Source: Verrucomicrobiota bacterium (GTDB lineage: Bacteria; Verrucomicrobiota; Verrucomicrobiia; Opitutales; Opitutaceae). Taken from it: 64,000 nt of DNA. Each line of letters starts with the position of its first letter. Within the stretch, counting starts at the first letter, position 1. Positions 1-64,000 of the stretch are shown here, in pieces. The notes under the pieces were generated by a model. The model made no database searches, was not told the origin of the DNA, and worked only from the letters and a program-made list of their open reading frames with translations. The DNA lies in NCBI GenBank assembly GCA_003641745.1, contig QNAI01000005.1, positions 1-64,000 on the forward strand, given 5' to 3'. Position numbers and translations under genes: made by a program.

Positions 1-78
1 AATGGTGAATTTCTGAAACATTTGGGGAATGGTAATTTTAAGCGCTGATCCGAACTTATTCGACGAAGAACAGCCGAC

Positions 79-242
79 GGGGTCATTGCTCATTATCTTG
101 CATGCCAATGCGAGATATGTGCTTTGACCCCCTCGAAGCCAAGTTGACCGCACCCCTCGTAACCCCGCCTTAACTTGGTGCCGTTCGAAGGGGTCAAACC
201 TTGATTCGTGCATTGGCATGCACGAATGCAAGGAATGACCCC
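79..242. repeat. Composite palindromic REP-like element
   Basis: The element starts with GGGGTCATT (79-87) and ends with its complement AATGACCCC (234-242). Inside is a second inverted pair, TTGACCCC near 125-132 and GGGGTCAA near 190-197, each flanked by a TCGAA motif. A third pair is TGCATGCCAATG near 100 with CATTGGCATGCA near 211. The left half recurs almost identically at 63120-63219, 63 kb away, so this is a dispersed family. No coding capacity is evident. Palindromes of this type are often mobilised by REP-associated transposases, but none is encoded in this window. Confidence 0.75.
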
Positions 243-251
243 GTGGCGAAC

Positions 252-287
252 AAAAAAAAGGGCGGCCGGGTTTCAACCCGACCGCCC
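252..287 (-). terminator. Rho-independent terminator of the lamin-tail gene
   Basis: Read on the minus strand, a GC-rich stem (GGGCGG...CCGCCC, 260-287) with a GGGTT-AACCC inner stem is followed by a run of eight T (252-259). It sits 45 bases past the stop of the minus-strand gene ending at 332. Confidence 0.9.
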
Positions 288-331
288 CGTCTGTCTGTCA
301 ATCAGATGATTTCGTTCTGATGCCGATTGGC

Positions 332-3229
332 TCAGGGATTGAAGAACAGGAATGTCCCTGCACTGTCGCCCGTCAGGACAGAGAACGAACGGGGCCCCTT
401 GGTCCCTTCGAAGTACCACAACCATTCGGCTCCGATATCGGTTCCGCCAGTGTCCGCCGGCGGATCAAAGGCGTAGAGCGAGGGATAATCTGCAGGGTTC
501 GTCCACCACCAGGAAACCATGGCATTGTCGTAAAAATACGTACTTTCGCTTGTTGATTCCGGGAAACGGAACATCCAGGCATGCTCGGCGTGGAAGAGCC
601 ACGGCGCGAACGTCGTATTATAGTATCCGAACCAGCTCGACAGGAACCAGTCTTCCAGACCGGCTACGGGAACTCCACCGAGGAGTGGATCAGCCACGTT
701 TCCGTTGCCTGAGAAGGCCGTGCCGTCACTCATGGCACCGGGCGAGAAGAGGAGAAAGTTCTCTGAAACCTCGAAGTGCAGGGCGGGGAAATCACCGGTG
801 ATGTCGGGATCGCGCGTAAGCGACTGTGCCTGGTTGGCATGTTCGACCAGATATTCCACCTCATCCATCACGAAGCCGTGCTCATTGACCAGACGCACGA
901 TGCTGTCCTTGTCCGAGGCAAGATTAACACCGTTGGACCCCTCGTTTGAGACCTGCACGATCGCCCCTCCGAAGAGGTCATTTTCGGGATCGTTCATGTC
1001 TTCTTCATCTCCGCCTCCGAAGACCACGACTGAACCCTGATCGCCGATGACCGTTCCATCCGGGAATTCGTGCACAATACTGAGGGTATTCACACCGAAA
1101 ACTCCCTGAGCAACGTTGCGTATGGCCCAGCCCGAGATATCGACCGCAAAACCACTGTTGTTTACGATTTCGATAAACTGGTCCTCGACCCCTTCCTCAT
1201 CAATTCCGTTGCCGTTGGGATCAGAAGCGGTTTCCGCTACCCCTTGGAGTAACTCGTTGATCACAACCTTGAACGGATTCGGTTGAGTCTCCGTCACCAA
1301 AAGATCAGCCAGGCCGGGAATGGTATCCCTTTCCCTGACGATGATTGGCCACAGGCGATCACCGCTGAGCACGCCGTCATCGAAGACATCGACATCGAAT
1401 GTGCCCTGCGTCGCCCCTTCGGCGATGGTCAGGAGGACGAGTCGAACGGCTTTCCCCAATGCCTCGTCAATGACCCAAAATATCTCAACATCGTCCCCGG
1501 AAAAATCGATCCGATCGGGAGCGCCCAACGACTCGATGCTTATCACCAACCCGCCTGAGGGAGCCGCACTGTCAAGGGTAACGGTTCCGGTTACAGCGGC
1601 CGCCCCGGCATTCTCGGCAACGGTGTCCGCGCTCAAGGCCAAGGTGGCCGCGTAAGCAAAGTCACCAAACGGCGTAACCCCGTCATTCTTGGTCCCGGGC
1701 GAGAAGATCGCACCGCCCGAACCGGTGGCCACATCATGAAGGATATATTCAGTACCGGTGAGTTCCGGCTCGAGGACCGCGGCGATCAACAGGGTGCCGA
1801 GATCGCCTTCGTAGGTAACCGCGAAGACAGACGCGCCACCCGCATCGAGATTAACCGTGTCGCCGGTATTGGACCACCCCAGGTTGCCCTGTGAGGCCGT
1901 TTGGATGGTGGCCCCGCCGAAAAGACCCGTCGGCACGCCCCCTCCAAAGACCACGATGGCACGACCGTCCTGGATCACCGAACCCGGGGGGAAAGTATGT
2001 CGTGGACCGATATCGTCGGAGATCACCCAGCCGGACAGATCCACTGCCGTGCCATCTCCACTTACGTTCACGATTTCAACGAACTCATCCTCGGTGTTGC
2101 TCCGGGTTCCGTCCCCGTTGGCGTCACCAATAAGGTCTTCCGGAATACTTCCCGGAACGCCGGCGAGAAACTCGTTGAGCACAATGCTCGGGGCCGCATC
2201 GACATTGGTCGTCGTTATCGCGATGAAGTCGTTGTTGAATCCACTGCCCGAAACGAAAATACGGGTCTCCACGTCTCCGTCGAATCTGTCGTCCGAGACC
2301 GCGTCAACTGCAAACGTGCCCACCGTCGCGCCGGGCGCAATCACCACCGTTGCGGGAACGGAGATCTCAGACTCCGGACCGCCCACTGCGAGAGAGGAAA
2401 CCAGACTGATGTCGAGGGTCGCGCCTCCGCTCGGGGCCGCACTGTCGAGGGTTACCGTCACCGTGGCGGCACCCGCTCCGGCGGTTTCCGAAACCACCGC
2501 GTTGTCAATCGAAAGGGCAAATCCCGCGACGGCATCGTCTGCCGTCACCTGCAGATCGTCGAAGGCCAGCTCTTCGGAGCCGCCATTCAGATTCATCTTG
2601 ATCCGTATCTGCATCGTCTCGCCGGAGCCGGGAACATCCCAACTCAGGGTCTTGAATGTCTGGGTCAGCCGGGGTTCTACGTTATGGTCCGGCAAGGTGT
2701 TCTCATTGCCTTGGAAATACCGGGCCGGAGAGTTGGTAAACGTTCCGCGAAAGCCACCGATTGTTTCCCATCCGCCGTCATCGAACTTGACCTCGATGAA
2801 AAGGCCGTTGTCGAACTCGGTCTGATCGACGCCTTGAGCGGCCGCCATCGAGATTGTGAGCTGGCCCAATCCGGCTATGCTGAAGGAGTTGAAGGTGATC
2901 CGCCCCTCATCTTTCGCCATGTCGTCCACCGCCACACCGCCGGCGTCAATGTCCTGGCCGGTCCAGAACCATTCTCCGTCGATGGTGCCTCCCGAGGTTT
3001 CGGTTCCGGCGGAGAATTCCTGCCTTCGGGCAAAGTAGTTCCCTGAAAGGTCATCGCTGGGGTTTTCCACCGTGTAGCGGGTATCCAACCCGTCCGTCTC
3101 GAAACTCTCCGAGAACGGAGTCACGGTCGCCCCATTCAAGAGCGCGCCACACATGCCCACGCCGGCGAGCGCAACTCCTCTTATCCATTTGATCGTTTTT
3201 TTCATCTCTAGGTTTTCTGGCATATTCAT
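332..3229 (-). CDS. Exported protein with two lamin-tail domains and aromatic C-terminal domain
   Basis: The 965-residue protein has an N-terminal signal sequence; the start may be the MKK at codon 9 (3205), because both starts have weak ribosome sites. A beta-rich domain beginning near FETDG (about residues 40-235) recurs in the exported EEP hydrolase at 15051-17309. Two Calx-beta-like stretches (with SAAPSGG motifs) and two lamin-tail domains follow, the latter recognisable from VLNEFLAG / VINELLQG starts, (D/Q)FVEIVN-type strands and VVFGGG ends. The last ~100 residues are very rich in Trp, Tyr and Phe and match the C-terminus of the EEP protein. Lamin-tail domains are common on secreted bacterial proteins, often with nucleases or phosphatases; no enzymatic domain is visible here. 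The role is likely surface or extracellular. A strong terminator follows. Confidence 0.8.
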   Translation of the reverse strand: MNMPENLEMKKTIKWIRGVALAGVGMCGALLNGATVTPFSESFETDGLDTRYTVENPSDDLSGNYFARRQEFSAGTETSGGTIDGEWFWTGQDIDAGGVAVDDMAKDEGRITFNSFSIAGLGQLTISMAAAQGVDQTEFDNGLFIEVKFDDGGWETIGGFRGTFTNSPARYFQGNENTLPDHNVEPRLTQTFKTLSWDVPGSGETMQIRIKMNLNGGSEELAFDDLQVTADDAVAGFALSIDNAVVSETAGAGAATVTVTLDSAAPSGGATLDISLVSSLAVGGPESEISVPATVVIAPGATVGTFAVDAVSDDRFDGDVETRIFVSGSGFNNDFIAITTTNVDAAPSIVLNEFLAGVPGSIPEDLIGDANGDGTRSNTEDEFVEIVNVSGDGTAVDLSGWVISDDIGPRHTFPPGSVIQDGRAIVVFGGGVPTGLFGGATIQTASQGNLGWSNTGDTVNLDAGGASVFAVTYEGDLGTLLIAAVLEPELTGTEYILHDVATGSGGAIFSPGTKNDGVTPFGDFAYAATLALSADTVAENAGAAAVTGTVTLDSAAPSGGLVISIESLGAPDRIDFSGDDVEIFWVIDEALGKAVRLVLLTIAEGATQGTFDVDVFDDGVLSGDRLWPIIVRERDTIPGLADLLVTETQPNPFKVVINELLQGVAETASDPNGNGIDEEGVEDQFIEIVNNSGFAVDISGWAIRNVAQGVFGVNTLSIVHEFPDGTVIGDQGSVVVFGGGDEEDMNDPENDLFGGAIVQVSNEGSNGVNLASDKDSIVRLVNEHGFVMDEVEYLVEHANQAQSLTRDPDITGDFPALHFEVSENFLLFSPGAMSDGTAFSGNGNVADPLLGGVPVAGLEDWFLSSWFGYYNTTFAPWLFHAEHAWMFRFPESTSESTYFYDNAMVSWWWTNPADYPSLYAFDPPADTGGTDIGAEWLWYFEGTKGPRSFSVLTGDSAGTFLFFNP

Positions 3230-3342
3230 AGCATATCTCGTTTTCAGTTAGGTAACTCGTATCGCATTTTTCGGGTTTGCGCCCTTTGGCGGCGTTTTGT
3301 GGTCAGTTCAAATTTGACTATACGGTTCCGCATTTACGGCTG

Positions 3343-6300
3343 TTACAGGGTCCACTTGGCGCCCAGGGAATAGATCGTGCCCGTATATTGAATTGAATGG
3401 AGTCGGCTCGTATCGCCCCGATAGCGGCGCAATGGTTCGTCGGTCAGGTTGGTTGCTTCAAAGAAGACCATGAAATGATTCATGAACCGATATTGGATGG
3501 TCAGGTCGAGTTTCCTGAAGTCGTCCACGTATACGTCGAGGGAATCAGCGGTCAGATTGTGTCGGGTTTCCAACGTCATATCATCGATGTCCGTCTGGCC
3601 GGCGCGAATCCCGTCCAGATAGCCGCCCCGCCAATTCATCGCCAGGCGCACCAGCAGCCCGAACTTCTCGTAAAACACGGACAAATTTCCCATATTGGAC
3701 GATTGCTTGAACAATGGCACCTCTTCCTCAAAGCGCTCTTCGAGCAAAAGTTGGACGTTCGATTGGATAAAAGCGGCATTGAATGCAAAGCCGAATCCAT
3801 CGAATGGTTCGGGCAGGAAGGTGAGCTTGCGATCGAAGGCGATCTCAACTCCGTAGAGTTCGCCATCGCCTGCGTTCATTTTCTGGGTCGTCTCCCATGG
3901 GGTCGAGTCTCTTCCCCGGCTGTCGTATTTGGCCGCCAACTGCGGCGCCACTCCGGTTCCCGGTTCCACCACCCGGCTCTCGGTATAGATCGGCCCCTCC
4001 AACTTCTTGTAGAAGCCGGACACCGAAAACAGGCCGAGGCTTTCAAGATAGTGCTCAAAGGCCAGATCGATATTGGTCGACTCCATCGGCGCCAGTTCGA
4101 AGTTGGGCAATTGGACCGAACTTCCGAATGCGGCGCCACTGACGGCCACGATCTCGCGGGGAACGAGGTCGGTGAATTTGGGTCGGGCGATTGTCTCGGT
4201 GTAGGAAGCGCGCACCAGGGTTTTCTCGCCGAATTCCTTGCGAAGATGAAAGGCGGGCAGGACGTGCGAATAGCTCTTTTCCGAGGCTACCTGCTGCGAA
4301 AAAACTTCCAGCGGCAACCGTTTCCAGAAAGCGGGCGAGACAAAAGGCGGCCCCTCCTCGGGACGGGTCAGGATCTCGGTGTTGGTAAAGGTATTACGCG
4401 TCTCCTCAAAGCGAACCCCGGCAATTATCTTAAAGCTCCCTTTTTCAAAGGTCTGCATCAGGTAACCGGCCAGCACGTCCTCATCCGCCAGGTAGTTCTT
4501 CAGAATGGCGTCGGTGACGTTGAAGGTAATGTCGTCGGGTGTCTGGATGAGTTCGACGTCACCGGGATCATCGAGAAACGCATTGGTGGCCCCCGTATCG
4601 AAAATCGGGCCGAATTTGTAGTCGGACCGGTTGGACAGGAAGTCAGCCTCCATGGTGCCGCCACCAAAAACCGAATCGGCCAGCGTGAGCTGGGGCAGGG
4701 GTGCGGTGTCGATGCTGCTGAACCGGTTGAAATCGCGAAAAAATTCTTTTTCCCGAAAATCAAAATGTCCCCCGATCTTGGTCGAGGCCGAAAAATCACC
4801 TATATTGTAATTGCCCTCGAGATTGACCTCGAAACCGTTGCGTTTGTCGGTGCTGAAGAACGCATTGTCTGCCGCTCGACCCCGGTTGCGGTTGAGGAGG
4901 TAACTCTCGGGTTCCAATAAAATGTCCCGGTCGGTGTCCTCGACCGCCTGGGGGAAATAGTCCTCGTTTCCAAGGGCGACTTCCCCGGCCAAAGTATTGG
5001 AATCGAGCGTTACGCGCCTCTCGGTCCAGATCTTCTCCGCTTCCGAGACGAAATACTTGTAGTCGAGATCGATCCAATCGCTGAGGCGGTGCTCCCCGCC
5101 AATATTGTAGGTCAGTATCTCATCCGCGGTAACCGTATTTTGCCAGGTCTTGTAGCCTCGACTGTTTCCCCCAATGAGGGTAAAATTATGTGTCACGGGG
5201 TCCCAGGCGATGTCTCCGAGCTGCACCGCTTCGTCGAAGAAAATATCCTTCCTGGAGGGGGCAGTGCCATTGATTCGCGCTGCCACTTCAGGATCCTCGG
5301 GATTGTATCCCAGAGCGAGTGCGACCGCTTCTGTGAAGATCACATTTCTTGGATAAAAGGTCCCACCTCTGTTGACGTTAAATCGGGTCTCTTGGAGGAC
5401 CTCGTCGTCGTCGAACTGATTGAAGGACGCCGAGACATGAAATTGGTGGCGATCGGCCAGCCGGAATTCGAGTTTTCCGCCGATTGCGCTGCGCTCCCGC
5501 GTGATATTGTAGTCCTCCATCTGGATCCCACCCATGAAGAACCCGGTCGGGAGACCCCTGAGGGGGGCCTCACCCAAGGTCTGCCAGTCATCCGCTCTGA
5601 GGGTGTCGGATCCACGGCTGTCTTCCGATTGATTGTACGAAATCTGAAACCCGATATTCTTTTCCTTGCCGAAAACATCGCCGTAGGTGGCGTTGACGCG
5701 ATAGCTGGGGTCGTCTGCGATCGTGTGCTGGGTGTAGGCCGCTTCAACTGAGGCAAAGCGCTCTCCCCGGTCCAACGCGCTGCGGGTCACCATGTTGACC
5801 GTCCCTCCGACGTTGTTGGCACTCTTGTCCGGCAACCACGACTTCACAACTTCGATTCGTTCAAGCTGATCGGTGGAAATGATGTTCAGACCTGTCGAAC
5901 GACCGTCCTCATCGGGCGTGGCCAGAGTCACCCCGTCGATCGTCACGGCGTTGAGGGACGGATCCGCGCCGCGAATCACGATATACTTTCCCTCTCCCTG
6001 GCTGTCCTCCACCGCTATTCCCGGAAGACGCTGGAGCGCCTCGGCCGCGTTGCGATCCACGAACTGGCCGATCGCATCCGACGAGATCACATTCGTGACA
6101 TTGTCGGCCGACCGTTGAAGATTGATCGCCTTGGCTCGTCCGATCTGGGACCCTTCGACTACAAAAGCTTCCAGTTCAACCGTTTCCTCAGTATTCAGGT
6201 CGATAACCACATAGAATGATTTGGATTCCTCCCCCAAGGTCACTGTCTCCGTGGTCTCCGGATAGCCCACATAGGTTGCTTTCAGAACGTGTTTGCCGGC

Positions 6301-6546
6301 GGAAACACCCCGGAGGACGAATTTCCCCCCGCGTTCGCTGAAAACGGAAATGTCCGTCCCCTCCACTTCGATTCGCACGCCCTCCAAGTTGATCACAAGA
6401 TCCGAATCGATCACCTGGCCCCGGATCACCGCCCCCGACAGATCCGGCGTGAGGCCGAATGAAAGAATCGCTAGAAATGCGGTGGTTACGATTCCGTACT
6501 CACCGAGGGGAGAGTACTTTCTAAAGTACTTCGAAGATGCTTTCAT
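3343..6546 (-). CDS. TonB-dependent outer-membrane receptor
   Basis: The 1067-residue protein has an N-terminal signal/membrane segment (about 18-38), a carboxypeptidase-regulatory-like beta domain (VIRGQVIDSD through VGYPETTETV, about 40-110), a plug domain (SADNVTNVISSDAIGQF, then a VIRG motif and QLERIEVVKS), and a long C-terminal beta-barrel ending in aromatic-hydrophobic residues (GAKWTL), as expected for BAM-inserted porins. It should import a large or scarce ligand using TonB energy. The substrate cannot be read from sequence. Its position next to glpD and GDPD genes suggests a phosphorylated or glycerol-containing ligand, but this is inference. It lies downstream of glpD on the same strand, yet a 137-base gap with its own promoter-like sequence suggests separate transcription. 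Confidence 0.93.
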   Translation of the reverse strand: MKASSKYFRKYSPLGEYGIVTTAFLAILSFGLTPDLSGAVIRGQVIDSDLVINLEGVRIEVEGTDISVFSERGGKFVLRGVSAGKHVLKATYVGYPETTETVTLGEESKSFYVVIDLNTEETVELEAFVVEGSQIGRAKAINLQRSADNVTNVISSDAIGQFVDRNAAEALQRLPGIAVEDSQGEGKYIVIRGADPSLNAVTIDGVTLATPDEDGRSTGLNIISTDQLERIEVVKSWLPDKSANNVGGTVNMVTRSALDRGERFASVEAAYTQHTIADDPSYRVNATYGDVFGKEKNIGFQISYNQSEDSRGSDTLRADDWQTLGEAPLRGLPTGFFMGGIQMEDYNITRERSAIGGKLEFRLADRHQFHVSASFNQFDDDEVLQETRFNVNRGGTFYPRNVIFTEAVALALGYNPEDPEVAARINGTAPSRKDIFFDEAVQLGDIAWDPVTHNFTLIGGNSRGYKTWQNTVTADEILTYNIGGEHRLSDWIDLDYKYFVSEAEKIWTERRVTLDSNTLAGEVALGNEDYFPQAVEDTDRDILLEPESYLLNRNRGRAADNAFFSTDKRNGFEVNLEGNYNIGDFSASTKIGGHFDFREKEFFRDFNRFSSIDTAPLPQLTLADSVFGGGTMEADFLSNRSDYKFGPIFDTGATNAFLDDPGDVELIQTPDDITFNVTDAILKNYLADEDVLAGYLMQTFEKGSFKIIAGVRFEETRNTFTNTEILTRPEEGPPFVSPAFWKRLPLEVFSQQVASEKSYSHVLPAFHLRKEFGEKTLVRASYTETIARPKFTDLVPREIVAVSGAAFGSSVQLPNFELAPMESTNIDLAFEHYLESLGLFSVSGFYKKLEGPIYTESRVVEPGTGVAPQLAAKYDSRGRDSTPWETTQKMNAGDGELYGVEIAFDRKLTFLPEPFDGFGFAFNAAFIQSNVQLLLEERFEEEVPLFKQSSNMGNLSVFYEKFGLLVRLAMNWRGGYLDGIRAGQTDIDDMTLETRHNLTADSLDVYVDDFRKLDLTIQYRFMNHFMVFFEATNLTDEPLRRYRGDTSRLHSIQYTGTIYSLGAKWTL

Positions 6547-6613
6547 CCGGTAAGGATCAGCTGAGGGTTAGGGGACACTAGGGGAACTTCCACATCTCTG
6601 CGGTTGCGATGTC

Positions 6614-6642
6614 AGTAGAGAAAAAAACTGACTGAAAGTCAA
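6614..6642 (-). promoter_or_regulatory. Candidate sigma70 promoter for the TonB receptor
   Basis: On the minus strand TTGACT (6642-6637) is followed after 17 bases by TCTACT (6619-6614), about 67 bases before the receptor start. The -35 is good (5 of 6) and the -10 is moderate (4 of 6). Confidence 0.4.
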
Positions 6643-6683
6643 GTTGGTAAGGCAGTCTTTCACGGAATACTCCTGTGAGGGTG

Positions 6684-8330
6684 TCACCGTCCGGGTCCTT
6701 TCTCGAGATCAGCGGAGTCAGACGAAAAATACTCCTTGAAGCGCGCGTTCGCATCATTTCCGAAGAGCACGTCGCAGGCTTCGCGCATGCCGGGGTCCTC
6801 CCGAAGGGAATCCCTCGGAACAGTAAGGGCGATCTTGGTGCGTCGCCGCAGAAAATCGTCCAGATTGACAATCATCTCATCACGGGCCGCTCGATGAATC
6901 TCGCAGCGAAGGAACGCGGTCCCCTCGATCAGCACTTGCCCCATCGTCTCATCGCCTGCAATTGCATCGAGCAAAGGACCAGCGTCGCGACCGTATCGGC
7001 GCCACAGACGAAGGCTGATCGGCTCCGAGAAGTGTGCGGGCGTGCGATCGTCGATCCGCAGTTCGGTTGCCCGCTGCTGAAAGGACTCGAAATCGGACCT
7101 CGGTGGTTCCCCGAACCAATCGCTGTCCTGAGGCCGGAGCCCGATCTGCATTTCCCCGATAGCCTTGACCACTTCATCGCCGACATTCAGACAATCCGTC
7201 AATTTGCCTCCGAAAATGCACAGATGCCTCTTATCACGGTCGATTTCGATGGCATGCTTTCGGGAGAGTGATGACCAGTCGCCCTTGTCACGGTTCTTCC
7301 CCTCGGTATCGACCACAAGCGGGCGCACGCCGCATCGTTCGCTGATGATGTCCGCTTCGGTCAGGGGAGGGTCCAAATCAAGGCAACGATTGATATTATC
7401 GAGCACGAAGTGACGATCTTCCGGGGTTGCGGTGTCGGTTACCTCTTCCACCCGGGTATCGGTCGTCCCCAGGCAGGACACCGGGCCCATCGGAATGACG
7501 AAAAAGAGGCGGCCGTCGCTGGCGAAGAACGCCAGAATCCGATTCCCGCCTGTAACGCGTTTGACGATCAGGTGAATGCCCTTGGAAAACAGGTGGCGAT
7601 GACGCGTGGTGATGTGCGAAAGCCGATTGTGCTCGTCGACAAACGGCCCGCACGCGTTGATAAGGGTCTTGGAGCGGATGATTGATTCGTGCCCGCTGAC
7701 CCTGTCCCGAACCTGCGTGATCCATTGATCTCCCTCCCGGTGCGAACCGAGAGATTCGAGATAATTGATCGTGACGCACCCGTTGGCATTCGTTTTCTGC
7801 ACGAAATCGAACACAAACCGGGCGTCATTGCCGGGGAGATAGGCATCGGAGTATTCAAACCCCCCGGTGGAGTTGCTCAGCCGGATATTGGGCTCGTCCT
7901 GCGCGATCGCGCGCTTGGAGAGCAATCGCGGCTTCCTTGTGAACCCACGGCCGATCGCCCAGTAGAGCCAGGTGCCAATCCAAAGGATCAGAGGACGATG
8001 ACGAAATCCCTTTTCGATTGTGGTCAGAAATCGAATCTCGCGAACATTGGTGGGGTAGGCCCTGAGCAATTGGTTTCGTGCCCGGCAGAGTTTCCGCACC
8101 AGACCAAACTCGGAATTCTCCATGTACTTGATGCCGCCCCAGACCAGGTTTGAACTCTCCTGGCTGGTCAGCGACCCGAAGTCGCCTTGATCGATGAGGC
8201 AGACCTTGGCACCCTGAGCGCTCAGGGCGGCGCCCGAAACCGCGCCGTTGATCCCGGCCCCGATAATGAGAGAGTCAAAGACCCTCTCCTCCAGGGCATC
8301 GATGTTCCTCTCTCTTAGTTCCGTTTTCAC
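6684..8330 (-). CDS. glpD: FAD-dependent glycerol-3-phosphate dehydrogenase
   Basis: The 548-residue protein oxidises sn-glycerol 3-phosphate to dihydroxyacetone phosphate and passes electrons to quinone. An FAD Rossmann motif (IIGAGINGA) lies at about 22-30, followed by the family hallmark SSNLVWGGIKYM near 60. The central and C-terminal substrate and cap regions (ERCGVRPLV, KLTDCLNVGDEVV) are also of the GlpA/GlpD type. It starts 30 bases after the GDPD gene on the same strand, so the two form a natural pair: the phosphodiesterase releases glycerol 3-phosphate and this enzyme oxidises it. The length is normal for aerobic GlpD. Confidence in family is high; direct assay would be needed to separate it from other FAD glycerophosphate oxidases. 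Confidence 0.93.
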   Translation of the reverse strand: MKTELRERNIDALEERVFDSLIIGAGINGAVSGAALSAQGAKVCLIDQGDFGSLTSQESSNLVWGGIKYMENSEFGLVRKLCRARNQLLRAYPTNVREIRFLTTIEKGFRHRPLILWIGTWLYWAIGRGFTRKPRLLSKRAIAQDEPNIRLSNSTGGFEYSDAYLPGNDARFVFDFVQKTNANGCVTINYLESLGSHREGDQWITQVRDRVSGHESIIRSKTLINACGPFVDEHNRLSHITTRHRHLFSKGIHLIVKRVTGGNRILAFFASDGRLFFVIPMGPVSCLGTTDTRVEEVTDTATPEDRHFVLDNINRCLDLDPPLTEADIISERCGVRPLVVDTEGKNRDKGDWSSLSRKHAIEIDRDKRHLCIFGGKLTDCLNVGDEVVKAIGEMQIGLRPQDSDWFGEPPRSDFESFQQRATELRIDDRTPAHFSEPISLRLWRRYGRDAGPLLDAIAGDETMGQVLIEGTAFLRCEIHRAARDEMIVNLDDFLRRRTKIALTVPRDSLREDPGMREACDVLFGNDANARFKEYFSSDSADLEKGPGR

Positions 8331-8360
8331 AGGTGAATCCGGGTCTTTTTTTTCCGGTTC

Positions 8361-9176
8361 TTATTGGGTGAGCTGGTTCGCCAGCCATTGCGGACGATTG
8401 GTGGTGATGCCATTGATACCCCAACTTTTCAGATTCCTTGCCAGGGCCGGATCGTCCACCGTCCACACATACGCCTCCAGGCCGGCCGTTTTGACCTTCG
8501 CGATGAAGGCCGCATCGACCGTGTCGATCGCTTTGACGCTCAATCCGTCCGCTCCGACTTCCTTCGCCCTCGCGATGAGTTCTTCAACGGACGGCTCCCA
8601 AATCTGAGTCTCCTTGTTCTTCTTGAAGCTCGAAAGCGCGTAAACACGATGGTCGGGAAAGGCCTGTCTGGCCGCGGCAGTGGACTCCCAGTTGAAACTG
8701 ATCAATATGATCTGATCCGGTCCCAGCCCGGACCGTGCGAACGACTTTTCCAGTTCGGGGATGATCTCGGGCCCCACCTTGATTTCGACGACAAGAATTC
8801 TTCCGGTCGGAACGGTTGCAAGCACCTCGTCAAGGAGTGGAATTCGTTCTCCCTCCCATTGCCTGCCTTTGTGAAGCCCCGCGTCGAGTTCGCGCAGTTC
8901 CGCAAGGGTCTGGTCTTTTACCTCCCGGTCGCGTCCGAAGAGCTTCTTCGTATTGAAATCATGAACAACCACGACCTGGTCGTCGGACGAGAGATGGACG
9001 TCGATTTCAGCCGCCTTGGCCCCTTTCTCCCAGGCCAGATTGACGGATGCCAGGGTGTTTTCAGGCGCGTCATGGGAGGCGCCGCGATGGCCGATGATCA
9101 GGCACTCTTGAGCGTACATAAAGGTAGGGGAAAGGGCAACTGACAACAGGATGAGAAGGGCCTTGGTGCTTTTCAT
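8361..9176 (-). CDS. Exported glycerophosphodiester phosphodiesterase
   Basis: This 271-residue GDPD starts at the ATG at 9176 (MKSTKALL), which gives a clean signal peptide ending near YAQ. A longer frame extends upstream but adds no recognisable sequence. Catalytic motifs are present: HRGASHDAPENT at the start of the TIM barrel, EIDVHLSSD with the metal-binding Glu and Asp, and VVHD with the second His. It hydrolyses deacylated phospholipid head groups to glycerol 3-phosphate plus alcohol, probably in the periplasm. It is the first gene of a pair with glpD and diverges from the TrmB regulator gene. An inverted repeat at 9383-9420 in the shared intergenic region is a candidate operator. Confidence 0.92.
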   Translation of the reverse strand: MKSTKALLILLSVALSPTFMYAQECLIIGHRGASHDAPENTLASVNLAWEKGAKAAEIDVHLSSDDQVVVVHDFNTKKLFGRDREVKDQTLAELRELDAGLHKGRQWEGERIPLLDEVLATVPTGRILVVEIKVGPEIIPELEKSFARSGLGPDQIILISFNWESTAAARQAFPDHRVYALSSFKKNKETQIWEPSVEELIARAKEVGADGLSVKAIDTVDAAFIAKVKTAGLEAYVWTVDDPALARNLKSWGINGITTNRPQWLANQLTQ

Positions 9177-9382
9177 TGGATCTTGTTTGACTGAACTTGA
9201 TTTGGGACCCCGGGAAGTCCGCACTCGATTCCGATCGAGGTGTTTCTCTCCGGCACGAAGAACCCGGGCCACAGCCGCGAATACTCGGCAGGGTTGAATC
9301 GGGAACGGTTCTCTGTCCTTATTCCAATACATAAATCGAATTCCTGCCGGCGAATCCAGTCAATGGCAAAATCGACAAGGAG

Positions 9383-9420
9383 ACAGATGTAGTGACCACT
9401 TTGTTCGTCACTTCATCTGT
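9383..9420. promoter_or_regulatory. Inverted repeat in divergent GDPD/trmB region, candidate operator
   Basis: ACAGATGTAGTGAC (9383-9396) and GTCACTTCATCTGT (9407-9420) are complementary with one mismatch and a 10-base spacer. The site lies between the divergent GDPD and TrmB-regulator genes, where an autoregulated TrmB-like protein would bind. No T-run follows, which argues against a terminator. Confidence 0.45.
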
Positions 9421-9520
9421 CGGCGGGGTCCGACGCCCGTCTCATCGCTTCGCGGTTTTTAGGTCTTGTGTTTTCTCGTTGCTCGCGAAAAAAGAACAAC
9501 GTTACTGAATGAACCGATAG

Positions 9521-10339
9521 ATGGATATTCAAGAAGAACTTGAACGCCTGGGCATGAGTCCAAAGAAGGTGTCGGTCTACCTGACTTTGCTCCAGACAAA
9601 GGGTTGTACGGTGACGGAATTGTCCGCGCTTTCAGAGATAAAGCGGACCACCTGCCTGCATATTCTACGCCAACTGGTTGAGGAAAAACTCATCTCGGAA
9701 AGTCGCCGTGGTCGTTGGATCGTCTATACCGCGAACGATCCCAAGATGATTCTGGAGGAAACCCAGAAACGGGAACGCCTGGCCAGAAGGATTCTACCGG
9801 AACTGAACGCCCTCCAGGAGATCTCAGGCCAAAAGCCCGTGATTCAATATCATGACGGGGTCAAGGGCGCCAGGTTTTCGTTCAGCCAATTGTTGAAAAG
9901 CAAAGAACGCGAATATTTCTACTATGCCTCCATCCCTCCTTTCGCAGCCGTAATGGGGGATTCGTTCCTGAGGGACTTCCTTGCCGAACGGAAAAGATTG
10001 GGAATCTGGGCGAACGGAATTCGCGTATATGATGAAGATTTCACGGATCCGGATTTTATGCGGACGGATGAAAAAAGTCTTCGCCGCGTACGTTATTTCC
10101 CAAAGCCCATTGACAAGTATGTGGCTTGCATGAATTTCACGGACGACAAGATATTCATCACTTCCGTGGTTGGAGAGGCCTATGGGCTGATTATTGAAAG
10201 CCCCGGCCTGACCACCTTGATGAAATCCATTTGGAAAATGGTGTGGGATATATCTTTGGAACATCCTGAGGAGTGTCAGAGGGGTGGAGGGTCCCGCCAC
10301 GGAAAGAAAATCGACTCCTCCGAACCCGCTCAAACCTGA
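9521..10339 (+). CDS. TrmB-family transcriptional regulator
   Basis: The 272-residue protein has an N-terminal winged helix (about 5-75: LERLGMSPKKVSVYLTLL, then the CTVTELSALSEIKRTTC recognition-helix region) typical of TrmB, followed by a short coiled segment and a C-terminal effector domain (about 105-250). The TrmB family senses sugars or sugar-like ligands. The stop overlaps the next GDPD gene start (TGA then ATG with no gap), so the regulator is translated with the GDPD, HAD and possibly transporter genes downstream. It most likely controls this glycerophosphodiester cluster and the divergent GDPD-glpD pair. Confidence 0.85.
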   Translation: MDIQEELERLGMSPKKVSVYLTLLQTKGCTVTELSALSEIKRTTCLHILRQLVEEKLISESRRGRWIVYTANDPKMILEETQKRERLARRILPELNALQEISGQKPVIQYHDGVKGARFSFSQLLKSKEREYFYYASIPPFAAVMGDSFLRDFLAERKRLGIWANGIRVYDEDFTDPDFMRTDEKSLRRVRYFPKPIDKYVACMNFTDDKIFITSVVGEAYGLIIESPGLTTLMKSIWKMVWDISLEHPEECQRGGGSRHGKKIDSSEPAQT

Positions 10340-11227
10340 ATGACTATTGACCCCCACCTTCAGATAAATCGGGAGATACGCCCCCGGGCCGCAGGAGTGA
10401 AACTATATACAATCATAGGTTGTATTTTCGTGACCCAGGTCGTTGCGGGTGAGGGTGTGGATCCTGGCGATGAATCCTGCTTTCATGTCAACGGAGTAAC
10501 CGCTCATCGTGGCAATTCCAGCCTCTACCCGGAAAACACCCTGCGGGCATTCCGGTCGGCGATAGAGGTCGGGGTCGATTGGATGGAGTGCGATATACTC
10601 AAGACCCGGGACGGGAAAATCGTCGTGATTCACGATAAGGACACCGGGCGGGTGGGGGACAGGAATCTGCGGATCGCCGAATCCACCTATGACGAGCTTC
10701 GTCAGGTCGACGTTGCATTTGACTTTCGCCGGCGCACTGGCAGGACCTTGGCGGAATGTCCGATAGCTGCAGCACCCTTGCTTGAGGATGTGATTCGCCT
10801 GACCATGACCCAGCGGCGCACGCGACTCTCCATCCAGCCGAAGATGGACATCGTTGACGAGGCGATTGAACTGATTCGCGAGATGAAGGCGGAATCCTGG
10901 GTGGGGTTCAATGAAGGTTCCTTCGACCGGGTTCGCAGGGTCAAGGAGTTGGCGCCGGAGGTTACTGTCTTCTACGACACGAACGGGAAAGACACCGAAC
11001 TTCATGTTGAGCGAGCAATGAAGCACGGGTTTGAGGGCATCGTTATGAGACGCGATAATATCACAGTGGAAGATATTGAGATCATTCACCGCGCGGATCT
11101 CGAAGCAGGTGCCTGGACGGTCAACGAAGAGGAGGAGATGAAGCGTCTGAAAGGCATGGGGGTGGATCGGATCTACACGAATTTTCCGGCGGCCCTCCTG
11201 TCTTTGCAGCAGGCGATGACACCTTGA
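10340..11227 (+). CDS. Second glycerophosphodiester phosphodiesterase family protein
   Basis: This 295-residue GDPD carries AHRGNSSLYPENT, MECDILKTRDG and VVIHDKDTG, which supply the His, Glu, Asp and His of the active site. A hydrophobic stretch near residues 20-36 (VKLYTIIGCIFV) looks like a signal or anchor, preceded by an unusually long hydrophilic head, so the start could lie downstream at a GTG (10397). It immediately follows the TrmB gene and overlaps the TTG that opens the next frame. It differs enough from the GDPD at 8361-9176 that the two may act on different head groups. Confidence 0.88.
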   Translation: MTIDPHLQINREIRPRAAGVKLYTIIGCIFVTQVVAGEGVDPGDESCFHVNGVTAHRGNSSLYPENTLRAFRSAIEVGVDWMECDILKTRDGKIVVIHDKDTGRVGDRNLRIAESTYDELRQVDVAFDFRRRTGRTLAECPIAAAPLLEDVIRLTMTQRRTRLSIQPKMDIVDEAIELIREMKAESWVGFNEGSFDRVRRVKELAPEVTVFYDTNGKDTELHVERAMKHGFEGIVMRRDNITVEDIEIIHRADLEAGAWTVNEEEEMKRLKGMGVDRIYTNFPAALLSLQQAMTP

Positions 11228-11253
11228 ATTCAGCAGCCCCGAGGAAAACCACA

Positions 11254-12165
11254 GTGAGTATCAATGAGCCAGGTTACGCCGGGACAGGGTCGTCCGAACC
11301 CGCCCTTCCCGCACGAGAGCGAAAACTGTTGGAGCCGCTTGTCCATCTCGTGCTTGATGTGGATGGAACGCTCGCTCTGGATGAGACCCTCCTTCCATCC
11401 ACGGCGGGGTTTCTCGCGACCCTGGAAGACCTCGGCATCACCTTTACGGTGGTTACGAATAATTCATCACGGAGCAAGGCCGAGCATGGTGCGCGGTTGC
11501 GGCGGATGGGGATGAATATCGAGACGGATGCAGTGATCGTCTCAACCGAGGCGACGCTTGACTACCTGACGGCTTCGTTTCCGGGAGTGAAGCGGCTTTT
11601 TCTACTTGGCCCGCCTGCTTTTCAAAATGAATTTTCCGAGTGCGGATTCGAATTGTGCGCCGACGATCCGGAGGACGAACCGGATGCGGTGGTGGTTGGA
11701 TTTGATACTTCGCTTACCTATGATCGCCTGTGCCGGGCTGCCTACTGGATCAAGCAAGGGAAGAAATACTTCGCAACCCACCCCGATCTTGTCTGCCCAA
11801 CCGATCGCCCCACGGTCCTCGTCGATTGCGGTTCGATCATCAGTTGCCTGAAGTCGGCTACGGGCCGGGAACCGGACGCCATTCTCGGCAAACCGAGTCC
11901 CCAGATGCTTCACACGGTTCGTAACCGACATGGATTGAAGTGCAACCAGGTCGCAATGGTCGGAGATCGGCTCTATACCGACATGGCGATGGCGCATGCC
12001 GCCGAGGTTCCGGCAATTCTTGTACTCTGCGGCGAATCCACCCGCGAAGAAGGGGAATCGGTTCGACCCGCTCCGGACCTCATCGTCGCCGATGCCGGCG
12101 AATTGAGCCGACTCCTGATTATGGCAAAGAGGCATGGGAAGGTGGACCAGACAGCCATTGATTGA
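11254..12165 (+). CDS. HAD-superfamily (class IIA, NagD-like) phosphatase
   Basis: I chose the GTG at 11254 because GAGGAAA sits seven bases upstream; the frame is also open from a TTG at 11224. The protein has HAD motif I (VLDVDGTLALD), motif II in VVTNNSSR, the class IIA cap, and motifs III-IV in LGKPSPQM and MVGDRLYTDM. NagD/PGP-type enzymes dephosphorylate sugar phosphates, glycerol phosphates or 2-phosphoglycolate. Its position after a GDPD and before a GlpT-like transporter fits a phosphatase acting on glycerol phosphate or a related small phosphate, but the substrate is inferred. Confidence 0.87.
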   Translation: MSINEPGYAGTGSSEPALPARERKLLEPLVHLVLDVDGTLALDETLLPSTAGFLATLEDLGITFTVVTNNSSRSKAEHGARLRRMGMNIETDAVIVSTEATLDYLTASFPGVKRLFLLGPPAFQNEFSECGFELCADDPEDEPDAVVVGFDTSLTYDRLCRAAYWIKQGKKYFATHPDLVCPTDRPTVLVDCGSIISCLKSATGREPDAILGKPSPQMLHTVRNRHGLKCNQVAMVGDRLYTDMAMAHAAEVPAILVLCGESTREEGESVRPAPDLIVADAGELSRLLIMAKRHGKVDQTAID

Positions 12166-12204
12166 GGAACGTTTCTGCTGACGAAAATCGTATGTTCAAC
12201 TGGA

Positions 12205-12250
12205 GGGCACTTTGAATAATGGCTGACCGTTTCGAATCAGTCAAAGTGCC
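12205..12250. repeat. Compact copy of GGCACTTTGA dispersed repeat
   Basis: GGCACTTTGA (12206-12215) and TCAAAGTGCC (12241-12250) are perfect 10-base inverted repeats around a core that also contains the CTGACNGT and TTCGAA motifs of the longer copies at 26174-26211, 34409-34462 and 52726-52837. The right end lies 30 bases before the transporter start, so the element forms part of its leader. Confidence 0.7.
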
Positions 12251-12280
12251 TTGGAGACATTTACGGATGGGTATGTTGCT

Positions 12281-13600
12281 ATGCTGAAATTCTTTTCCCG
12301 CTTATATAAGCCCGCACCGGAGATCGAACGTCTTCCCGAAGAGAAGATCCCCGGGGCTTACCGCCGTTTTCGATGGAGGATCATGGAATCTACCTTCATC
12401 GGATATGCTTTCTTTTATCTGGTGCGAAACAACCTGGCGCCGATTTCAAAGGAATTCGGAGAAGCCGTCGGGTACTCCAAGTCTGAGATCGGGGATTTTC
12501 TTGCGGTTACGGCAATCGCCTATGGCGTGGCGAAGTTTGTCATGGGATCCGTCTCGGACCGGAGTAATCCGCGTCTTTTCATGGCCACCGGCCTGCTCTT
12601 GACCGCCCTGTGCAATTTCGCTTTCGGCAGCGTCCAGAATTATCACCTCCACCTTCTTCTCTGGGGAATGAACGGATTCTTTCAGGGAATGGGGTGGGCC
12701 CCCTGCGGGCGGTCAATCGGGCATTGGTACAGCGAGAATGAGCGGGGAATGAAGTTCGCCATATGGAATGTAGCCACCAATGTGGGCGGAGGACTGGCAG
12801 GGGTCATTGCTGCCTACAGTGCCAGTTTGTTTGGTTGGCAATTCGCTTTTTACATCCCGGGGGTAATGGCCGTGGTGTGTGCCATTTACCTGCTGTTGAG
12901 ACTGCGGGACACTCCGCAGTCGGTGGGTCTTCCACCGATTGAGGAGCATCGAAATGATTACCCCAAGGGGCACAGTGTCGAACACGAGAAAGAACTTACG
13001 ACCAGGGATCTCTTTGTTAACTATATTCTCAAGAACAAGTACCTGTGGATCGTCGCGTTCGCCAATTTCTTCGTCTATATCACCCGTTACAGTATGCTCG
13101 ATTGGGGGCCGACCTACCTGAAGGAGGTCAAGGGCGCCGTTTTGGAGCAGGGCGGGTGGAGTATTCTGATCCTGGAGTGGGCGGGGATTCCAAGCACCCT
13201 TCTGATGGGCTGGGTTTCTGATCGATTGGGTGGTCGGCGCGGGCTGGTCAGCCTGCTGTGCATGGTTCCCGTTCTCTTGGCTTTTGTGGGGATAAGGCTG
13301 ACTCCTCCCGGCATGCTCTGGATGGATATGTCGCTTCTCGCCGTGATCGGTTTTTTTGTTTATCCTCCCGTTATGCTGCTGGCTGTCTCCGGATTGGATC
13401 TGACCTCAAAAAAGGCGGTGGGGACGGCGGCGGGATTTATCGGGCTATGGGGCTATCTGGGACGTACCGTGCAGGGGAAGGTATTGGGCACGGTGGCCGA
13501 TACGCATGGTTGGGATATGTCGCTCAACCTGATTTCGATTTCCGCACTGATGGCCATTTTCCTGCTCTGTTTTACGGTGAAGATAAAGCCTCGAGGGTGA
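12281..13600 (+). CDS. GlpT-like organophosphate:phosphate antiporter (MFS)
   Basis: The ATG at 12281 (MLKFFSRLY) is preferred over an in-frame TTG at 12251 that lies at the edge of a dispersed repeat. The 439-residue protein has about 12 membrane segments and the organophosphate-antiporter signature [21 protein letters not shown] near residue 125. The family exchanges glycerol 3-phosphate, hexose phosphate or phosphoglycerate for phosphate. The neighbours (two GDPDs, glpD and a phosphatase) point to glycerol 3-phosphate or a related ester. A second, divergent member is encoded at 20296-21612. Confidence 0.9.
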
Positions 13601-13643
13601 CTCGGCCTTTATTGGCGATTTATTTGAACACTGGAACGAGAAA

Positions 13644-14780
13644 ATGCATATGAAAATGAAAGCAAATCGTGAAATGCGGTGCAAGTTCGTGTCTTTGGCC
13701 GGCGCTTGTGCCCTCCTGTTTTCAATGGCAACGGCATCCGCCGACACCCAGTGGTATAAGGGGAATACCCATGCTCATACCGTGCTCTGCGGGCACGCCG
13801 ATTCAAGCCCGGAGGCGGTGGCCAAGTGGTACCATGACCACGGCTACCAGTTCCTCATTCTCAGTGAGCACAATATCTTTATTGACCCGGAGTCGGTTGA
13901 GCTTCCTGAAGACCGGCGGGAGGATTTCATCCTCATTCCGGGCGAAGAGATCACCGGTCACAAGCACGTCCACAGTACGGCGGTGAACGTCCATCGCTTG
14001 ATCGACTGGACGTTTGAGAGCGAGGTTGTTTCCGAGATTATCCAGGACCATCTGGACCGAACGAGGGATGCGGGAGGTGAACACATTCTCAATCATCCCA
14101 CTTATCGCTATGCGGTTACGTCCGAGGATATGAAACAGGTGAGCGGGTTGCGACTGTTTGAGTTGCACAACGGGCATCCCAATACTGTTCAGCATGCCCA
14201 TGAGGTGGATTCCGGCTTTGTCACCACGGAGGATATGTGGGACGATATGCTCACATCGGGAGTGGCAGTCTACGGGGTCTCTTCCGACGATACCCACACC
14301 CTCAAAGAGTGGAACTGCGAAGCAAGTAATCCGGGGCGGGGATGGGTTATGGTTCGATCGCCGGAATTGACCGCCGACAGCATCACAGAGGCCCTGCGAT
14401 CGGGTGAATTCTATGCGACCAACGGGGTTGTCCTGTCCAGGATTAATCGGACTGAAGAGGTCTTCCAGGTGGAGGTGGACGAAAAGGCGACCCTGGAAGC
14501 GCTGGAATCTCCCTATGTCATTGGCTACCGGCGTTCGGAGGCCTCCGGAGGCACCCTCATCGAGTTCGTCGGCCCTGGGGGACGCGTTCTCAAGCATGTC
14601 CACGCCAGGAGGGGTTCGTACGCGATCCAGGCGGATGATGCCTACGTGCGCTGCCGCGTGACTTTCACCCGGCGGGCTGGCGCCGGTTACGAGCAGTTCT
14701 TTGCCTGGGCTCAACCCGTCTTCACCGATGGTCGCCTCGAACCGGTGCCTTCCACCGGCGGAGCTCCGATCGGGGACTGA
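13644..14780 (+). CDS. Exported PHP-domain metallophosphoesterase
   Basis: The 378-residue protein has a signal peptide (about 10-33, ending ATASA) followed by a PHP domain. Likely metal ligands appear in NTHAHTVLCGHAD, LSEHN, PGEEIT, LNHP and SSDDTH. PHP proteins hydrolyse phosphoesters with two or three metal ions. Export suggests it attacks extracytoplasmic phosphoesters, in keeping with the surrounding GDPD, PhoD and EEP enzymes. The C-terminal ~100 residues form a beta-rich extension. It is the last plus-strand gene before a convergent exported hydrolase, and a terminator-like hairpin follows. Confidence 0.85.
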   Translation: MHMKMKANREMRCKFVSLAGACALLFSMATASADTQWYKGNTHAHTVLCGHADSSPEAVAKWYHDHGYQFLILSEHNIFIDPESVELPEDRREDFILIPGEEITGHKHVHSTAVNVHRLIDWTFESEVVSEIIQDHLDRTRDAGGEHILNHPTYRYAVTSEDMKQVSGLRLFELHNGHPNTVQHAHEVDSGFVTTEDMWDDMLTSGVAVYGVSSDDTHTLKEWNCEASNPGRGWVMVRSPELTADSITEALRSGEFYATNGVVLSRINRTEEVFQVEVDEKATLEALESPYVIGYRRSEASGGTLIEFVGPGGRVLKHVHARRGSYAIQADDAYVRCRVTFTRRAGAGYEQFFAWAQPVFTDGRLEPVPSTGGAPIGD

Positions 14781-14785
14781 AGAAC

Positions 14786-14811
14786 GATTCCCACCAATCG
14801 GGAGTCTTTTT
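14786..14811 (+). terminator. Terminator after PHP phosphoesterase gene
   Basis: GATTCCC (14786-14792) pairs with GGGAGTC (14800-14806, one G-T pair) and is followed by five T, only a few bases after the stop codon at 14780. Confidence 0.6.
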
Positions 14812-14911
14812 GGTCAGTCGTGAATGGCAATGTTAAGGGTCTTTGCGAGGGGAATCCGTTTGCTTTGGGGCCTTAACTTCGAAGCAGAATGGAGATCTCC
14901 TCCGCGAAACT

Positions 14912-14986
14912 GCACGTCGGCACAGCGACGTGACTACACCGATTCAATCGAAATGAAGATGTAGCCACGTCGCTGCGCCGACGTGC
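14912..14986. repeat. Long hairpin between convergent genes
   Basis: Two 27-base arms (14912-14938 and 14960-14986) are complementary with two mismatches around a 21-base loop. Each arm contains the near-palindromic CACGTCG...CGACGTG motif. There is no T-run and no coding potential. It looks like a REP-type element or a bidirectional transcription barrier between the convergent genes at 13644 and 17309. Confidence 0.7.
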
Positions 14987-15019
14987 CCCCAAGCCAGGTC
15001 GTTTACACTGCGTTTCCTC

Positions 15020-15054
15020 CTGACCCCGCCTTGTCAGAGTGCCATTCGGGTCAG
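15020..15054. repeat. Partial GGGTCAG palindrome
   Basis: CTGACCC (15020-15026) and GGGTCAG (15048-15054) frame a core (CCCCGCCTT, then GTGCCATTCG) similar to the right part of the 79-242 element and to about 63230-63260. The right arm overlaps the stop region of the minus-strand hydrolase gene. Confidence 0.45.
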
Positions 15055-17309
15055 TCGTAATAAACGTAGGACTCATCCTGGTAGCGGTAAAACACGCGCG
15101 GGGCCGCCGTATCAGCGAAAAAGTACAGCCACCCCTGTCCATCGAAGGAGTAGAGATTCGGGTATATTGCTGGGTCCGTATAGATCCAGGAATCGATAAC
15201 CTGATCAAAGAAATAGATATCGGTGATGATCGAACTTGGGTCGACGTAGATATAATGATGGCTGCCATGAAAAATCCAGGGGGCAAAGGTTGTGTTATAG
15301 GCACCAAACCACGGAGATTCGAACCAGTCTTCCTGATCGGAAATCGGATGACATGCCCCTCCCAACGGAAGGAGATCCTCCGGTCGGACATTCTCACGGC
15401 CAATCAGCCGGACATGATCAAAGGCGAGGACTTCATTGCCGATTCCCGATGTCGACCTGAGCACGATGCGCAGCTGCAGCGTCTCGCCGGTCATTTCAAA
15501 CGGTAAGGTCCAGTCCGCAAAATCGGCTGATACGGCGGTGCCGTCAGGAGCGATCAATTTGCCCGAACCGGAGAAACGGGCGATTTCTTCGAAGGATCCG
15601 TCATCAATGCGCACGTCGACACTTACCTTGTCACCGTCTGCCTTGGATGTGTCGAATCCGCCCCGATCGGAAGCGGCCAGACTCAGGACGACTTCAAGAT
15701 TGCCAAGTCCGCTTATGGATACCGGTTCAAAAAGGACCGCACCCTTGCCGGGGTTGTCCAGGGTGGAATCGCCGTCGTCGTAGCCCACATGGCCCGGTTG
15801 CCCGTCGATATTTTCCCCGCCGAAGTACCATTGTCCGTTGGGTGCGGTGAATATATGGTCACCCATCCGGCGGTGAAAGTAGGCACGCGAAAGTGCCTCG
15901 GCAGAACCGAACACATCATAGCGAATGCCGTTCCCGTCAGTTTCAAACGACTCGTCAATGACCAAGGTCGAAGGACCGTTCACCTGGACTTTCCGACGGA
16001 CGATGGTCGACGGTTGAAAACTCTCGTTGCCCGCCTGAAAAGCAGTGAGTTCGACCGTTCCGGATCCTTGAATGGTCGCGGTCGAACCGGAGATGGAAAT
16101 AACGTCCGGATCCGAACTTGAATAGGTGACAGATAACCCCGTGGCAGCGCCACGCATGCTAATGTCGGCGATAAACGCATGGTGATCCGAAATATAGGAG
16201 GTTTCCTGCTGTTCGGGGTAGGTGTTCACGCCGGCCGCAATACTGGGATGAGGCGAAGGCATGGTTGTTGATGGGTCATCCATTGCCTGGTATACCTCCA
16301 CCCCGGTGGCTCGAAATTCATCGCCCTGAAGCACCACCCAGTCAATCCGCTTCGAAAAGAGACCGAAGGCGTTGTGCCGGGTATGGAGAGAGCTTGGATC
16401 GGGCCCTTCACCGTGAGCGGACACCAGGCCGCTGCTGACTGCGGAATCAACCAGACCTATATCCCACAGAGGCTTGAGCTGAAGCGTTCCGTCCGGCATG
16501 GTGTGCTGGGGTTCGACGTTGAGGTCACCGATCAGGATGACCGGGTTTTCCGCCGCGGCGAGAAAAGGAGCCGCATTGCGCTCGCTGTATTGGGTGGAGC
16601 CGCTGGCAGGTTTTGGGAGATCCACATCGAAATGAGCGGTAAAGACATCGATCGTGCGCGTCCCGTTGGTCAGGGTTGTCTTGATCATCGCCTTGGTGTC
16701 GCTTCCGTTGCTTGTCGGGAACGCTTCGGGATCGCCGACCAGTGTCCACGGCGAACGGTAGAAGGTCGCCACCCCCCACCAGTCCCCGCCGGTCGAGGAA
16801 CCCGATTGACCGATATTATGGGTCCAGAATTGATAGTCCCAAACCTCGGCGCCTTCGAGTTCGTTCAGGGTTTGCTTGATGATCTCCGACTGCTCGGAAT
16901 CCCTCCGGCCGATCAGGCCGTCGTTTACGGTTTTTTTGCCTCCGATAACCTCCTGAAGCCCGAATATATCAAGATCCTGCTTATGGATTCGGTCGGCAAT
17001 TTCCTCGATGATCAGCGGCCATAGGTCCGGTTGTGTGTACTGGGTGGAAATTCCGCCGGAAGTGGTTGCTGCATACCCACCAATACCGGTGTGAATATTG
17101 AAGGACATGACGCGCAGATCGCCTCCTTCAAAATCGAAACTTTCCGCGTTGAGTTCAAAAGGAGGCGCGTCTATGCAGATCTGAGTCGGCGGATCAAAGA
17201 TGACCGCCTGATATTCCTGCCCGGAGGAAGTGGCAATCAGGACTGTCCATGGCAATACGCCGGCGGAAAGAATGCTCAGTGGTCGAAGCAAGTGAGTCGG
17301 TCGAATCAT
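15051..17309 (-). CDS. Exported EEP-family hydrolase with Big2-like and aromatic C-terminal domains
   Basis: The start is set at the ATG at 17309 (MIRPTHLL), which gives a signal peptide; the frame is open a further 47 codons upstream with no signal-like sequence. The catalytic domain shows all EEP motifs: MSFNIHTG (Asn), GLQE (Glu), TAHFDVD (His), IGDLNVEP (Asp and Asn) and ISDHHAF (Asp-His). This metal-dependent family includes DNases, sphingomyelinases and inositol-phosphate phosphatases. A Big2-like stretch (SVTYSSSDPDVISISG) follows, then a FETDG beta domain and an aromatic ~100-residue C-terminus, both shared with the lamin-tail protein at 332-3229. The target could be extracellular DNA or a phospholipid head group; the local cluster favours phosphoester scavenging. 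Confidence 0.85.
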   Translation of the reverse strand: MIRPTHLLRPLSILSAGVLPWTVLIATSSGQEYQAVIFDPPTQICIDAPPFELNAESFDFEGGDLRVMSFNIHTGIGGYAATTSGGISTQYTQPDLWPLIIEEIADRIHKQDLDIFGLQEVIGGKKTVNDGLIGRRDSEQSEIIKQTLNELEGAEVWDYQFWTHNIGQSGSSTGGDWWGVATFYRSPWTLVGDPEAFPTSNGSDTKAMIKTTLTNGTRTIDVFTAHFDVDLPKPASGSTQYSERNAAPFLAAAENPVILIGDLNVEPQHTMPDGTLQLKPLWDIGLVDSAVSSGLVSAHGEGPDPSSLHTRHNAFGLFSKRIDWVVLQGDEFRATGVEVYQAMDDPSTTMPSPHPSIAAGVNTYPEQQETSYISDHHAFIADISMRGAATGLSVTYSSSDPDVISISGSTATIQGSGTVELTAFQAGNESFQPSTIVRRKVQVNGPSTLVIDESFETDGNGIRYDVFGSAEALSRAYFHRRMGDHIFTAPNGQWYFGGENIDGQPGHVGYDDGDSTLDNPGKGAVLFEPVSISGLGNLEVVLSLAASDRGGFDTSKADGDKVSVDVRIDDGSFEEIARFSGSGKLIAPDGTAVSADFADWTLPFEMTGETLQLRIVLRSTSGIGNEVLAFDHVRLIGRENVRPEDLLPLGGACHPISDQEDWFESPWFGAYNTTFAPWIFHGSHHYIYVDPSSIITDIYFFDQVIDSWIYTDPAIYPNLYSFDGQGWLYFFADTAAPRVFYRYQDESYVYYD

Positions 17310-17506
17310 CCCGATATTCTGCCTGGAGAGTATTCGGAAGGCAAACTCGAATGGCAAAAAACCCAAGTCGCTGCGAAAAAGGGAATGCCGGCCAGAATAC
17401 ACTTGCCACCCAGGGAATAAACTTGATTCTAAGGAAACCCCTGGAGCCAAATCAATCCCGTCTTTGTGGCAGGGACGATTTCCAACACAACAAGAACTTT
17501 TGAGGT

Positions 17507-18616
17507 ATGGAAAAGAAAGGAAAGGCAGTCTTTTTTCTGGGTGTGGGCGAGCCGTTGGAGGAACGGGAATACCCGCTTCCGGAAGACTTGGAGCCCGGTG
17601 CGATCCTGGTAAAAACTAAAATCGCAACGGTGTGTGGATCGGATATGCACAGTTGGAGAGGGCGTCGGCCTTTTCCCACGCCTTCGATCCTGGGACATGA
17701 AGGTGTGGGCCTGGTGGAGCGAATGGGAGACGTGAACGCCACGGATGCAACGGGTAAGAAACTTTCTGTCGGTGACCGGATTACCTGGACGATAATGGCG
17801 GCGTGCGGCGAATGTGTTTTCTGCAAGGATTACGGGCTGCCGCAGAAATGCCTGAGTCTTTTCAAGTATGGGCACTCGGTCAGTGATGTTCCTCCCTATT
17901 TTCTCGGTACGTTCGGTGAGTATGTCTACCTGAAGCCGGGGACGGGGATCTTCAAGCTTCCTGACGACATGCCCGATGAAACCGCCTCTCCACTGATGTG
18001 CGCCGCGGCCACCATTGCTGGTGGATTTGACCGGATCGGAGTAAATTCCGGAGATACCGTGGTGATTCAGGGTGCCGGTATGCTTGGCATGTATGGGGCT
18101 GCGTTTGCCAAAGCTCTGGGAGCCGAGCAGGTGATCATGGTGGATATTCTTGATGCACGGTTGGAACTGGCAAAACGCTTTGGAGTCGATCATACCATCA
18201 ACGCAGAGAAGCTGGATTGCGACCAACAGGTCGAAGCCATTCGAGAACTGACCGGTGGTATGGGCGCGGACCTGCTGGTCGAGGTCACCGGCTTCGCCAA
18301 GGTGGTGGAAACAGGCATCAGGATGCTGCGCATAGGCGGCCGCTACTTGCTCCAGGGCGCGGTTTATCCGGATGATACTTTCACCCTCCAGTCGCACGAT
18401 GTCATCATCAAGTGTTTGACCTTGCTTGGGCGGCACAATTACGCCCCGATGGATCTCGGGATGGCGATCGACCTGGTTCATCAGAACCAGGGTAAGTTTC
18501 CATTCTTCGAATTGGCGGGGCCGCGTTTTCCGTTATCCGCGAAGGGAGTGACCGAGGCGATGATTGCCTTGGAGCGCAAAGAGGGTATCCGGCCGATCGT
18601 GGAGCCGCGTCCTTAG
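17507..18616 (+). CDS. Zinc-dependent medium-chain alcohol dehydrogenase
   Basis: The 369-residue MDR protein carries catalytic zinc ligands in ATVCGSDMHSW and GHEGVG, and an NAD(P) motif VIQGAGMLGM near residue 185. In the structural-zinc loop only CGECVFC and a later PQKC are visible, which matches a four-Cys lobe. It resembles the alcohol dehydrogenases found in phosphonate catabolism clusters (the HpnZ-proposed type), which fits the PhnX-like gene 3 kb downstream, but the substrate is not defined by sequence. It is the first gene of a plus-strand run continuing through the aldolase, HAD and transporter genes. Confidence 0.85.
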   Translation: MEKKGKAVFFLGVGEPLEEREYPLPEDLEPGAILVKTKIATVCGSDMHSWRGRRPFPTPSILGHEGVGLVERMGDVNATDATGKKLSVGDRITWTIMAACGECVFCKDYGLPQKCLSLFKYGHSVSDVPPYFLGTFGEYVYLKPGTGIFKLPDDMPDETASPLMCAAATIAGGFDRIGVNSGDTVVIQGAGMLGMYGAAFAKALGAEQVIMVDILDARLELAKRFGVDHTINAEKLDCDQQVEAIRELTGGMGADLLVEVTGFAKVVETGIRMLRIGGRYLLQGAVYPDDTFTLQSHDVIIKCLTLLGRHNYAPMDLGMAIDLVHQNQGKFPFFELAGPRFPLSAKGVTEAMIALERKEGIRPIVEPRP

Positions 18617-18657
18617 TCAGGAAATCCGGATCAGAGAAATCAACAGAAGGGAACGAA

Positions 18658-19533
18658 ATGTCTCTAGTCAGCATGAACCCGATCTTGCAGACTGCATCGA
18701 AGGCAGGATATGCGGTGGGTGCATTCAACCCGGTGGATTTCGCTTCCATGAAAGCGATTGTGCGGGCGGCGGAAGAGGAGGACGCCCCGGTGATCGTTCA
18801 GCTTTCGGCCAAGACAGTTCGCTACTACGGGCACGAAAACTTGGCGGGTTGGATGCGTGACCTGGCGGAAAATTCACCTGTTCCGGTCGTTCTCCATCTC
18901 GATCACGGGAAAGAAATAGAGATGATCCGTCGTTGCATTGAAACGGGGTGGACTTCGGTCATGATCGATGCCTCGCACCTTCCTTTTGAGGAGAATCTCA
19001 AAGTTTCCCGCCAGGTCCTGGAGATGGCCACTGCGGCCGGAGTCGGTGTTGAGGCGGAGTTGGGAGAAATCGTCGGGGTCGAAGAAGAGATTGTCGTTGA
19101 GGAAGAGGACGCCCACCTGGCGGATCCGGACAAAGCGGAGATTTTCTGCCGGGAACTCGATCTGGGCGTCTTTGCGCCGGCTATCGGCACCGCTCACGGG
19201 TTTTACAAGGGCACGCCCAAGGTTGCCTTTGACTTGATTGACGAGATCTATCGTCGCACGGGCACCCCCCTGGCGCTTCACGGCGGGACCGGGCTCTCCG
19301 ACGAGATCATTCAGCGCTGCATAAAGCTGGGCTGCGCCAAAGTGAATATCTCAACCAACCTGAAGCATGTCTTCATCGATGGGTTTGCCGATTACCATCG
19401 GGCCAGTCCCGACGACTACGAACCGCTGCGGGTATTGGAAGCCCAGTTTGCGGGCATTAAGCGGTTGGTCAGTGAAAAGATCCGTCAGTTCGGTGGGTCA
19501 GGAACGGGGAGGGCTCTGGCATCAGCGATGTGA
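18658..19533 (+). CDS. Class II fructose/tagatose-bisphosphate-type aldolase
   Basis: The 291-residue TIM-barrel protein has the zinc and catalytic residues of the family: VVLHLDHGK (Asp and His), EAELGEI (Glu), GTAHGFYKG (His), LALHGGTG (His) and KVNISTN. Such enzymes reversibly cleave sugar phosphates to dihydroxyacetone phosphate plus an aldehyde. The acidic insertion near residues 135-160 (EEEIVVEEEDAHLAD) is in the usual loop position. It is followed directly (GTG/TGA overlap) by a HAD phosphatase. It may act on a specialised ketose phosphate generated by the dehydrogenase upstream; assignment to FbaA, GatY or KbaY is not possible. Confidence 0.88.
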   Translation: MSLVSMNPILQTASKAGYAVGAFNPVDFASMKAIVRAAEEEDAPVIVQLSAKTVRYYGHENLAGWMRDLAENSPVPVVLHLDHGKEIEMIRRCIETGWTSVMIDASHLPFEENLKVSRQVLEMATAAGVGVEAELGEIVGVEEEIVVEEEDAHLADPDKAEIFCRELDLGVFAPAIGTAHGFYKGTPKVAFDLIDEIYRRTGTPLALHGGTGLSDEIIQRCIKLGCAKVNISTNLKHVFIDGFADYHRASPDDYEPLRVLEAQFAGIKRLVSEKIRQFGGSGTGRALASAM

Positions 19534-20288
19534 AAGCGTTAATTTTTGATTGTGACGGGGTGTTGGTCGACACTGAACGCGATGGGCATCGGGTCGCCTT
19601 CAATCGCGCGTTCTCCCAACAGGGATTGAAGGTGGAATGGAGCGTTGAGCTCTATGGTGACCTTCTGGCCATATCCGGGGGCAAGGAACGCATGCGGCAT
19701 TATTTCGAACGCCGGGGATGGCCGTCCGGGGTGGTGGAAGAGGGTCGCGATGCATTCATAAGGGAATTGCATGCACGGAAAACCGATCTTTTCATGCGCA
19801 TCATTGATTCAGGAGAACTGCCATTGCGCTCCGGAGTGGCTCGAATAGTCGATGAAGCCATCGGAGCCGGTGTTCAGTTGGCCGTCTGTTCCACCTCCAA
19901 CGAGAGGTCGGTAAACCTTATTGTGGAAAAATTACTCGGCCCGCATAGAACAGCGAACTTCAGCGAAATCCTGGCCGGCGATATTGTTCAACACAAGAAG
20001 CCTGACCCGGAAATCTACAATCTGGCGCGGGAGCGACTCGGTGTTTCAGCGCAGGATTGTGTGGTGGTCGAGGATAATCGAAACGGCTTGTTGGCCGCCA
20101 AAGCGGCGGGGATGACCTGTCTGGTGACCACCAGCGCCTATAGCGCGGAGGAAGATTTTTCCGAGGCGGACCACGTGGTGGCCGAATTGGGTGATCCACC
20201 GGACGCAATGCTAACCCTTTCCGAAATTGTTTGCTTGTCCCCGCCATGCTCGGGTCGAAAGGCGAATGGCACGGGAAACAATCAATAA
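19530..20288 (+). CDS. HAD hydrolase, CbbY/phosphoglycolate-phosphatase-like
   Basis: The GTG start at 19530 overlaps the aldolase stop by four bases (GTGA), which indicates translational coupling. Motif I is FDCDGVLVDTE with both aspartates, motif II is in CSTSNE, motif III is HKKPDPE and motif IV is VVEDNRNG, a subfamily IA pattern seen in CbbY, YieH and beta-phosphoglucomutase. It could dephosphorylate a product of the aldolase or act as a mutase. The last ~20 residues are low complexity and may be non-essential. Confidence 0.87.
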   Translation: MKALIFDCDGVLVDTERDGHRVAFNRAFSQQGLKVEWSVELYGDLLAISGGKERMRHYFERRGWPSGVVEEGRDAFIRELHARKTDLFMRIIDSGELPLRSGVARIVDEAIGAGVQLAVCSTSNERSVNLIVEKLLGPHRTANFSEILAGDIVQHKKPDPEIYNLARERLGVSAQDCVVVEDNRNGLLAAKAAGMTCLVTTSAYSAEEDFSEADHVVAELGDPPDAMLTLSEIVCLSPPCSGRKANGTGNNQ

Positions 20289-20295
20289 ATCTGGT

Positions 20296-21612
20296 ATGGC
20301 AAATAACACAACGAACATAGACAGCCGCTACAAGCGCTGGCGCATTACAATTTTCGGGATCACCTGGTTGGCGTATGTGGGCTTGTATTTTACCAGGAAG
20401 GCCTTTCCGGTTGCGAAAATAGGCATCCTTGAGGATCCCAGCATAGAAATCAGCAAGGCTTCCATGGGGCTGCTGGATGGGGCCTACGGAATTGCTTATT
20501 GCATCGGGCAATTTATCTGGGGCATGTGTGGCGACAGATTCGGATCCCGAGTCGTGGTAATGTCGGGCATGTTCGGTTCTGTGGTCATAGCGGTTGCCAT
20601 GGGGATGTCCTCCACCGTGATCCTTTTCGGGACACTGATGTTCTTGCAGGGCTTTTGCCAGGCGACGGGATGGGCGCCCTTGACCAAGAATGTCAGCCAG
20701 TGGTTCTCACGGCGGGAAAGAGGGCGGGTTTACGGATTCTGGGCGACCAATTATGCGATTGGCGGAATGCTGGCCAGTGCTTTTGCCGGCTATATGGCGC
20801 TGGTCTTCGGGAACTGGCGTTATGCCTTTTTCGCGTCGGCCGTTGTTTTGGGTCTCATCTGGTTGCTTTTCCTGCTTTTGCAGAGGAACCGTCCGCAGGA
20901 CGTGGGCCTTCCCGACATCGAAACCTATCATGGGGAGTCCAAGGATACCATCGCCACGGAGGACGGACCTGAAGATGAGCCGGAGGGCTCGTGGGAGACA
21001 ATCCGCAAGGTCTTTCGCAACCCCATGATCCTGCGCCTCGGCGCGATCTATTTTCTGCTGAAGCCCGCTCGTTACGCCATTCTCTTCTGGGGACCAGTCA
21101 TTGTATACGAACGGCTTGGAAGCAATATCGGGGAGAGCGCCCTGATCAGTGCCGTCTTTGAGGCGGCGGGACCGCTCGGCGTGATATTCGCCGGATATGC
21201 ATCGGACAGATGGTTTCGGGCGCGGAGGATTCCGGTGATTGTGATCAACCTGCTCATTTTATCTCTGATCCTGTTTTCATTCAGCACGGTCACCGCGGGG
21301 GGTGGCGTTGTCTCCATGGTGGTTATCCTGGCGGCCATCGGCTTTTTTCTCTTTGGCCCTGATGCGCTGATCAGCTCCACCGCCGCGGTTGATTTTGGAA
21401 CGCAGAAAGGAGCCGGATCGGCGGCGGGATTCATCAATGGGATGGGCTCGACCGGCCAGATTCTCGGCCTCTCCTTACCTGGTCTGATCTCAGAGCTTTA
21501 TGGCTGGGATGCTCTCTTTATGGGAATGGGATGCTTTGTCGCGCTGGCCGCTTTGATCCTTCTGCCCAAATGGAATGCCGTGCCCCAAGGCAGCGCAGGG
21601 AAGGCGAATTGA
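20296..21612 (+). CDS. Second GlpT-like MFS organophosphate transporter
   Basis: I start at the ATG at 20296 (MANNTTN); ATG 20266 and a TTG at 20227 are in frame but overlap the HAD gene. The 438-residue protein has about 12 membrane helices and an organophosphate-antiporter-like signature FCQATGWAPLTKNVSQWFS with RRERG following. The signature is more divergent than in the carrier at 12281-13600. The final helices contain GFINGMGSTGQ. It probably imports the substrate of the surrounding cluster, in exchange for phosphate. Confidence 0.87.
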   Translation: MANNTTNIDSRYKRWRITIFGITWLAYVGLYFTRKAFPVAKIGILEDPSIEISKASMGLLDGAYGIAYCIGQFIWGMCGDRFGSRVVVMSGMFGSVVIAVAMGMSSTVILFGTLMFLQGFCQATGWAPLTKNVSQWFSRRERGRVYGFWATNYAIGGMLASAFAGYMALVFGNWRYAFFASAVVLGLIWLLFLLLQRNRPQDVGLPDIETYHGESKDTIATEDGPEDEPEGSWETIRKVFRNPMILRLGAIYFLLKPARYAILFWGPVIVYERLGSNIGESALISAVFEAAGPLGVIFAGYASDRWFRARRIPVIVINLLILSLILFSFSTVTAGGGVVSMVVILAAIGFFLFGPDALISSTAAVDFGTQKGAGSAAGFINGMGSTGQILGLSLPGLISELYGWDALFMGMGCFVALAALILLPKWNAVPQGSAGKAN

Positions 21613-21671
21613 TAACAACCCGAACAACAGATTGCCAAACCATTAACCAACAAGAAAGGAAACCTATAGAA

Positions 21672-22400
21672 ATGAGCAAGATCCGCATGGTCATGTTTGA
21701 TCTCTCCGGAACAACAGTCTACGACGATACCGGGGTCCGGGATTGTCTCTACAAAGCGGCCGTGGAATTCGATCTGAAGACCACGCCGGATGAAATACTC
21801 CTGCACATGGGGACGAACAAGATCCATCTCTATCAGTTCCTCATCGCCCGTTCGCATGGACAGGACATCACGATCGAAGATTTCGAAAAAAACATCGATT
21901 CGGAAACGGAGGCGGAAGCAATCAGGATCTTCGACCGGTATTCGGAGATTATGATCGAACACTATCGCAAGGAAGTGCGCGAGATCGAGGGAGCTGCAGA
22001 CACCTTCCGGTGGTGTCACGAAAACGACATCAAGGTGGCCACCGACACCGGGTTTCACCGGAATGTCACCGAGGCGATCATGGATGGTTTGGGATGGGTG
22101 CGGGACGGATTGGTTGATCTTTCCGTCGATGTGGAGCACGTTCCCGGCGACCGCGGCCGACCGGCGCCCTTCATGATTTACCACGCCATGACACAGCTTG
22201 ACGTACAGTGCGTACACGAAGTGCTGAAAATCGGCGACACTCCCGCCGACATGCTGGAAGGATACAATGCCGGATGCCGCGGAATTGTCGGCGTCCTGAG
22301 CGGTCCTCGTCCGGTTGAAGCATGGGGCGGCTACCGGCACACCCACGTTATTCCCAGCGTCAAGGATCTTCCCGCATTGATTGAATCTCAATTCTCCTGA
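21672..22400 (+). CDS. Phosphonatase-like HAD hydrolase
   Basis: The start ATG 21672 follows an AAAGGA site. Motif I reads MFDLSGTTVYDD: as in PhnX, the second acidic residue of motif I is replaced (SGT). The cap has MGTNKIHLY, in which Lys50 sits where PhnX has the lysine that forms a Schiff base with phosphonoacetaldehyde (MGxxK context). Motifs III-IV are in LKIGDTPADM. This resembles the PhnX-like hydrolases that occur in phosphonate clusters and could hydrolyse a C-P bond adjacent to a carbonyl. The product of the canonical reaction would be acetaldehyde and phosphate. A phosphatase of a C-O-P substrate is the main alternative. Confidence 0.82.
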   Translation: MSKIRMVMFDLSGTTVYDDTGVRDCLYKAAVEFDLKTTPDEILLHMGTNKIHLYQFLIARSHGQDITIEDFEKNIDSETEAEAIRIFDRYSEIMIEHYRKEVREIEGAADTFRWCHENDIKVATDTGFHRNVTEAIMDGLGWVRDGLVDLSVDVEHVPGDRGRPAPFMIYHAMTQLDVQCVHEVLKIGDTPADMLEGYNAGCRGIVGVLSGPRPVEAWGGYRHTHVIPSVKDLPALIESQFS

Positions 22401-22450
22401 TGGTTATTCCCGGTTCGGTCTTTTTCGGAACGGGGAGCCTCTGACGATCG

Positions 22451-23431
22451 ATGGACAGATCTGCCAAAGTGTTGTTATGCGCCGCGGATGACGGCATCAT
22501 GGTCGATACCATTGATGCCGTGCTCACGGCGAACGGGTACGTTCCGAATCTGGTGATTGTGGCCGATAAGGATGATGTCCAGGCAATCGGACGCGAAATC
22601 GTCGATGCCGATATTGTCTATCCCAACAAAGCCTCGCTGACCAGGGAGTTGATTCAGAGCGCTTCGCGCCTGCAATTGATTCACTGCGGAACAGGGTGCG
22701 ATACGGTCGACCTGGAATCTGCCGGAGAACAGGGAATCCACGTCTGCAGCACCGCTCACATCATGGCTCAGTCGACGGCCGAACACACCGTTTTTCTCCT
22801 TCTGGCATTGGCAAAAAACGGGCTTCAATACCTCGAGGAGATGAAGGCGGGCAATTGGCATCGCAGGGTGGGGACCGAGTTGGCGGGCAAGGCTATCGGG
22901 ATCCTCGGTTACGGTCATATCGGCAAGATTACGGCCAGGATTGCCCATTCCATGGGCATGAAGGTGTTGGCCTCACGGAGGAACCTTGAAAAAGGCAACG
23001 AAGGAGGGGGCTTTGTTACCATGGTCGATCTGGATACGCTGTTGACGGAGGCGGATGTCGTTTCCCTGCACCTTCCTTTGGTCAGGTGCGGTCTCAACAG
23101 GACGGAAGCATTGATCGGAGATGAGGAATTATTGAAATTCGGTAAGAAGGGTCTGGGTTGGATCATCAACACTTCGCGTGGAGCCGTCATCAATGAAGGA
23201 GCCTTGGTTGAGGCGCTGGAAAACGGGACCCTCCGCAAGGCGGCTCTCGACGTGTTCGCGACCGAGCCTCTGCCTCCTGACCACCGTCTGCGAGCCTTGC
23301 CGAATGTGATCCTGAGCCCTCATGTTGCCGGTGAAACTGAAGACGCGTTGAAACGGAGGTATTCCCAGATAGCACTCAACGCCGTTCGCGTTCTACGGGG
23401 AGAACGACCCGAGTTTATCGTTGACCGGTGA
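22451..23431 (+). CDS. D-2-hydroxyacid dehydrogenase family protein
   Basis: The 326-residue protein has the family's NAD motif LGYGHIG, the catalytic Arg in NTSRGAVIN, the Glu in the FATEPLPPDH region and His in ILSPHVAGET. It reduces 2-oxoacids or oxidises D-2-hydroxyacids. It lies 50 bases after the phosphonatase-like gene and on the same strand. A phosphonate-like substrate such as a 2-hydroxy- or 3-phospho-acid is conceivable but not shown by sequence. Glyoxylate/hydroxypyruvate reductase activity is a plausible alternative. Confidence 0.87.
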   Translation: MDRSAKVLLCAADDGIMVDTIDAVLTANGYVPNLVIVADKDDVQAIGREIVDADIVYPNKASLTRELIQSASRLQLIHCGTGCDTVDLESAGEQGIHVCSTAHIMAQSTAEHTVFLLLALAKNGLQYLEEMKAGNWHRRVGTELAGKAIGILGYGHIGKITARIAHSMGMKVLASRRNLEKGNEGGGFVTMVDLDTLLTEADVVSLHLPLVRCGLNRTEALIGDEELLKFGKKGLGWIINTSRGAVINEGALVEALENGTLRKAALDVFATEPLPPDHRLRALPNVILSPHVAGETEDALKRRYSQIALNAVRVLRGERPEFIVDR

Positions 23432-23521
23432 GTTTGTCCGATTGAAAAATTTCCGGGTTGTCGGAGGCAGAGTGACATAACCGGCATGAACCAGTACATC
23501 CATAATCAGGAAGGAGTGAAA

Positions 23522-24865
23522 ATGAAAATATACCGTCTATTTACGATCATCATGCTCGCTATATTGAGTGGCAACGGTCTTTATTCCGCGTCCCCGACCG
23601 GCTACCAACGTTTCATGCAGGGACCGATGGTTGGCTTTGTCACATCGGATGAGATCACGATCTGGGGACGGCTGAGTGGCGCCCACACCGGGGAAATCGA
23701 ATACGCTGTTTCCAGAGACTTCACCCAATCGTCCACCTTGGCCCTTTCCGCGAAGAAGGAGGACGATTACGTCCTGAAGTGGACACTGAAGGGCCTGCAG
23801 CCCGATACACGCTATTATTATCGATTCAAGGTGGAGGGCAAGGTTCCGAGATATCAGCGTGACCTGCCGCCTTTTCATACAAAGACCGCTCCGGCCGAAG
23901 GGGAAAACGGACGTTTCAGCGTCGCGTTTGGTTCGTGTCCCCGCTACCAGCTCGACCGCAAGCAGGAAATCTGGTCGACGATTCTTCAATCGCAACCCGA
24001 TCTATTTTTCTGGCTGGGCGACAATATTTATGGCGATACCCTCGACCCCGAGATCCTGGCTGAAGAGTGGCGTCGGCAACGTGATGTTGCTTCGCTTCAA
24101 CCCGTGCTTCATTCCATCCCCCAACTGGCGGTGTGGGATGACCATGATTTCGGCCTGAATGACTATGATCGGCGGCACCCGCGCAAGGCCGAGGCGCTTG
24201 CCGTTTTCAGACGCTACTCGGCGAACCCTGCCTATGGATTGCCGGAGACGCCAGGGGTTTTCTTCCAATACCGCTACGGTGGGGTGGACTTCTTTTTCAT
24301 CGATTGCCGCTACCACCGGGATCCCAATAAGGAACCGGATCATCCGGAAAAGACGTTGCTGGGAAAAGGACAGCGCGCGTGGCTTGAGCAATCGCTTAAA
24401 GACAGTGATGCTCCTTTCAAGGTTATCATTTCGGGTAGCGGTTGGTCGAAGGGGAAAGGCCCGGGTGCGGATTCATGGGCTTCCTACCTGCAGGAGCGAG
24501 ACTCACTCTTCGATTTCATTCGGGACAATAACGTAAGCGGGGTCATCCTGCTTTCGGGGGATACCCACAAAGGCGAGCTCAATGCCATCCCGTGGTCGCA
24601 GAAAGGTGGCTACGACTTTTATGATCTGGTCAGCTCGCCTCTCGGGCAGACTCCTCTGGAAGTGAATCCGAAACGAAAACCGGAAGTCCGGATACGCAAG
24701 GTCTTTACCAGAGAGGAGAATTTCGGCTTTCTGGAGTTTGATATGACCGGCGATCCGGTGCTTCGCTTTACCTTGATCGGGAAGAGCGGCAGGGAAGCAT
24801 GGGATCCGTTTGTCATTCGGGCCGATGAGTTGGTCAACGGGGTGGTCTCTTGGAAAGGAAAGTGA
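23522..24865 (+). CDS. PhoD-like exported phosphodiesterase/alkaline phosphatase D
   Basis: The start ATG 23522 is preceded by a strong GGAAGGAG site and gives a clean signal peptide (MKIYRLFTIIMLAILSGNG). The N-terminal domain (about 25-125) is the fibronectin-like PhoD-N fold; the catalytic domain has FGSCPR, WLGDNIYGD, VWDDHDFG, FFIDCRYH and LLSGDTHKGE, which supply the metal ligands. PhoD enzymes cleave phosphodiesters and monoesters outside the cytoplasm. It overlaps the following transporter gene by four bases. It completes a set of at least four exported phosphoesterases in 20 kb. Confidence 0.92.
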   Translation: MKIYRLFTIIMLAILSGNGLYSASPTGYQRFMQGPMVGFVTSDEITIWGRLSGAHTGEIEYAVSRDFTQSSTLALSAKKEDDYVLKWTLKGLQPDTRYYYRFKVEGKVPRYQRDLPPFHTKTAPAEGENGRFSVAFGSCPRYQLDRKQEIWSTILQSQPDLFFWLGDNIYGDTLDPEILAEEWRRQRDVASLQPVLHSIPQLAVWDDHDFGLNDYDRRHPRKAEALAVFRRYSANPAYGLPETPGVFFQYRYGGVDFFFIDCRYHRDPNKEPDHPEKTLLGKGQRAWLEQSLKDSDAPFKVIISGSGWSKGKGPGADSWASYLQERDSLFDFIRDNNVSGVILLSGDTHKGELNAIPWSQKGGYDFYDLVSSPLGQTPLEVNPKRKPEVRIRKVFTREENFGFLEFDMTGDPVLRFTLIGKSGREAWDPFVIRADELVNGVVSWKGK

Positions 24866-26061
24866 GTTCCGCTCGCGCCCATCTGGGCTGGTGCAGTGTT
24901 CTCCATGTTGTTACTGACGGCTATATCGCGAGTCTTTCCCTTTTGATTCCGTTTATAGCGGTGGATCTTGGGCTTTCCTACACGCAGTCCGGGCTCCTGA
25001 AAACCGCCAGTCATCTCGCGATCAGCACGGCCCAGATACCGGCCGGGTTTCTGGCGGAAAAAACAGGGGAGATTTTTCTGCTGGGGCTTGGCACCGCCTG
25101 GTTCAGTGCGGGCTATATCGGCCTCCTGTTCGCATTTGGTTTTCCAGCCACACTCGCATGGATTCTGGTATCGGGAATCGGAGGCGGTGTTTACCATCCG
25201 GTTGGCACCGCCTTTGTGTCCAGTGTTTCGACCCCGGAAAAAGCAGGTTCGGCAGTCGGGATACTCAACTTTTTCGGCGATATCGGAAAGGTTCTTTTCC
25301 CCGCCCTGGCGGGTATCCTGGTCATCCAGGTGGGCTGGCGGGGGACCTTTGCGGCGCTGGGGGGTATTGGACTGATCGTTTCGATTATTTTTCTCCTGAC
25401 CTTCAGGAGAGAGATCCATCAGAGGTTTCCGAAACGGCGAGATGCGCCCACCCATGGGAGTGAGCCAGATCGGATTTCGGAGCCGGGGGCAGGGAACCCG
25501 CGGGGCTGGGGAATCCGAGACCGGAAGCAATTCACGCTCTTTTCGCTGATCGGAATGGTTGACATCTCGATTCGCAGTGCGGTCATGGCCTTTCTCGGTT
25601 TCCACCTCATTCAATCCGGCGTTCGGGAAGATTCAGTGGGTTGGCTCCTGTCTTTGACTTTTCTCGGGGGAGCTCTCGGGAAGCTGCTCTGTGGGATGCC
25701 GGTCGCACGGTTAGGTGTGAAGCGGCTGATATTCCTTACCGAGTTTCTGATGCTGGCGGGGTGCTTCGCGTTGCCGTCGATTCCGCCGGGTTGGAGCATG
25801 CTGCTTTTTCTCCCTGTCTTCGGATTTTTCCTGAATGGAACTTCATCCATACTCTACATTGGACTGATTCCCACCTTGGATGAGAAGTTACGCAGTCGAG
25901 GGTATGCTGTCTTTTTCACCCTGAATTTTCTCTTTGCGGCGATCTCGCCCTATTTCTTCGGGCTCATCGGCGACGGGTGGGGATTGCCGGCAATCTTCTA
26001 CGCCGCAGGACTGTTGATGTTGGCCGGCCTGGCAATCGTGGGCTTTCTGCGGAAGAGCTGA
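24862..26061 (+). CDS. MFS transporter, Fsr (fosmidomycin-resistance)-like
   Basis: I chose the GTG at 24862, which overlaps the phoD stop; a TTG at 24850 is also in frame. About 12 membrane helices and the motif GGGVYHPVGTAFVSS near residue 115 resemble the Fsr family, where an HP-containing motif occupies this place. Fsr exports the phosphonate antibiotic fosmidomycin in E. coli, which is notable next to a phosphonatase-like gene, but other substrates are common in the family. The central loop is hydrophilic (HGSEPDRISEPGAG). Confidence 0.8.
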   Translation: MSSARAHLGWCSVLHVVTDGYIASLSLLIPFIAVDLGLSYTQSGLLKTASHLAISTAQIPAGFLAEKTGEIFLLGLGTAWFSAGYIGLLFAFGFPATLAWILVSGIGGGVYHPVGTAFVSSVSTPEKAGSAVGILNFFGDIGKVLFPALAGILVIQVGWRGTFAALGGIGLIVSIIFLLTFRREIHQRFPKRRDAPTHGSEPDRISEPGAGNPRGWGIRDRKQFTLFSLIGMVDISIRSAVMAFLGFHLIQSGVREDSVGWLLSLTFLGGALGKLLCGMPVARLGVKRLIFLTEFLMLAGCFALPSIPPGWSMLLFLPVFGFFLNGTSSILYIGLIPTLDEKLRSRGYAVFFTLNFLFAAISPYFFGLIGDGWGLPAIFYAAGLLMLAGLAIVGFLRKS

Positions 26062-26173
26062 TCGAAATTTCCAGATTGCCCAACCAACCGACTTCACTGA
26101 ACGAAAGCGGAAAAGCGTTTTCGCCCGGTCCTGCCGGAAAGAACGGGCCAGGGGTGGATGCCGGCGACAAAGA

Positions 26174-26211
26174 CTTGCCGCGCTGACAGTCTCGAATTAG
26201 TCAAAGTGCCC
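26174..26211 (-). repeat. GGGCACTTTGA dispersed repeat abutting a start codon
   Basis: Read on the minus strand the element begins GGGCACTTTGACTAATTCG at 26211 and continues through a GTCAGCGCGGCAAG motif. Other copies lie at 12205-12250, 34409-34462 and 52726-52837. Its TCAAAGTGCCC end is two bases upstream of the next gene's ATG, so that gene has no ribosome-binding site outside the repeat. Confidence 0.75.
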
Positions 26212-26213
26212 AT

Positions 26214-26777
26214 ATGAACCTACTGGAACTTGCTCAGCGCATAAGATCCAAGCGTCTTCAGAAGAGGTTGACCCTGGCCCAACTGTCGAAAATGGCTGAT
26301 CAGACGGAAAGCTGGCTTTCGAAAGTGGAGAATTTCCGCCTTACTCCGTCCCTGACGGCTCTGTCCCGGATCGCCGAGGCACTGGGCACCACGGTATCTC
26401 AGCTCCTGGAAGGTCTCGACGAAAGACCCAAGCTGTCCATCATACGCAAGGAGGAGGGTGTGATTGTTGAACGTGACAGGCAGATTTCAGATATTACTTA
26501 TAGAAGCGTCGGTTTTAAGCGTCCCGATCGCGCGATGGATCCGTTTATTCTTACATTGTCGCCCGGTGGGGGCCGGGAGAAACCGCTCACCCATGAGGGC
26601 GAGGAATTTCTATTGGTCATTCGCGGTCGCGTAAAGTTCGAATACGGCGGAGAGGTTCATACCCTGAATACAGGGGACTCTCTATATTTTGACGCAGAGG
26701 TGGAACACCGCCTGGCCAACCCCTACAAAAGTGAAACCACGGTGCTCTGTGTCTTCGGCCACAGATTCGGGTGGTAA
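26214..26777 (+). CDS. XRE-cupin transcriptional regulator
   Basis: The 187-residue protein has an N-terminal helix-turn-helix (about 8-62: RLTLAQLSKMADQTESWLSK is the core) and a C-terminal cupin domain (about 105-185) with THEGEEFLLVIRG and DSLYFDAEVEHRL, the usual metal/ligand-binding motifs. Proteins of this class repress or activate catabolic genes in response to a small molecule bound in the cupin. It ends the plus-strand catabolic cluster and may regulate it. No strong ribosome site precedes it; the end of a dispersed repeat abuts the ATG. Confidence 0.87.
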   Translation: MNLLELAQRIRSKRLQKRLTLAQLSKMADQTESWLSKVENFRLTPSLTALSRIAEALGTTVSQLLEGLDERPKLSIIRKEEGVIVERDRQISDITYRSVGFKRPDRAMDPFILTLSPGGGREKPLTHEGEEFLLVIRGRVKFEYGGEVHTLNTGDSLYFDAEVEHRLANPYKSETTVLCVFGHRFGW

Positions 26778-26865
26778 ATTGATTGTGCATCGTCAGAACA
26801 AGGTTCTGAACGGATGCTCCGGTTGGAATTGCCCAGTAGACTGGATGAACCCTGCTTGTCTGGAA

Positions 26866-28248
26866 TTAATCGACTACGCCCAAGGGACGTGAGTTCGCTT
26901 TGATATCCTTCTTGTGCTCAGCGACTGCCTCCCGGAGCTTCTTAACTATATCCGGGTAATCAAGAACCAGATTTCGCTGCTCACCGATATCATCCGCCAG
27001 GTTGAATAACTGCTCCCTTTGATGGAAAAGAAAGTCATCGGTATAATCAAAGTGAACATTGTTATAGTCCCTTCGATTACCTTCGAGGTGTAGCTTCCAT
27101 TCACCGATCCTGACGGCTTCGAAGCGTCCGAGTCGATAATAGTAGTACGCTTCGTGAGGCGAATTTTCGGTCTGCCCCGTAAGTAGTGGCCAGATGTTCT
27201 TCCCGTCGATCACGCGGTCTTCCGGCAGGTCAGCGCCAACCAAGCCGGCAATGGTTGGATACAAGTCCATGATCGTTGTCATCGCGTCATTGGTAACATT
27301 GGCGGGAATTTTCCCCGGCCACCTCATGATCGCGGGGACCCGGTGTCCGCCTTCCCAGGTCGTTCCTTTGCCTTCGCGAAGGGGTGTTGCCAGTCCGCCA
27401 TGCGCTCCCTTTTGAAGCCACGGTCCATTGTCGGAAAGAAATACGACCAGGGTGTCGTCAGCCAGCCCCAGTTCATCCAGGGTTTCAAGTATCCGGCCGG
27501 TGCTCCAGTCGATTTCCTCGACCACGTCGCCGTACAATCCGAAGTTCGACTTGCCCAGGAAATCGTCACTCGCATAAAGCGGGACGTGAGGCATGGTGTG
27601 AGCCAGATAGACGAAGAACGGTTTGTCCCTGTTTCCCTTGATGAATCGGACGGTTTCCTCGGTATAACGCCTGGTCAGCTGTGTCTGATCCGGTCCCCGT
27701 TCAATGACCTCCTCATTGCGCATGATCGGCATGGGCCCATAGGGGCCTTTGGCCGGTCGGGCGTTCGGCCCCATATCATTGCTGAAGGGAAGCCCGAAAT
27801 AATAGTCAAACCCCTGGTTCGTGGGCAGGAACGGCTTGCGGTGGCCCAAGTGCCACTTCCCGATGACCGCGGTCGTATAGCCCTTGCCCTTCAATAATTC
27901 AGCGATGGTTATTTCGTCCGGATTCAGGCCATCGGTTGAATCGGGCCAGAATACTTTCCTGATCCCCACCCGGTGTGCGTAACTGCCGGTCAAGAGTGCC
28001 GCCCGCGATGGTGAGCAGAAGTTCTCGGCGTAAAATTGGGTAAACTTCATCCCCTGGTTTGCCAGACGATCCAGCTCGGGCGTTTTGATTCGCGGAGCAC
28101 CGTAGGTACTCAGATCGGCCGATCCCAAATCGTCAGCCAGGATGATTACGATATTGGGCCTCTCAGGAGACGGACTTCCGGCGCTTGTTTGAGATCCGGT
28201 TGTAAACAACAGGGCAAGGATTAAGGTATAGAATGAGTTTTTTTTCAT
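26866..28248 (-). CDS. Exported type I sulfatase (formylglycine-dependent)
   Basis: The 460-residue protein has a signal peptide (about 1-23). ILADDLG (Asp39, Asp40) binds the metal, and Cys78-Ser-Pro-Ser-Arg82 is the C-x-P-x-R signature whose cysteine becomes formylglycine. GKWHLGH carries conserved Lys and His. The length and domain order match arylsulfatase-type enzymes of the alkaline-phosphatase superfamily. Secreted sulfatases desulfate polysaccharides and other esters; this one is isolated between two clusters, so the substrate is unknown. A phosphodiesterase activity cannot be excluded because members of this superfamily are promiscuous. Confidence 0.92.
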   Translation of the reverse strand: MKKNSFYTLILALLFTTGSQTSAGSPSPERPNIVIILADDLGSADLSTYGAPRIKTPELDRLANQGMKFTQFYAENFCSPSRAALLTGSYAHRVGIRKVFWPDSTDGLNPDEITIAELLKGKGYTTAVIGKWHLGHRKPFLPTNQGFDYYFGLPFSNDMGPNARPAKGPYGPMPIMRNEEVIERGPDQTQLTRRYTEETVRFIKGNRDKPFFVYLAHTMPHVPLYASDDFLGKSNFGLYGDVVEEIDWSTGRILETLDELGLADDTLVVFLSDNGPWLQKGAHGGLATPLREGKGTTWEGGHRVPAIMRWPGKIPANVTNDAMTTIMDLYPTIAGLVGADLPEDRVIDGKNIWPLLTGQTENSPHEAYYYYRLGRFEAVRIGEWKLHLEGNRRDYNNVHFDYTDDFLFHQREQLFNLADDIGEQRNLVLDYPDIVKKLREAVAEHKKDIKANSRPLGVVD

Positions 28249-28281
28249 GTTTTTTCCAGTTGACCCAAACGTTTCAGAAAA

Positions 28282-28360
28282 AGACCACAGAGACCACAGA
28301 GAGCACAGAGAGCACAGAGAAAGGAAGGGGTAGGTTTCCTGGATTCTCTGGGCTCTCTGG
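28282..28360 (-). terminator. Tandem 9-mer repeat forming a terminator-like hairpin
   Basis: Four nine-base units (AGACCACAG twice, AGAGCACAG twice) fill 28282-28317. The segment 28344-28360 is complementary to part of them. Read on the minus strand, the stem is followed by TTTTTC. It lies 60 bases past the stop of the acylating aldehyde dehydrogenase operon and just upstream of the sulfatase gene. Confidence 0.5.
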
Positions 28361-28420
28361 TTGAGACAACACTACCTCCACTGGCGCTGAACCTTCATTG
28401 CAAGTGGGACCACGGATCGC

Positions 28421-29818
28421 TCAGTCGGGACCCCACTTCTTCAGGTAATCGGCAAAGAAGGTTTCCGTCGTTGGCACCTGTTCCGGAATCGGTGTCGATG
28501 CCCAAGTGTAGTTCAGGAAATGTCTCCAATCGATATTGTCAGAGGTCATGTTTCCCGCCCAGGTGCCGCAACCCAGACTGTCCGTGGTCGGAAGGCCGCT
28601 GCCCCAACCTCCGCTGTTGGCCGCGGTATGTCCCATATTGCAGACGACGCGGCCGACGTTTGCCTTGATGGCCAACTCCTCCTGCCGGTCTTCCATCATG
28701 CTGTGAAGCGATACCGAATGACCTTCACCGGAGAAGCGGTGCATTTCTTTCGTCCGTTCGATCATCTCGCTGAAATCGGTCCACTTCCACACGGTCATCA
28801 CCGGCGAGATTTTCTCACCTGAAAACCGGTCTTCGGGCCCCGGTTTAATTCCCAGCACCATGATGACCCGAGTTCCGTCCGGAACTGTGATCTTTGCGTT
28901 TTTCGCGATCGTGGTCGCCGGTTTTGCCACCACGTCACGATTCAAGTGTTTCCCGTCCGGCCAATAATACTTGCGCAATGTTTCTCTCTCTTCTTCCGTG
29001 CACAGATAGCAACCCTCCGCCTTAAGAGCTTCGAGCATGTCGTCGTAGATACACTCCTCAATTGCGATGGCATTTTCAGAAGAGCAGGAAGCTGCGTTAT
29101 TGGCTGTTTTTGACTTCACGATCTTCGCCGCCGTCGAGGCGAGGTCGACGACGGTCGAATCGACGATCGAGACGACGTTACCGGCGCCCACTGTATGGGC
29201 AGGCTTGCCCGCTTCGTAGACAACGCGGACCAAGGCGGCGCCCCCGGTGGCCACGGCGAAGTCGCAGCGAGACATCAACTCGCGCGTCTTTTCATGGCTG
29301 GTTTCCCGGATGCATTGCAGGAGGTCCTCGGGGGCTCCTATCTTTCGCAGCGCCCTTCGCCCATGCTCCACGGCCAGCCACGAACTACCCGGCGTTCGCG
29401 GATGAGGAGATACAATCATCGCGTTTCGAGTCTTCAGGGTGCTCAATCCGAGACAACAGATCGTCGACTCGGGATTTGTGCAGGGAACAACGTCGGCGAT
29501 AACGCCCATCGGTTTGGCGTAAACCTTGAGTCCCTTTTCCTTGTCCTCTCTCACCAGACCGCAGGTCCTGGCCCCTTGCTGGTCACGCAGGGTGCCGAGG
29601 GTCTTGGTCCAGATCTTGGCCACCTTATCCTCATAGACCCCGATACCACCCGATTCATCGACCGCCAATCGTGCCAGCTCTTTACGGGTTTCCTCTTTCT
29701 GCCACTGCCAGCCTGCCGCCAGCACCATTTCGTCAACTTTCTCCTGTGGCCAGAACTCGACTTCACGAAACGCCTGTCGGGCTCTTTGATACATTTCTTC
29801 AATATTGTCTTTCATCAA
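28421..29818 (-). CDS. CoA-acylating aldehyde dehydrogenase, SauS-like
   Basis: The 465-residue protein is an ALDH-fold enzyme of the acylating type. The nucleophile is probably Cys245 in NNAASCSSENAIAIEE, and VGAGNVVSIVD and FAVATGGAALVR fit the cofactor domain. Overall it resembles sulfoacetaldehyde and acetaldehyde dehydrogenases that produce acyl-CoA. It overlaps the preceding gene's stop by four bases (29815-29818), so it is translated with two citrate-synthase-like proteins and controlled by the RpiR gene. It would convert a small aldehyde, perhaps acetaldehyde or sulfoacetaldehyde, to its CoA thioester for the condensing enzymes. Confidence 0.82.
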   Translation of the reverse strand: MMKDNIEEMYQRARQAFREVEFWPQEKVDEMVLAAGWQWQKEETRKELARLAVDESGGIGVYEDKVAKIWTKTLGTLRDQQGARTCGLVREDKEKGLKVYAKPMGVIADVVPCTNPESTICCLGLSTLKTRNAMIVSPHPRTPGSSWLAVEHGRRALRKIGAPEDLLQCIRETSHEKTRELMSRCDFAVATGGAALVRVVYEAGKPAHTVGAGNVVSIVDSTVVDLASTAAKIVKSKTANNAASCSSENAIAIEECIYDDMLEALKAEGCYLCTEEERETLRKYYWPDGKHLNRDVVAKPATTIAKNAKITVPDGTRVIMVLGIKPGPEDRFSGEKISPVMTVWKWTDFSEMIERTKEMHRFSGEGHSVSLHSMMEDRQEELAIKANVGRVVCNMGHTAANSGGWGSGLPTTDSLGCGTWAGNMTSDNIDWRHFLNYTWASTPIPEQVPTTETFFADYLKKWGPD

Positions 29819-30846
29819 TGTTTGCTCCCGGTTTTCCTGGTTGGGTCTTCAATTTCTTCAACGATCGAGAACCCGCTGCCGAGGAGTTCCTTCCGTTTCT
29901 CAAGGGTTGTCCGCCACTCCTCGAAAGAGTGAACCTGGGCCGGAGCGGCCGTTTTCCTGCGATCCGCCAAAGGGGGCACCGGTCGATCTTCGGGCCCATC
30001 ATAAAACTCCTTCGGCGTAAGCGTCTCTCCCAGTCGAGTGAATTCTTCCCGTTCGATTTCTTCGATGAAATGAGCGCCTGCTCCGTATGATCGCGTGACT
30101 GCGATTATGGTCCACATCGCTTCCGGAGTGAACCCGAGATCCATCATGGCCGCTCCGGTTGCTCCAAGCAGGTCAAGATCGACCGGTCCCTCGTCGAGAG
30201 CCTGGGCGGCCTTGACGATTTCCTTCATGAAAGCGATATTCTCTCCGGCAATACCCAACTTTTCCGCTCGTGCGAAGAGGCGTTTGGCGGCCGGATCCTT
30301 CAACATCAGGTCCGAGTAACCAAGAGCCTCCCCGGTTTTCTGTTCCTTGACCAGAACCTCTGCCATCTCTGCTTTTGATTTTCCTTCCGCCTCTGCCCGG
30401 GCCAGGTAATCCGTGAGCATGGTTCCAAATGCGGCATAGGCGCCGTAGGCATGCCCGAATGCGAGGATCGCACTGCCGCAGGCCTGGGTCAGAAAGGTCT
30501 TCGAACGACCGACCAGACGTGACATCACGGCGGGCATGGACAGGCCATCTTCGAGGGAGAGAATCAGAATGTAATTCAACATCTTTTCTTCTTCCTGAGT
30601 CGGTATCCGTGCCTGAAAATCGATGAAAAGAATGTCCACCACACCGTATCCCTGCTCCACGAGTTCGGTTGTGTCGTAGCCCCGGGTCACGATTCGATGG
30701 ATGTTCTTGTAGGCGACCTCGGAAACCCACTGAAAGTGAGGGCGGTCGGGGTTGAGCGGCACCGTTCCGTGCTCGCGATTCATATAGTCATACGGCAATC
30801 GTGGGTCGGAAAGATTGCCGATCTCCTTGCGTTTTATATCACCCAT
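29815..30846 (-). CDS. Citrate-synthase-like protein A with altered active site
   Basis: The 343-residue protein belongs to the short citrate synthase/citryl-CoA lyase group. The first active-site histidine is kept (LAFGHAYGAY), and a candidate third residue is the Asp in MMDLGFTPEAMW. The second-histidine segment, normally G-F-G-H, reads GEALGYSDLMLKDPAAK and lacks the histidine. It overlaps the partner gene (30834-31760) by 13 bases and the aldehyde dehydrogenase by four. The degenerate segment suggests either a different chemistry or a structural role in a heteromer with protein B. Confidence 0.75.
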   Translation of the reverse strand: MGDIKRKEIGNLSDPRLPYDYMNREHGTVPLNPDRPHFQWVSEVAYKNIHRIVTRGYDTTELVEQGYGVVDILFIDFQARIPTQEEEKMLNYILILSLEDGLSMPAVMSRLVGRSKTFLTQACGSAILAFGHAYGAYAAFGTMLTDYLARAEAEGKSKAEMAEVLVKEQKTGEALGYSDLMLKDPAAKRLFARAEKLGIAGENIAFMKEIVKAAQALDEGPVDLDLLGATGAAMMDLGFTPEAMWTIIAVTRSYGAGAHFIEEIEREEFTRLGETLTPKEFYDGPEDRPVPPLADRRKTAAPAQVHSFEEWRTTLEKRKELLGSGFSIVEEIEDPTRKTGSKH

Positions 30847-31760
30847 TTCTTGAATTCTCCTGTTTCCTTCTGTTTCCTGGCATATTCCTGCCGCTCTTCC
30901 TGAGTCGGAACCGGCCTGTCATCCGGGCCGATATATTTGATCATGGAAAGGTCCAGCATCTGAGTCATCGGTTCGTTTCGTGAAGCCGCCCAGGCTCTCC
31001 CTTTCTTCATCGTGTAGACTGCGTGCGCGGCACAACTGTACCCTCGTACCACGCTGCCGATACACCAGGCGGCGTTGGGTGAAAAACCAATGTCGCAGAG
31101 CGCCGTGTTGCCGGCGCCGACGCAGTTCACCGGCACGTAGGAGCGCTTCTCCTTCTTCCGGCGCGCGTGAAAATGCTTCTCAATCGCCCGCTGGAGTTCG
31201 AGATAGACCCCGCTGATTTCCAACGTTTCCTGTTTCAGATGCGTGGGTTCCGCTCTGGGGTCGCCGTCACGGTGCTGCGGTTGGCCCATACCCATGACCG
31301 GGACACCGTTGTCCATGTACTCGTCAACCAGAATCTTGGCGATTTCGTCGATCGTTTTGCCCTCCTTGCGCGCTCGCTCCAGATACTTGTTCATCATGTA
31401 CCCGTGCGCCGCCCCGGGCCCGTGAGCGCTCCCAAACGTCATGACCGCCGCCGCCACCGCGGCCGGCAGGTTCGGTCGACCGGCCGTCACGGATATGGCC
31501 GATGCCGCCGAGGGCGACATCGAATGCTCCATGAACTCCCCCATCTCATATTTCAGCATCTTCTCCTCGGCTTCGGTCGGGATGCGTCCCTGAAACAGCA
31601 CATACATGGCATCACAGAGTGAATACCCTTCCTCCGCCAAATCACTCATGTTGTAGCCGCGGAGAACCGTTTTTTCGTCCGTCTTGTAGGAAACCGCGGT
31701 CTTCCGCTTCAACAGCGGTTCCCTGCCCGTCCTGGTTTGTTGCTCTCTTTTTTCGTTCAT
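30834..31760 (-). CDS. Citrate-synthase-like protein B
   Basis: The 308-residue homologue of protein A has TFGSAHGPGAAHG with the first histidine, a second-site segment GMGQPQHRDGDPR in which the usual His after GFG is Gln but QHR-x-x-DPR is kept, and CDIGFSPNAAW with the Asp. It starts 39 bases after the RpiR gene on the same strand and opens the structural part of the operon. Family enzymes condense or cleave oxaloacetate-type acids with acyl-CoA. The adjacent acylating dehydrogenase suggests an acyl-CoA derived from an aldehyde as co-substrate. Confidence 0.76.
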   Translation of the reverse strand: MNEKREQQTRTGREPLLKRKTAVSYKTDEKTVLRGYNMSDLAEEGYSLCDAMYVLFQGRIPTEAEEKMLKYEMGEFMEHSMSPSAASAISVTAGRPNLPAAVAAAVMTFGSAHGPGAAHGYMMNKYLERARKEGKTIDEIAKILVDEYMDNGVPVMGMGQPQHRDGDPRAEPTHLKQETLEISGVYLELQRAIEKHFHARRKKEKRSYVPVNCVGAGNTALCDIGFSPNAAWCIGSVVRGYSCAAHAVYTMKKGRAWAASRNEPMTQMLDLSMIKYIGPDDRPVPTQEERQEYARKQKETGEFKKWVI

Positions 31761-31799
31761 TTCATTCGTGTTCCGTTACGTTTTCGTTTCGATCCCGGG

Positions 31800-32693
31800 T
31801 CAGATTCGCCGGTCCGAGATTGCTTCAAAAGTTTTTTGTATAAGCTCATCCGCTTTCGGGCATATCCCGCAGATTTCGGCAAATAACAGATCCAGTACAA
31901 AGTCCCGAGGCACATTGGAAAAAATCTCGCAGGAGAAAGGGTCACGGTCCGAAACGCCGACCAGCGTTTCGTTCGCAACCTCTCCCAGGGGTGACTTGAT
32001 GAAACCGGTCAGCGCCACCACGGTCGCCTTTTCCCTCTTCGCGATTTGAGCGGCGTTGACCAGATCCTTGGTGGCTCCGGAAAAACTCATGCCGAAAAAA
32101 ACATCGCCCTTCTTCAGGGTGGCGGCGCGAATCGCCATCGGATACCCTTCGGTACAGGCCGCCGAATAGATCCCCACCCGGCTGAGGCGGTAGTTGAAAC
32201 CATGGGCCAGGGCGGCCGATCCGGCGATTCCCGCGACCAGCACGAATCGCGCGCGAACCATGGACGCGGCGATTTTCTTGAGGGCTTTTCGATCAAGCAG
32301 GTTGACCGTGTTGCGCAAGTCGGACCGCATTTTCTCGGTATGAGCCGATACCGAGTCGGGTTGCTCCGCCTTACCCGCCCGGCCCGCCGCCCCGAGTTCC
32401 TGGGCGAGAAGGACCTTGAAGTCCTGAAATCCCGCACATCCCATTTTCTGACAGAACCGAATGATCGTCCCGTAGCCCAGGGAACTGGTCTGCGCGACCT
32501 CGGTAATAGAAAGGTAGGCGGCTTCGGGATTTCCCAGAAAATACTCACCTGCCTTCTTCTCAGCCGCGGTCAGTGCGTTCTTCAGGATACTCAGGCGCAG
32601 GGGATACGAACATCCCTGCAGAGAAGACTCCGGATGTCCCGAATCCGGTGCCTTACGCTTTCCGTTTCTTGCCGCCTGGGTGTGCTGAGCCAT
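31800..32693 (-). CDS. RpiR/MurR-family regulator with SIS domain
   Basis: The 297-residue protein has an N-terminal helix-turn-helix (about 35-100: LTAAEKKAGEYFL and ITEVAQTSSLGYGTIIRFC) and a C-terminal SIS domain (about 145-285; VLVAGIAGSAALAHG and FGMSFSGATKDLVNA). SIS domains bind phosphosugars or similar ligands. It is the first gene of the operon with the two citrate-synthase-like genes and the aldehyde dehydrogenase. A three-half-site palindrome at 32745-32786, 52 bases before its start, is the likely autoregulatory operator. Confidence 0.9.
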   Translation of the reverse strand: MAQHTQAARNGKRKAPDSGHPESSLQGCSYPLRLSILKNALTAAEKKAGEYFLGNPEAAYLSITEVAQTSSLGYGTIIRFCQKMGCAGFQDFKVLLAQELGAAGRAGKAEQPDSVSAHTEKMRSDLRNTVNLLDRKALKKIAASMVRARFVLVAGIAGSAALAHGFNYRLSRVGIYSAACTEGYPMAIRAATLKKGDVFFGMSFSGATKDLVNAAQIAKREKATVVALTGFIKSPLGEVANETLVGVSDRDPFSCEIFSNVPRDFVLDLLFAEICGICPKADELIQKTFEAISDRRI

Positions 32694-32744
32694 TTTTCCT
32701 GAGAAGGAGCGGGTAAGCTTCTCCCGTCATTGATGTTGTTCCGA

Positions 32745-32786
32745 ATAAAATATCCAGTTTCCTGATAAACTGGATATTTTATCCAG
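32745..32786. promoter_or_regulatory. Three-half-site palindrome, candidate RpiR operator
   Basis: Perfect 16-base arms ATAAAATATCCAGTTT (32745-32760) and its complement (32767-32782) are separated by six bases. The half-site TATCCAG/CTGGATA occurs three times (32751-32757, 32770-32776, 32780-32786), so a second palindrome CTGGATA-TTT-TATCCAG overlaps the first. It is AT-rich, and 52 bases upstream of the RpiR start. This is the most regulatory-looking sequence in the window. Confidence 0.65.
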
Positions 32787-32962
32787 AACGCGCTTCTGTC
32801 AACCCCCTATTTGAAATTCCGGTCAATTGCGTGACAGACGGGTCTTCGGAGCGGACATACCGTCGCAACTGTGTCCTGAAGCACGCCTTGGTTAAGGTTT
32901 TCTCAGGTGGACGGGCCGACAGATTCATGCTCGCCGAAGGGCGCACACAGCAGACAGATCTG

Positions 32963-33296
32963 GTAGGGCGTGGCCGTCCGTCTTCGTGTGGCTACGCCGT
33001 GACATGCCGGACGCGCCGTCCCATAGGTAGAGGTCTGTCCAACGTGCTTTCGACGGCGCGTCCGGCGGCCACGCCCTACCTTTTCCGAATACACCGAACC
33101 AGTGCTTTTTGTTTTTGTAGGGGCGTGCCTTGCGTGCCACGGCGTAGCATCGCGTAGACGGGTGTGCGCCTCGAAGAGCAACCCGGGGTGGGATCTTGTT
33201 CCGGTCGAGCCAGGGCTGCGCCCTACCATGGGTTGAGGTTTGTCCAACGTGCTTTCGACGGCGCGTCCGGCGGCCGGCCACGCCCTACCTTTTCCA
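32963..33296. repeat. GTAGGGCGTGG repeat cluster with long direct repeat
   Basis: About 60 bases beginning GAGGTCTGTCCAACG recur nearly identically at 33030-33094 and 33235-33296. GTAGGGCGTGGCC at 32963-32975 is the complement of GGCCACGCCCTAC at 33067-33079 and in the second copy. A further trace, CCACGCCCTAC, lies after the GlcD-like gene (47257-47267). Confidence 0.75.
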
Positions 33297-33302
33297 AGTA
33301 CA

Positions 33303-33337
33303 CTCAAACAAACCGTAGCTGCTACGGTTTGTTTGAG
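33303..33337 (-). repeat. Perfect hairpin spanning the mnmA stop
   Basis: CTCAAACAAACCGTAGC (33303-33319) and its perfect complement (33321-33337) flank a single T. The stem covers the last four codons and TAG stop of mnmA. No T-run follows on the minus strand, so it would act only as a transcript-end stabiliser or weak terminator. Confidence 0.65.
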
Positions 33338-34404
33338 CCGAAGACCGCGCCGCCCAGCAGGCGTTCGCCCTCGTAAAAAGCCAGGATCTGGCCGGCGGCG
33401 AGCGCGCGCTGAGGTTCAGCGAAGAGAATGCGGGCCCCGTCTCCTTCGGGAATGTATTCGAGTTGGATGGCCGGATCGCGGTAGCGGACCCGACCCAGGA
33501 GGCGACGTCGGCTCTGAATGGGTGTCGCCAGCCAACTCATGTCGTGCACCCGGACTTCTGATTGGAAGAGGCCCGGCGCAGCCGGATCTTCGAAGGCGAC
33601 GATCAGGGCGTTGTCTTCGAGATCCTTGCCGACCACGACGTAAGCACGATGGTCGGTGTTCGATGGAATTGCGATGCCACGGCGCTGGCCGATGGTGAAC
33701 AGGTGGAGCCCTTTATGCCGGCCGATCTCGCGGTCATCGGTGACCCGTCTGATCGGACCCGGTCGATCGGGAACATGGTGACGCAGGAAATCCTGCATGC
33801 GGACATTGCCGATGAAGCAGATACCCTGGCTGTCCTTCTTCTCCGCGACGGGCAAACCGGCTTCCCGGGCCACCTGGCGCACCTCGGGCTTCGTCATTCG
33901 GCCGAGCGGAAACCGCGCGTGCTCGAGTTGTTCAGGCCTCATCATGGCCAGAAAGTAGGATTGGTCCTTATTTTTGTCCGCTCCCTCGAACAGGCCGTGC
34001 GAACCCTCACTCAACCTGATCCGTCTGGCGTAGTGCCCCGTCGCGACCGCGACATACCCCCGATCGCGTGCGTAATCAAGGAAGACACCGAACTTGATCT
34101 CCCGGTTGCACATGACATCGGGGTTTGGGGTCAGACCGTTCCGGTAGCCGTCGAGCAGGTAGTCAACAATCCGGCTCCGGTAGGCCTGCATCAGGTTGAC
34201 GACCTCGAAACCGAGGCCGATATGATCGGCCGCCGCACGCGCGTCCTCGATGTCCTGCTGCCAGGGGCAGTCACCGAGGACGTTCTCTTCGTTGATCCAG
34301 TTCTTCATGTACGCCCCGGCCACCTCGACCCCGGCGCGTTTCAGCAGCAGGGCGGCAACCGCACTGTCGACCCCGCCCGACATCGCTACGAGAACCCGAT
34401 TCAT
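33322..34404 (-). CDS. mnmA: tRNA-specific 2-thiouridylase MnmA
   Basis: The 360-residue protein has the PP-loop [11 protein letters not shown] at residues 7-17, the catalytic cysteines in NPDVMC99NREIKFG and SQGIC196FIG, and a C-terminal beta domain (about 210-360). It thiolates U34 of Lys, Glu and Gln tRNAs in the cytoplasm using ATP and relayed sulfur. Length is normal. It stands alone, with repeats on both sides, and a perfect hairpin covers its stop. Confidence 0.96.
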
Positions 34405-34408
34405 TCTA

Positions 34409-34462
34409 GGGCAATCTGATTAATTCGAGATTGTCAGCGCGGCAAGACTTTGAGCATCAGGG
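34409..34462 (+). repeat. GGGCACTTTGA-family repeat, degenerate end
   Basis: GGGCAATCTGATTAATTCG then GTCAGCGCGGCAAG aligns with the 52726 and 26211 copies over about 50 bases. It immediately precedes the 34466-34521 hairpin, so two repeat families are adjacent upstream of mnmA and of the GH13 gene. Confidence 0.7.
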
Positions 34463-34465
34463 AAA

Positions 34466-34521
34466 AAGGGGTCAGGCCGATTGTTGTTAGGTTCTCCTAA
34501 CAACAATCGGCCTGACCCCTT
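34466..34521. repeat. Perfect 26-bp inverted repeat (GGGGTCAGGC type)
   Basis: Arms of 26 bases, beginning AAGGGGTCAGGCCGATTG, are perfectly complementary around a TTCT loop. Its GGGGTCA/TGACCCC outer border is shared with the elements at 79-242 and 63120-63202. The perfect pairing suggests recent insertion or active maintenance. It lies between the divergent mnmA and GH13 genes. Confidence 0.85.
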
Positions 34522-34542
34522 CCTGTTGACATCCACTAGGGT

Positions 34543-37050
34543 ATGATTTCGCTTGCGGCGTCGTTACCCCTATTGAGTCTCGTCTGCATCCCAAACCCAC
34601 GAGTGAAGACGAATGTTCAGATTCTTGATGCCGTTCTCACCACCCCGGTCTCCGGTGTGATCGAGCTTTCAGGAGATTGGTCCCGGGATTCGTGCCCCTG
34701 CCTGTCCCTGCATGGCCCCACGCCGGATTTCGAGTCGCTTGCTCCGCTTGCCCCGGTGGATTTTGCCCGGACGAGTGGCTACTGCCGGACCGCCGAGGGT
34801 CAGTTGCTCTTCGTCCTGTCCGAGGAGAATCTGGAAGCCAGGGGGCTGGCTGAAAGTGTCATTCATGTTGCCGGCAGCTTCAATGGCTGGTCCGAAGCGG
34901 TCGGAAACGAAGCCTGGGTCCTGTCACCCTTGAGGCTTGATGGTCGGCGTTATCTGGCTTGCGAATGCGATCCCAGGATCCTGGAGGCCGATGAAGCCCG
35001 GCAATTCAAGTTTGTGACGTCGGACCACCAATGGTTGCCGGTGCCCCATGATGCGGAAGGGGCGGTTCTCGACGGAGCCGGAAACCGGAATCTGCGGGTC
35101 GATCTCGAGCGGACCGGGAGTCATCGCTTTGCCTTTGAACTGAAATCACCGCTTGATCTGAGCGTGCACTATGAGGTCGGACTCGACTCCGGGAACGAAA
35201 CAATTCGCCGGACGCTTCGACCTGGATCTTTCTTCCACCGGATTCGGAGCGATCTCCCGATGGGAGCTGTGATCGAACGGTCTGCGACCGACGATCAGAC
35301 GGTTTTCAGGCTCTTTGCGCCGAGAGCCAAATGGGTTCGGGTGGGTCTCTTCGAAGAAATCGAGCGGTCCGGAGAGATCGCCTGGTACCCGCTCGATCGG
35401 CTTGATGACGGGGCCTGGGAAATGGTGATGTCTGGAAACCTGCACGGCTGGTATTACTGGTTTCGCCTGGATGGGCCTCGGGACGAGTACGGTCACTTCG
35501 ATCCGACCAGGAACATCCTCGATCCCTATGCCATGGCGACGGTGAGTCGGGAGGGTCCCGGCATCATCCTGGACCTGGATCAGATCGAGCGATCATCCCA
35601 GTCGTATCGAACGCCGCAGTGGCAGGATCTTGTGATGGTCGAAACCCATGTCCGGGATCTTGTGGCAAAAGCCCCCATTCCCATCGACGACTCGGCCCGG
35701 CTGGGGTTTTCCGGGTTGAAGGAATGGGTCGATCACGCCGGTTTCTATCTGAAGCGCCTGGGCGTCAACGCGGTCGAACTGCAGCCGGTCCAGGAATTCG
35801 ACAGTGAAACGACAACGGAATACCATTGGGGATACATGCCGGTGAATTACTTCTCACCGGAGTCGAGTTATGGGTCGGATCCCGATCGGGGGCGCCAGGT
35901 GACCGAGCTGATCGATCTGGTGGAAACCTTCCATCGCAACGGCTTTTCCGTGCTGGTTGACGTGGTCTACAACCATGTCGGTCTGCCGAACCATCTCCTC
36001 CATATAGACAAGCTCTATTATTTCGAGCTGGCCCGCGACGCCACCCTCATGAACTGGAGTGGATGCGGGAACGATTTGAGGTGTTCAGCGGCCATGGTTC
36101 GCCGGATGATACTCGACAGCCTGCTCCATCTGATCGAGCTCTACGGGGTGGATGGATTCCGGTTCGATCTTGCCGAGTTGATCGGAACGGAGGTTCTTCG
36201 CGAACTGGAATTCGCCCTGAAGACGGCCAAGCCGGATGTCATCCTGATCGCCGAGCCCTGGAGCTTTCGCGGGCACATCGCCGGGGAACTCAGGGACACC
36301 GGCTTTGCGTCGTGGAACGATGGATACAGGAATTTCCTCCGTGATTACGTCCGCGGGGTCGGGCAGGCTGAGACCGCGGCCTATTTTTTGCGCGGGTCTC
36401 CCTGGCATTTCGCCCGCTGGCCGGCGCAGTCCCTCAATTACGTGGAATCGCACGATGATCAGACCTGGATCGATGCGATCACAGAGAACGCCTCGGGCGA
36501 TGGCTCGAGCCCCACCCGGATCGATATTCAGAGAACCCACCTGATGATCGCCTTTCTCATGGCCTCCCTGGGAATACCGATGCTGCACGCCGGTCAGGAT
36601 TTTCTGGGCTCGAAGGAAGGTGAGCACAATACCTACCAGGATGGTGAGCGCAACGCGTTGGATTACTCGAGAATCTTTCAGTATCCGGGCACCCATCGCT
36701 ATTTCAGCGAATGGATTCGATTCAGGTTATCATCCTGGGGAGCATTGATCCGGCTCTATTCGCCGACCTATGACGGGTATTTCTCGATTCATCATCTGGA
36801 ACAGAACAGCGGGTTGGCGGTGGTCTACAATGTCGACGGCAGCCTTGGCATGAAACGCCTGCTTTTCGCGATCAATCCGGAACAGGCCGAGATTCGAATT
36901 CCCCTGGGCTACTGCTCCGAATATCCTTGGGTGCAACTCGCCGATCAGGATCGTTTCAGCCCACATGGCATCGATATCCCGTTTCCGATCAACGGGGATG
37001 TTTTCCTGCCTCCTCTGGGCTGTGGTCTGTGGGTGGCGGAGGTGGACTGA
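34543..37050 (+). CDS. Glycoside hydrolase family 13 (pullulanase/alpha-amylase type)
   Basis: The 835-residue protein carries GH13 motifs: VDVVYNHVG (region I), GFRFDLAE with nucleophile Asp542, LIAEPWSF with acid/base Glu571, and SHDD with Asp638. N-terminal beta modules lie at about 95-180 (VAGSFNGWSE, a carbohydrate-binding-48-like start) and about 250-345 (FRLFAPRAKWVRVGLF). This architecture fits pullulanase, isoamylase or a branching enzyme. Cellular location is uncertain: the N-terminus is hydrophobic (MISLAASLPLLSLVCIP) but lacks a clear lipobox. The preceding hairpin separates it from mnmA. Confidence 0.9.
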   Translation: MISLAASLPLLSLVCIPNPRVKTNVQILDAVLTTPVSGVIELSGDWSRDSCPCLSLHGPTPDFESLAPLAPVDFARTSGYCRTAEGQLLFVLSEENLEARGLAESVIHVAGSFNGWSEAVGNEAWVLSPLRLDGRRYLACECDPRILEADEARQFKFVTSDHQWLPVPHDAEGAVLDGAGNRNLRVDLERTGSHRFAFELKSPLDLSVHYEVGLDSGNETIRRTLRPGSFFHRIRSDLPMGAVIERSATDDQTVFRLFAPRAKWVRVGLFEEIERSGEIAWYPLDRLDDGAWEMVMSGNLHGWYYWFRLDGPRDEYGHFDPTRNILDPYAMATVSREGPGIILDLDQIERSSQSYRTPQWQDLVMVETHVRDLVAKAPIPIDDSARLGFSGLKEWVDHAGFYLKRLGVNAVELQPVQEFDSETTTEYHWGYMPVNYFSPESSYGSDPDRGRQVTELIDLVETFHRNGFSVLVDVVYNHVGLPNHLLHIDKLYYFELARDATLMNWSGCGNDLRCSAAMVRRMILDSLLHLIELYGVDGFRFDLAELIGTEVLRELEFALKTAKPDVILIAEPWSFRGHIAGELRDTGFASWNDGYRNFLRDYVRGVGQAETAAYFLRGSPWHFARWPAQSLNYVESHDDQTWIDAITENASGDGSSPTRIDIQRTHLMIAFLMASLGIPMLHAGQDFLGSKEGEHNTYQDGERNALDYSRIFQYPGTHRYFSEWIRFRLSSWGALIRLYSPTYDGYFSIHHLEQNSGLAVVYNVDGSLGMKRLLFAINPEQAEIRIPLGYCSEYPWVQLADQDRFSPHGIDIPFPINGDVFLPPLGCGLWVAEVD

Positions 37051-37074
37051 TTTTTTTTTTGCACCATATTGTGA

Positions 37075-38241
<1,167 letters not shown>

Positions 38242-38309
38242 AGACAGAACCCATTCATTGACCGGGGACGGCGGGCGTGCCACCACACCGTCCGTCCCCT
38301 CTCCCCCCA

Positions 38310-39512
38310 ATGGCTGCAATCAAGACCATCAAAGATATTGACCTGGCCGGCAAGCGCGTGGTGGCCCGGGTCGATTTTAATGTCCCGTTCAGCGACGGTG
38401 CGATCACCGATAATACCCGCATCCGCGGGGCTCTTCCAACGCTGAAGGCTATGTTGGGTGAGGGCGCTTCGGTTGTGCTGCTGAGTCACCTGGGCCGTCC
38501 CAAGGGTGAAGTGAACCCGAAGTTCACGCTCCGTCCGGTGGCGGCTGAGCTGGCCCGTCTGCTCGACCGTCCCGTGACTTTCGTGGAGACCACCGTGGGT
38601 GCGGAAGCGGAAGCTGCGGTTGCCGGTCTGAAGGCGGGTGAGATCGCCTTGATGGAGAACGTCCGGTTTCACCCGGGCGAAGAGAAAAACGATCCCGACC
38701 TGGCCCGGGCGATGGCCCGGCTGGGTGATGTCTATGTGAATGACGCGTTCGGCACGGCGCATCGCGCTCATGCCTCGACCGCAGGCATTGCCGACTTTTT
38801 GAAACCCGCCGTGGGCGGTCTGTTGATGCAGCGCGAACTTGAATTTCTGGGTGAAAAGACTGCGAGTCCCGCCCGGCCGTTTGTCGTGATTCTCGGCGGC
38901 GCCAAGGTGAGCGACAAGATCAGCGTTATCAACCGCCTGCTTGAAAAGGCCGACGCGATTCTGATTGGCGGTGCCATGGCCTATACTTTTGCCCTGGCTC
39001 AGGGCAGGGGAGTCGGCTCGAGTTTGAGTGAGCCGAACAAGGTTGATCTGGCCCGGGCCGCTCTCGACAAAGCTCTTGAAAGGGGCGTCCGCTTTCTCGT
39101 TCCGGTCGACGATCTGGTGACCGACCGGCTCGACTTCGGGGAAGGTAAGGTCGGTGAAACAAAGATCCTGTCAGCTGATGAATCCATTCCGGATGGATGG
39201 CAGGGCGTCGACATCGGTCCAAAAACGATCGAAGCATTTACCCACGAGGTTTCGGGCGCGGGAACCATCTTGTGGAACGGCCCCATGGGCATTTTTGAAA
39301 TAGAGGCCTGTAATCGGGGGACCTTTGCCATGGCCGATGCGGTGGCCGCCAACGAGTCGGCCGTGTCCATCATCGGCGGAGGTGATTCCGTCACTGCGAT
39401 CAATAAGGCCGGCGTATCCGACCGGGTGACATTTGTCAGCACCGGAGGCGGCGCCAGTCTCGAATTTCTCGAGGGCAAGGTCCTGCCTGGAGTGGCCGCC
39501 CTCGACAGCTGA
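38310..39512 (+). CDS. pgk: Phosphoglycerate kinase
   Basis: Starting at the ATG at 38310 (MAAIKTIKD) gives a normal 400-residue PGK. Signatures include VVARVDFNVP, LLSHLGRPKG, HPGEEKN, DAFGTAHRAHAS and the nucleotide-binding IIGGGDS near the C-terminus. It makes ATP and 3-phosphoglycerate. No Shine-Dalgarno site is apparent. It is flanked by gap and tpiA in a glycolytic operon. Confidence 0.97.
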   Translation: MAAIKTIKDIDLAGKRVVARVDFNVPFSDGAITDNTRIRGALPTLKAMLGEGASVVLLSHLGRPKGEVNPKFTLRPVAAELARLLDRPVTFVETTVGAEAEAAVAGLKAGEIALMENVRFHPGEEKNDPDLARAMARLGDVYVNDAFGTAHRAHASTAGIADFLKPAVGGLLMQRELEFLGEKTASPARPFVVILGGAKVSDKISVINRLLEKADAILIGGAMAYTFALAQGRGVGSSLSEPNKVDLARAALDKALERGVRFLVPVDDLVTDRLDFGEGKVGETKILSADESIPDGWQGVDIGPKTIEAFTHEVSGAGTILWNGPMGIFEIEACNRGTFAMADAVAANESAVSIIGGGDSVTAINKAGVSDRVTFVSTGGGASLEFLEGKVLPGVAALDS

Positions 39513-39538
39513 TTTTCAATCCGACCAATAGAAAAACA

Positions 39539-40306
39539 ATGAACCGCAAATACCTTATCGCCGGGAACTGGAAGATGAATAAAACGTCGGACGAGGCCGC
39601 GGAACTCGTCCGCGAGATCGTTCAGACCGTGGGTCAGCAGATGGACGTGGAGGTGGTTGTCTGCCCTCCGTTCACGGCTCTTTCCGCCGTGGCGCCCCTC
39701 CTTGAGGGAGCAACGGTCAAACTCGGCGCCCAGAATATGCATCCGTCCGCCAGCGGTGCTTTCACCGGTGAGATTTCGGCGGAAATGCTGCGTTCACATT
39801 TTTCCTCCTACGTGATCCTTGGTCACAGCGAGCGTCGCAGCCTTTTTGGCGAGACGGACGCGTCGGTCAATGAGAAGGTCAGGGCCGCGATCAAGAATCA
39901 GCTCAAGCCCATCCTCTGCGTTGGCGAGACCCTGGAAGAGCGCGAAGCCAATGAGACTTTGAGCGTTATTGAACGCCAGCTTGAGGGAGGACTGAAGGAC
40001 GTCGACGGGGAGGCAACCGTCGGCCTGGTCGTTGCCTACGAGCCGGTCTGGGCGATCGGTACCGGAAAAGTGGCGTCGCCGGAGCAGGCCCAGGAAGTGC
40101 ATGCATTTATCCGTGGCTGGCTCAAAACCCGGTTTAGTGAGTCGGTTTCGCAGAAGATGCGCCTGCTTTACGGCGGGTCGATGAAACCGTCGAATGCGCA
40201 GGAACTTCTGACCCAGACGGATATCGACGGTGGCCTGATTGGTGGTGCCGCGCTCGATGCGAATTCTTTCATCGACCTGGTTACCGCGGCCCGGGAACAG
40301 GGCTGA
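39539..40306 (+). CDS. tpiA: Triosephosphate isomerase
   Basis: The 255-residue TIM barrel has AGNWKMNKT with catalytic Lys, LGHSERR with His, AYEPVWAIGTG with Glu, and LYGGSMKP for phosphate binding. It interconverts dihydroxyacetone phosphate and glyceraldehyde 3-phosphate, so it links the glpD and aldolase products of the first half of the window to lower glycolysis. It converges with the prenyltransferase gene with only four bases between stops. Confidence 0.97.
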   Translation: MNRKYLIAGNWKMNKTSDEAAELVREIVQTVGQQMDVEVVVCPPFTALSAVAPLLEGATVKLGAQNMHPSASGAFTGEISAEMLRSHFSSYVILGHSERRSLFGETDASVNEKVRAAIKNQLKPILCVGETLEEREANETLSVIERQLEGGLKDVDGEATVGLVVAYEPVWAIGTGKVASPEQAQEVHAFIRGWLKTRFSESVSQKMRLLYGGSMKPSNAQELLTQTDIDGGLIGGAALDANSFIDLVTAAREQG

Positions 40307-40310
40307 CCGG

Positions 40311-41195
40311 TCATTTGATCCGGTGCTGCATCCACCGGGCCAGGTCGGCGATAAAGCCGCTTTCGTCGGGTAGTTGACGGGAACATCCCAGTGCGCGACT
40401 CGTCTCCTCTCGTGCGGCCTCGCGCGCCGCGTTTATGCCGAAGAGGGACACAAAGGTGTTCTTCCGGGAGGCGACATCGGAGCCGACGTTCTTGCCCAGT
40501 TCCTCCGGCGTGCCGGTGGCGTCCAGGATGTCGTCAATAATCTGAAAAGCGAGTCCGAGGTGTTTGCCGAGGGAGCGGGCCGTATTGACCCGATCCGGGG
40601 ACGCTTCGGCCGCAATGGCCCCCATGCTCGTGGCGGCGCTCATCAGGGCCGCGGTCTTGTTCTCATGGATGAAACGCAGCCGGGCGGCCGAGCAAGGCGA
40701 CGACTCGGCCAGGATATCCTCCATCTGTCCGCCGATAAGGCGGGTGCTGCCGGCCGCGGCGCCCAGTTCTGAGACCAGGTCGATTCCGATCCGAGGGGTG
40801 GATGAGTAGGCACGGCCGAGGAGCGCGAAGGCATGGGTCAAGAGGGCATCACCGGCGAGAACGGCGGTGGCCTCGTCAAATTTCCGGTGGCAGGAGGGTC
40901 GACCACGACGCAGATCTCCATCGTCCATCGATGGAAGGTCGTCATGGATCAGCGAATAGGTGTGGAGGCATTCGATGGCGACGGCGGCCGGCTCCGGATC
41001 GAGGGTTCCCCCGAGGTTTTCCCAGATGGCCAGCAGGAGAACTGGGCGAAGGCGCTTGCCGCCGGCCTCCATGGAATAACGCATGGCTTGGTGGAGAAGC
41101 GGGGGTCGTGTGGTCGCCGATGGAAGGTGCGCATCGATGGCGGACTCCACCCGGCTTTGGAGCGTCTCAAATTTTGTTTTGAAATCGCTATCCAT
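40311..41195 (-). CDS. ispA: Short-chain polyprenyl diphosphate synthase
   Basis: The start is placed at the ATG at 41195 (MDSDFKTK); an upstream in-frame extension is not conserved-looking. First aspartate-rich motif is IHDDLPSMDDGDLRRG, with the extra two residues of bacterial farnesyl diphosphate synthases, and the second is IDDILD. KNTFVSLFG follows, as in IspA. The enzyme condenses IPP with allylic diphosphates. It is convergent with tpiA. Confidence 0.92.
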   Translation of the reverse strand: MDSDFKTKFETLQSRVESAIDAHLPSATTRPPLLHQAMRYSMEAGGKRLRPVLLLAIWENLGGTLDPEPAAVAIECLHTYSLIHDDLPSMDDGDLRRGRPSCHRKFDEATAVLAGDALLTHAFALLGRAYSSTPRIGIDLVSELGAAAGSTRLIGGQMEDILAESSPCSAARLRFIHENKTAALMSAATSMGAIAAEASPDRVNTARSLGKHLGLAFQIIDDILDATGTPEELGKNVGSDVASRKNTFVSLFGINAAREAAREETSRALGCSRQLPDESGFIADLARWMQHRIK

Positions 41196-41233
41196 GGCCG
41201 TAGTGTAGCCCGCCAAACAGATTGGCACTTATG

Positions 41234-41330
41234 GACGTGGAGTTTTTTCGGAGTTCAAGGCGCGAGGAAGGAGCGAATCCGTAGATTCGTGACTGACGAG
41301 CAACGCTGAAGTCGGGAAAAAGGCCATGTC
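41234..41330. repeat. Imperfect palindrome upstream of EI24-like gene
   Basis: GACGTGGAGTTTTTTCGG at the left is imperfectly complementary to the right end (GGGAAAAAGGCCATGTC). The centre has CGAATC (41274-41279) and GATTCG (41284-41289). It lies between the divergent ispA and EI24-like genes and looks like a further dispersed palindrome family. Confidence 0.45.
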
Positions 41331-41453
41331 TATTCATTTATTCCTCTTCTTTTCACTTTTTGACTCTATCTGTCTCATAATAGTCCTTCCCATAAGTTAC
41401 AATATGTGCGGCGGCCTGCACTAGGCTTTTCGCTCATAACTATTCGTCTCTCA

Positions 41454-42065
41454 ATGCCCACCTTGGATCAAGTTTCGAAGCGCGTATTTTCTGACTCCTC
41501 CTGGCCGGTGAAGTGCCTGATAGGTGGGCTCCTCTGCCTTGTCCCGGTCGCGAACGTATGGTCACTCGGCGTGTTTTATCGCCTTGCGGACCAGGGACGC
41601 CGGGGCGAAGTGGTGCATCTGCCCGACTGGGACGATTGGGGACGTCTGTTTGTCGAGGGCCTTCAGTTTCTGTTGATCATGATCGTTTTCGGACTCTGCC
41701 CGATCCTTGTCGGGTGGCTTGTTTCGATCCCGCTTTATCCATTTCTGGGCCCCCTGGCCCGTTTACCCATCGTGCCGGGACTCCTTCTGGCGGCTCCCTT
41801 GACCTCCGTTGGCATCTATGCCTTCCAGAGAAACGACGATCTGCGGGAGGCATTGCAGATCCGGGGCCTCTTCCGTATGCTTAAGGCCGCGGGGACGAGG
41901 TTGATCGCTCCGACTCTGGCCTTTATCGGGGCCGTCGCCGTGGGATGGGTGGCTCTTCCTTTGCTTCCATTTGCTTTTTTCGTTGCGGGTGTGGTGGTCT
42001 CGTATTTCTACGGTGCTACTTTTCGTGAAGTCGAACTTGCGGCCCGGCGGGTCAACGAGTTCTGA
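41454..42065 (+). CDS. EI24/DUF4013-like membrane protein
   Basis: Taking the ATG at 41454 (MPTLDQV) gives a 203-residue protein with about four to five membrane segments (about 22-42, 68-92, 100-125, 155-190). It resembles the DUF4013 family, proteins of unknown function found widely in bacteria. Nothing in the sequence gives a catalytic role. It is followed after 16 bases by the FmdB-type gene. Confidence 0.7.
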   Translation: MPTLDQVSKRVFSDSSWPVKCLIGGLLCLVPVANVWSLGVFYRLADQGRRGEVVHLPDWDDWGRLFVEGLQFLLIMIVFGLCPILVGWLVSIPLYPFLGPLARLPIVPGLLLAAPLTSVGIYAFQRNDDLREALQIRGLFRMLKAAGTRLIAPTLAFIGAVAVGWVALPLLPFAFFVAGVVVSYFYGATFREVELAARRVNEF

Positions 42066-42081
42066 ACCGAAATCTCCAGAT

Positions 42082-42396
42082 ATGCCCACATACGAATACG
42101 CCTGCCGTCTTTGTGAACACGAATTCGAGGTGTTCCATTCCATGAAGGACGACCCGATGTCCCTTTGCCCGTCCTGCGGGGAGGACGGACTAAAACGCCT
42201 GATCGGTCTTGGAGCCGGGATTATCTTCAAGGGGAGCGGGTTCTACGAGACCGACTATAAGCGCGAAGGCTCCAAGAAGGCTTCTGATTCCGGGGGTGCC
42301 GAAAACGCAAAATCCGATACATCAAAGACTTCCGTTTCTGACGGGACTAAGTCATCGTCGGAGACTTCAAGTTCGGGCAGTAAATCCGATACATAG
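42082..42396 (+). CDS. FmdB-family zinc-ribbon protein
   Basis: The 104-residue protein begins MPTYEYACRLCEHEFE, and CPSCGEDG supplies the second cysteine pair, which is the typical FmdB zinc ribbon. The LKRLIG motif and the C-terminal Ser/Thr/Asp-rich tail (SSETSSSGSKS) are also typical. The role of this widespread family is not firmly established. It follows the EI24-like gene closely. Confidence 0.9.
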   Translation: MPTYEYACRLCEHEFEVFHSMKDDPMSLCPSCGEDGLKRLIGLGAGIIFKGSGFYETDYKREGSKKASDSGGAENAKSDTSKTSVSDGTKSSSETSSSGSKSDT

Positions 42397-42405
42397 TGTC
42401 GGACT

Positions 42406-43083
42406 ATGGCACGGAATAAGATAGGATCTGGATCGTTTGGAACGTTTGTAGTCGGGGGGATTGGCATTCTCTTCTGGGGTACCGTGGGAGTTTTTATTGC
42501 CGCGGTGTTTCTCATCGTGAAGCCGGTCAACGAAGTCAAACGGATGCCGGGCGAAGATGATATCAAACCCGGGGTTTACTATGTCGAGGGTCAGCGAAGT
42601 GGAATCGACGGCGCCGGATGGGTGGCGAAACGAAATGAACTCATTTCGGAAACCCCTTTCGAATTCACCCTGAACGAACAGGAGTTCAATCAGTGGTCGT
42701 CGCTGTCCTTCGGTGAACGACGCAAGGAACTCATGGTCGAACTTGGAAAGGCCAAGATCGAGCCGGGTATTCCCCTCTTTCGAATTGCGGATGATTCCCT
42801 CCAGGTCGGTATCCCGATCGAGATCAACGGCGTCGGCGAGAATCGACAGATCATCCTGCAGGCCGTCGGAACGTTTGTGGAAGAGAAAAACCGGGGTTTT
42901 CAATTCCGACCCGATAAGGTCTACCTGGGTTCGTGCCGCATTCCCAATTTCCGTGGTATTTCCTCTCTCGTCGTCCGCAGTCTGGCCGGAGTGATGAGTG
43001 TTCCTGAAGACGTGCGCGCCGCCTGGCCGTCCATCACCACGGCGCAGGTCGAGGGCGATGTGGTCAAGCTGCGGCGGCTCTGA
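42406..43083 (+). CDS. Hypothetical membrane-anchored protein
   Basis: The 225-residue protein begins nine bases after the FmdB stop and is therefore likely co-transcribed. One N-terminal membrane helix lies at about 12-38 (GTFVVGGIGILFWGTVGVFI), followed by an extracytoplasmic soluble domain with repeated charged and beta-strand-like sequence (GIPIEINGVGENRQIILQAV). No known family is recognised. The length and spacing support a real gene, perhaps a verrucomicrobial lineage protein. Confidence 0.7.
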   Translation: MARNKIGSGSFGTFVVGGIGILFWGTVGVFIAAVFLIVKPVNEVKRMPGEDDIKPGVYYVEGQRSGIDGAGWVAKRNELISETPFEFTLNEQEFNQWSSLSFGERRKELMVELGKAKIEPGIPLFRIADDSLQVGIPIEINGVGENRQIILQAVGTFVEEKNRGFQFRPDKVYLGSCRIPNFRGISSLVVRSLAGVMSVPEDVRAAWPSITTAQVEGDVVKLRRL

Positions 43084-43220
43084 ACGGCAATAGGGATCAG
43101 AGATCGGTCGGTTGATCCGGAGAGATCCTCCTGGCCTGATGGTCTGGAGTGGGGAATCGAGGGCCGGGCTTGAAGGTCTTCGAGCTTGCTTCGTTTCCCG
43201 GTCGCGGTGACAACGTCGCA

Positions 43221-44786
43221 ATGTCCCGCAGTCTCGAGCGAATCGGGCTCGTTTCGGCTTCGACCATCCTGTCCCGCGTTCTCGGCCTGATGCGGGACAT
43301 GCTGACCACAGCGGTGTTCGGAGCAGGAATCCTGAATTCAGCATTCATCACCGCATTCACCCTGCCCAATCTCTTCCGCCGTCTGCTCGGAGAGGGGGCC
43401 TTGACGGCTGCCTTCATCCCGATTTTCACCGAGGAGTTGGAAGAGAGGGGGACAGCCGGGGCATTCGAGCTTCTCAGCAAGGTGGTCACCCGACTGCTCA
43501 TAGTAACCGGATCGCTCACCTTTCTGGCGGTCCTCGGGGCCCTTGCGGTCGGCCGTCTCTCCGGGCTCTCCGAGCGTTGGTATGTGGCGGCAGAGTTGAG
43601 TGCCATACTCTTTCCCTACCTTGTTTTCATCTGCCTGGCCGCGGCGTTCGCGGCGGCGCTCAATGCTCTCAACCGGTTCGTCATTCCGGCTCTCACTGCT
43701 GTCTGGCTCAACCTCTCGATCATCATCTGCCTCGGAGGCGTGGGGCTCCTGGTCACCGACGATCCATTTGAGCGCATCTACTGGTTGTGCGGGGGCGTTC
43801 TGATCGGAGGGCTCCTGCAATGCGTGATTCCGGCTTTCTGCCTCTGGCGGGAAGGCTGGCGACCCAGATGGAGTATTTCGAGATCATCGCGGGTCGACGA
43901 GATCGTGCGCCTGATGGCTCCCGGAGTAATCGGGGCATCCATCTTTCAGGTCAACATCCTCACCTCACGGGCACTGGCCTACTCCCTCAACGATTCCGCC
44001 GCGACCCTGCTTTACCTGGCGAATCGACAGATCGAGGTCCCGCTCGGCATATTCACGATCGCGATCGCGACGGTGATTTTCCCCGAACTGTCGCGGTTCG
44101 CGGCCCGTGGCGACCACAGCGCGATGCGAGCCGCTTTCAGGCGCGCCATGATCCTCACCATGGTGCTGGCCATTCCAGCCAGCATCGGCCTGATCATACT
44201 GCGGGAGCCGGTCATCCGACTCCTCTTCGAACGGGGTGCTTTCCTGACTTCGGACACTCGAGCCATGATGCCGATCATGGTCGTGTTCGGGCTGGGTCTG
44301 CCTTTTTATTCGTATGTCACCCTTCTGACCCGCGCTTTCCATGCATTCAAGGATACCGCGACGCCGGTTCGGATGGCGGCGGTCGGGTTTGCGCTCAATC
44401 TCTCATTGAGCCTCCTGTTGATGCGTACCCACGGAACGCTCGGACTGGCTCTGGCCAGCAACACCGCCATTGTCGTTCAGACCGTTCTGTTGCAATTGGT
44501 GATGAGTCGGGCTCGGTCAGGCTTCGAGTTCCGCCCCATCGCCGTCGTGGTCCTGCGGCAGGTGACGGCTGCTCTCGTCATGGGCCTGGTTCTGTGGATC
44601 AGTTGGCGGGGGTTGGAGCGGGTCCTGGAGCCCTTTTCTGCATCGCTTGTGGCCGTTGTCGTGCTGATACCGGCGGGTGCGATTGTTTACTTCGGATTTC
44701 TCTGGCTGATAGGGACGGAGGAGCGCGAGGTGATGGCGACAGTATGGAACCGAATCTCGGGGCGCGGGAAATCCAAGGCAGGGTAG
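43221..44786 (+). CDS. murJ: Lipid II flippase MurJ
   Basis: The ATG at 43221 (MSRSLERIG) gives a 521-residue polytopic protein. SRVLGLMRDMLTTAVFG and FTLPNLFRRLLGEGALTAAFIPIF are strongly diagnostic of MurJ (MviN), followed by about 14 membrane helices. It flips lipid II for peptidoglycan synthesis. It follows the hypothetical gene after a 137-base gap. Confidence 0.95.
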   Translation: MSRSLERIGLVSASTILSRVLGLMRDMLTTAVFGAGILNSAFITAFTLPNLFRRLLGEGALTAAFIPIFTEELEERGTAGAFELLSKVVTRLLIVTGSLTFLAVLGALAVGRLSGLSERWYVAAELSAILFPYLVFICLAAAFAAALNALNRFVIPALTAVWLNLSIIICLGGVGLLVTDDPFERIYWLCGGVLIGGLLQCVIPAFCLWREGWRPRWSISRSSRVDEIVRLMAPGVIGASIFQVNILTSRALAYSLNDSAATLLYLANRQIEVPLGIFTIAIATVIFPELSRFAARGDHSAMRAAFRRAMILTMVLAIPASIGLIILREPVIRLLFERGAFLTSDTRAMMPIMVVFGLGLPFYSYVTLLTRAFHAFKDTATPVRMAAVGFALNLSLSLLLMRTHGTLGLALASNTAIVVQTVLLQLVMSRARSGFEFRPIAVVVLRQVTAALVMGLVLWISWRGLERVLEPFSASLVAVVVLIPAGAIVYFGFLWLIGTEEREVMATVWNRISGRGKSKAG

Positions 44787-44826
44787 GGATCGCACTTTCC
44801 GCCGAATTCGTCACAGTACCCGGCGA

Positions 44827-45810
44827 ATGTCATCGAATTGGTTCATACGAAATTGGTTCCTGGTCGGTTTGGTCCTGTCCGTGATCCTGGCGTGGGTCTT
44901 CCCGCAGGGTGGGGCGGCTGGCGGGTGGTTGCCGGTGGAGTGGATGATCCGGGCCGGGGTGGTGACCATCTTCTTTCTCCAGGGCCTGACCCTTGCCTCC
45001 GAGCAGGTCTGGAAGGGGCTGGTCCGGTGGCGGCTCCACCTCATGATCCAGTCGTATATATTCCTGATCACACCCCTGCTTGCGATCGGGTTTGCCGCAC
45101 TTGCGTCGCGATACCTCACCGCTGACCTCGCCATCGGCTTCGTCTTCCTCGGTGCACTCCCCACCACGATCTCCTCGGCTCTGGTTTTTACCGCTCTGGC
45201 CGGGGGCAATGTGACGCTCGCCCTGGTCAATACGACCCTATCGAACGTGGCGGGCGTCGCGCTCACCCCGCTTTGGATTTCCTTTTTTGTCCGGGTTCAG
45301 GGTGAGGTCATGCCCCTGGGCTCCATGATCCTGAAAATCGCCCTGCTCGTCCTTTTGCCCCTGATCATCGGCCAGATCCTGCGCCCCGGGTTGCACCGGT
45401 GGGCGGACTCCAACAAGAAGAGATTCAGCAACCTGAGCAGTGGTATCGTGCTCTTCATCGTCTACACCTCCTTCTGCAGTTCGATCGTCTCCGGATTCTT
45501 CAGCGACCTGGGCCCGGCCGTTTCACTGGGCGTGCTTCTCCTGGTCGTTGTGTATTTCGGGGTGGTGCTGGCACTGGTTACGCTGGGGCTCCTGGGCGCC
45601 GGGCTCGCACCACGAGATGCGTCCGCCGTCATGTTCTGCGCTTCGCACAAGACGTTGGCGGCCGGAGTGCCGATGGCCAAGCTGATCTTTGCCTCGAATC
45701 CAGCCATCGGTTTGATTCTGCTTCCGGTTATGTTCTACCACCCGATCCAGTTGCTTGTTGGCGGCTTCCTGATCGGTTGGTTTAGAAAAAGGTCAAACTC
45801 GAATGAATAA
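44827..45810 (+). CDS. Bile acid:sodium symporter-family (BASS/SBF-like) transporter
   Basis: The 327-residue protein has about 9-10 membrane helices, with LGALPTTISSALVFTALAGGN near the centre and ASHKTLAAGVPMAKLIF, motifs typical of the BASS family members annotated as sodium/bile acid cotransporter 7-like. The substrate is probably an organic anion. It overlaps the next gene by eight bases, implying coupling with a FAD-linked 2-hydroxyacid oxidase; such an oxidase would use a carboxylate the carrier imports. Confidence 0.83.
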   Translation: MSSNWFIRNWFLVGLVLSVILAWVFPQGGAAGGWLPVEWMIRAGVVTIFFLQGLTLASEQVWKGLVRWRLHLMIQSYIFLITPLLAIGFAALASRYLTADLAIGFVFLGALPTTISSALVFTALAGGNVTLALVNTTLSNVAGVALTPLWISFFVRVQGEVMPLGSMILKIALLVLLPLIIGQILRPGLHRWADSNKKRFSNLSSGIVLFIVYTSFCSSIVSGFFSDLGPAVSLGVLLLVVVYFGVVLALVTLGLLGAGLAPRDASAVMFCASHKTLAAGVPMAKLIFASNPAIGLILLPVMFYHPIQLLVGGFLIGWFRKRSNSNE

Positions 45811-47251
45811 GAACACCAGTATCGAATCGTCGGCATTGCAGAAGCGCCTGCGGCGGGCGGTGGGCGACGCGGCGTTCTTCGACCGCAAGAACCGCTTCGA
45901 AGCGTCCTACGATGGCAGCAAGCTTTCTTTTCTTCCGGACGCGGTGGTGAGGCCCCGTTGCGAGGCCGACATCAGGCGCATGCTTTTGCTTGCCAATCGT
46001 ACGAGAACCCCTGTGACGGTCAGAGGCGGGGGTTCCAGCCTGACCGGATCTGCCTCTCCGCTGAAGGGCGGATGGGTACTTGATCTTTCAGGATGGACTG
46101 CGATTGACCTCGACGCTGAGCAGGGCCTGGTCGATGTCCAGCCCGGGGCTCGGATCGCGGATATCCAGAGCTCGGTGGAATCAGGGGGGTGGTTTTATCC
46201 TCCGGACCCGTCCTCAAAGGCGTATTCCACCATCGGTGGAAACATCGCCTGCAATGCGGGAGGTATGCGTGGGGCCAAGTACGGCGTGACCCGTGACTTC
46301 GTCCTCGCACTCAGAGGTTTTCTGCCCACTGGAGATTACGTGGAGTGGGGGGGGCATTACCGGAAATTCGCTTGTGGCTATAATATCCGGGACCTGTGGA
46401 TCGGAAGCGAAGGCACCCTCGGGGTGGTGACCGGAGCTGTGCTGAAACTCCTGCCCAAGCCGGAAAGCCGCTGGACCCTGCTGTCGGTATTCACCGATGA
46501 GCGTGCTGCCCTGATGGGTGTTCGCAGCCTCCTGGCGACGCGTGTTTTCCCATCCATTGTCGAGTTCCTCGACCACCGCAGTGTCCATTGCGCCGAGCGC
46601 GCCACAGACTCGGTTTTCTTTGAGCACCAGGCGGGCCGCCCGGTCCTGTTGGTGGAGATCGACGGATCTGCGGAGGACCTGATCGAGCGCCGGAAGGTGG
46701 TTCGCAAGTGGGCGCGCCAGTATGCGCTCGCCACCCGCGAGGCGAAAACGGATTCCGCGTCCGAGCGTCTCTGGCAGGTGCGCCGGAAATGTTCGGGCGC
46801 GATGTTTGAGCTGGGGAATACGAAGTTGAATGAGGACGTTGTGGTTCCCCTGGCTCGGCAAGTCGAATTCTATGAATTCCTAGAGGAATTACAGAGGGAT
46901 TCCGGACTCTCGGCCCCGACCTTCGGACATGCGGCCGACGGCAATTTCCATGTCAATATCATGTACGATCGGGAGGACCGGGAGCAGTCACGACAGGCCC
47001 GGAACGCTGTTCAACGCCTGATGGAGAAAGTGGTGGCACTCGGAGGCACGATCACCGGTGAGCATGGGATCGGACTGGCCAAGACCCCGTTTCTCCCAAT
47101 CGCCCGGAATCGAGCCGAGATCGCAGCCATGCGTGGTATCAAGAAGGCGCTCGATCCCAATGGAATCCTGAATCCGGGAAAGATCTTCGACCGGTTTCAA
47201 ATATGGAACCACCGACCGATCGAGGTGAGATTGCCCTGGGACCACCGATAA
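45803..47251 (+). CDS. FAD-linked 2-hydroxyacid oxidase, GlcD-like
   Basis: The 482-residue protein has an FAD-binding PCMH domain (VTVRGGGSSLTGSASPL, STIGGNIACNAGG, LWIGSEGTLGVVTG) and a C-terminal cap with FGHAADGNFHVNIMYD and TITGEHGIGLAKTPFL, as in glycolate oxidase GlcD and D-lactate dehydrogenase. No iron-sulfur domain is attached, so it would need partners or a different acceptor. It is coupled to the anion carrier upstream. Confidence 0.88.
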   Translation: MNKNTSIESSALQKRLRRAVGDAAFFDRKNRFEASYDGSKLSFLPDAVVRPRCEADIRRMLLLANRTRTPVTVRGGGSSLTGSASPLKGGWVLDLSGWTAIDLDAEQGLVDVQPGARIADIQSSVESGGWFYPPDPSSKAYSTIGGNIACNAGGMRGAKYGVTRDFVLALRGFLPTGDYVEWGGHYRKFACGYNIRDLWIGSEGTLGVVTGAVLKLLPKPESRWTLLSVFTDERAALMGVRSLLATRVFPSIVEFLDHRSVHCAERATDSVFFEHQAGRPVLLVEIDGSAEDLIERRKVVRKWARQYALATREAKTDSASERLWQVRRKCSGAMFELGNTKLNEDVVVPLARQVEFYEFLEELQRDSGLSAPTFGHAADGNFHVNIMYDREDREQSRQARNAVQRLMEKVVALGGTITGEHGIGLAKTPFLPIARNRAEIAAMRGIKKALDPNGILNPGKIFDRFQIWNHRPIEVRLPWDHR

Positions 47252-47391
47252 CGTAGCCACGCCCTACCTGATCAGTCTGCTGTTGCGCGGCGTACCCTAA
47301 GCCTTCAACCAGAGCTTGCATGACCAACACAGTTGCTTCGGTCATAGGAATACGGGCGGTTGCCACGATCAAGATGCCATTCCCCCACACC

Positions 47392-48870
47392 CTATTTTTC
47401 CGGGTCGGAACCCTCTCCATTTTCGGCAAGTTCCTGGGATTGAATTTTCCTTGGTGCCTGATCGATACCGGACACTTCGGCGATCTCCTCGTTTGAGGTG
47501 CTGCCGAGTTCGCGGAAGCGTCGAGCGGAAATAAGAACTCGGGTTTCGAGTGCGCCAACCGCGCGGTTATAGGCGCTGACCGAACGGTCGAGTGCCCGGC
47601 GCAGGTCGTCGAAGTGTCCGGCAAGAACCCGGATGCGGTCATAGAGCTGGCGGCCGAGATCACTGATCGCAGTGGCGTTTTCAGTCAGCTTCTCCTGACG
47701 CCAGCCATAGGCGACGGCGCGCAGCAGGGCGATCAGGGTGGTGGGCGTGGCCAGGATCACCTTCTGGTCGACTCCGGCTTCGATCAGAGTGGGATCCTTG
47801 CTGAGCGCGGCGCTGAAAAACGACTCTCCGGGCAGAAAGAGCACTACGAATTCAGGGGCTGGTTGAAACTGGTCCCAATAGGATTTCGCGCCAAGTTTGA
47901 CCAGGTGCGAGCGAACGTGTCGGGCGTGATCCGCCAGTCGAGTGGTGCGCGTGTCTTCATCGGTGGATTCGGTCGCATCCAGGTAAGCCTGGAGCGGCGC
48001 CTTCGAATCAACCACGATCTGTTTGCCGCCGGGTAGTCGGACGATGAGATCGGGTCTGAGCCGCCCGGTCTCGGTCGTGACCGACTCCTGTTGGGTGAAA
48101 TCGCAATATTCAACCATGCCGGCCATCTCCACCACGCGTTTCAGTTGGATCTCGCCCCAGCGTCCTCCAATGGCCGGTGCCCGCAGGGCGCGGATCAGGT
48201 TTCCGGTTTCCGACTGAAGCTGACCCTGGGATGTCAGCAGATTCTTGATTTGCTCGGAGAGTCCGGCGTAGGCGCCGGTGCGGGCCTTTTCAAGGTCCTG
48301 TATCCGGGTGTCGACCTTGGTCAGCGACTCCTTGAGTGGCTGGATGATCTGGTTGATGGCTTGCTCCCGAGCTTCCAGGCTGTTGGCTGCGTTCTCCTGG
48401 AGTTTGCCGAAGGAGGTCTGGGCGAGTTCGAGAAACGTCCTGTTATTGTCTCGCAATGCATCGGCGGAAAGGGCCTTGAACGCTTCGATCAGCCTGCTCT
48501 GTGCCTGGTTGACCGCGGCGAGTTTTTCGGTCGAGGTCTGCCGTTCATTCTCGAGGGATGTCTGCAGGCGTGCGACGTCGGTCTGAAGGTCAATCCCTGC
48601 CGCCCGCAACCGCTCACACTCTTCCTCGATCGAATCCGACTCTTTCTCCCGTTGCTGCAGGCGTTCGCCCAATTGACGTACCCGTTCTTCGGTCGTGGCC
48701 TGAAATCGGTCGCGGCGTGCCAGTTTCTTGTCGTGCGAAAGCCGAACGATCAACCAGACAACCAGGCCCGAGATGAGACTGCCGACCAGAAACGCTATGG
48801 AAAGCGGGATCGGATCGGCCAGGTTGAGCTGCGCCAGAATCGAGCCGGGCAAATGCGGCAGGGAATTCAC
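47392..48870 (-). CDS. rmuC: DNA recombination protein RmuC family
   Basis: The 492-residue protein has an N-terminal membrane anchor (about 18-42), a long coiled coil (about 50-200, rich in Glu, Gln and Arg) and a C-terminal nuclease-like domain with [38 protein letters not shown] and [15 protein letters not shown], all typical of RmuC. The family limits inversions and affects recombination. It converges with the GlcD-like gene. Confidence 0.93.
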
Positions 48871-49123
48871 AGAAACCTACACTGGTAGTCCATCACGCAT
48901 GAATTGATGGGTCAGGGTGGAGAGGGTTTTTCCCTCGATGGCCAGTTTGATCGAGGCATAAAGCCTCTCCTACAAGAGGGGGAATGGGGGTATCTCGATC
49001 AGAGGAAGGTCTCACAGGACACGAGTGTCTCAGGAAGTTTTTCCGGTCGAAGACGTCCCGGCCAGCCGCTTCGGACGGAATCATCAGATGAGCCGATCGG
49101 GGAGAAACTTATCTGGAACTCCA

Positions 49124-50401
49124 CTAGGATTCCGGCTCGGCCGCGGGAAAGAACAACCTGAACTCGGTTCCTTCATCCGGTCGGCTCTGAAGCCAAAGGA
49201 GCCCTTGGGAATTTTTCATCAGCCGGGAAACGATCGACAGACCCAGACCGGTGCCTCCCTGAGTGCCCTTGGTGGTGAAATAAGGCTCAAAAACCCGCTG
49301 GAAGAGATCACTGGGAATGCCATTGCCCTGATCGGTGACAGTGATCGAGAGAATGGGGGCCTTGTTTTCAAAAACTTCGTGGTGGAGCAGGTGTGTGTCC
49401 GGACCGGTGGGAAGCAACCCAAGTTCGATCGGCCGGTCGTGGCGGGTGGCAACCACTTCCACCGTCTGTGGCTGGTTGGAACTCTGGAAGGCGTTGACTG
49501 ACAGATTGATCAACACCTGAATCAACTCCGTGCAGTTCACTGCGGCAAGCAGGTCGGAATCGAGGGGCTTGACCACCAGCTTGCTCGATTTGACCGACGG
49601 GTGCGACTTGAGCAGCGATATCAGGTCGGAGAGCAACAGATTGATCGAGATGGCCTGGTGTTCGGCCGACGTGCTGTTCAGGAGCTTGAGGTAGCGGCTT
49701 GTGATGGCGCCGCAGGTTGAGACCTGCTTGGAGATGATATTCAGCTTTCCCCGCGCTTCTTCAAGAGATGAACCGGACAGCACAGTGGAGCGGGACAACT
49801 GCATTTCCAGCATCTCCACGAACCCGGAAATGATGGTCAACGGATTATTGATGTCGTGCAGGACGCCGGCGTAGATTTCGTTGGCGGTCCGGGCCATCTC
49901 CTCGCGCAGGTTGGCATCCTGGAGTTCGTTTGTGAGCTTGTTGAAACGCGCGAAAGTTGAGGTTATATTGTCACTGATACCCCGCAGTCGTGATGCGCGC
50001 TTGACCGACTCGCGTATCGTGGCGATGTCAAACGGCTTGTTGAGGTAATCGCAGGCACCCAGTCGGATGGCCTGCCGCGCCGTCTCCAGCGTCTCATAGG
50101 CCGTCAACATGATCACCTCGGCGGATGGAGAAATCGCCTTGATCTGTCTCAGTACTTCGATTCCCGACTGACCGGCCATGCGGATGTCGAGGATGGCCAC
50201 GTGGATCGGGTGGTTGCGCACATACTCGATCGCCTTTTCACCAGAATCGACCGCATGAACATGGTAGTCGTTTCTGAACACCATCCGAAGCGATTGCCTT
50301 GGACCCTCTTCATCGTCGACGACGAGCAGGGTTTTCTTGGTCTTCTCATCGTCTTTCGTTCCGCTCGGAACGGAGACGGATTCGAGTTCAGGTAAACGCA
50401 T
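49124..50401 (-). CDS. Receiver-histidine kinase protein (PhcR-like architecture)
   Basis: The 425-residue protein has an N-terminal receiver domain (about 22-135) with acidic pocket VVDDEE, acceptor Asp72 in LDIRMAG, Thr100 in MLTAYE and Lys122 in NKPF. It is followed by a histidine kinase with His182 in LHDINNPL and a HATPase domain (N box LINLSVNAF, G boxes TDQGNGIP and GGTGLGLSI). A receiver whose output is a kinase is an unusual order. Ralstonia PhcR has the same general arrangement. It lies downstream of the 50551-52545 kinase on the same strand. Confidence 0.88.
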   Translation of the reverse strand: MRLPELESVSVPSGTKDDEKTKKTLLVVDDEEGPRQSLRMVFRNDYHVHAVDSGEKAIEYVRNHPIHVAILDIRMAGQSGIEVLRQIKAISPSAEVIMLTAYETLETARQAIRLGACDYLNKPFDIATIRESVKRASRLRGISDNITSTFARFNKLTNELQDANLREEMARTANEIYAGVLHDINNPLTIISGFVEMLEMQLSRSTVLSGSSLEEARGKLNIISKQVSTCGAITSRYLKLLNSTSAEHQAISINLLLSDLISLLKSHPSVKSSKLVVKPLDSDLLAAVNCTELIQVLINLSVNAFQSSNQPQTVEVVATRHDRPIELGLLPTGPDTHLLHHEVFENKAPILSITVTDQGNGIPSDLFQRVFEPYFTTKGTQGGTGLGLSIVSRLMKNSQGLLWLQSRPDEGTEFRLFFPAAEPES

Positions 50402-50550
50402 ACGAAAATCGAGCGGGTGGGGTGTTCAAGGCGTTTGGATAGAGCTTGGAGCCGAATGCGGCAAGGTCAAATGTGGGGTTGTCCAAGTGGCTGCGGACAG
50501 ACCGCAGACCGGGTCGACCACCTGCTCCTGGTCCATCGAGGCGTAGGGTT

Positions 50551-52545
50551 TCAGTTATCGGCATGGGGCAGAATGATGGCGACATCCACTTCGTTGTCTC
50601 GGGAACGCGGCTTGACCACCAGTTGGCCATGGTGTTCGTCAATGATCCGGTCGGCCACGGTCAGTCCAAGACCGACCCCGGTGTTGCGGGTTGTGAAAAA
50701 CGGTTCGAGTGCACGCTCGGCGGTTTCATTGGTGAAACCGACCCCGTTGTCCGAGAAATCGAGGGCAATCTTGCCCTCAACCCCATTGCGAACAGAAACA
50801 TTGACCACCGGGTCTTCGGTGTTGGCCTGTATGGCGTTGGCCAACACTTCCCCTACGGCATGCTTCAAGCTGTGCCGATCGCATCGGACGACCGCGTTGT
50901 CGATCTCGCACTTGACTTCGAGAGTGGGCCGGCCTCCGAACTGCCCACGGACCGCCTGGAAACTCTCGTCGATCAGGGCCGGGATCTCCGCCACGTCGGT
51001 CAGGGACAGACTCGGTTGGGCGAGAAAAAGCATCTGGTCGGTAAACCGTTGGATGCGTCCGGTTTCTGTTTCGAGGGCCTGCTTGAGCGAGTGCCGGAAG
51101 TCCTCGTTGGCATACTCCTGATCGAGCAGCTGCTGGTGAGTGGTCAGCGGGACAAGGGAGTTTCTTATTTCGTGGGCGAACCGCTTTGCGATCAGGGAAA
51201 TGAGCTTCGTCTTGGACGATTCGATATCGTAGTGTTTAGCCGCCTCGATCTGGGTGAAATCCTCGACCACGACCATGACGGATTGGGGCAGGCGGTGGTC
51301 ACCGTTGCGGAACGGAATGATGGATACCCGGAATATGCTCTTGTCTTCCGGACCGGCCGTATAGAAGAACGGCGCGGGATTGACCCCCTTTTCGACCACA
51401 TCGTAAATCGGGGTGGCCAGCGCCGATTCCAGGTCGGCGAATTCCAGGGGTTTTGTCGATTCCTGGTCGCCCGTGACGAAATTCAACATCGCACGATTGG
51501 CGTGGAGGATGGTCAGGTCGCGGCCGACCACCATGCTTCCGCTGCTCATCGATGAAAGCACGTCGGAGAAGAGTTTGTGGTTGGCGGAGAGTTGGTGGTG
51601 CAACCAGCTGTTCTTGATCGCCAGTCCGAGTTCCTCCATCAGAAGAAAAAGCAGCTGCAGCTCATCGTCTGAAAAATCGGTTCCGGTCACCCGGTCACCT
51701 AGTATTGCCACCCCCAGAGTTCGTTCACGATCCGAGATGGGGATGGCGATATGGGAACCGAGGATCTCAAACTCCCTCTGGATTTTCGGGCTCAGTCCCC
51801 CGAAAAACTGGCTGCTGTCGGGCCCGGCGCGAAGGATGTGATTGGCCTTGGACAATCGCTCGCCAATACCGGCGTTGCGCGACAGTTCGAAGCAGTCGCG
51901 GATGTCCAGCGGGATGCCGACGGATGAGACGCAGGGAAGGCGGGTCCCCTCGCCCGATACGGCCATCGAGCTCATCGGAGGTGGTTCGAGGAAGATCGCT
52001 ATCCGGTTTACGCGGATGATCTCGCGCAGTTTCAGAACGAAATGCTGGGTAAATAATTTGTAATCCAGTGAATATCCGAGGACGTGGGAAAAGTCCCTCA
52101 GCACCTCAAGAGCAGACCGGGACAGCCCGGTTTCAGGTGGAGGGGTGGCAGCAACCTTGGTCACAGCGGGGATCGAGGCGGCTTCGCCCAGACGGACCAG
52201 TCTATCGATTACGGATCGGAAATGAGTCGCCACCAGTGGATCGTGGAACACGTAGTCGACTCCCTTGCTCAGCGCGGACTCCTCCCAGGCCGGAGGGCAG
52301 CTTTCGACCGTGACGGCCAGGGGACACCCGGGACTCAACCGCTTGATCAGAGAAATCTCCTCAAGCGCATTCTTGATCGATCGATCAACGCAGAAGATGC
52401 TGACATCAAAGACGTTGGCTCCAAGCGCAGTCCGTGCATCCTCGACGCTTGAACGCGATGAAGTTTTGTAATCCTCCGCGGGCAGAAAGGCGACTATGCG
52501 TTTTTCAGCGTCGCGGTTTTTGGCAATGAGGAGAACACTGATCAC
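50551..52545 (-). CDS. Sensor histidine kinase: receiver-like, GAF, PAS, HATPase
   Basis: The 664-residue protein is soluble. The N-terminus (about 1-115) has a receiver fold but no acidic pair, and the acceptor position appears to be Cys52. A GAF domain occupies about 150-315, a PAS domain about 325-435, the dimerisation helix has His458 in RFAHEIRNSL, and a HATPase domain ends the protein (AVGEVLANAIQAN and GFTNETAERALE, then GVGLGLTVADRII). It sits upstream of the receiver-kinase gene with a 149-base gap and diverges from the LuxD-methyltransferase gene. It may sense cytoplasmic ligand rather than membrane signal. Confidence 0.87.
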   Translation of the reverse strand: MISVLLIAKNRDAEKRIVAFLPAEDYKTSSRSSVEDARTALGANVFDVSIFCVDRSIKNALEEISLIKRLSPGCPLAVTVESCPPAWEESALSKGVDYVFHDPLVATHFRSVIDRLVRLGEAASIPAVTKVAATPPPETGLSRSALEVLRDFSHVLGYSLDYKLFTQHFVLKLREIIRVNRIAIFLEPPPMSSMAVSGEGTRLPCVSSVGIPLDIRDCFELSRNAGIGERLSKANHILRAGPDSSQFFGGLSPKIQREFEILGSHIAIPISDRERTLGVAILGDRVTGTDFSDDELQLLFLLMEELGLAIKNSWLHHQLSANHKLFSDVLSSMSSGSMVVGRDLTILHANRAMLNFVTGDQESTKPLEFADLESALATPIYDVVEKGVNPAPFFYTAGPEDKSIFRVSIIPFRNGDHRLPQSVMVVVEDFTQIEAAKHYDIESSKTKLISLIAKRFAHEIRNSLVPLTTHQQLLDQEYANEDFRHSLKQALETETGRIQRFTDQMLFLAQPSLSLTDVAEIPALIDESFQAVRGQFGGRPTLEVKCEIDNAVVRCDRHSLKHAVGEVLANAIQANTEDPVVNVSVRNGVEGKIALDFSDNGVGFTNETAERALEPFFTTRNTGVGLGLTVADRIIDEHHGQLVVKPRSRDNEVDVAIILPHADN

Positions 52546-52725
52546 GGAGAATTCGAACGGATTTCTTCAGGCTGAAGGGCCGGGCGGGAGATGTCACGAG
52601 GAAGTGTCCAGTTTTCGCTGATTGGGGATTCGGCTTGAGGATGGGTGAAAATACGCATGAACGCCAGTCCTGCAGCAGCCGGAACCGGTCATTATAGATA
52701 ACGGATGGTGGCAATTCTCCTTAAA

Positions 52726-52837
52726 GGGCACTTGGATAAATTCGAGACGGTCAGCGCGGCAAGGATTTGGGCGTCGGGCAACGCGGTTCCTGGTTTTATG
52801 TAAAAACGATGACAATCTCCAATTTATCAAAGTGCCC
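52726..52837. mobile_element. 112-bp MITE-like element, GGGCACTTTGA family
   Basis: Ends GGGCACTTGGATAAATT (52726-52742) and AATTTATCAAAGTGCCC (52821-52837) are inverted repeats with one mismatch in 17. The left part also has the GTCAGCGCGGCAAG motif found in the copies near 26174, 34409 and (shortened) 12205. No coding frame is present. It looks like a miniature non-autonomous element. Confidence 0.72.
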
Positions 52838-52840
52838 TAA

Positions 52841-53116
52841 GAGGCTGTCTTAAAAGTGATGAAATGTGTCGTTTGGACAGAAAGGGCTTCGCTGCAAGGC
52901 ACATCCGACATGGGGTATCCTTGGAGGGCTATCTCTTTCGGATGGAACGCCGCGCCGAGGTCGTTTCAGTCAAACCCTTCGGGCAGAGTTGCTTTGGGTC
53001 GTGGCCGGCGTTGGGCACCAGGACCAAGGCCTTCGGGCCTGGGCACCTCGTGCCTGCCTTGCCCAACAACCCAAATCAATCTCCGCGACACGCTTCAGCA
53101 CTTTTAAGACGGCCTC
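52841..53116. mobile_element. 276-bp MITE-like element with 18-bp terminal inverted repeats
   Basis: GAGGCTGTCTTAAAAGTG (52841-52858) and CACTTTTAAGACGGCCTC (53099-53116) pair with one mismatch. A TAA triplet flanks both sides (52838-52840 and 53117-53119), a possible target duplication. Internal short hairpins include GGCCTTCGGGCC. The element is adjacent to the 52726-52837 element. It has no transposase frame; it is probably mobilised in trans. Confidence 0.72.
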
Positions 53117-53203
53117 TAATAAAAGAAAATTGCCAAAACCTTGAATTTCAAATTCATCCGCGGTCTTGATGTGTGGCTGAAAGATGCCCATTGATGTCGA
53201 ACC

Positions 53204-54895
53204 ATGGGCGATGTTCAGGTAAATGATATCGTAAGCGAACAGACGTTCTACCCGAACAAGGACGGGAAGAAGGTCGTTGCCTACGTGGACACGCGCCCGG
53301 GTGATGAGGACGCACCCTTCATCGTCGTTACCCCGAAATACGGGGAATCAAAGAAAAACAGTCTGTCGCTTGCCTATTATCTGGTCTCAAATGGCTTTCG
53401 AGTCGTCCGATTCGATTTTACCTGCCATTTCGGAGAGTCAGACGGATCGATGCTTGATTTCACCCTCGATGAGGGGGTGGACAATGTTCGTGCCACCCTG
53501 GATTTCCTGGAGCGGACCTACGGCTGCGAACAGGTCACTCTCCTGGCGAGCAGCCTCTCATCCCTGGTCGCCGTCCGTGCGGCGAGTACGGACCGGCGGG
53601 TGAAGCACCTCGTCTGTCTGGTCGGTGTGGTCAACCTTACCTATACGCTGGTCAAGGTCTATCAGGAGGACCTGGTGGGTGGCTATATCGATGGCCGGCG
53701 CTACGGTGTCCTGGATATTCTGGGACACGAGGTGGATATGGATCGTTTCTTCGAGGCGACCGTTCGTGGACAGTATCACCGCCTGGAGGACGTGGTCCGG
53801 GACATCTCCGAAATCGACGCTCCGATTTCCTGGTTTCCCGCTTCCAACGACGTCTGGGTGCGTATGGAGGATATCCAGACGGTCGCGAGGTCGAATCCGC
53901 AGATGAGCCTCTATCCGATCGAAGGGGCCATGCACGAAGTCCGCGAAAATCAGGACACGGCTGAACGGAGCCTTCGCATGATCGTGAGTGTGTGCCGGGC
54001 CCGTCATTTTGCCGACCGCGTGTCCGAGGATGAGGTGCGGGTGCCGGACAAGAGGGTGTTGCTCGGGCAGAACAGAAAGGAACGGGACCGGTTGCGGCGG
54101 ATAAAAGTCTTCGAGGGGACGGAAAACGATTTCTGGGGCCAGTATCTGGACAAGTATCGGGTGATGGAGAAGATGGACGAATTCCAGCGCTACCTCGATC
54201 TGGTTGGCGATTTGCTGGGGCCCGTTTCGGAGGATGATGTTCTGTTGGATGCCGGCTGTGGCAACGGCTTGTTTGGTGTCTGGGTCCTGAACGAATTGAT
54301 CCGGCGCAACAATTCACTCCACGGAAAACGCCCGGTCTACCTCGGCATTGAGCTGACGTCCTCGGGCCTCGATGAAGCGATCGATAAACACATGACCGCG
54401 CGGAAGCTGCTCGCGGACGATGTGCAGAACGCCAAAGCATCGGTCGACCTCATCTATGCCCGTGCCGATTTGGAGGAGTTCGGTGATTCCACGAAGACTT
54501 GGGGTAAAATCCTCCAGTTTGCCGACGATTGTTTCGACAAGATCGTGTGCAGTCTCCTTCTCTCTTATCTGAAGAAGCCCGAAAAGCTTCTGCGACATCT
54601 CCACCGGGTTCTCCAGCCGGGCGGCAGGATTGTCATTTCGAGCATGAAACCGTATTGTGACCTTTCCGCGATCTATCGGGACTTCATCGAACAGAAAGCT
54701 TCGCGGAGCGAGATCGAGTCGGCGCGTGAACTCCTGAGGGCGGCCGGAGCGATCAAGGTCAAGGAAGAGCAGGGGTATTACGTATTCTTCAGTGCCGAGC
54801 AATTGACTGCGATGTTGGAAGGCTCAGGCTTTCGCCAGGTACAGTGTTTCGCGTCGTTGGGAAACCAGGCCAACGTGGTCGCCGGCATCAAGTGA
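53204..54895 (+). CDS. LuxD-like acyl-ACP thioesterase fused to SAM methyltransferase
   Basis: The 563-residue protein combines two enzymes. Residues 1-290 are an alpha/beta hydrolase of the LuxD type: nucleophile context ASSLSSLVA with Ser117, SNDVWV with Asp216, and AMHEVREN with His244; LuxD has corresponding Ser-Asp-His motifs (ASLS, NDDWV and SSHDLGEN). Residues 300-563 are a class I methyltransferase with motif I LLDAGCGNGLFG (about 348-359) and a later post-motif region RVLQPGGRIVISSM. A plausible combined reaction is release of a fatty acid from acyl carrier protein followed by methyl transfer. No luxC or luxE homologue is in the window. The stop overlaps the next kinase by four bases. 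The start (ATG 53204) has no strong ribosome site. Confidence 0.85.
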   Translation: MGDVQVNDIVSEQTFYPNKDGKKVVAYVDTRPGDEDAPFIVVTPKYGESKKNSLSLAYYLVSNGFRVVRFDFTCHFGESDGSMLDFTLDEGVDNVRATLDFLERTYGCEQVTLLASSLSSLVAVRAASTDRRVKHLVCLVGVVNLTYTLVKVYQEDLVGGYIDGRRYGVLDILGHEVDMDRFFEATVRGQYHRLEDVVRDISEIDAPISWFPASNDVWVRMEDIQTVARSNPQMSLYPIEGAMHEVRENQDTAERSLRMIVSVCRARHFADRVSEDEVRVPDKRVLLGQNRKERDRLRRIKVFEGTENDFWGQYLDKYRVMEKMDEFQRYLDLVGDLLGPVSEDDVLLDAGCGNGLFGVWVLNELIRRNNSLHGKRPVYLGIELTSSGLDEAIDKHMTARKLLADDVQNAKASVDLIYARADLEEFGDSTKTWGKILQFADDCFDKIVCSLLLSYLKKPEKLLRHLHRVLQPGGRIVISSMKPYCDLSAIYRDFIEQKASRSEIESARELLRAAGAIKVKEEQGYYVFFSAEQLTAMLEGSGFRQVQCFASLGNQANVVAGIK

Positions 54896-57000
54896 TACTC
54901 TATTGCATCGTCACCGCATTCCTGAACGTTCTTTCGAGCGTCGTTCTTGGACTGTCGGTTCTGTTCAAGAATCCGGGCAAGCGTCAGAACCACCTGTTTT
55001 CCTGGTTCACGGTCAGCTTCGCGGCATGGTCTTTCTTCTACCTGCTCTGGCAGTTTGCCGAGACGGCGGACCAGGCGCTCTTCTACACCCGGATGCTGCT
55101 TGGCTGTTCGACCTTCATCCCGATCTCCTACTATCACTTTGTATCCCGTCTCACGGGCAATACCAATCGGCTTGAGATTCGGATCGGCTACCTGATCGCG
55201 GTCATCATCGCGGGGTTCACCCTGACGCCCCATCTGGTTTCCCATGTGGAACCGAAGATGATGTTCCGGTTCTGGCCCAAGGGCGGTCCGGTTTTTCTGC
55301 CCTATATCGTCCAGTTCGCCTACTATACGGTCCGCGCGTGGATGGTCCTCTTCTCAGCTTACCGGAAGTCCAGTCACGGCCGCCGCAACCAGCTCGGGTA
55401 TGTCATCTTCTGCACGGTTCTCGGATGGATTGGCGGCCTGACCAACTTCCTGCTTTGGTTTGACATACCGGTTCCGCCGGTTGGAAACGGCCTCGCTCTG
55501 GTCTATATCGGAGGCGTCGCCTACGCGATGATCCGGTTCCGCCTGGTCGAGATGAACCTGCTGGTGGTGAAGCTGATCAGCTACGCCGTGCTGGTTCTGG
55601 CGGTGGCCCCGATCATACCTCTGGTGCTGAAAACCACGGTGTGGTTGACCGGTCAACCCGTTCTTCCGGATCTCCTCTTTTTTGTGGCCTCGGTCTTTGC
55701 CGCCGCCTGCCTGTTTGTGGCCATCCATCTGCTCAAGCGACGAATCGACCAGCTCCTGGAGGGCACGATTCTTCGTGAGGATTACCGCGGTCGGAGCCGC
55801 CTGCGCCATCTGGCTCAACGCATCGTTTCCATCAGCGATGAGGAACAGATGTTCCGGGAAGTGGTCGAGTCGACTCAAAGCACCCTTGATACCTCGGGAG
55901 CGGCCATTGCGGTGAGAGGCGAACTCGAGTCAGAGATTGTGCCGGTCGTTGCGACCGGCTTCCCCGAAGGGTTCGATGCGAGTTTTCGACTCTCGGACGA
56001 CGATCCCCTGGTTCGGCTCATCCAACGATCGCGCAAAGCGATCCTGCTGGAGGAGGTCGAGATGGAATCGCCCTCCCGTTACTCCTCCCGCGCCCGGGAA
56101 CTTCGGGAGAAGAACGGCATTTCGGCCATGATCCCCATCCATACCGATACGATTTTCTTCGGTGTATTGATTCTTCGTCCGAGGGCGAAACATCGTTTGT
56201 TTTCCGGCGCCGATCTTTCGCTCCTGGAAGCGATCTGCCTGCAGGTCGGCCTGAATGTGCGTTCGCGTCAACTGGAACGGCGGGCGAGCCAGGCGGAAAA
56301 GTTGATTTCCCTGGGCACGCTTGCAGCCGGACTGGCCCACGAACTGCGCAACCCGCTGGTGTCGATCCAGACTTTTGCCGGCCTGCTCGACGAAAATGGG
56401 CAGGATGCTGAATTTCAGCGGGAGTTCAGTGAGATCATGCAGCGGGATGTCGCCAGAATCGTGGGTATTGTCGAAAATATCTCCTCGTTTGCGACTCGCG
56501 ACTCGGTCGAGTTCACCATGCTGCAAGTGGGTGAAGTGATCGGAGCTGCCTACGACATCACGAAGGCGGATTTCCGTGGGGGCGGTGTTGCCTTTGAGTT
56601 CGAAAACCAAAAAATCCCGTCAATCAGCGGAAACTACAACCAATTGCTCCAGGTGTTCATAAACTTGTTTCAGAACGGGATACAGGCCCTGGCCACGCGC
56701 GAGGATGGTCGAATCCTGGTGACGCTGGAGTACCGCGATCGAAAGGTGATCAACCCCTCGGTCGAAGTGACCATTCGCGACAATGGATCCGGGATCGATC
56801 CGGAAGTTCTCCCGCGGATTTTTGACCCGTTCATTACCACCAAATCGACCGGCTCCCGAACCGGACGCGGCGGCATGGGTCTCGGACTCGCCATCGTCAA
56901 ACGAATAGTAGACTGTCATCACGGCGTCATTCGAGCCGTGAGCAGTCCGGATCAGGGAACAGAGTTCACGATTTCCCTGCCGACCAGCCTTCCTCAGTGA
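54892..57000 (+). CDS. Membrane-associated GAF histidine kinase
   Basis: A GTG at 54892 overlaps the previous stop by four bases (GTGA) and gives a 702-residue protein; an upstream in-frame start would lie inside the methyltransferase. About 7 membrane segments fill the first 280 residues. A GAF-like domain (about 315-460) follows, then the dimerisation helix with His483 in GLAHELRNPL, and a HATPase (N box FINLFQNGIQ, G boxes DNGSGIDP and GGMGLGLAIVK). The overall plan resembles PrsK-type kinases. It would be the membrane receiver for a product of the LuxD-methyltransferase. Confidence 0.88.
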   Translation: MILYCIVTAFLNVLSSVVLGLSVLFKNPGKRQNHLFSWFTVSFAAWSFFYLLWQFAETADQALFYTRMLLGCSTFIPISYYHFVSRLTGNTNRLEIRIGYLIAVIIAGFTLTPHLVSHVEPKMMFRFWPKGGPVFLPYIVQFAYYTVRAWMVLFSAYRKSSHGRRNQLGYVIFCTVLGWIGGLTNFLLWFDIPVPPVGNGLALVYIGGVAYAMIRFRLVEMNLLVVKLISYAVLVLAVAPIIPLVLKTTVWLTGQPVLPDLLFFVASVFAAACLFVAIHLLKRRIDQLLEGTILREDYRGRSRLRHLAQRIVSISDEEQMFREVVESTQSTLDTSGAAIAVRGELESEIVPVVATGFPEGFDASFRLSDDDPLVRLIQRSRKAILLEEVEMESPSRYSSRARELREKNGISAMIPIHTDTIFFGVLILRPRAKHRLFSGADLSLLEAICLQVGLNVRSRQLERRASQAEKLISLGTLAAGLAHELRNPLVSIQTFAGLLDENGQDAEFQREFSEIMQRDVARIVGIVENISSFATRDSVEFTMLQVGEVIGAAYDITKADFRGGGVAFEFENQKIPSISGNYNQLLQVFINLFQNGIQALATREDGRILVTLEYRDRKVINPSVEVTIRDNGSGIDPEVLPRIFDPFITTKSTGSRTGRGGMGLGLAIVKRIVDCHHGVIRAVSSPDQGTEFTISLPTSLPQ

Positions 57001-58433
57001 TGATCCATCCGTCGTCCCACCAACTTGAGCGGGCTCTGACCGAAGTTGACGGGTTGGTGAGCCGCTTGTCCAGCGCCCTCCGCGGGATCGCGGAATTCGA
57101 CCGGTTTCTGGAGGGGCTGGGGAAGACCTTTGAATGGATCTCGACCCTCACCGGGCGCGAAATCCGTTTCGAATTGCCTGAAAAGCCGTCGGAGAGCAAA
57201 TCGGAACCTTTCTCGACTCCGGAATTGACGGTGCCTGTGGAGGTCGGTGGCAGATCGGGTGGTTCTGTCCGGGTTTCGCCGCCGGGAGGAACGCGTCCGT
57301 TCGGTCCGGAGGATCTGCATCTCCTGGGCTCGCTGGCCGAGTTCACCGGTGCTTTCATTGACGTATCCAGCCATATCCGGGAGAGCCGTGAGTTCGGTGA
57401 TCTCCTGCGTCTGGTTTATGATCAGCTTCCGGTCGGTGTGGTGTGTTTCGGCCCGAACGGCGATCGCATTCTCTGCAGTGCCCGGGCGAGGACTTTCCTG
57501 GGGGACGCCCTCTGGACCAGAGTTGAAGACGCCGTGGGCTACTTTGAAGAACACGGAACGCTTCGGACCGATTCGGGACCGGCGGACAGTCAATACTTAC
57601 TACCTTCGGGATCCGGTCATATACTGGTGGACCTGCACTACCTTTGTCCCCGGCCCGATGCGGCCTACACCGTTGCCATCCTCGGGGATCTGAAACCACA
57701 CGAACGGGAGCTCAGGGATGTCCTGGTGCAGGAGGTTTATCGATGCCGGTGGCTGGAGCGCCCCCTGACCTTCGTCGTGATCCAGACTCAAGCCGATCCG
57801 AGGATCCTGCTCTCGAAGCTTCCCGACCTGCGCAGTGGGGTTATTGGTGGTGCCGCCTGCGACGCTTTCGATGGAAACCGCATCGGCGTGGTGGTGCCCG
57901 GGCGCGAACCCCTGGATGTGTTGCGCTCGATTCGTGCCATCGGTTCGCTGGCCGAGGTGAAACCATTGAGTGTCGGCTGGTCCACCCTGGACCAGTCTCG
58001 AGAGAATCCCGAAGACCTCATCGCCCATGCGGTCGGCCACCTGCGACCGGCAGATGAGCTTCTGGCTCCCAGACTCCTGGTCTTTGACGGGTATGGGGCC
58101 GTTGCGGACATGATAGAACTCGTCGTACGGGATCGTTTCCACATCGATAAGGTTACGGACGGGAAGGTTGCGGAGGACCTGCTCAACGAGATGCCATACG
58201 ATGGACTCGTGACGGAATGTGAACCGGATCAGGGTGACGCTGGGACTCGGGTGCTCGATGCGGCGCAGCGGTTGCAGCCGGATGTACGGATCGTCGTAAC
58301 CACCACCCGGCTTGATCTGCGTCCGGGTCAGTCTCCCGTTCCCGTTGGTGCCAGGGTCGTGACCAAACCCTTCCAGGTCGATCGCATCCGTGAGAGCCTG
58401 GACGGCCTTGCCGCGCTCAGTGGTCGGCGCTGA
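56997..58433 (+). CDS. Signalling protein with GAF-like, PAS-like, GGDEF-like and receiver-like domains
   Basis: The 478-residue protein overlaps the kinase gene by four bases. Sequence suggests a GAF-like region (about 30-125), a PAS-like region (about 135-235), a degenerate GGDEF-like domain (about 240-365, DAFDGNRIGVVVPG where active cyclases have GGDEF) and a C-terminal receiver-like domain (about 370-475). In the receiver the acceptor segment reads YDGLVTECEPDQGD, so the aspartate seems replaced by Glu or Cys, although VTKPF keeps the lysine. It may be a non-enzymatic integrator. The domain boundaries are my reading and only moderate in certainty. Confidence 0.68.
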   Translation: MMIHPSSHQLERALTEVDGLVSRLSSALRGIAEFDRFLEGLGKTFEWISTLTGREIRFELPEKPSESKSEPFSTPELTVPVEVGGRSGGSVRVSPPGGTRPFGPEDLHLLGSLAEFTGAFIDVSSHIRESREFGDLLRLVYDQLPVGVVCFGPNGDRILCSARARTFLGDALWTRVEDAVGYFEEHGTLRTDSGPADSQYLLPSGSGHILVDLHYLCPRPDAAYTVAILGDLKPHERELRDVLVQEVYRCRWLERPLTFVVIQTQADPRILLSKLPDLRSGVIGGAACDAFDGNRIGVVVPGREPLDVLRSIRAIGSLAEVKPLSVGWSTLDQSRENPEDLIAHAVGHLRPADELLAPRLLVFDGYGAVADMIELVVRDRFHIDKVTDGKVAEDLLNEMPYDGLVTECEPDQGDAGTRVLDAAQRLQPDVRIVVTTTRLDLRPGQSPVPVGARVVTKPFQVDRIRESLDGLAALSGRR

Positions 58434-59436
58434 AGAGCTGGTGGATGATTTCCTCCAGCGGCATCTCCTCGATTGTGATATCGGCCACCGCGGCGGTCGC
58501 CAGTATCTGCTGGCAGGCGTCGACGACCTGATCGGAAGGAACCTCCAGCGTGATTTCGCCGCCATCGCTTGAAAGAATCCTTCCGGGAGCCGTCCAGTCG
58601 GCCGGCCAGGAATCGACCGGTTGGATGCGGATGATCTTCATGCGTGACCCGGTCGTATCGAGTTTCGCGAGATCCCCGTCATAGATCTTTCGTCCGCGAT
58701 GGATGACGATCACCCTTTCGCAGAGCGTTTCTATGTCGGCCATATAGTGACTGGTCAACAGGATGGTGACGCCGTGGCGGCGGTTGTAGTCGCTCAAGAA
58801 CCGCCGGACCGAGCGTTGGCTGACCACGTCGAGGCCGATGGTCGGCTCGTCCAGGAACAGGATGCGTGGTCCATGCAGCAGGGCGGCGACCAATTCCATC
58901 TTCATGCGTTCGCCCAGGGAGAGTTCACGCACCATGACATCGAGTTTGGCGCCTACGTCGAGGAGATCGACCAACTCATCGAGGCGTTGTCTGTGGATTT
59001 TGACCGGGATGCCGTAGATATGGCGCAGCAGGTGGAACGACTCAATGGCTGGAAGATCCCACCAGAGCTGGTTTTTCTGTCCGAGCACGAGGGAGAACAT
59101 TCTCCGATACTCGTTCTTGCGGTCGCGTGGACTGAAGCCGGCCACCGTGGCCGAGCCCGAGGTGGGATAAATGAGACCGGACAGCATCTTGAGAACGGTC
59201 GTTTTGCCGGCCCCATTGGGCCCGAGAAAGCCGACAAACTCACCTTCGTTGATCGAGAAGCTGATCTTGTTGGCCGCTGCAGTTTCCTCGTAGGTGCGAT
59301 GAAAGAGTCCTTTCAGCCCGCCGACGAAGCCGGGCCGCTTGCGGTAGGTTCGGAAGACTCGGGTCAGGTTCTCAACCTGGATGATGGGGGGCGCTTCATC
59401 AGGCATGGTCGACATCGTTGATCTATGCCGGATCAC
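58417..59436 (-). CDS. ABC transporter ATP-binding protein, orphan
   Basis: The 339-residue ATPase has Walker [13 protein letters not shown], signature [11 protein letters not shown], Walker [13 protein letters not shown] and a C-terminal extension (about 250-339). A start at the GTG 59436 is used; ATGs at 59415 and 59406 are alternatives. The 3' end overlaps the convergent plus-strand gene by 17 bases. It resembles the ATPases of ABC-2 type exporters, but no permease gene is within the window on either side. Its partner must be elsewhere in the genome. Confidence 0.9.
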
Positions 59437-59442
59437 TCCCCC

Positions 59443-59476
59443 AAAGAAAAGCGCCGAATCCAGAGGATCCGGCGCT
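59443..59476 (-). terminator. Terminator downstream of pnp
   Basis: On the minus strand AGCGCCGGATCC pairs with GGATTCGGCGCT (one G-T) around a three-base loop and is followed by TTTTCTTT. It lies 25 bases past the pnp stop. Confidence 0.88.
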
Positions 59477-59500
59477 CATGACTGACAGAAAAGGAGTCGT

Positions 59501-61780
59501 TCAGGACTCGGTCTTCGGAGTCTCCTCCTCAACCGCCGGGGTCTCCGTTGGTTCCGATTCGTCTGCGGACGAGGTCTCGTCGGACACTTCCTTGATTGCC
59601 TCTTCCTTGATTACCTCTTCCTCGACAGCCTCCTCGCCGGAAGTTTCTTCCTTCTTCTGGGCTTCGAGTTCTTCCAGGGCGGCACGTCGGCTCAGGCGCA
59701 CCCGCCCGCGCTCGTCGATGCCGATGCACTTGACGACCATCTCGTCTCCCATCTTGCAGACATCCTCGGTGCGTCGGACCCGGAAGTCGGCCAGTTCGGA
59801 AATGTGGACCAGACCTTCCTGGCCGGGCAGGACTTCGACGAAACAGCCGAATTCCTTGATGCCCTTGACGATGCCGCGGTAGATCTTGCCCTCTTCGATC
59901 TTGCCACAGACGAGCATGACCTCCTCAACGGCACGGGCCATCGCGTCGCTGTTGTTGGTGTAGACATAGACCTTGCCACTGTTGTCCTCGGCAATGTCGA
60001 TCTGGGCACCGGTGATCTCGGTGATGCGACGGATGTTCTTGCCGCCCGGTCCGATCAGCGCGCCGATCTTGTCCGGATCGATCTGGATCGTCTCTATCCG
60101 TGGCGCATAGGTGCTCAATTCCTCGCGTGGCTCCGCCAGGGCGGAGGACATGGCGGCGAGGATCTTCAATCGGGCTTCCCTGGATTGGGCCACGGCTTTG
60201 CGGACGATGTCGAAAGGCAGACCGTTGATTTTCAGGTCGAGTTGGAATCCGGTGATCCCCTTGGCAGTGCCGGCGATCTTGAAGTCCATGTCGCCATAGT
60301 GATCCTCTTCGCCGAGAATATCGGTGAGGAGGACCTGCTTGGTGAGTTGTCCCGATTCATCCGGCTCGCTGACCAGGCCGATCGAGATACCGGCGACCGG
60401 GGCTACGATCGGGACGCCCGCGTCCATGAGGGCCAGGCAGCCGCCGCAGATCGATGCCATCGAGGTCGAGCCATTGGATGACATGATCTCGGAGTTGAGC
60501 TTGATGCAGTAGGGAAAGGTCTCTTCGGTCGGAACGATTGGGAGCAGGGAACGCTCGGCCAGAGCACCATGTCCAATCTCCCGACGTCCCGGGCCCATCA
60601 TCCGACCGGTCTCACCGACCGAGTAATGCGGGAAGTTGTAGTGCAGGATGAACGACTTGGCCTTCGGACCGCCGGTCAGGGCGTCGAGGCTCTGGGAATC
60701 GCCGGTCGAGGCCAGGGTGGCGATCACCAGGGCCTGGGTCTCTCCGCGCTGGAAGAGAGCCGAGCCGTGAACCCGGGGCAGAACGCTGGTGTCACAGGTG
60801 ATTTCGCGAAGGGCGTCGGTGCCCCGGCCACCGGAACGATAGCCATGGTTGAGGATGGCATCGCGGTAGGCGGCCTCCTGCAATTCCTCCAGTCCCATAT
60901 TCAGGTGGGTGGACTTGTAACCGTCCGCTCCGAGCTTGGCGTCGAGGGCCGTCTTGGCCTTCTCGCCGGCTTCGGCCAGGGCTGCCTGACGGGCCTGCCG
61001 GGTATCGTGCTTGGCCGATGCGGCGATCTCATCGCCGGCCGACTCGCGGACAATGGTCAGAATCTCTTCGCTGCAGGTGATGAGGGTGGGAACCTTCTTT
61101 TCCTTACCGACCTCCTCGACCATGGTCTTGATGGTCGCTATAATCGGCTGGATCGCTTCGTGGGCGAACTCCAGGGCCTTGATGAAATCATCTTCAGGCA
61201 ACTGATCGGCGCTGCCCTCGATCATCAGCATTTGGTCTTCCTTGCCGACGTAGATGAGGTCGAGATCGGAGGAGAACTGCTGGTCGATCGTCGGGTTGGC
61301 CACGAATTCACCCTCGATGCGGGCGACACGGACACAGGCGATTGGGCCGTTCCAGGGAATGTCGGAAATGGCAAGGGCCGCTGACGCGCCGTTGACCATG
61401 GAAATATCCGAATCGTTGACCAGGTCGGCGGTCAGAAGCAGGCCGGCAATCTGGACCTCGTTGAGATAACCCTTCGGGAAGAGCGGTCGGCAGGGTCGGT
61501 CGGTGAGACGGCAGGTCAGGATTTCCTTTTCTGACGGACGTCCTTCGCGCTTGAAGTAGCCGCCTGGGAAACGACCGGCGGCGGAGAAACGCTCGCGGTA
61601 GTCCACGGTGAGAGGAAACCAGTCCTGGCCCTCGCGAATGGTGGCCGCCGAGGTGGTGGCGACGAGGAGTGATGTTTCACCGACGGTGACGGTGACCGCA
61701 CCCGCGGCGAGTCCTGCCAGGGTGCCTGTTCCGAAGGTCATATCAAGACCGTCGACGGTGTAATTTTTCTTTTGTTTCAT
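59501..61780 (-). CDS. pnp: Polyribonucleotide nucleotidyltransferase
   Basis: The 759-residue PNPase has two RNase PH domains ([16 protein letters not shown] in the first and [19 protein letters not shown] plus [20 protein letters not shown] in the second), a KH domain ([16 protein letters not shown]) and an S1 domain ([21 protein letters not shown] limits, ending RVRLSRRA). A highly acidic tail (about 705-759) follows, longer than in many bacteria. It degrades and tails RNA. It follows rpsO on the minus strand, the common bacterial order, with a 314-base gap. Confidence 0.97.
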
Positions 61781-62094
61781 GGTATTATTTTCGTTCTTCG
61801 ATTTTCGATCGAACCATGCCCATGAGATATTTCCGGCTGCCGTCTCCGGTCAGTTGGAGGCGGCAGGCGGAAATGTCCCAAGACATTGATTCGGTCGGGA
61901 GTGTGTTGTAAACGGCGGCAACCGCCCCGGTTGACCATGATGCCTTCGCAGGAATCGCCAGTGCGACCGATCCTGTTACCTGGAACCGGTGCCTGCGCAC
62001 GCGCGCTTCCGGCTGGTTCCGACAGATCGTCCAAGCGATCGCCCGGTGAAGTCAGGTCCTGCCCGGTGGGCGAGGAACGGGACCACCGGGTTGC
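61781..62094. other. rpsO-pnp intergenic region
   Basis: The 314 bases are free of recognised genes. A short minus-strand frame (61785-62000) ends seven bases upstream of pnp but has no family signal, so I do not annotate it as a gene. A GC-rich inverted repeat (CCCGGTGG...CCACCGGG) lies near 62062-62088, just after rpsO, without a T-run; it could be a processing or attenuation structure. Confidence 0.55.
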
Positions 62095-62361
62095 TTATTT
62101 ACGGAGATTGAGGCGTTTGAGCAATTCCGTGTACTTGGCCAGGTCGTGACGCTTCAGGTAATTGAGAAGCTTGCGACGGCGACTGGCCATGGCGAGAAGA
62201 CCCCGGCGGGAATGGAAATCCTTGCGATGCACCCGCAGATGGTCGGTCAAGTGATTGATCCGGGCAGAAAGCAGGGCGATCTGGACGTCGCATGAGCCGG
62301 TGTCCTTCTCGTGGATTTGATACTCAGTGATGAGATTCTGTTTTTTTGAAACTTCAGTCAT
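62095..62361 (-). CDS. rpsO: 30S ribosomal protein S15
   Basis: The 88-residue protein has the S15 hallmarks [21 protein letters not shown] and [22 protein letters not shown], ending LLKRLNLRK. It binds 16S rRNA in the platform of the small subunit and often autoregulates its own translation through the leader. The start is ATG at 62361. Its place upstream of pnp is a widely conserved arrangement. Confidence 0.98.
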
Positions 62362-62600
62362 GGTCTGGTCTTATTGTTCACGATCCGGATACCCGCTTCG
62401 GGCGGGATCCGTGGGGACAGCCGGAGCCGTCCTCACCGCTTTCATTCAGTCACCCGAATGGACCGTGGAGCCCGACCACAACCGATGGCCTGACTCTGAC
62501 GTAAAGGGTCAACATCTAGGTACCCACTCGCGACCCGCAAGCGAAAAAACGTATAACCTGGCGACTGTGGGCGGGAGTTGGCTTGGGTTTCCCCGTTATT

Positions 62601-62981
62601 TCAACCGTTCCTGAACACGATCTCTCGAATCCGGTCACACCCGGGGACGGCTCGAACCCGTTTCAACAGGAGGGCCTTGTTGAATTGAAGCTCCTGCCTG
62701 ACCACCGCATCGTTCACGGCCACGACCAGGCACCGGTCCCGCTCGATCCGTGCCGGGTGGGCGAATTGCAGATTGGACTCGCCGATGATCTCGACCCAGC
62801 CATCGCGGATCGCGTCCTGAGGCGACGCCATCCCGATCCGGTGTTTTCGCACGATACTGTCGACCAGGTCGTCGACACCGCGGATCGGTCGAATCCAGGA
62901 CCGGCTGGGGTTCTCGGGCAGACCACGGAAATTCGCGATCAGGTTTTCGATCCTGCGGGTGAACGGTTTGGAGGACGGCAT
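62601..62981 (-). CDS. DUF721/DciA-like protein
   Basis: I use the ATG at 62981 (MPSSKPFTRRIENL), giving 126 residues; an upstream TTG frame extends to 63020. The C-terminal half (WVEIIGESNLQFAHPARIE, then LVVAVNDAVVRQELQFNKA) matches the DUF721 fold, which in DciA loads the replicative helicase. The divergent N-terminus precludes naming it dciA with confidence. It is upstream of rpsO on the same strand with a 239-base gap. Confidence 0.78.
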   Translation of the reverse strand: MPSSKPFTRRIENLIANFRGLPENPSRSWIRPIRGVDDLVDSIVRKHRIGMASPQDAIRDGWVEIIGESNLQFAHPARIERDRCLVVAVNDAVVRQELQFNKALLLKRVRAVPGCDRIREIVFRNG

Positions 62982-63119
62982 CGACTCGTGCACCGGAACA
63001 CGATTCCGAGAACCTTTCAAGGCAGGTCTGTCCAGAATGGCACTGAGAAATGCCCCGGCGTGGGAATTTTCGACGGATTACAGCCCACGGCGTGTCCGCC
63101 GTAGCTTTACGCGAAGGAG

Positions 63120-63219
63120 GGGGTCATTGCTCATTATCTTGCATGCCAATGCGAGTACCGAGGCAGTCACTTTGCCGACATCAGCCTATGTGCTTTGACC
63201 CCCTCGAAACCAAGTTGAC
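63120..63219. repeat. Partial copy of the 79-242 palindrome with insertion
   Basis: It begins GGGGTCATTGCTCATTATC, identical to 79 onward for 36 bases, and reaches TTGACCCCCTCGAA and CCAAGTTGACCG, but with about 30 extra bases in the middle (starting TACCGAGGCAGTC). The right half (GGGGTCAA...) is absent. Confidence 0.8.
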
Positions 63220-63324
63220 CGTAATTCGTCCTGAAGACCCCTTAACTCAGTGCCATTCCGCTTTCATCTTTCGCCTGGGGCCCTCTTGATCAGGATGTAG
63301 CCGGGTGGTCTTCAATCAATCAAA

Positions 63325-63480
63325 GGGACCGTAACAAAATAACTCACATAATCTGCTGGTCTTTTCGGCGGGCAACGGTGTTGGATTCCGGCTCAAATAA
63401 CCCGCTATATTCGCCCGAACCCGCCTTGTTGCTCCCCGAAAATCCTGTGCATCTTTGATAATTTATTTCGTTACGGCCCC
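63325..63480. repeat. 156-bp element with imperfect 18-bp inverted ends
   Basis: GGGACCGTAACAAAATAA (63325-63342) and TTATTTCGTTACGGCCCC (63463-63480) are complementary with two mismatches. No target duplication is clear. It lies just upstream of the final gene and resembles another MITE-like family. Confidence 0.55.
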
Positions 63481-63498
63481 TAAGTGCCCTTAAGCTGA

Positions 63499-64000
63499 AT
63501 GCGTCGGTTCGTTCTCAGACCTGCAGGTGTCGTCATCGCTCTGGTGATCCTGGTCGTGGTGTCTCTTCCGTTGTGGCTGCCCTGGATGATCTCAGGAGTC
63601 GGCGCTCGGTATGGGTTGACGGTTGAGGCTCATGATCGGATCGGTTACGGACGGCTCGAACTGTCGGGGGTCGAATTCAGGATGGAGGGAATCGAGGTTC
63701 GAGCTGATCGGGTATCGTTGCCGGTGTGGCCACTCTGGCTTTTGCGGTCGGACGAAAAGAGGGACGCGGTGGCGGATTCTCCCGATCTTGTGGTCGATGG
63801 CTGGGTTCTGAGCGTCAGCCCGACCGGGGAGGTGTCGGAAAAATCAGATCTGTCCGCACTTGGGATTTACGATCAGTTGGTCGATCTGATGCCCACCCTG
63901 CACAGATTCATCCCTCGGATCCTGCTGCGGAATGGCGAGGTCCGGACGGGCGCGGACCTCCTGCGGTTTTCCGAGATCAGGTGGACGACATCGGCCTTCA
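63499..64000 (+). CDS. Start of a large AsmA/TamB-like membrane-anchored protein (partial)
   Basis: The ATG at 63499 opens a frame that runs to the window end (167 codons, incomplete). One N-terminal membrane helix (VVIALVILVVVSLPLWLPWM) is followed by a beta-rich periplasmic stretch (LTVEAHDRIGYGRLELSGVEF, then RMEGIEVRADRVSLPVW). The pattern of an anchor followed by LELSGVEF-type strands is typical of AsmA/TamB proteins that move lipids or assemble outer-membrane proteins, but only the start is visible. Confidence 0.65.
   Translation, partial: MRRFVLRPAGVVIALVILVVVSLPLWLPWMISGVGARYGLTVEAHDRIGYGRLELSGVEFRMEGIEVRADRVSLPVWPLWLLRSDEKRDAVADSPDLVVDGWVLSVSPTGEVSEKSDLSALGIYDQLVDLMPTLHRFIPRILLRNGEVRTGADLLRFSEIRWTTSAF

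Follow-up and report, generated by a model that had tools for sequence, protein, structure and literature searches.

A conserved pair of citryl-CoA-lyase-like proteins with an acylating aldehyde dehydrogenase: a candidate third hydrolytic branch of phosphonate catabolism

The operon and its conservation

The window, i.e., the whole 64,000-nucleotide stretch of Verrucomicrobiota DNA analyzed here, contains a tight operon of three genes behind an RpiR regulator, with all four genes on the minus strand. The regulator (31800..32693) exceeds the Pfam cut-offs for both HTH_6 and SIS domains, in agreement with its initial reading as an RpiR-type control gene, and RpiR homologues also lie 5' of B in L010, L011 and L016, among other loci. 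It is followed by gene B (30834..31760), which encodes a citryl-CoA-lyase-like protein of 308 amino acids and the proposed catalytic subunit, by gene A (29815..30846), which encodes a degenerate citryl-CoA-lyase-like partner of 343 amino acids, and by gene S (28421..29818), a CoA-acylating aldehyde dehydrogenase that we propose to be a phosphonoacetaldehyde dehydrogenase (acylating). The reading frames of B and A share 13 bases (30834-30846), as stated in a preliminary description of this DNA. The four-base overlap of A and S given there holds if S starts at TTG 29818; a start at the next codon, ATG 29815, creates a TGATG junction and reduces the overlap to one base. Directly after S lies a sulfatase-family gene (26866-28248) that carries a CSPSR formylglycine-type motif and has a possible role as a phosphonate or phosphate ester hydrolase.

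Searching B against the genomes of 84,980 species returned 91 relatives, and the best 80 of these 91, at 68-87% identity, belong to Verrucomicrobiota, Chloroflexota, Desulfobacterota, Planctomycetota, Spirochaetota, and other phyla. The module is found in many, mostly uncultured, bacteria. In all 77 independent loci that extend far enough, gene A lies 3' of B in the same orientation, which excludes chance as the cause of the pairing, and in 44 of these loci the matched ends overlap. Of 46 loci long enough to include S, 44 have it downstream within 4 kb. A search of plasmids recovered only distant citryl-CoA lyases, all with less than 60% identity. In one genome (G239) of the order control described below, B is present twice, on separate contigs (C336 and C438).

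Family membership and active sites

The initial view that A and B are citrate-synthase-like is borne out by Pfam Citrate_synt matches of 39.9 bits for A and 66.4 bits for B (cut-off 27). The top Foldseek match for both structure models is the citryl-CoA lyase of Hydrogenobacter thermophilus (PDB 6hxp, PRK06224), with which A and B have fold and ancestry in common. Confidence in these models is modest (pLDDT 66 and 70), their motifs are poorly placed, and they are too weak around the motifs for a substrate to be positioned. In contrast to 6hxp, A and B are encoded by two genes and score well under every cut-off of its family: A reaches at most 99.8 bits and B at most 118.6 bits, compared with 193-409 for the NCBIfam PRK06224 models and 212 for the NCBIfam citryl-CoA lyase model. 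Given these scores and the loss of catalytic residues, the assignment as ordinary citryl-CoA lyase was rejected.

Catalytic positions were compared by aligning A and B with 6hxp, five citryl-CoA lyases encoded by a single gene, and the citrate synthase of the window's genome, using the numbering of pig citrate synthase, for which we take the relevant residues to be His274, His320, Asp375, Arg329, and Arg401. The His274 position is occupied by H113 in B and Y134 in A, the His320 position by Q160 in B and a residue other than histidine in A, and the position of the acid base Asp375 by V214 in B and L227 in A. Arg329 corresponds to R169 in B and is missing in A, while Arg401 corresponds to R239 in B and R252 in A. 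From the two histidines and the aspartate base of citrate synthase, B has therefore kept only the first histidine and A neither, with the aspartate replaced in both. B resembles 6hxp in having kept this histidine and the acyl-CoA-site arginines; the second histidine and the aspartate base of 6hxp are gone in A as well as in B. An altered second-histidine segment in both proteins had already been noted, and we recovered it as GMGQPQHRDGDPR in B and as a segment without histidine in A. Over 52 sequences, alignment columns are on average 79% identical in B and 71% identical in A, and H113, Q160-P-Q-H163, D167-P-R169, and R239 of B are invariant. Neither protein has an evident nucleophile or metal site. 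The sequences support the view that A and B constitute a conserved pair distinct from ordinary citryl-CoA lyases.

The best NCBIfam match of S, and the closest named model over its full length, is the acylating sulfoacetaldehyde dehydrogenase SauS (NF047625), with 467.6 bits and thus below the equivalog cut-off of 600; the acylating domain model of AdhE matches with 345.6 bits. The catalytic cysteine is kept as C245, which lies in an SCSS segment and is itself invariant in 20 sequences. The earlier likening of S to SauS hence stands as to the closest model and fails as to the cut-off. S probably catalyzes the same type of reaction on a similar aldehyde, yet its neighbours are phosphonate and not sulfonate genes. 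Because of these neighbours, phosphonoacetaldehyde, the third aldehyde on the assay list of the preliminary description, is the likely substrate of S.

Phosphonate genes around the module

Flanking genes of the B loci were clustered and then scored against curated models. Neighbours above cut-off include the aminoethylphosphonate aminotransferase PhnW (412.8 bits, cut-off 360.8), the hydroxy-aminoethylphosphonate ammonia-lyase PbfA (717.6 bits, cut-off 525), PhnA (521.6 bits, cut-off 407.6), and the 2-aminoethylphosphonate transporter PhnT2 (522.8 bits, cut-off 457.7), while PhnD and the HpnZ alcohol dehydrogenase score close to cut-off. By tblastn over the best 80 loci, a HAD hydrolase was matched in 43, PhnW in 39, PbfA in 21, and HpnZ in 16, the weakest of these matches being partly distant. 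The commonest named family among the remaining neighbour genes (8 of 109) is TIGR03340, 'phosphonate utilization associated putative membrane protein'. PhnA adjoins the module in L012, L019, and L020, and in L012 B is directly preceded by HpnZ, an HTH-cupin gene, and PhnA. Looking up the gene pair and its neighbours in other genomes, as the preliminary description had suggested, revealed a conserved pair in a phosphonate context.

Further genes recur at some loci. MtmB-like methylamine methyltransferase genes adjoin the module in L034 (6400-9191) and L022 (7148-9949), with Pfam MtmB detected in four neighbour proteins, and might serve the demethylation of N-methyl-aminoethylphosphonate in anaerobes. 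A PhnA-like gene of the alkaline phosphatase superfamily is located directly 3' of the HAD gene in L056 (14906-15907), L064 (8781-9098), L071 (16793-17794), and L072 (11121-12122); in the whole-genome search it scored 200-222 bits, under the PhnA cut-off. At loci of gut Spirochaetes, B has a divergent, full-length citrate synthase gene as its neighbour (L081, 8418-9764; L083, 8397-9734).

The association with PhnW extends to whole genomes, as PhnW is above cut-off in 38 of 50 genomes with B and in none of 14 control genomes. PhnX was not found above cut-off in any of these 50 genomes, PhnY in only one, and PhnA in only six, so that most genomes lack the enzymes that usually come next, with the reservation that many of these genomes are incomplete metagenome bins and absences are soft. 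PhnA was accordingly rejected as the general next step. As an additional control, we drew 146 genomes of one order (centre G121) without selection; B is present in 15 of them at a minimum of 75% identity. PhnW is present in 13 of the 15 genomes with B compared with 13 of the 131 without (p=7e-10), and among the PhnW genomes PhnX is present in none of 13 with B compared with 6 of 13 without (p=0.015); these genomes are mutually related, and all p-values from this draw overstate independence.

In the window, phosphonate-like genes lie 2-11 kb from the module on the opposite strand. They comprise a zinc alcohol dehydrogenase of the HpnZ-type, 'phosphonate catabolism associated' family (17507..18616; TIGR03366, 302.4 bits, cut-off 328.1), of which members also occur beside B in other loci; a GlpT/PgtP-like MFS transporter (20227..21612), one of the GlpT-like transporters at this site, whose orthologue in the near relative G095 (84% identity) is next to PhnW at L099; and a phosphonatase-like HAD hydrolase with the motif DLSGT (21672..22400; TIGR01422, 109.8 bits, under the cut-off of 220), whose relative in L022 matches the PhnX-like model TIGR03351 with 170 bits (cut-off 218.9). 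A D-2-hydroxyacid dehydrogenase family protein (22451..23431) has NCBIfam matches under cut-off, and its cluster recurs in the relative G095 (L100); the HAEP racemase PbfF is of the same protein family (PMC12366243), a likeness by family alone. An HTH-cupin regulator (26214..26777) has its relative two genes upstream of B, beside PhnA, in L012. All five genes are on the plus strand. Neither PhnW above cut-off (best score 160.6 bits) nor PhnA occurs in the window's own genome, which is 83% complete, and the HAD hydrolase found downstream of the module elsewhere has no orthologue there. Lacking a recognised PhnW and this HAD, the window copy is connected to phosphonates by association, via weaker neighbours and close relatives, and less directly than the family as a whole.

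A possible route through phosphonoacetyl-CoA and its alternatives

In the known pathways PhnWX and PhnWAY, PhnX and PhnY are the only named next steps after phosphonoacetaldehyde (PMC10574752). The module has in common with these pathways the entry enzymes PhnW and PbfA, the transporters, and the intermediate phosphonoacetaldehyde, but an acylating dehydrogenase and a citryl-CoA-lyase-like pair take the place of PhnX and PhnY. With these two enzymes mostly absent and an acylating dehydrogenase present instead, phosphonoacetyl-CoA is the expected product, and we consider conversion of phosphonoacetaldehyde via phosphonoacetyl-CoA to acetyl-CoA and phosphate to be probable. Our best explanation, for and against which we see the case as evenly poised, is that A, B, and S form a third hydrolytic branch of phosphonate catabolism beside PhnWX and PhnWAY, with A/B breaking the C-P bond.

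Briefly, phosphonoacetaldehyde would be supplied by PhnW acting on 2-aminoethylphosphonate, by PbfA acting on (R)-1-hydroxy-2-aminoethylphosphonate, or possibly by an HpnZ-type dehydrogenase acting on hydroxyethylphosphonate. S would then oxidise it to phosphonoacetyl-CoA, using NAD and CoA. This thioester would be held by A/B, putatively a complex, in the way that citryl-CoA lyase holds citryl-CoA, with His113 of B stabilising the thioester enolate and Arg169 and Arg239 of B binding the phosphonate; in citrate synthase, the counterparts of these arginines bind the carboxylates of oxaloacetate. The C-P bond would be broken with the acetyl-CoA enolate as leaving group, releasing acetyl-CoA and phosphate, and the HAD hydrolase might accept the phosphoryl group or clear a phosphorylated product. 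Such a cleavage involves no removal of an alpha-proton and needs no base, in keeping with the absence of the aspartate from A and B. A neighbouring carbonyl or carboxyl group is known to make the C-P bond hydrolysable (PMC10574752). That A/B acts as a C-P bond breaker on a citrate synthase fold, with the CoA thioester as electron sink, is a tentative proposal that we hold with slightly more doubt than conviction.

The co-occurring HAD hydrolase could itself, instead of A/B, be the C-P breaker of the same pathway, acting on phosphonoacetyl-CoA or on the product of A/B, a reading that we regard as unlikely and yet as a serious competitor. It is present in 42 of 50 genomes with B and, in the order control, in 13 of 15 genomes with B compared with 3 of 131 without (p=4e-14). 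In one of these three exceptions (G219), PhnW is located right at a contig end, HAD lies downstream, and B may simply be cut off. HAD also accompanies B in the single-contig genomes G120 and G122, where the two genes are not linked. Its first motif reads DFGQT in 30, DFVQT in 7, DFDQT in 3, and DFYQT in 1 of 41 sequences, i.e., the second, general-acid aspartate is absent in 38, as we take it to be in the phosphonatase PhnX, another HAD-family enzyme. By score, however, it is not PhnX, its best NCBIfam matches being TIGR02253 and TIGR02254, other HAD families and both under cut-off. Its identity of about 40-58% is below the conservation of B and A, and it was not found in the window genome, its relatives G095 and G097, or G098, G101, G107, G128, and G137, despite the presence of B and A. 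In this reading, A/B would perform another acyl-CoA step, e.g., rearrangement of the phosphonate to an enol phosphate or presentation of the enolate to HAD; direct cleavage of phosphonoacetyl-CoA by HAD would leave A/B without a role.

Condensation of phosphonoacetyl-CoA with an oxo acid by A/B, yielding a phosphonate analogue of citrate for other enzymes, would suit the citrate synthase fold and ancestry and the citrate synthase gene beside B in the Spirochaete loci. We consider it improbable, as the base and second histidine for the Claisen step are gone in both subunits and the neighbourhood showed no conserved enzyme downstream that would process such a product. The unusual acid and acyl-CoA chemistry of the preliminary description is in this respect retained in part: an aldehyde-derived acyl-CoA, made by S, is likely, while condensation with a second acid has homology as its sole support. 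PhnA beside the module in a few loci would fit a further alternative to C-P cleavage by A/B, in which A/B frees phosphonoacetate from phosphonoacetyl-CoA as a thioesterase or by CoA transfer and PhnA completes the breakdown; its rarity in B genomes, and a detour without gain over PhnY, make this very improbable. Most remote is an action of the module on sulfoacetaldehyde, in line with SauS as the best match of S. Xsc, an enzyme of sulfonate metabolism, exceeds its cut-off in 12 of 50 genomes with B, never on B's contig, which led us to dismiss sulfoacetate metabolism, the link first drawn from S; the score of S under the SauS cut-off and the identified phosphonate neighbours point the same way.

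The searched papers, among which subscription journals are mostly not included, describe neither a catabolic route via phosphonoacetyl-CoA nor one that combines a citrate synthase with aminoethylphosphonate, and their sole mention of phosphonoacetyl-CoA concerns phosphonate biosynthesis. If C-P cleavage by A/B is correct, the pair would join PhnX, PhnA, and PalA as a fourth kind of phosphonate hydrolase, and the route would yield phosphate and, unlike PhnX or PhnA, acetyl-CoA directly and without ATP cost. It would explain genomes with PhnW but without PhnX or PhnY, which are seemingly unable to complete the breakdown of aminoethylphosphonate, and surveys of phosphonate genes that count known hydrolases only would overlook the module. 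Desulfobacterota, Chloroflexota, Spirochaetota, Planctomycetota, and Verrucomicrobiota, with many of the hosts from sediments, animal guts, and other often anoxic settings, would then possess an unrecognised route for breaking the C-P bond.
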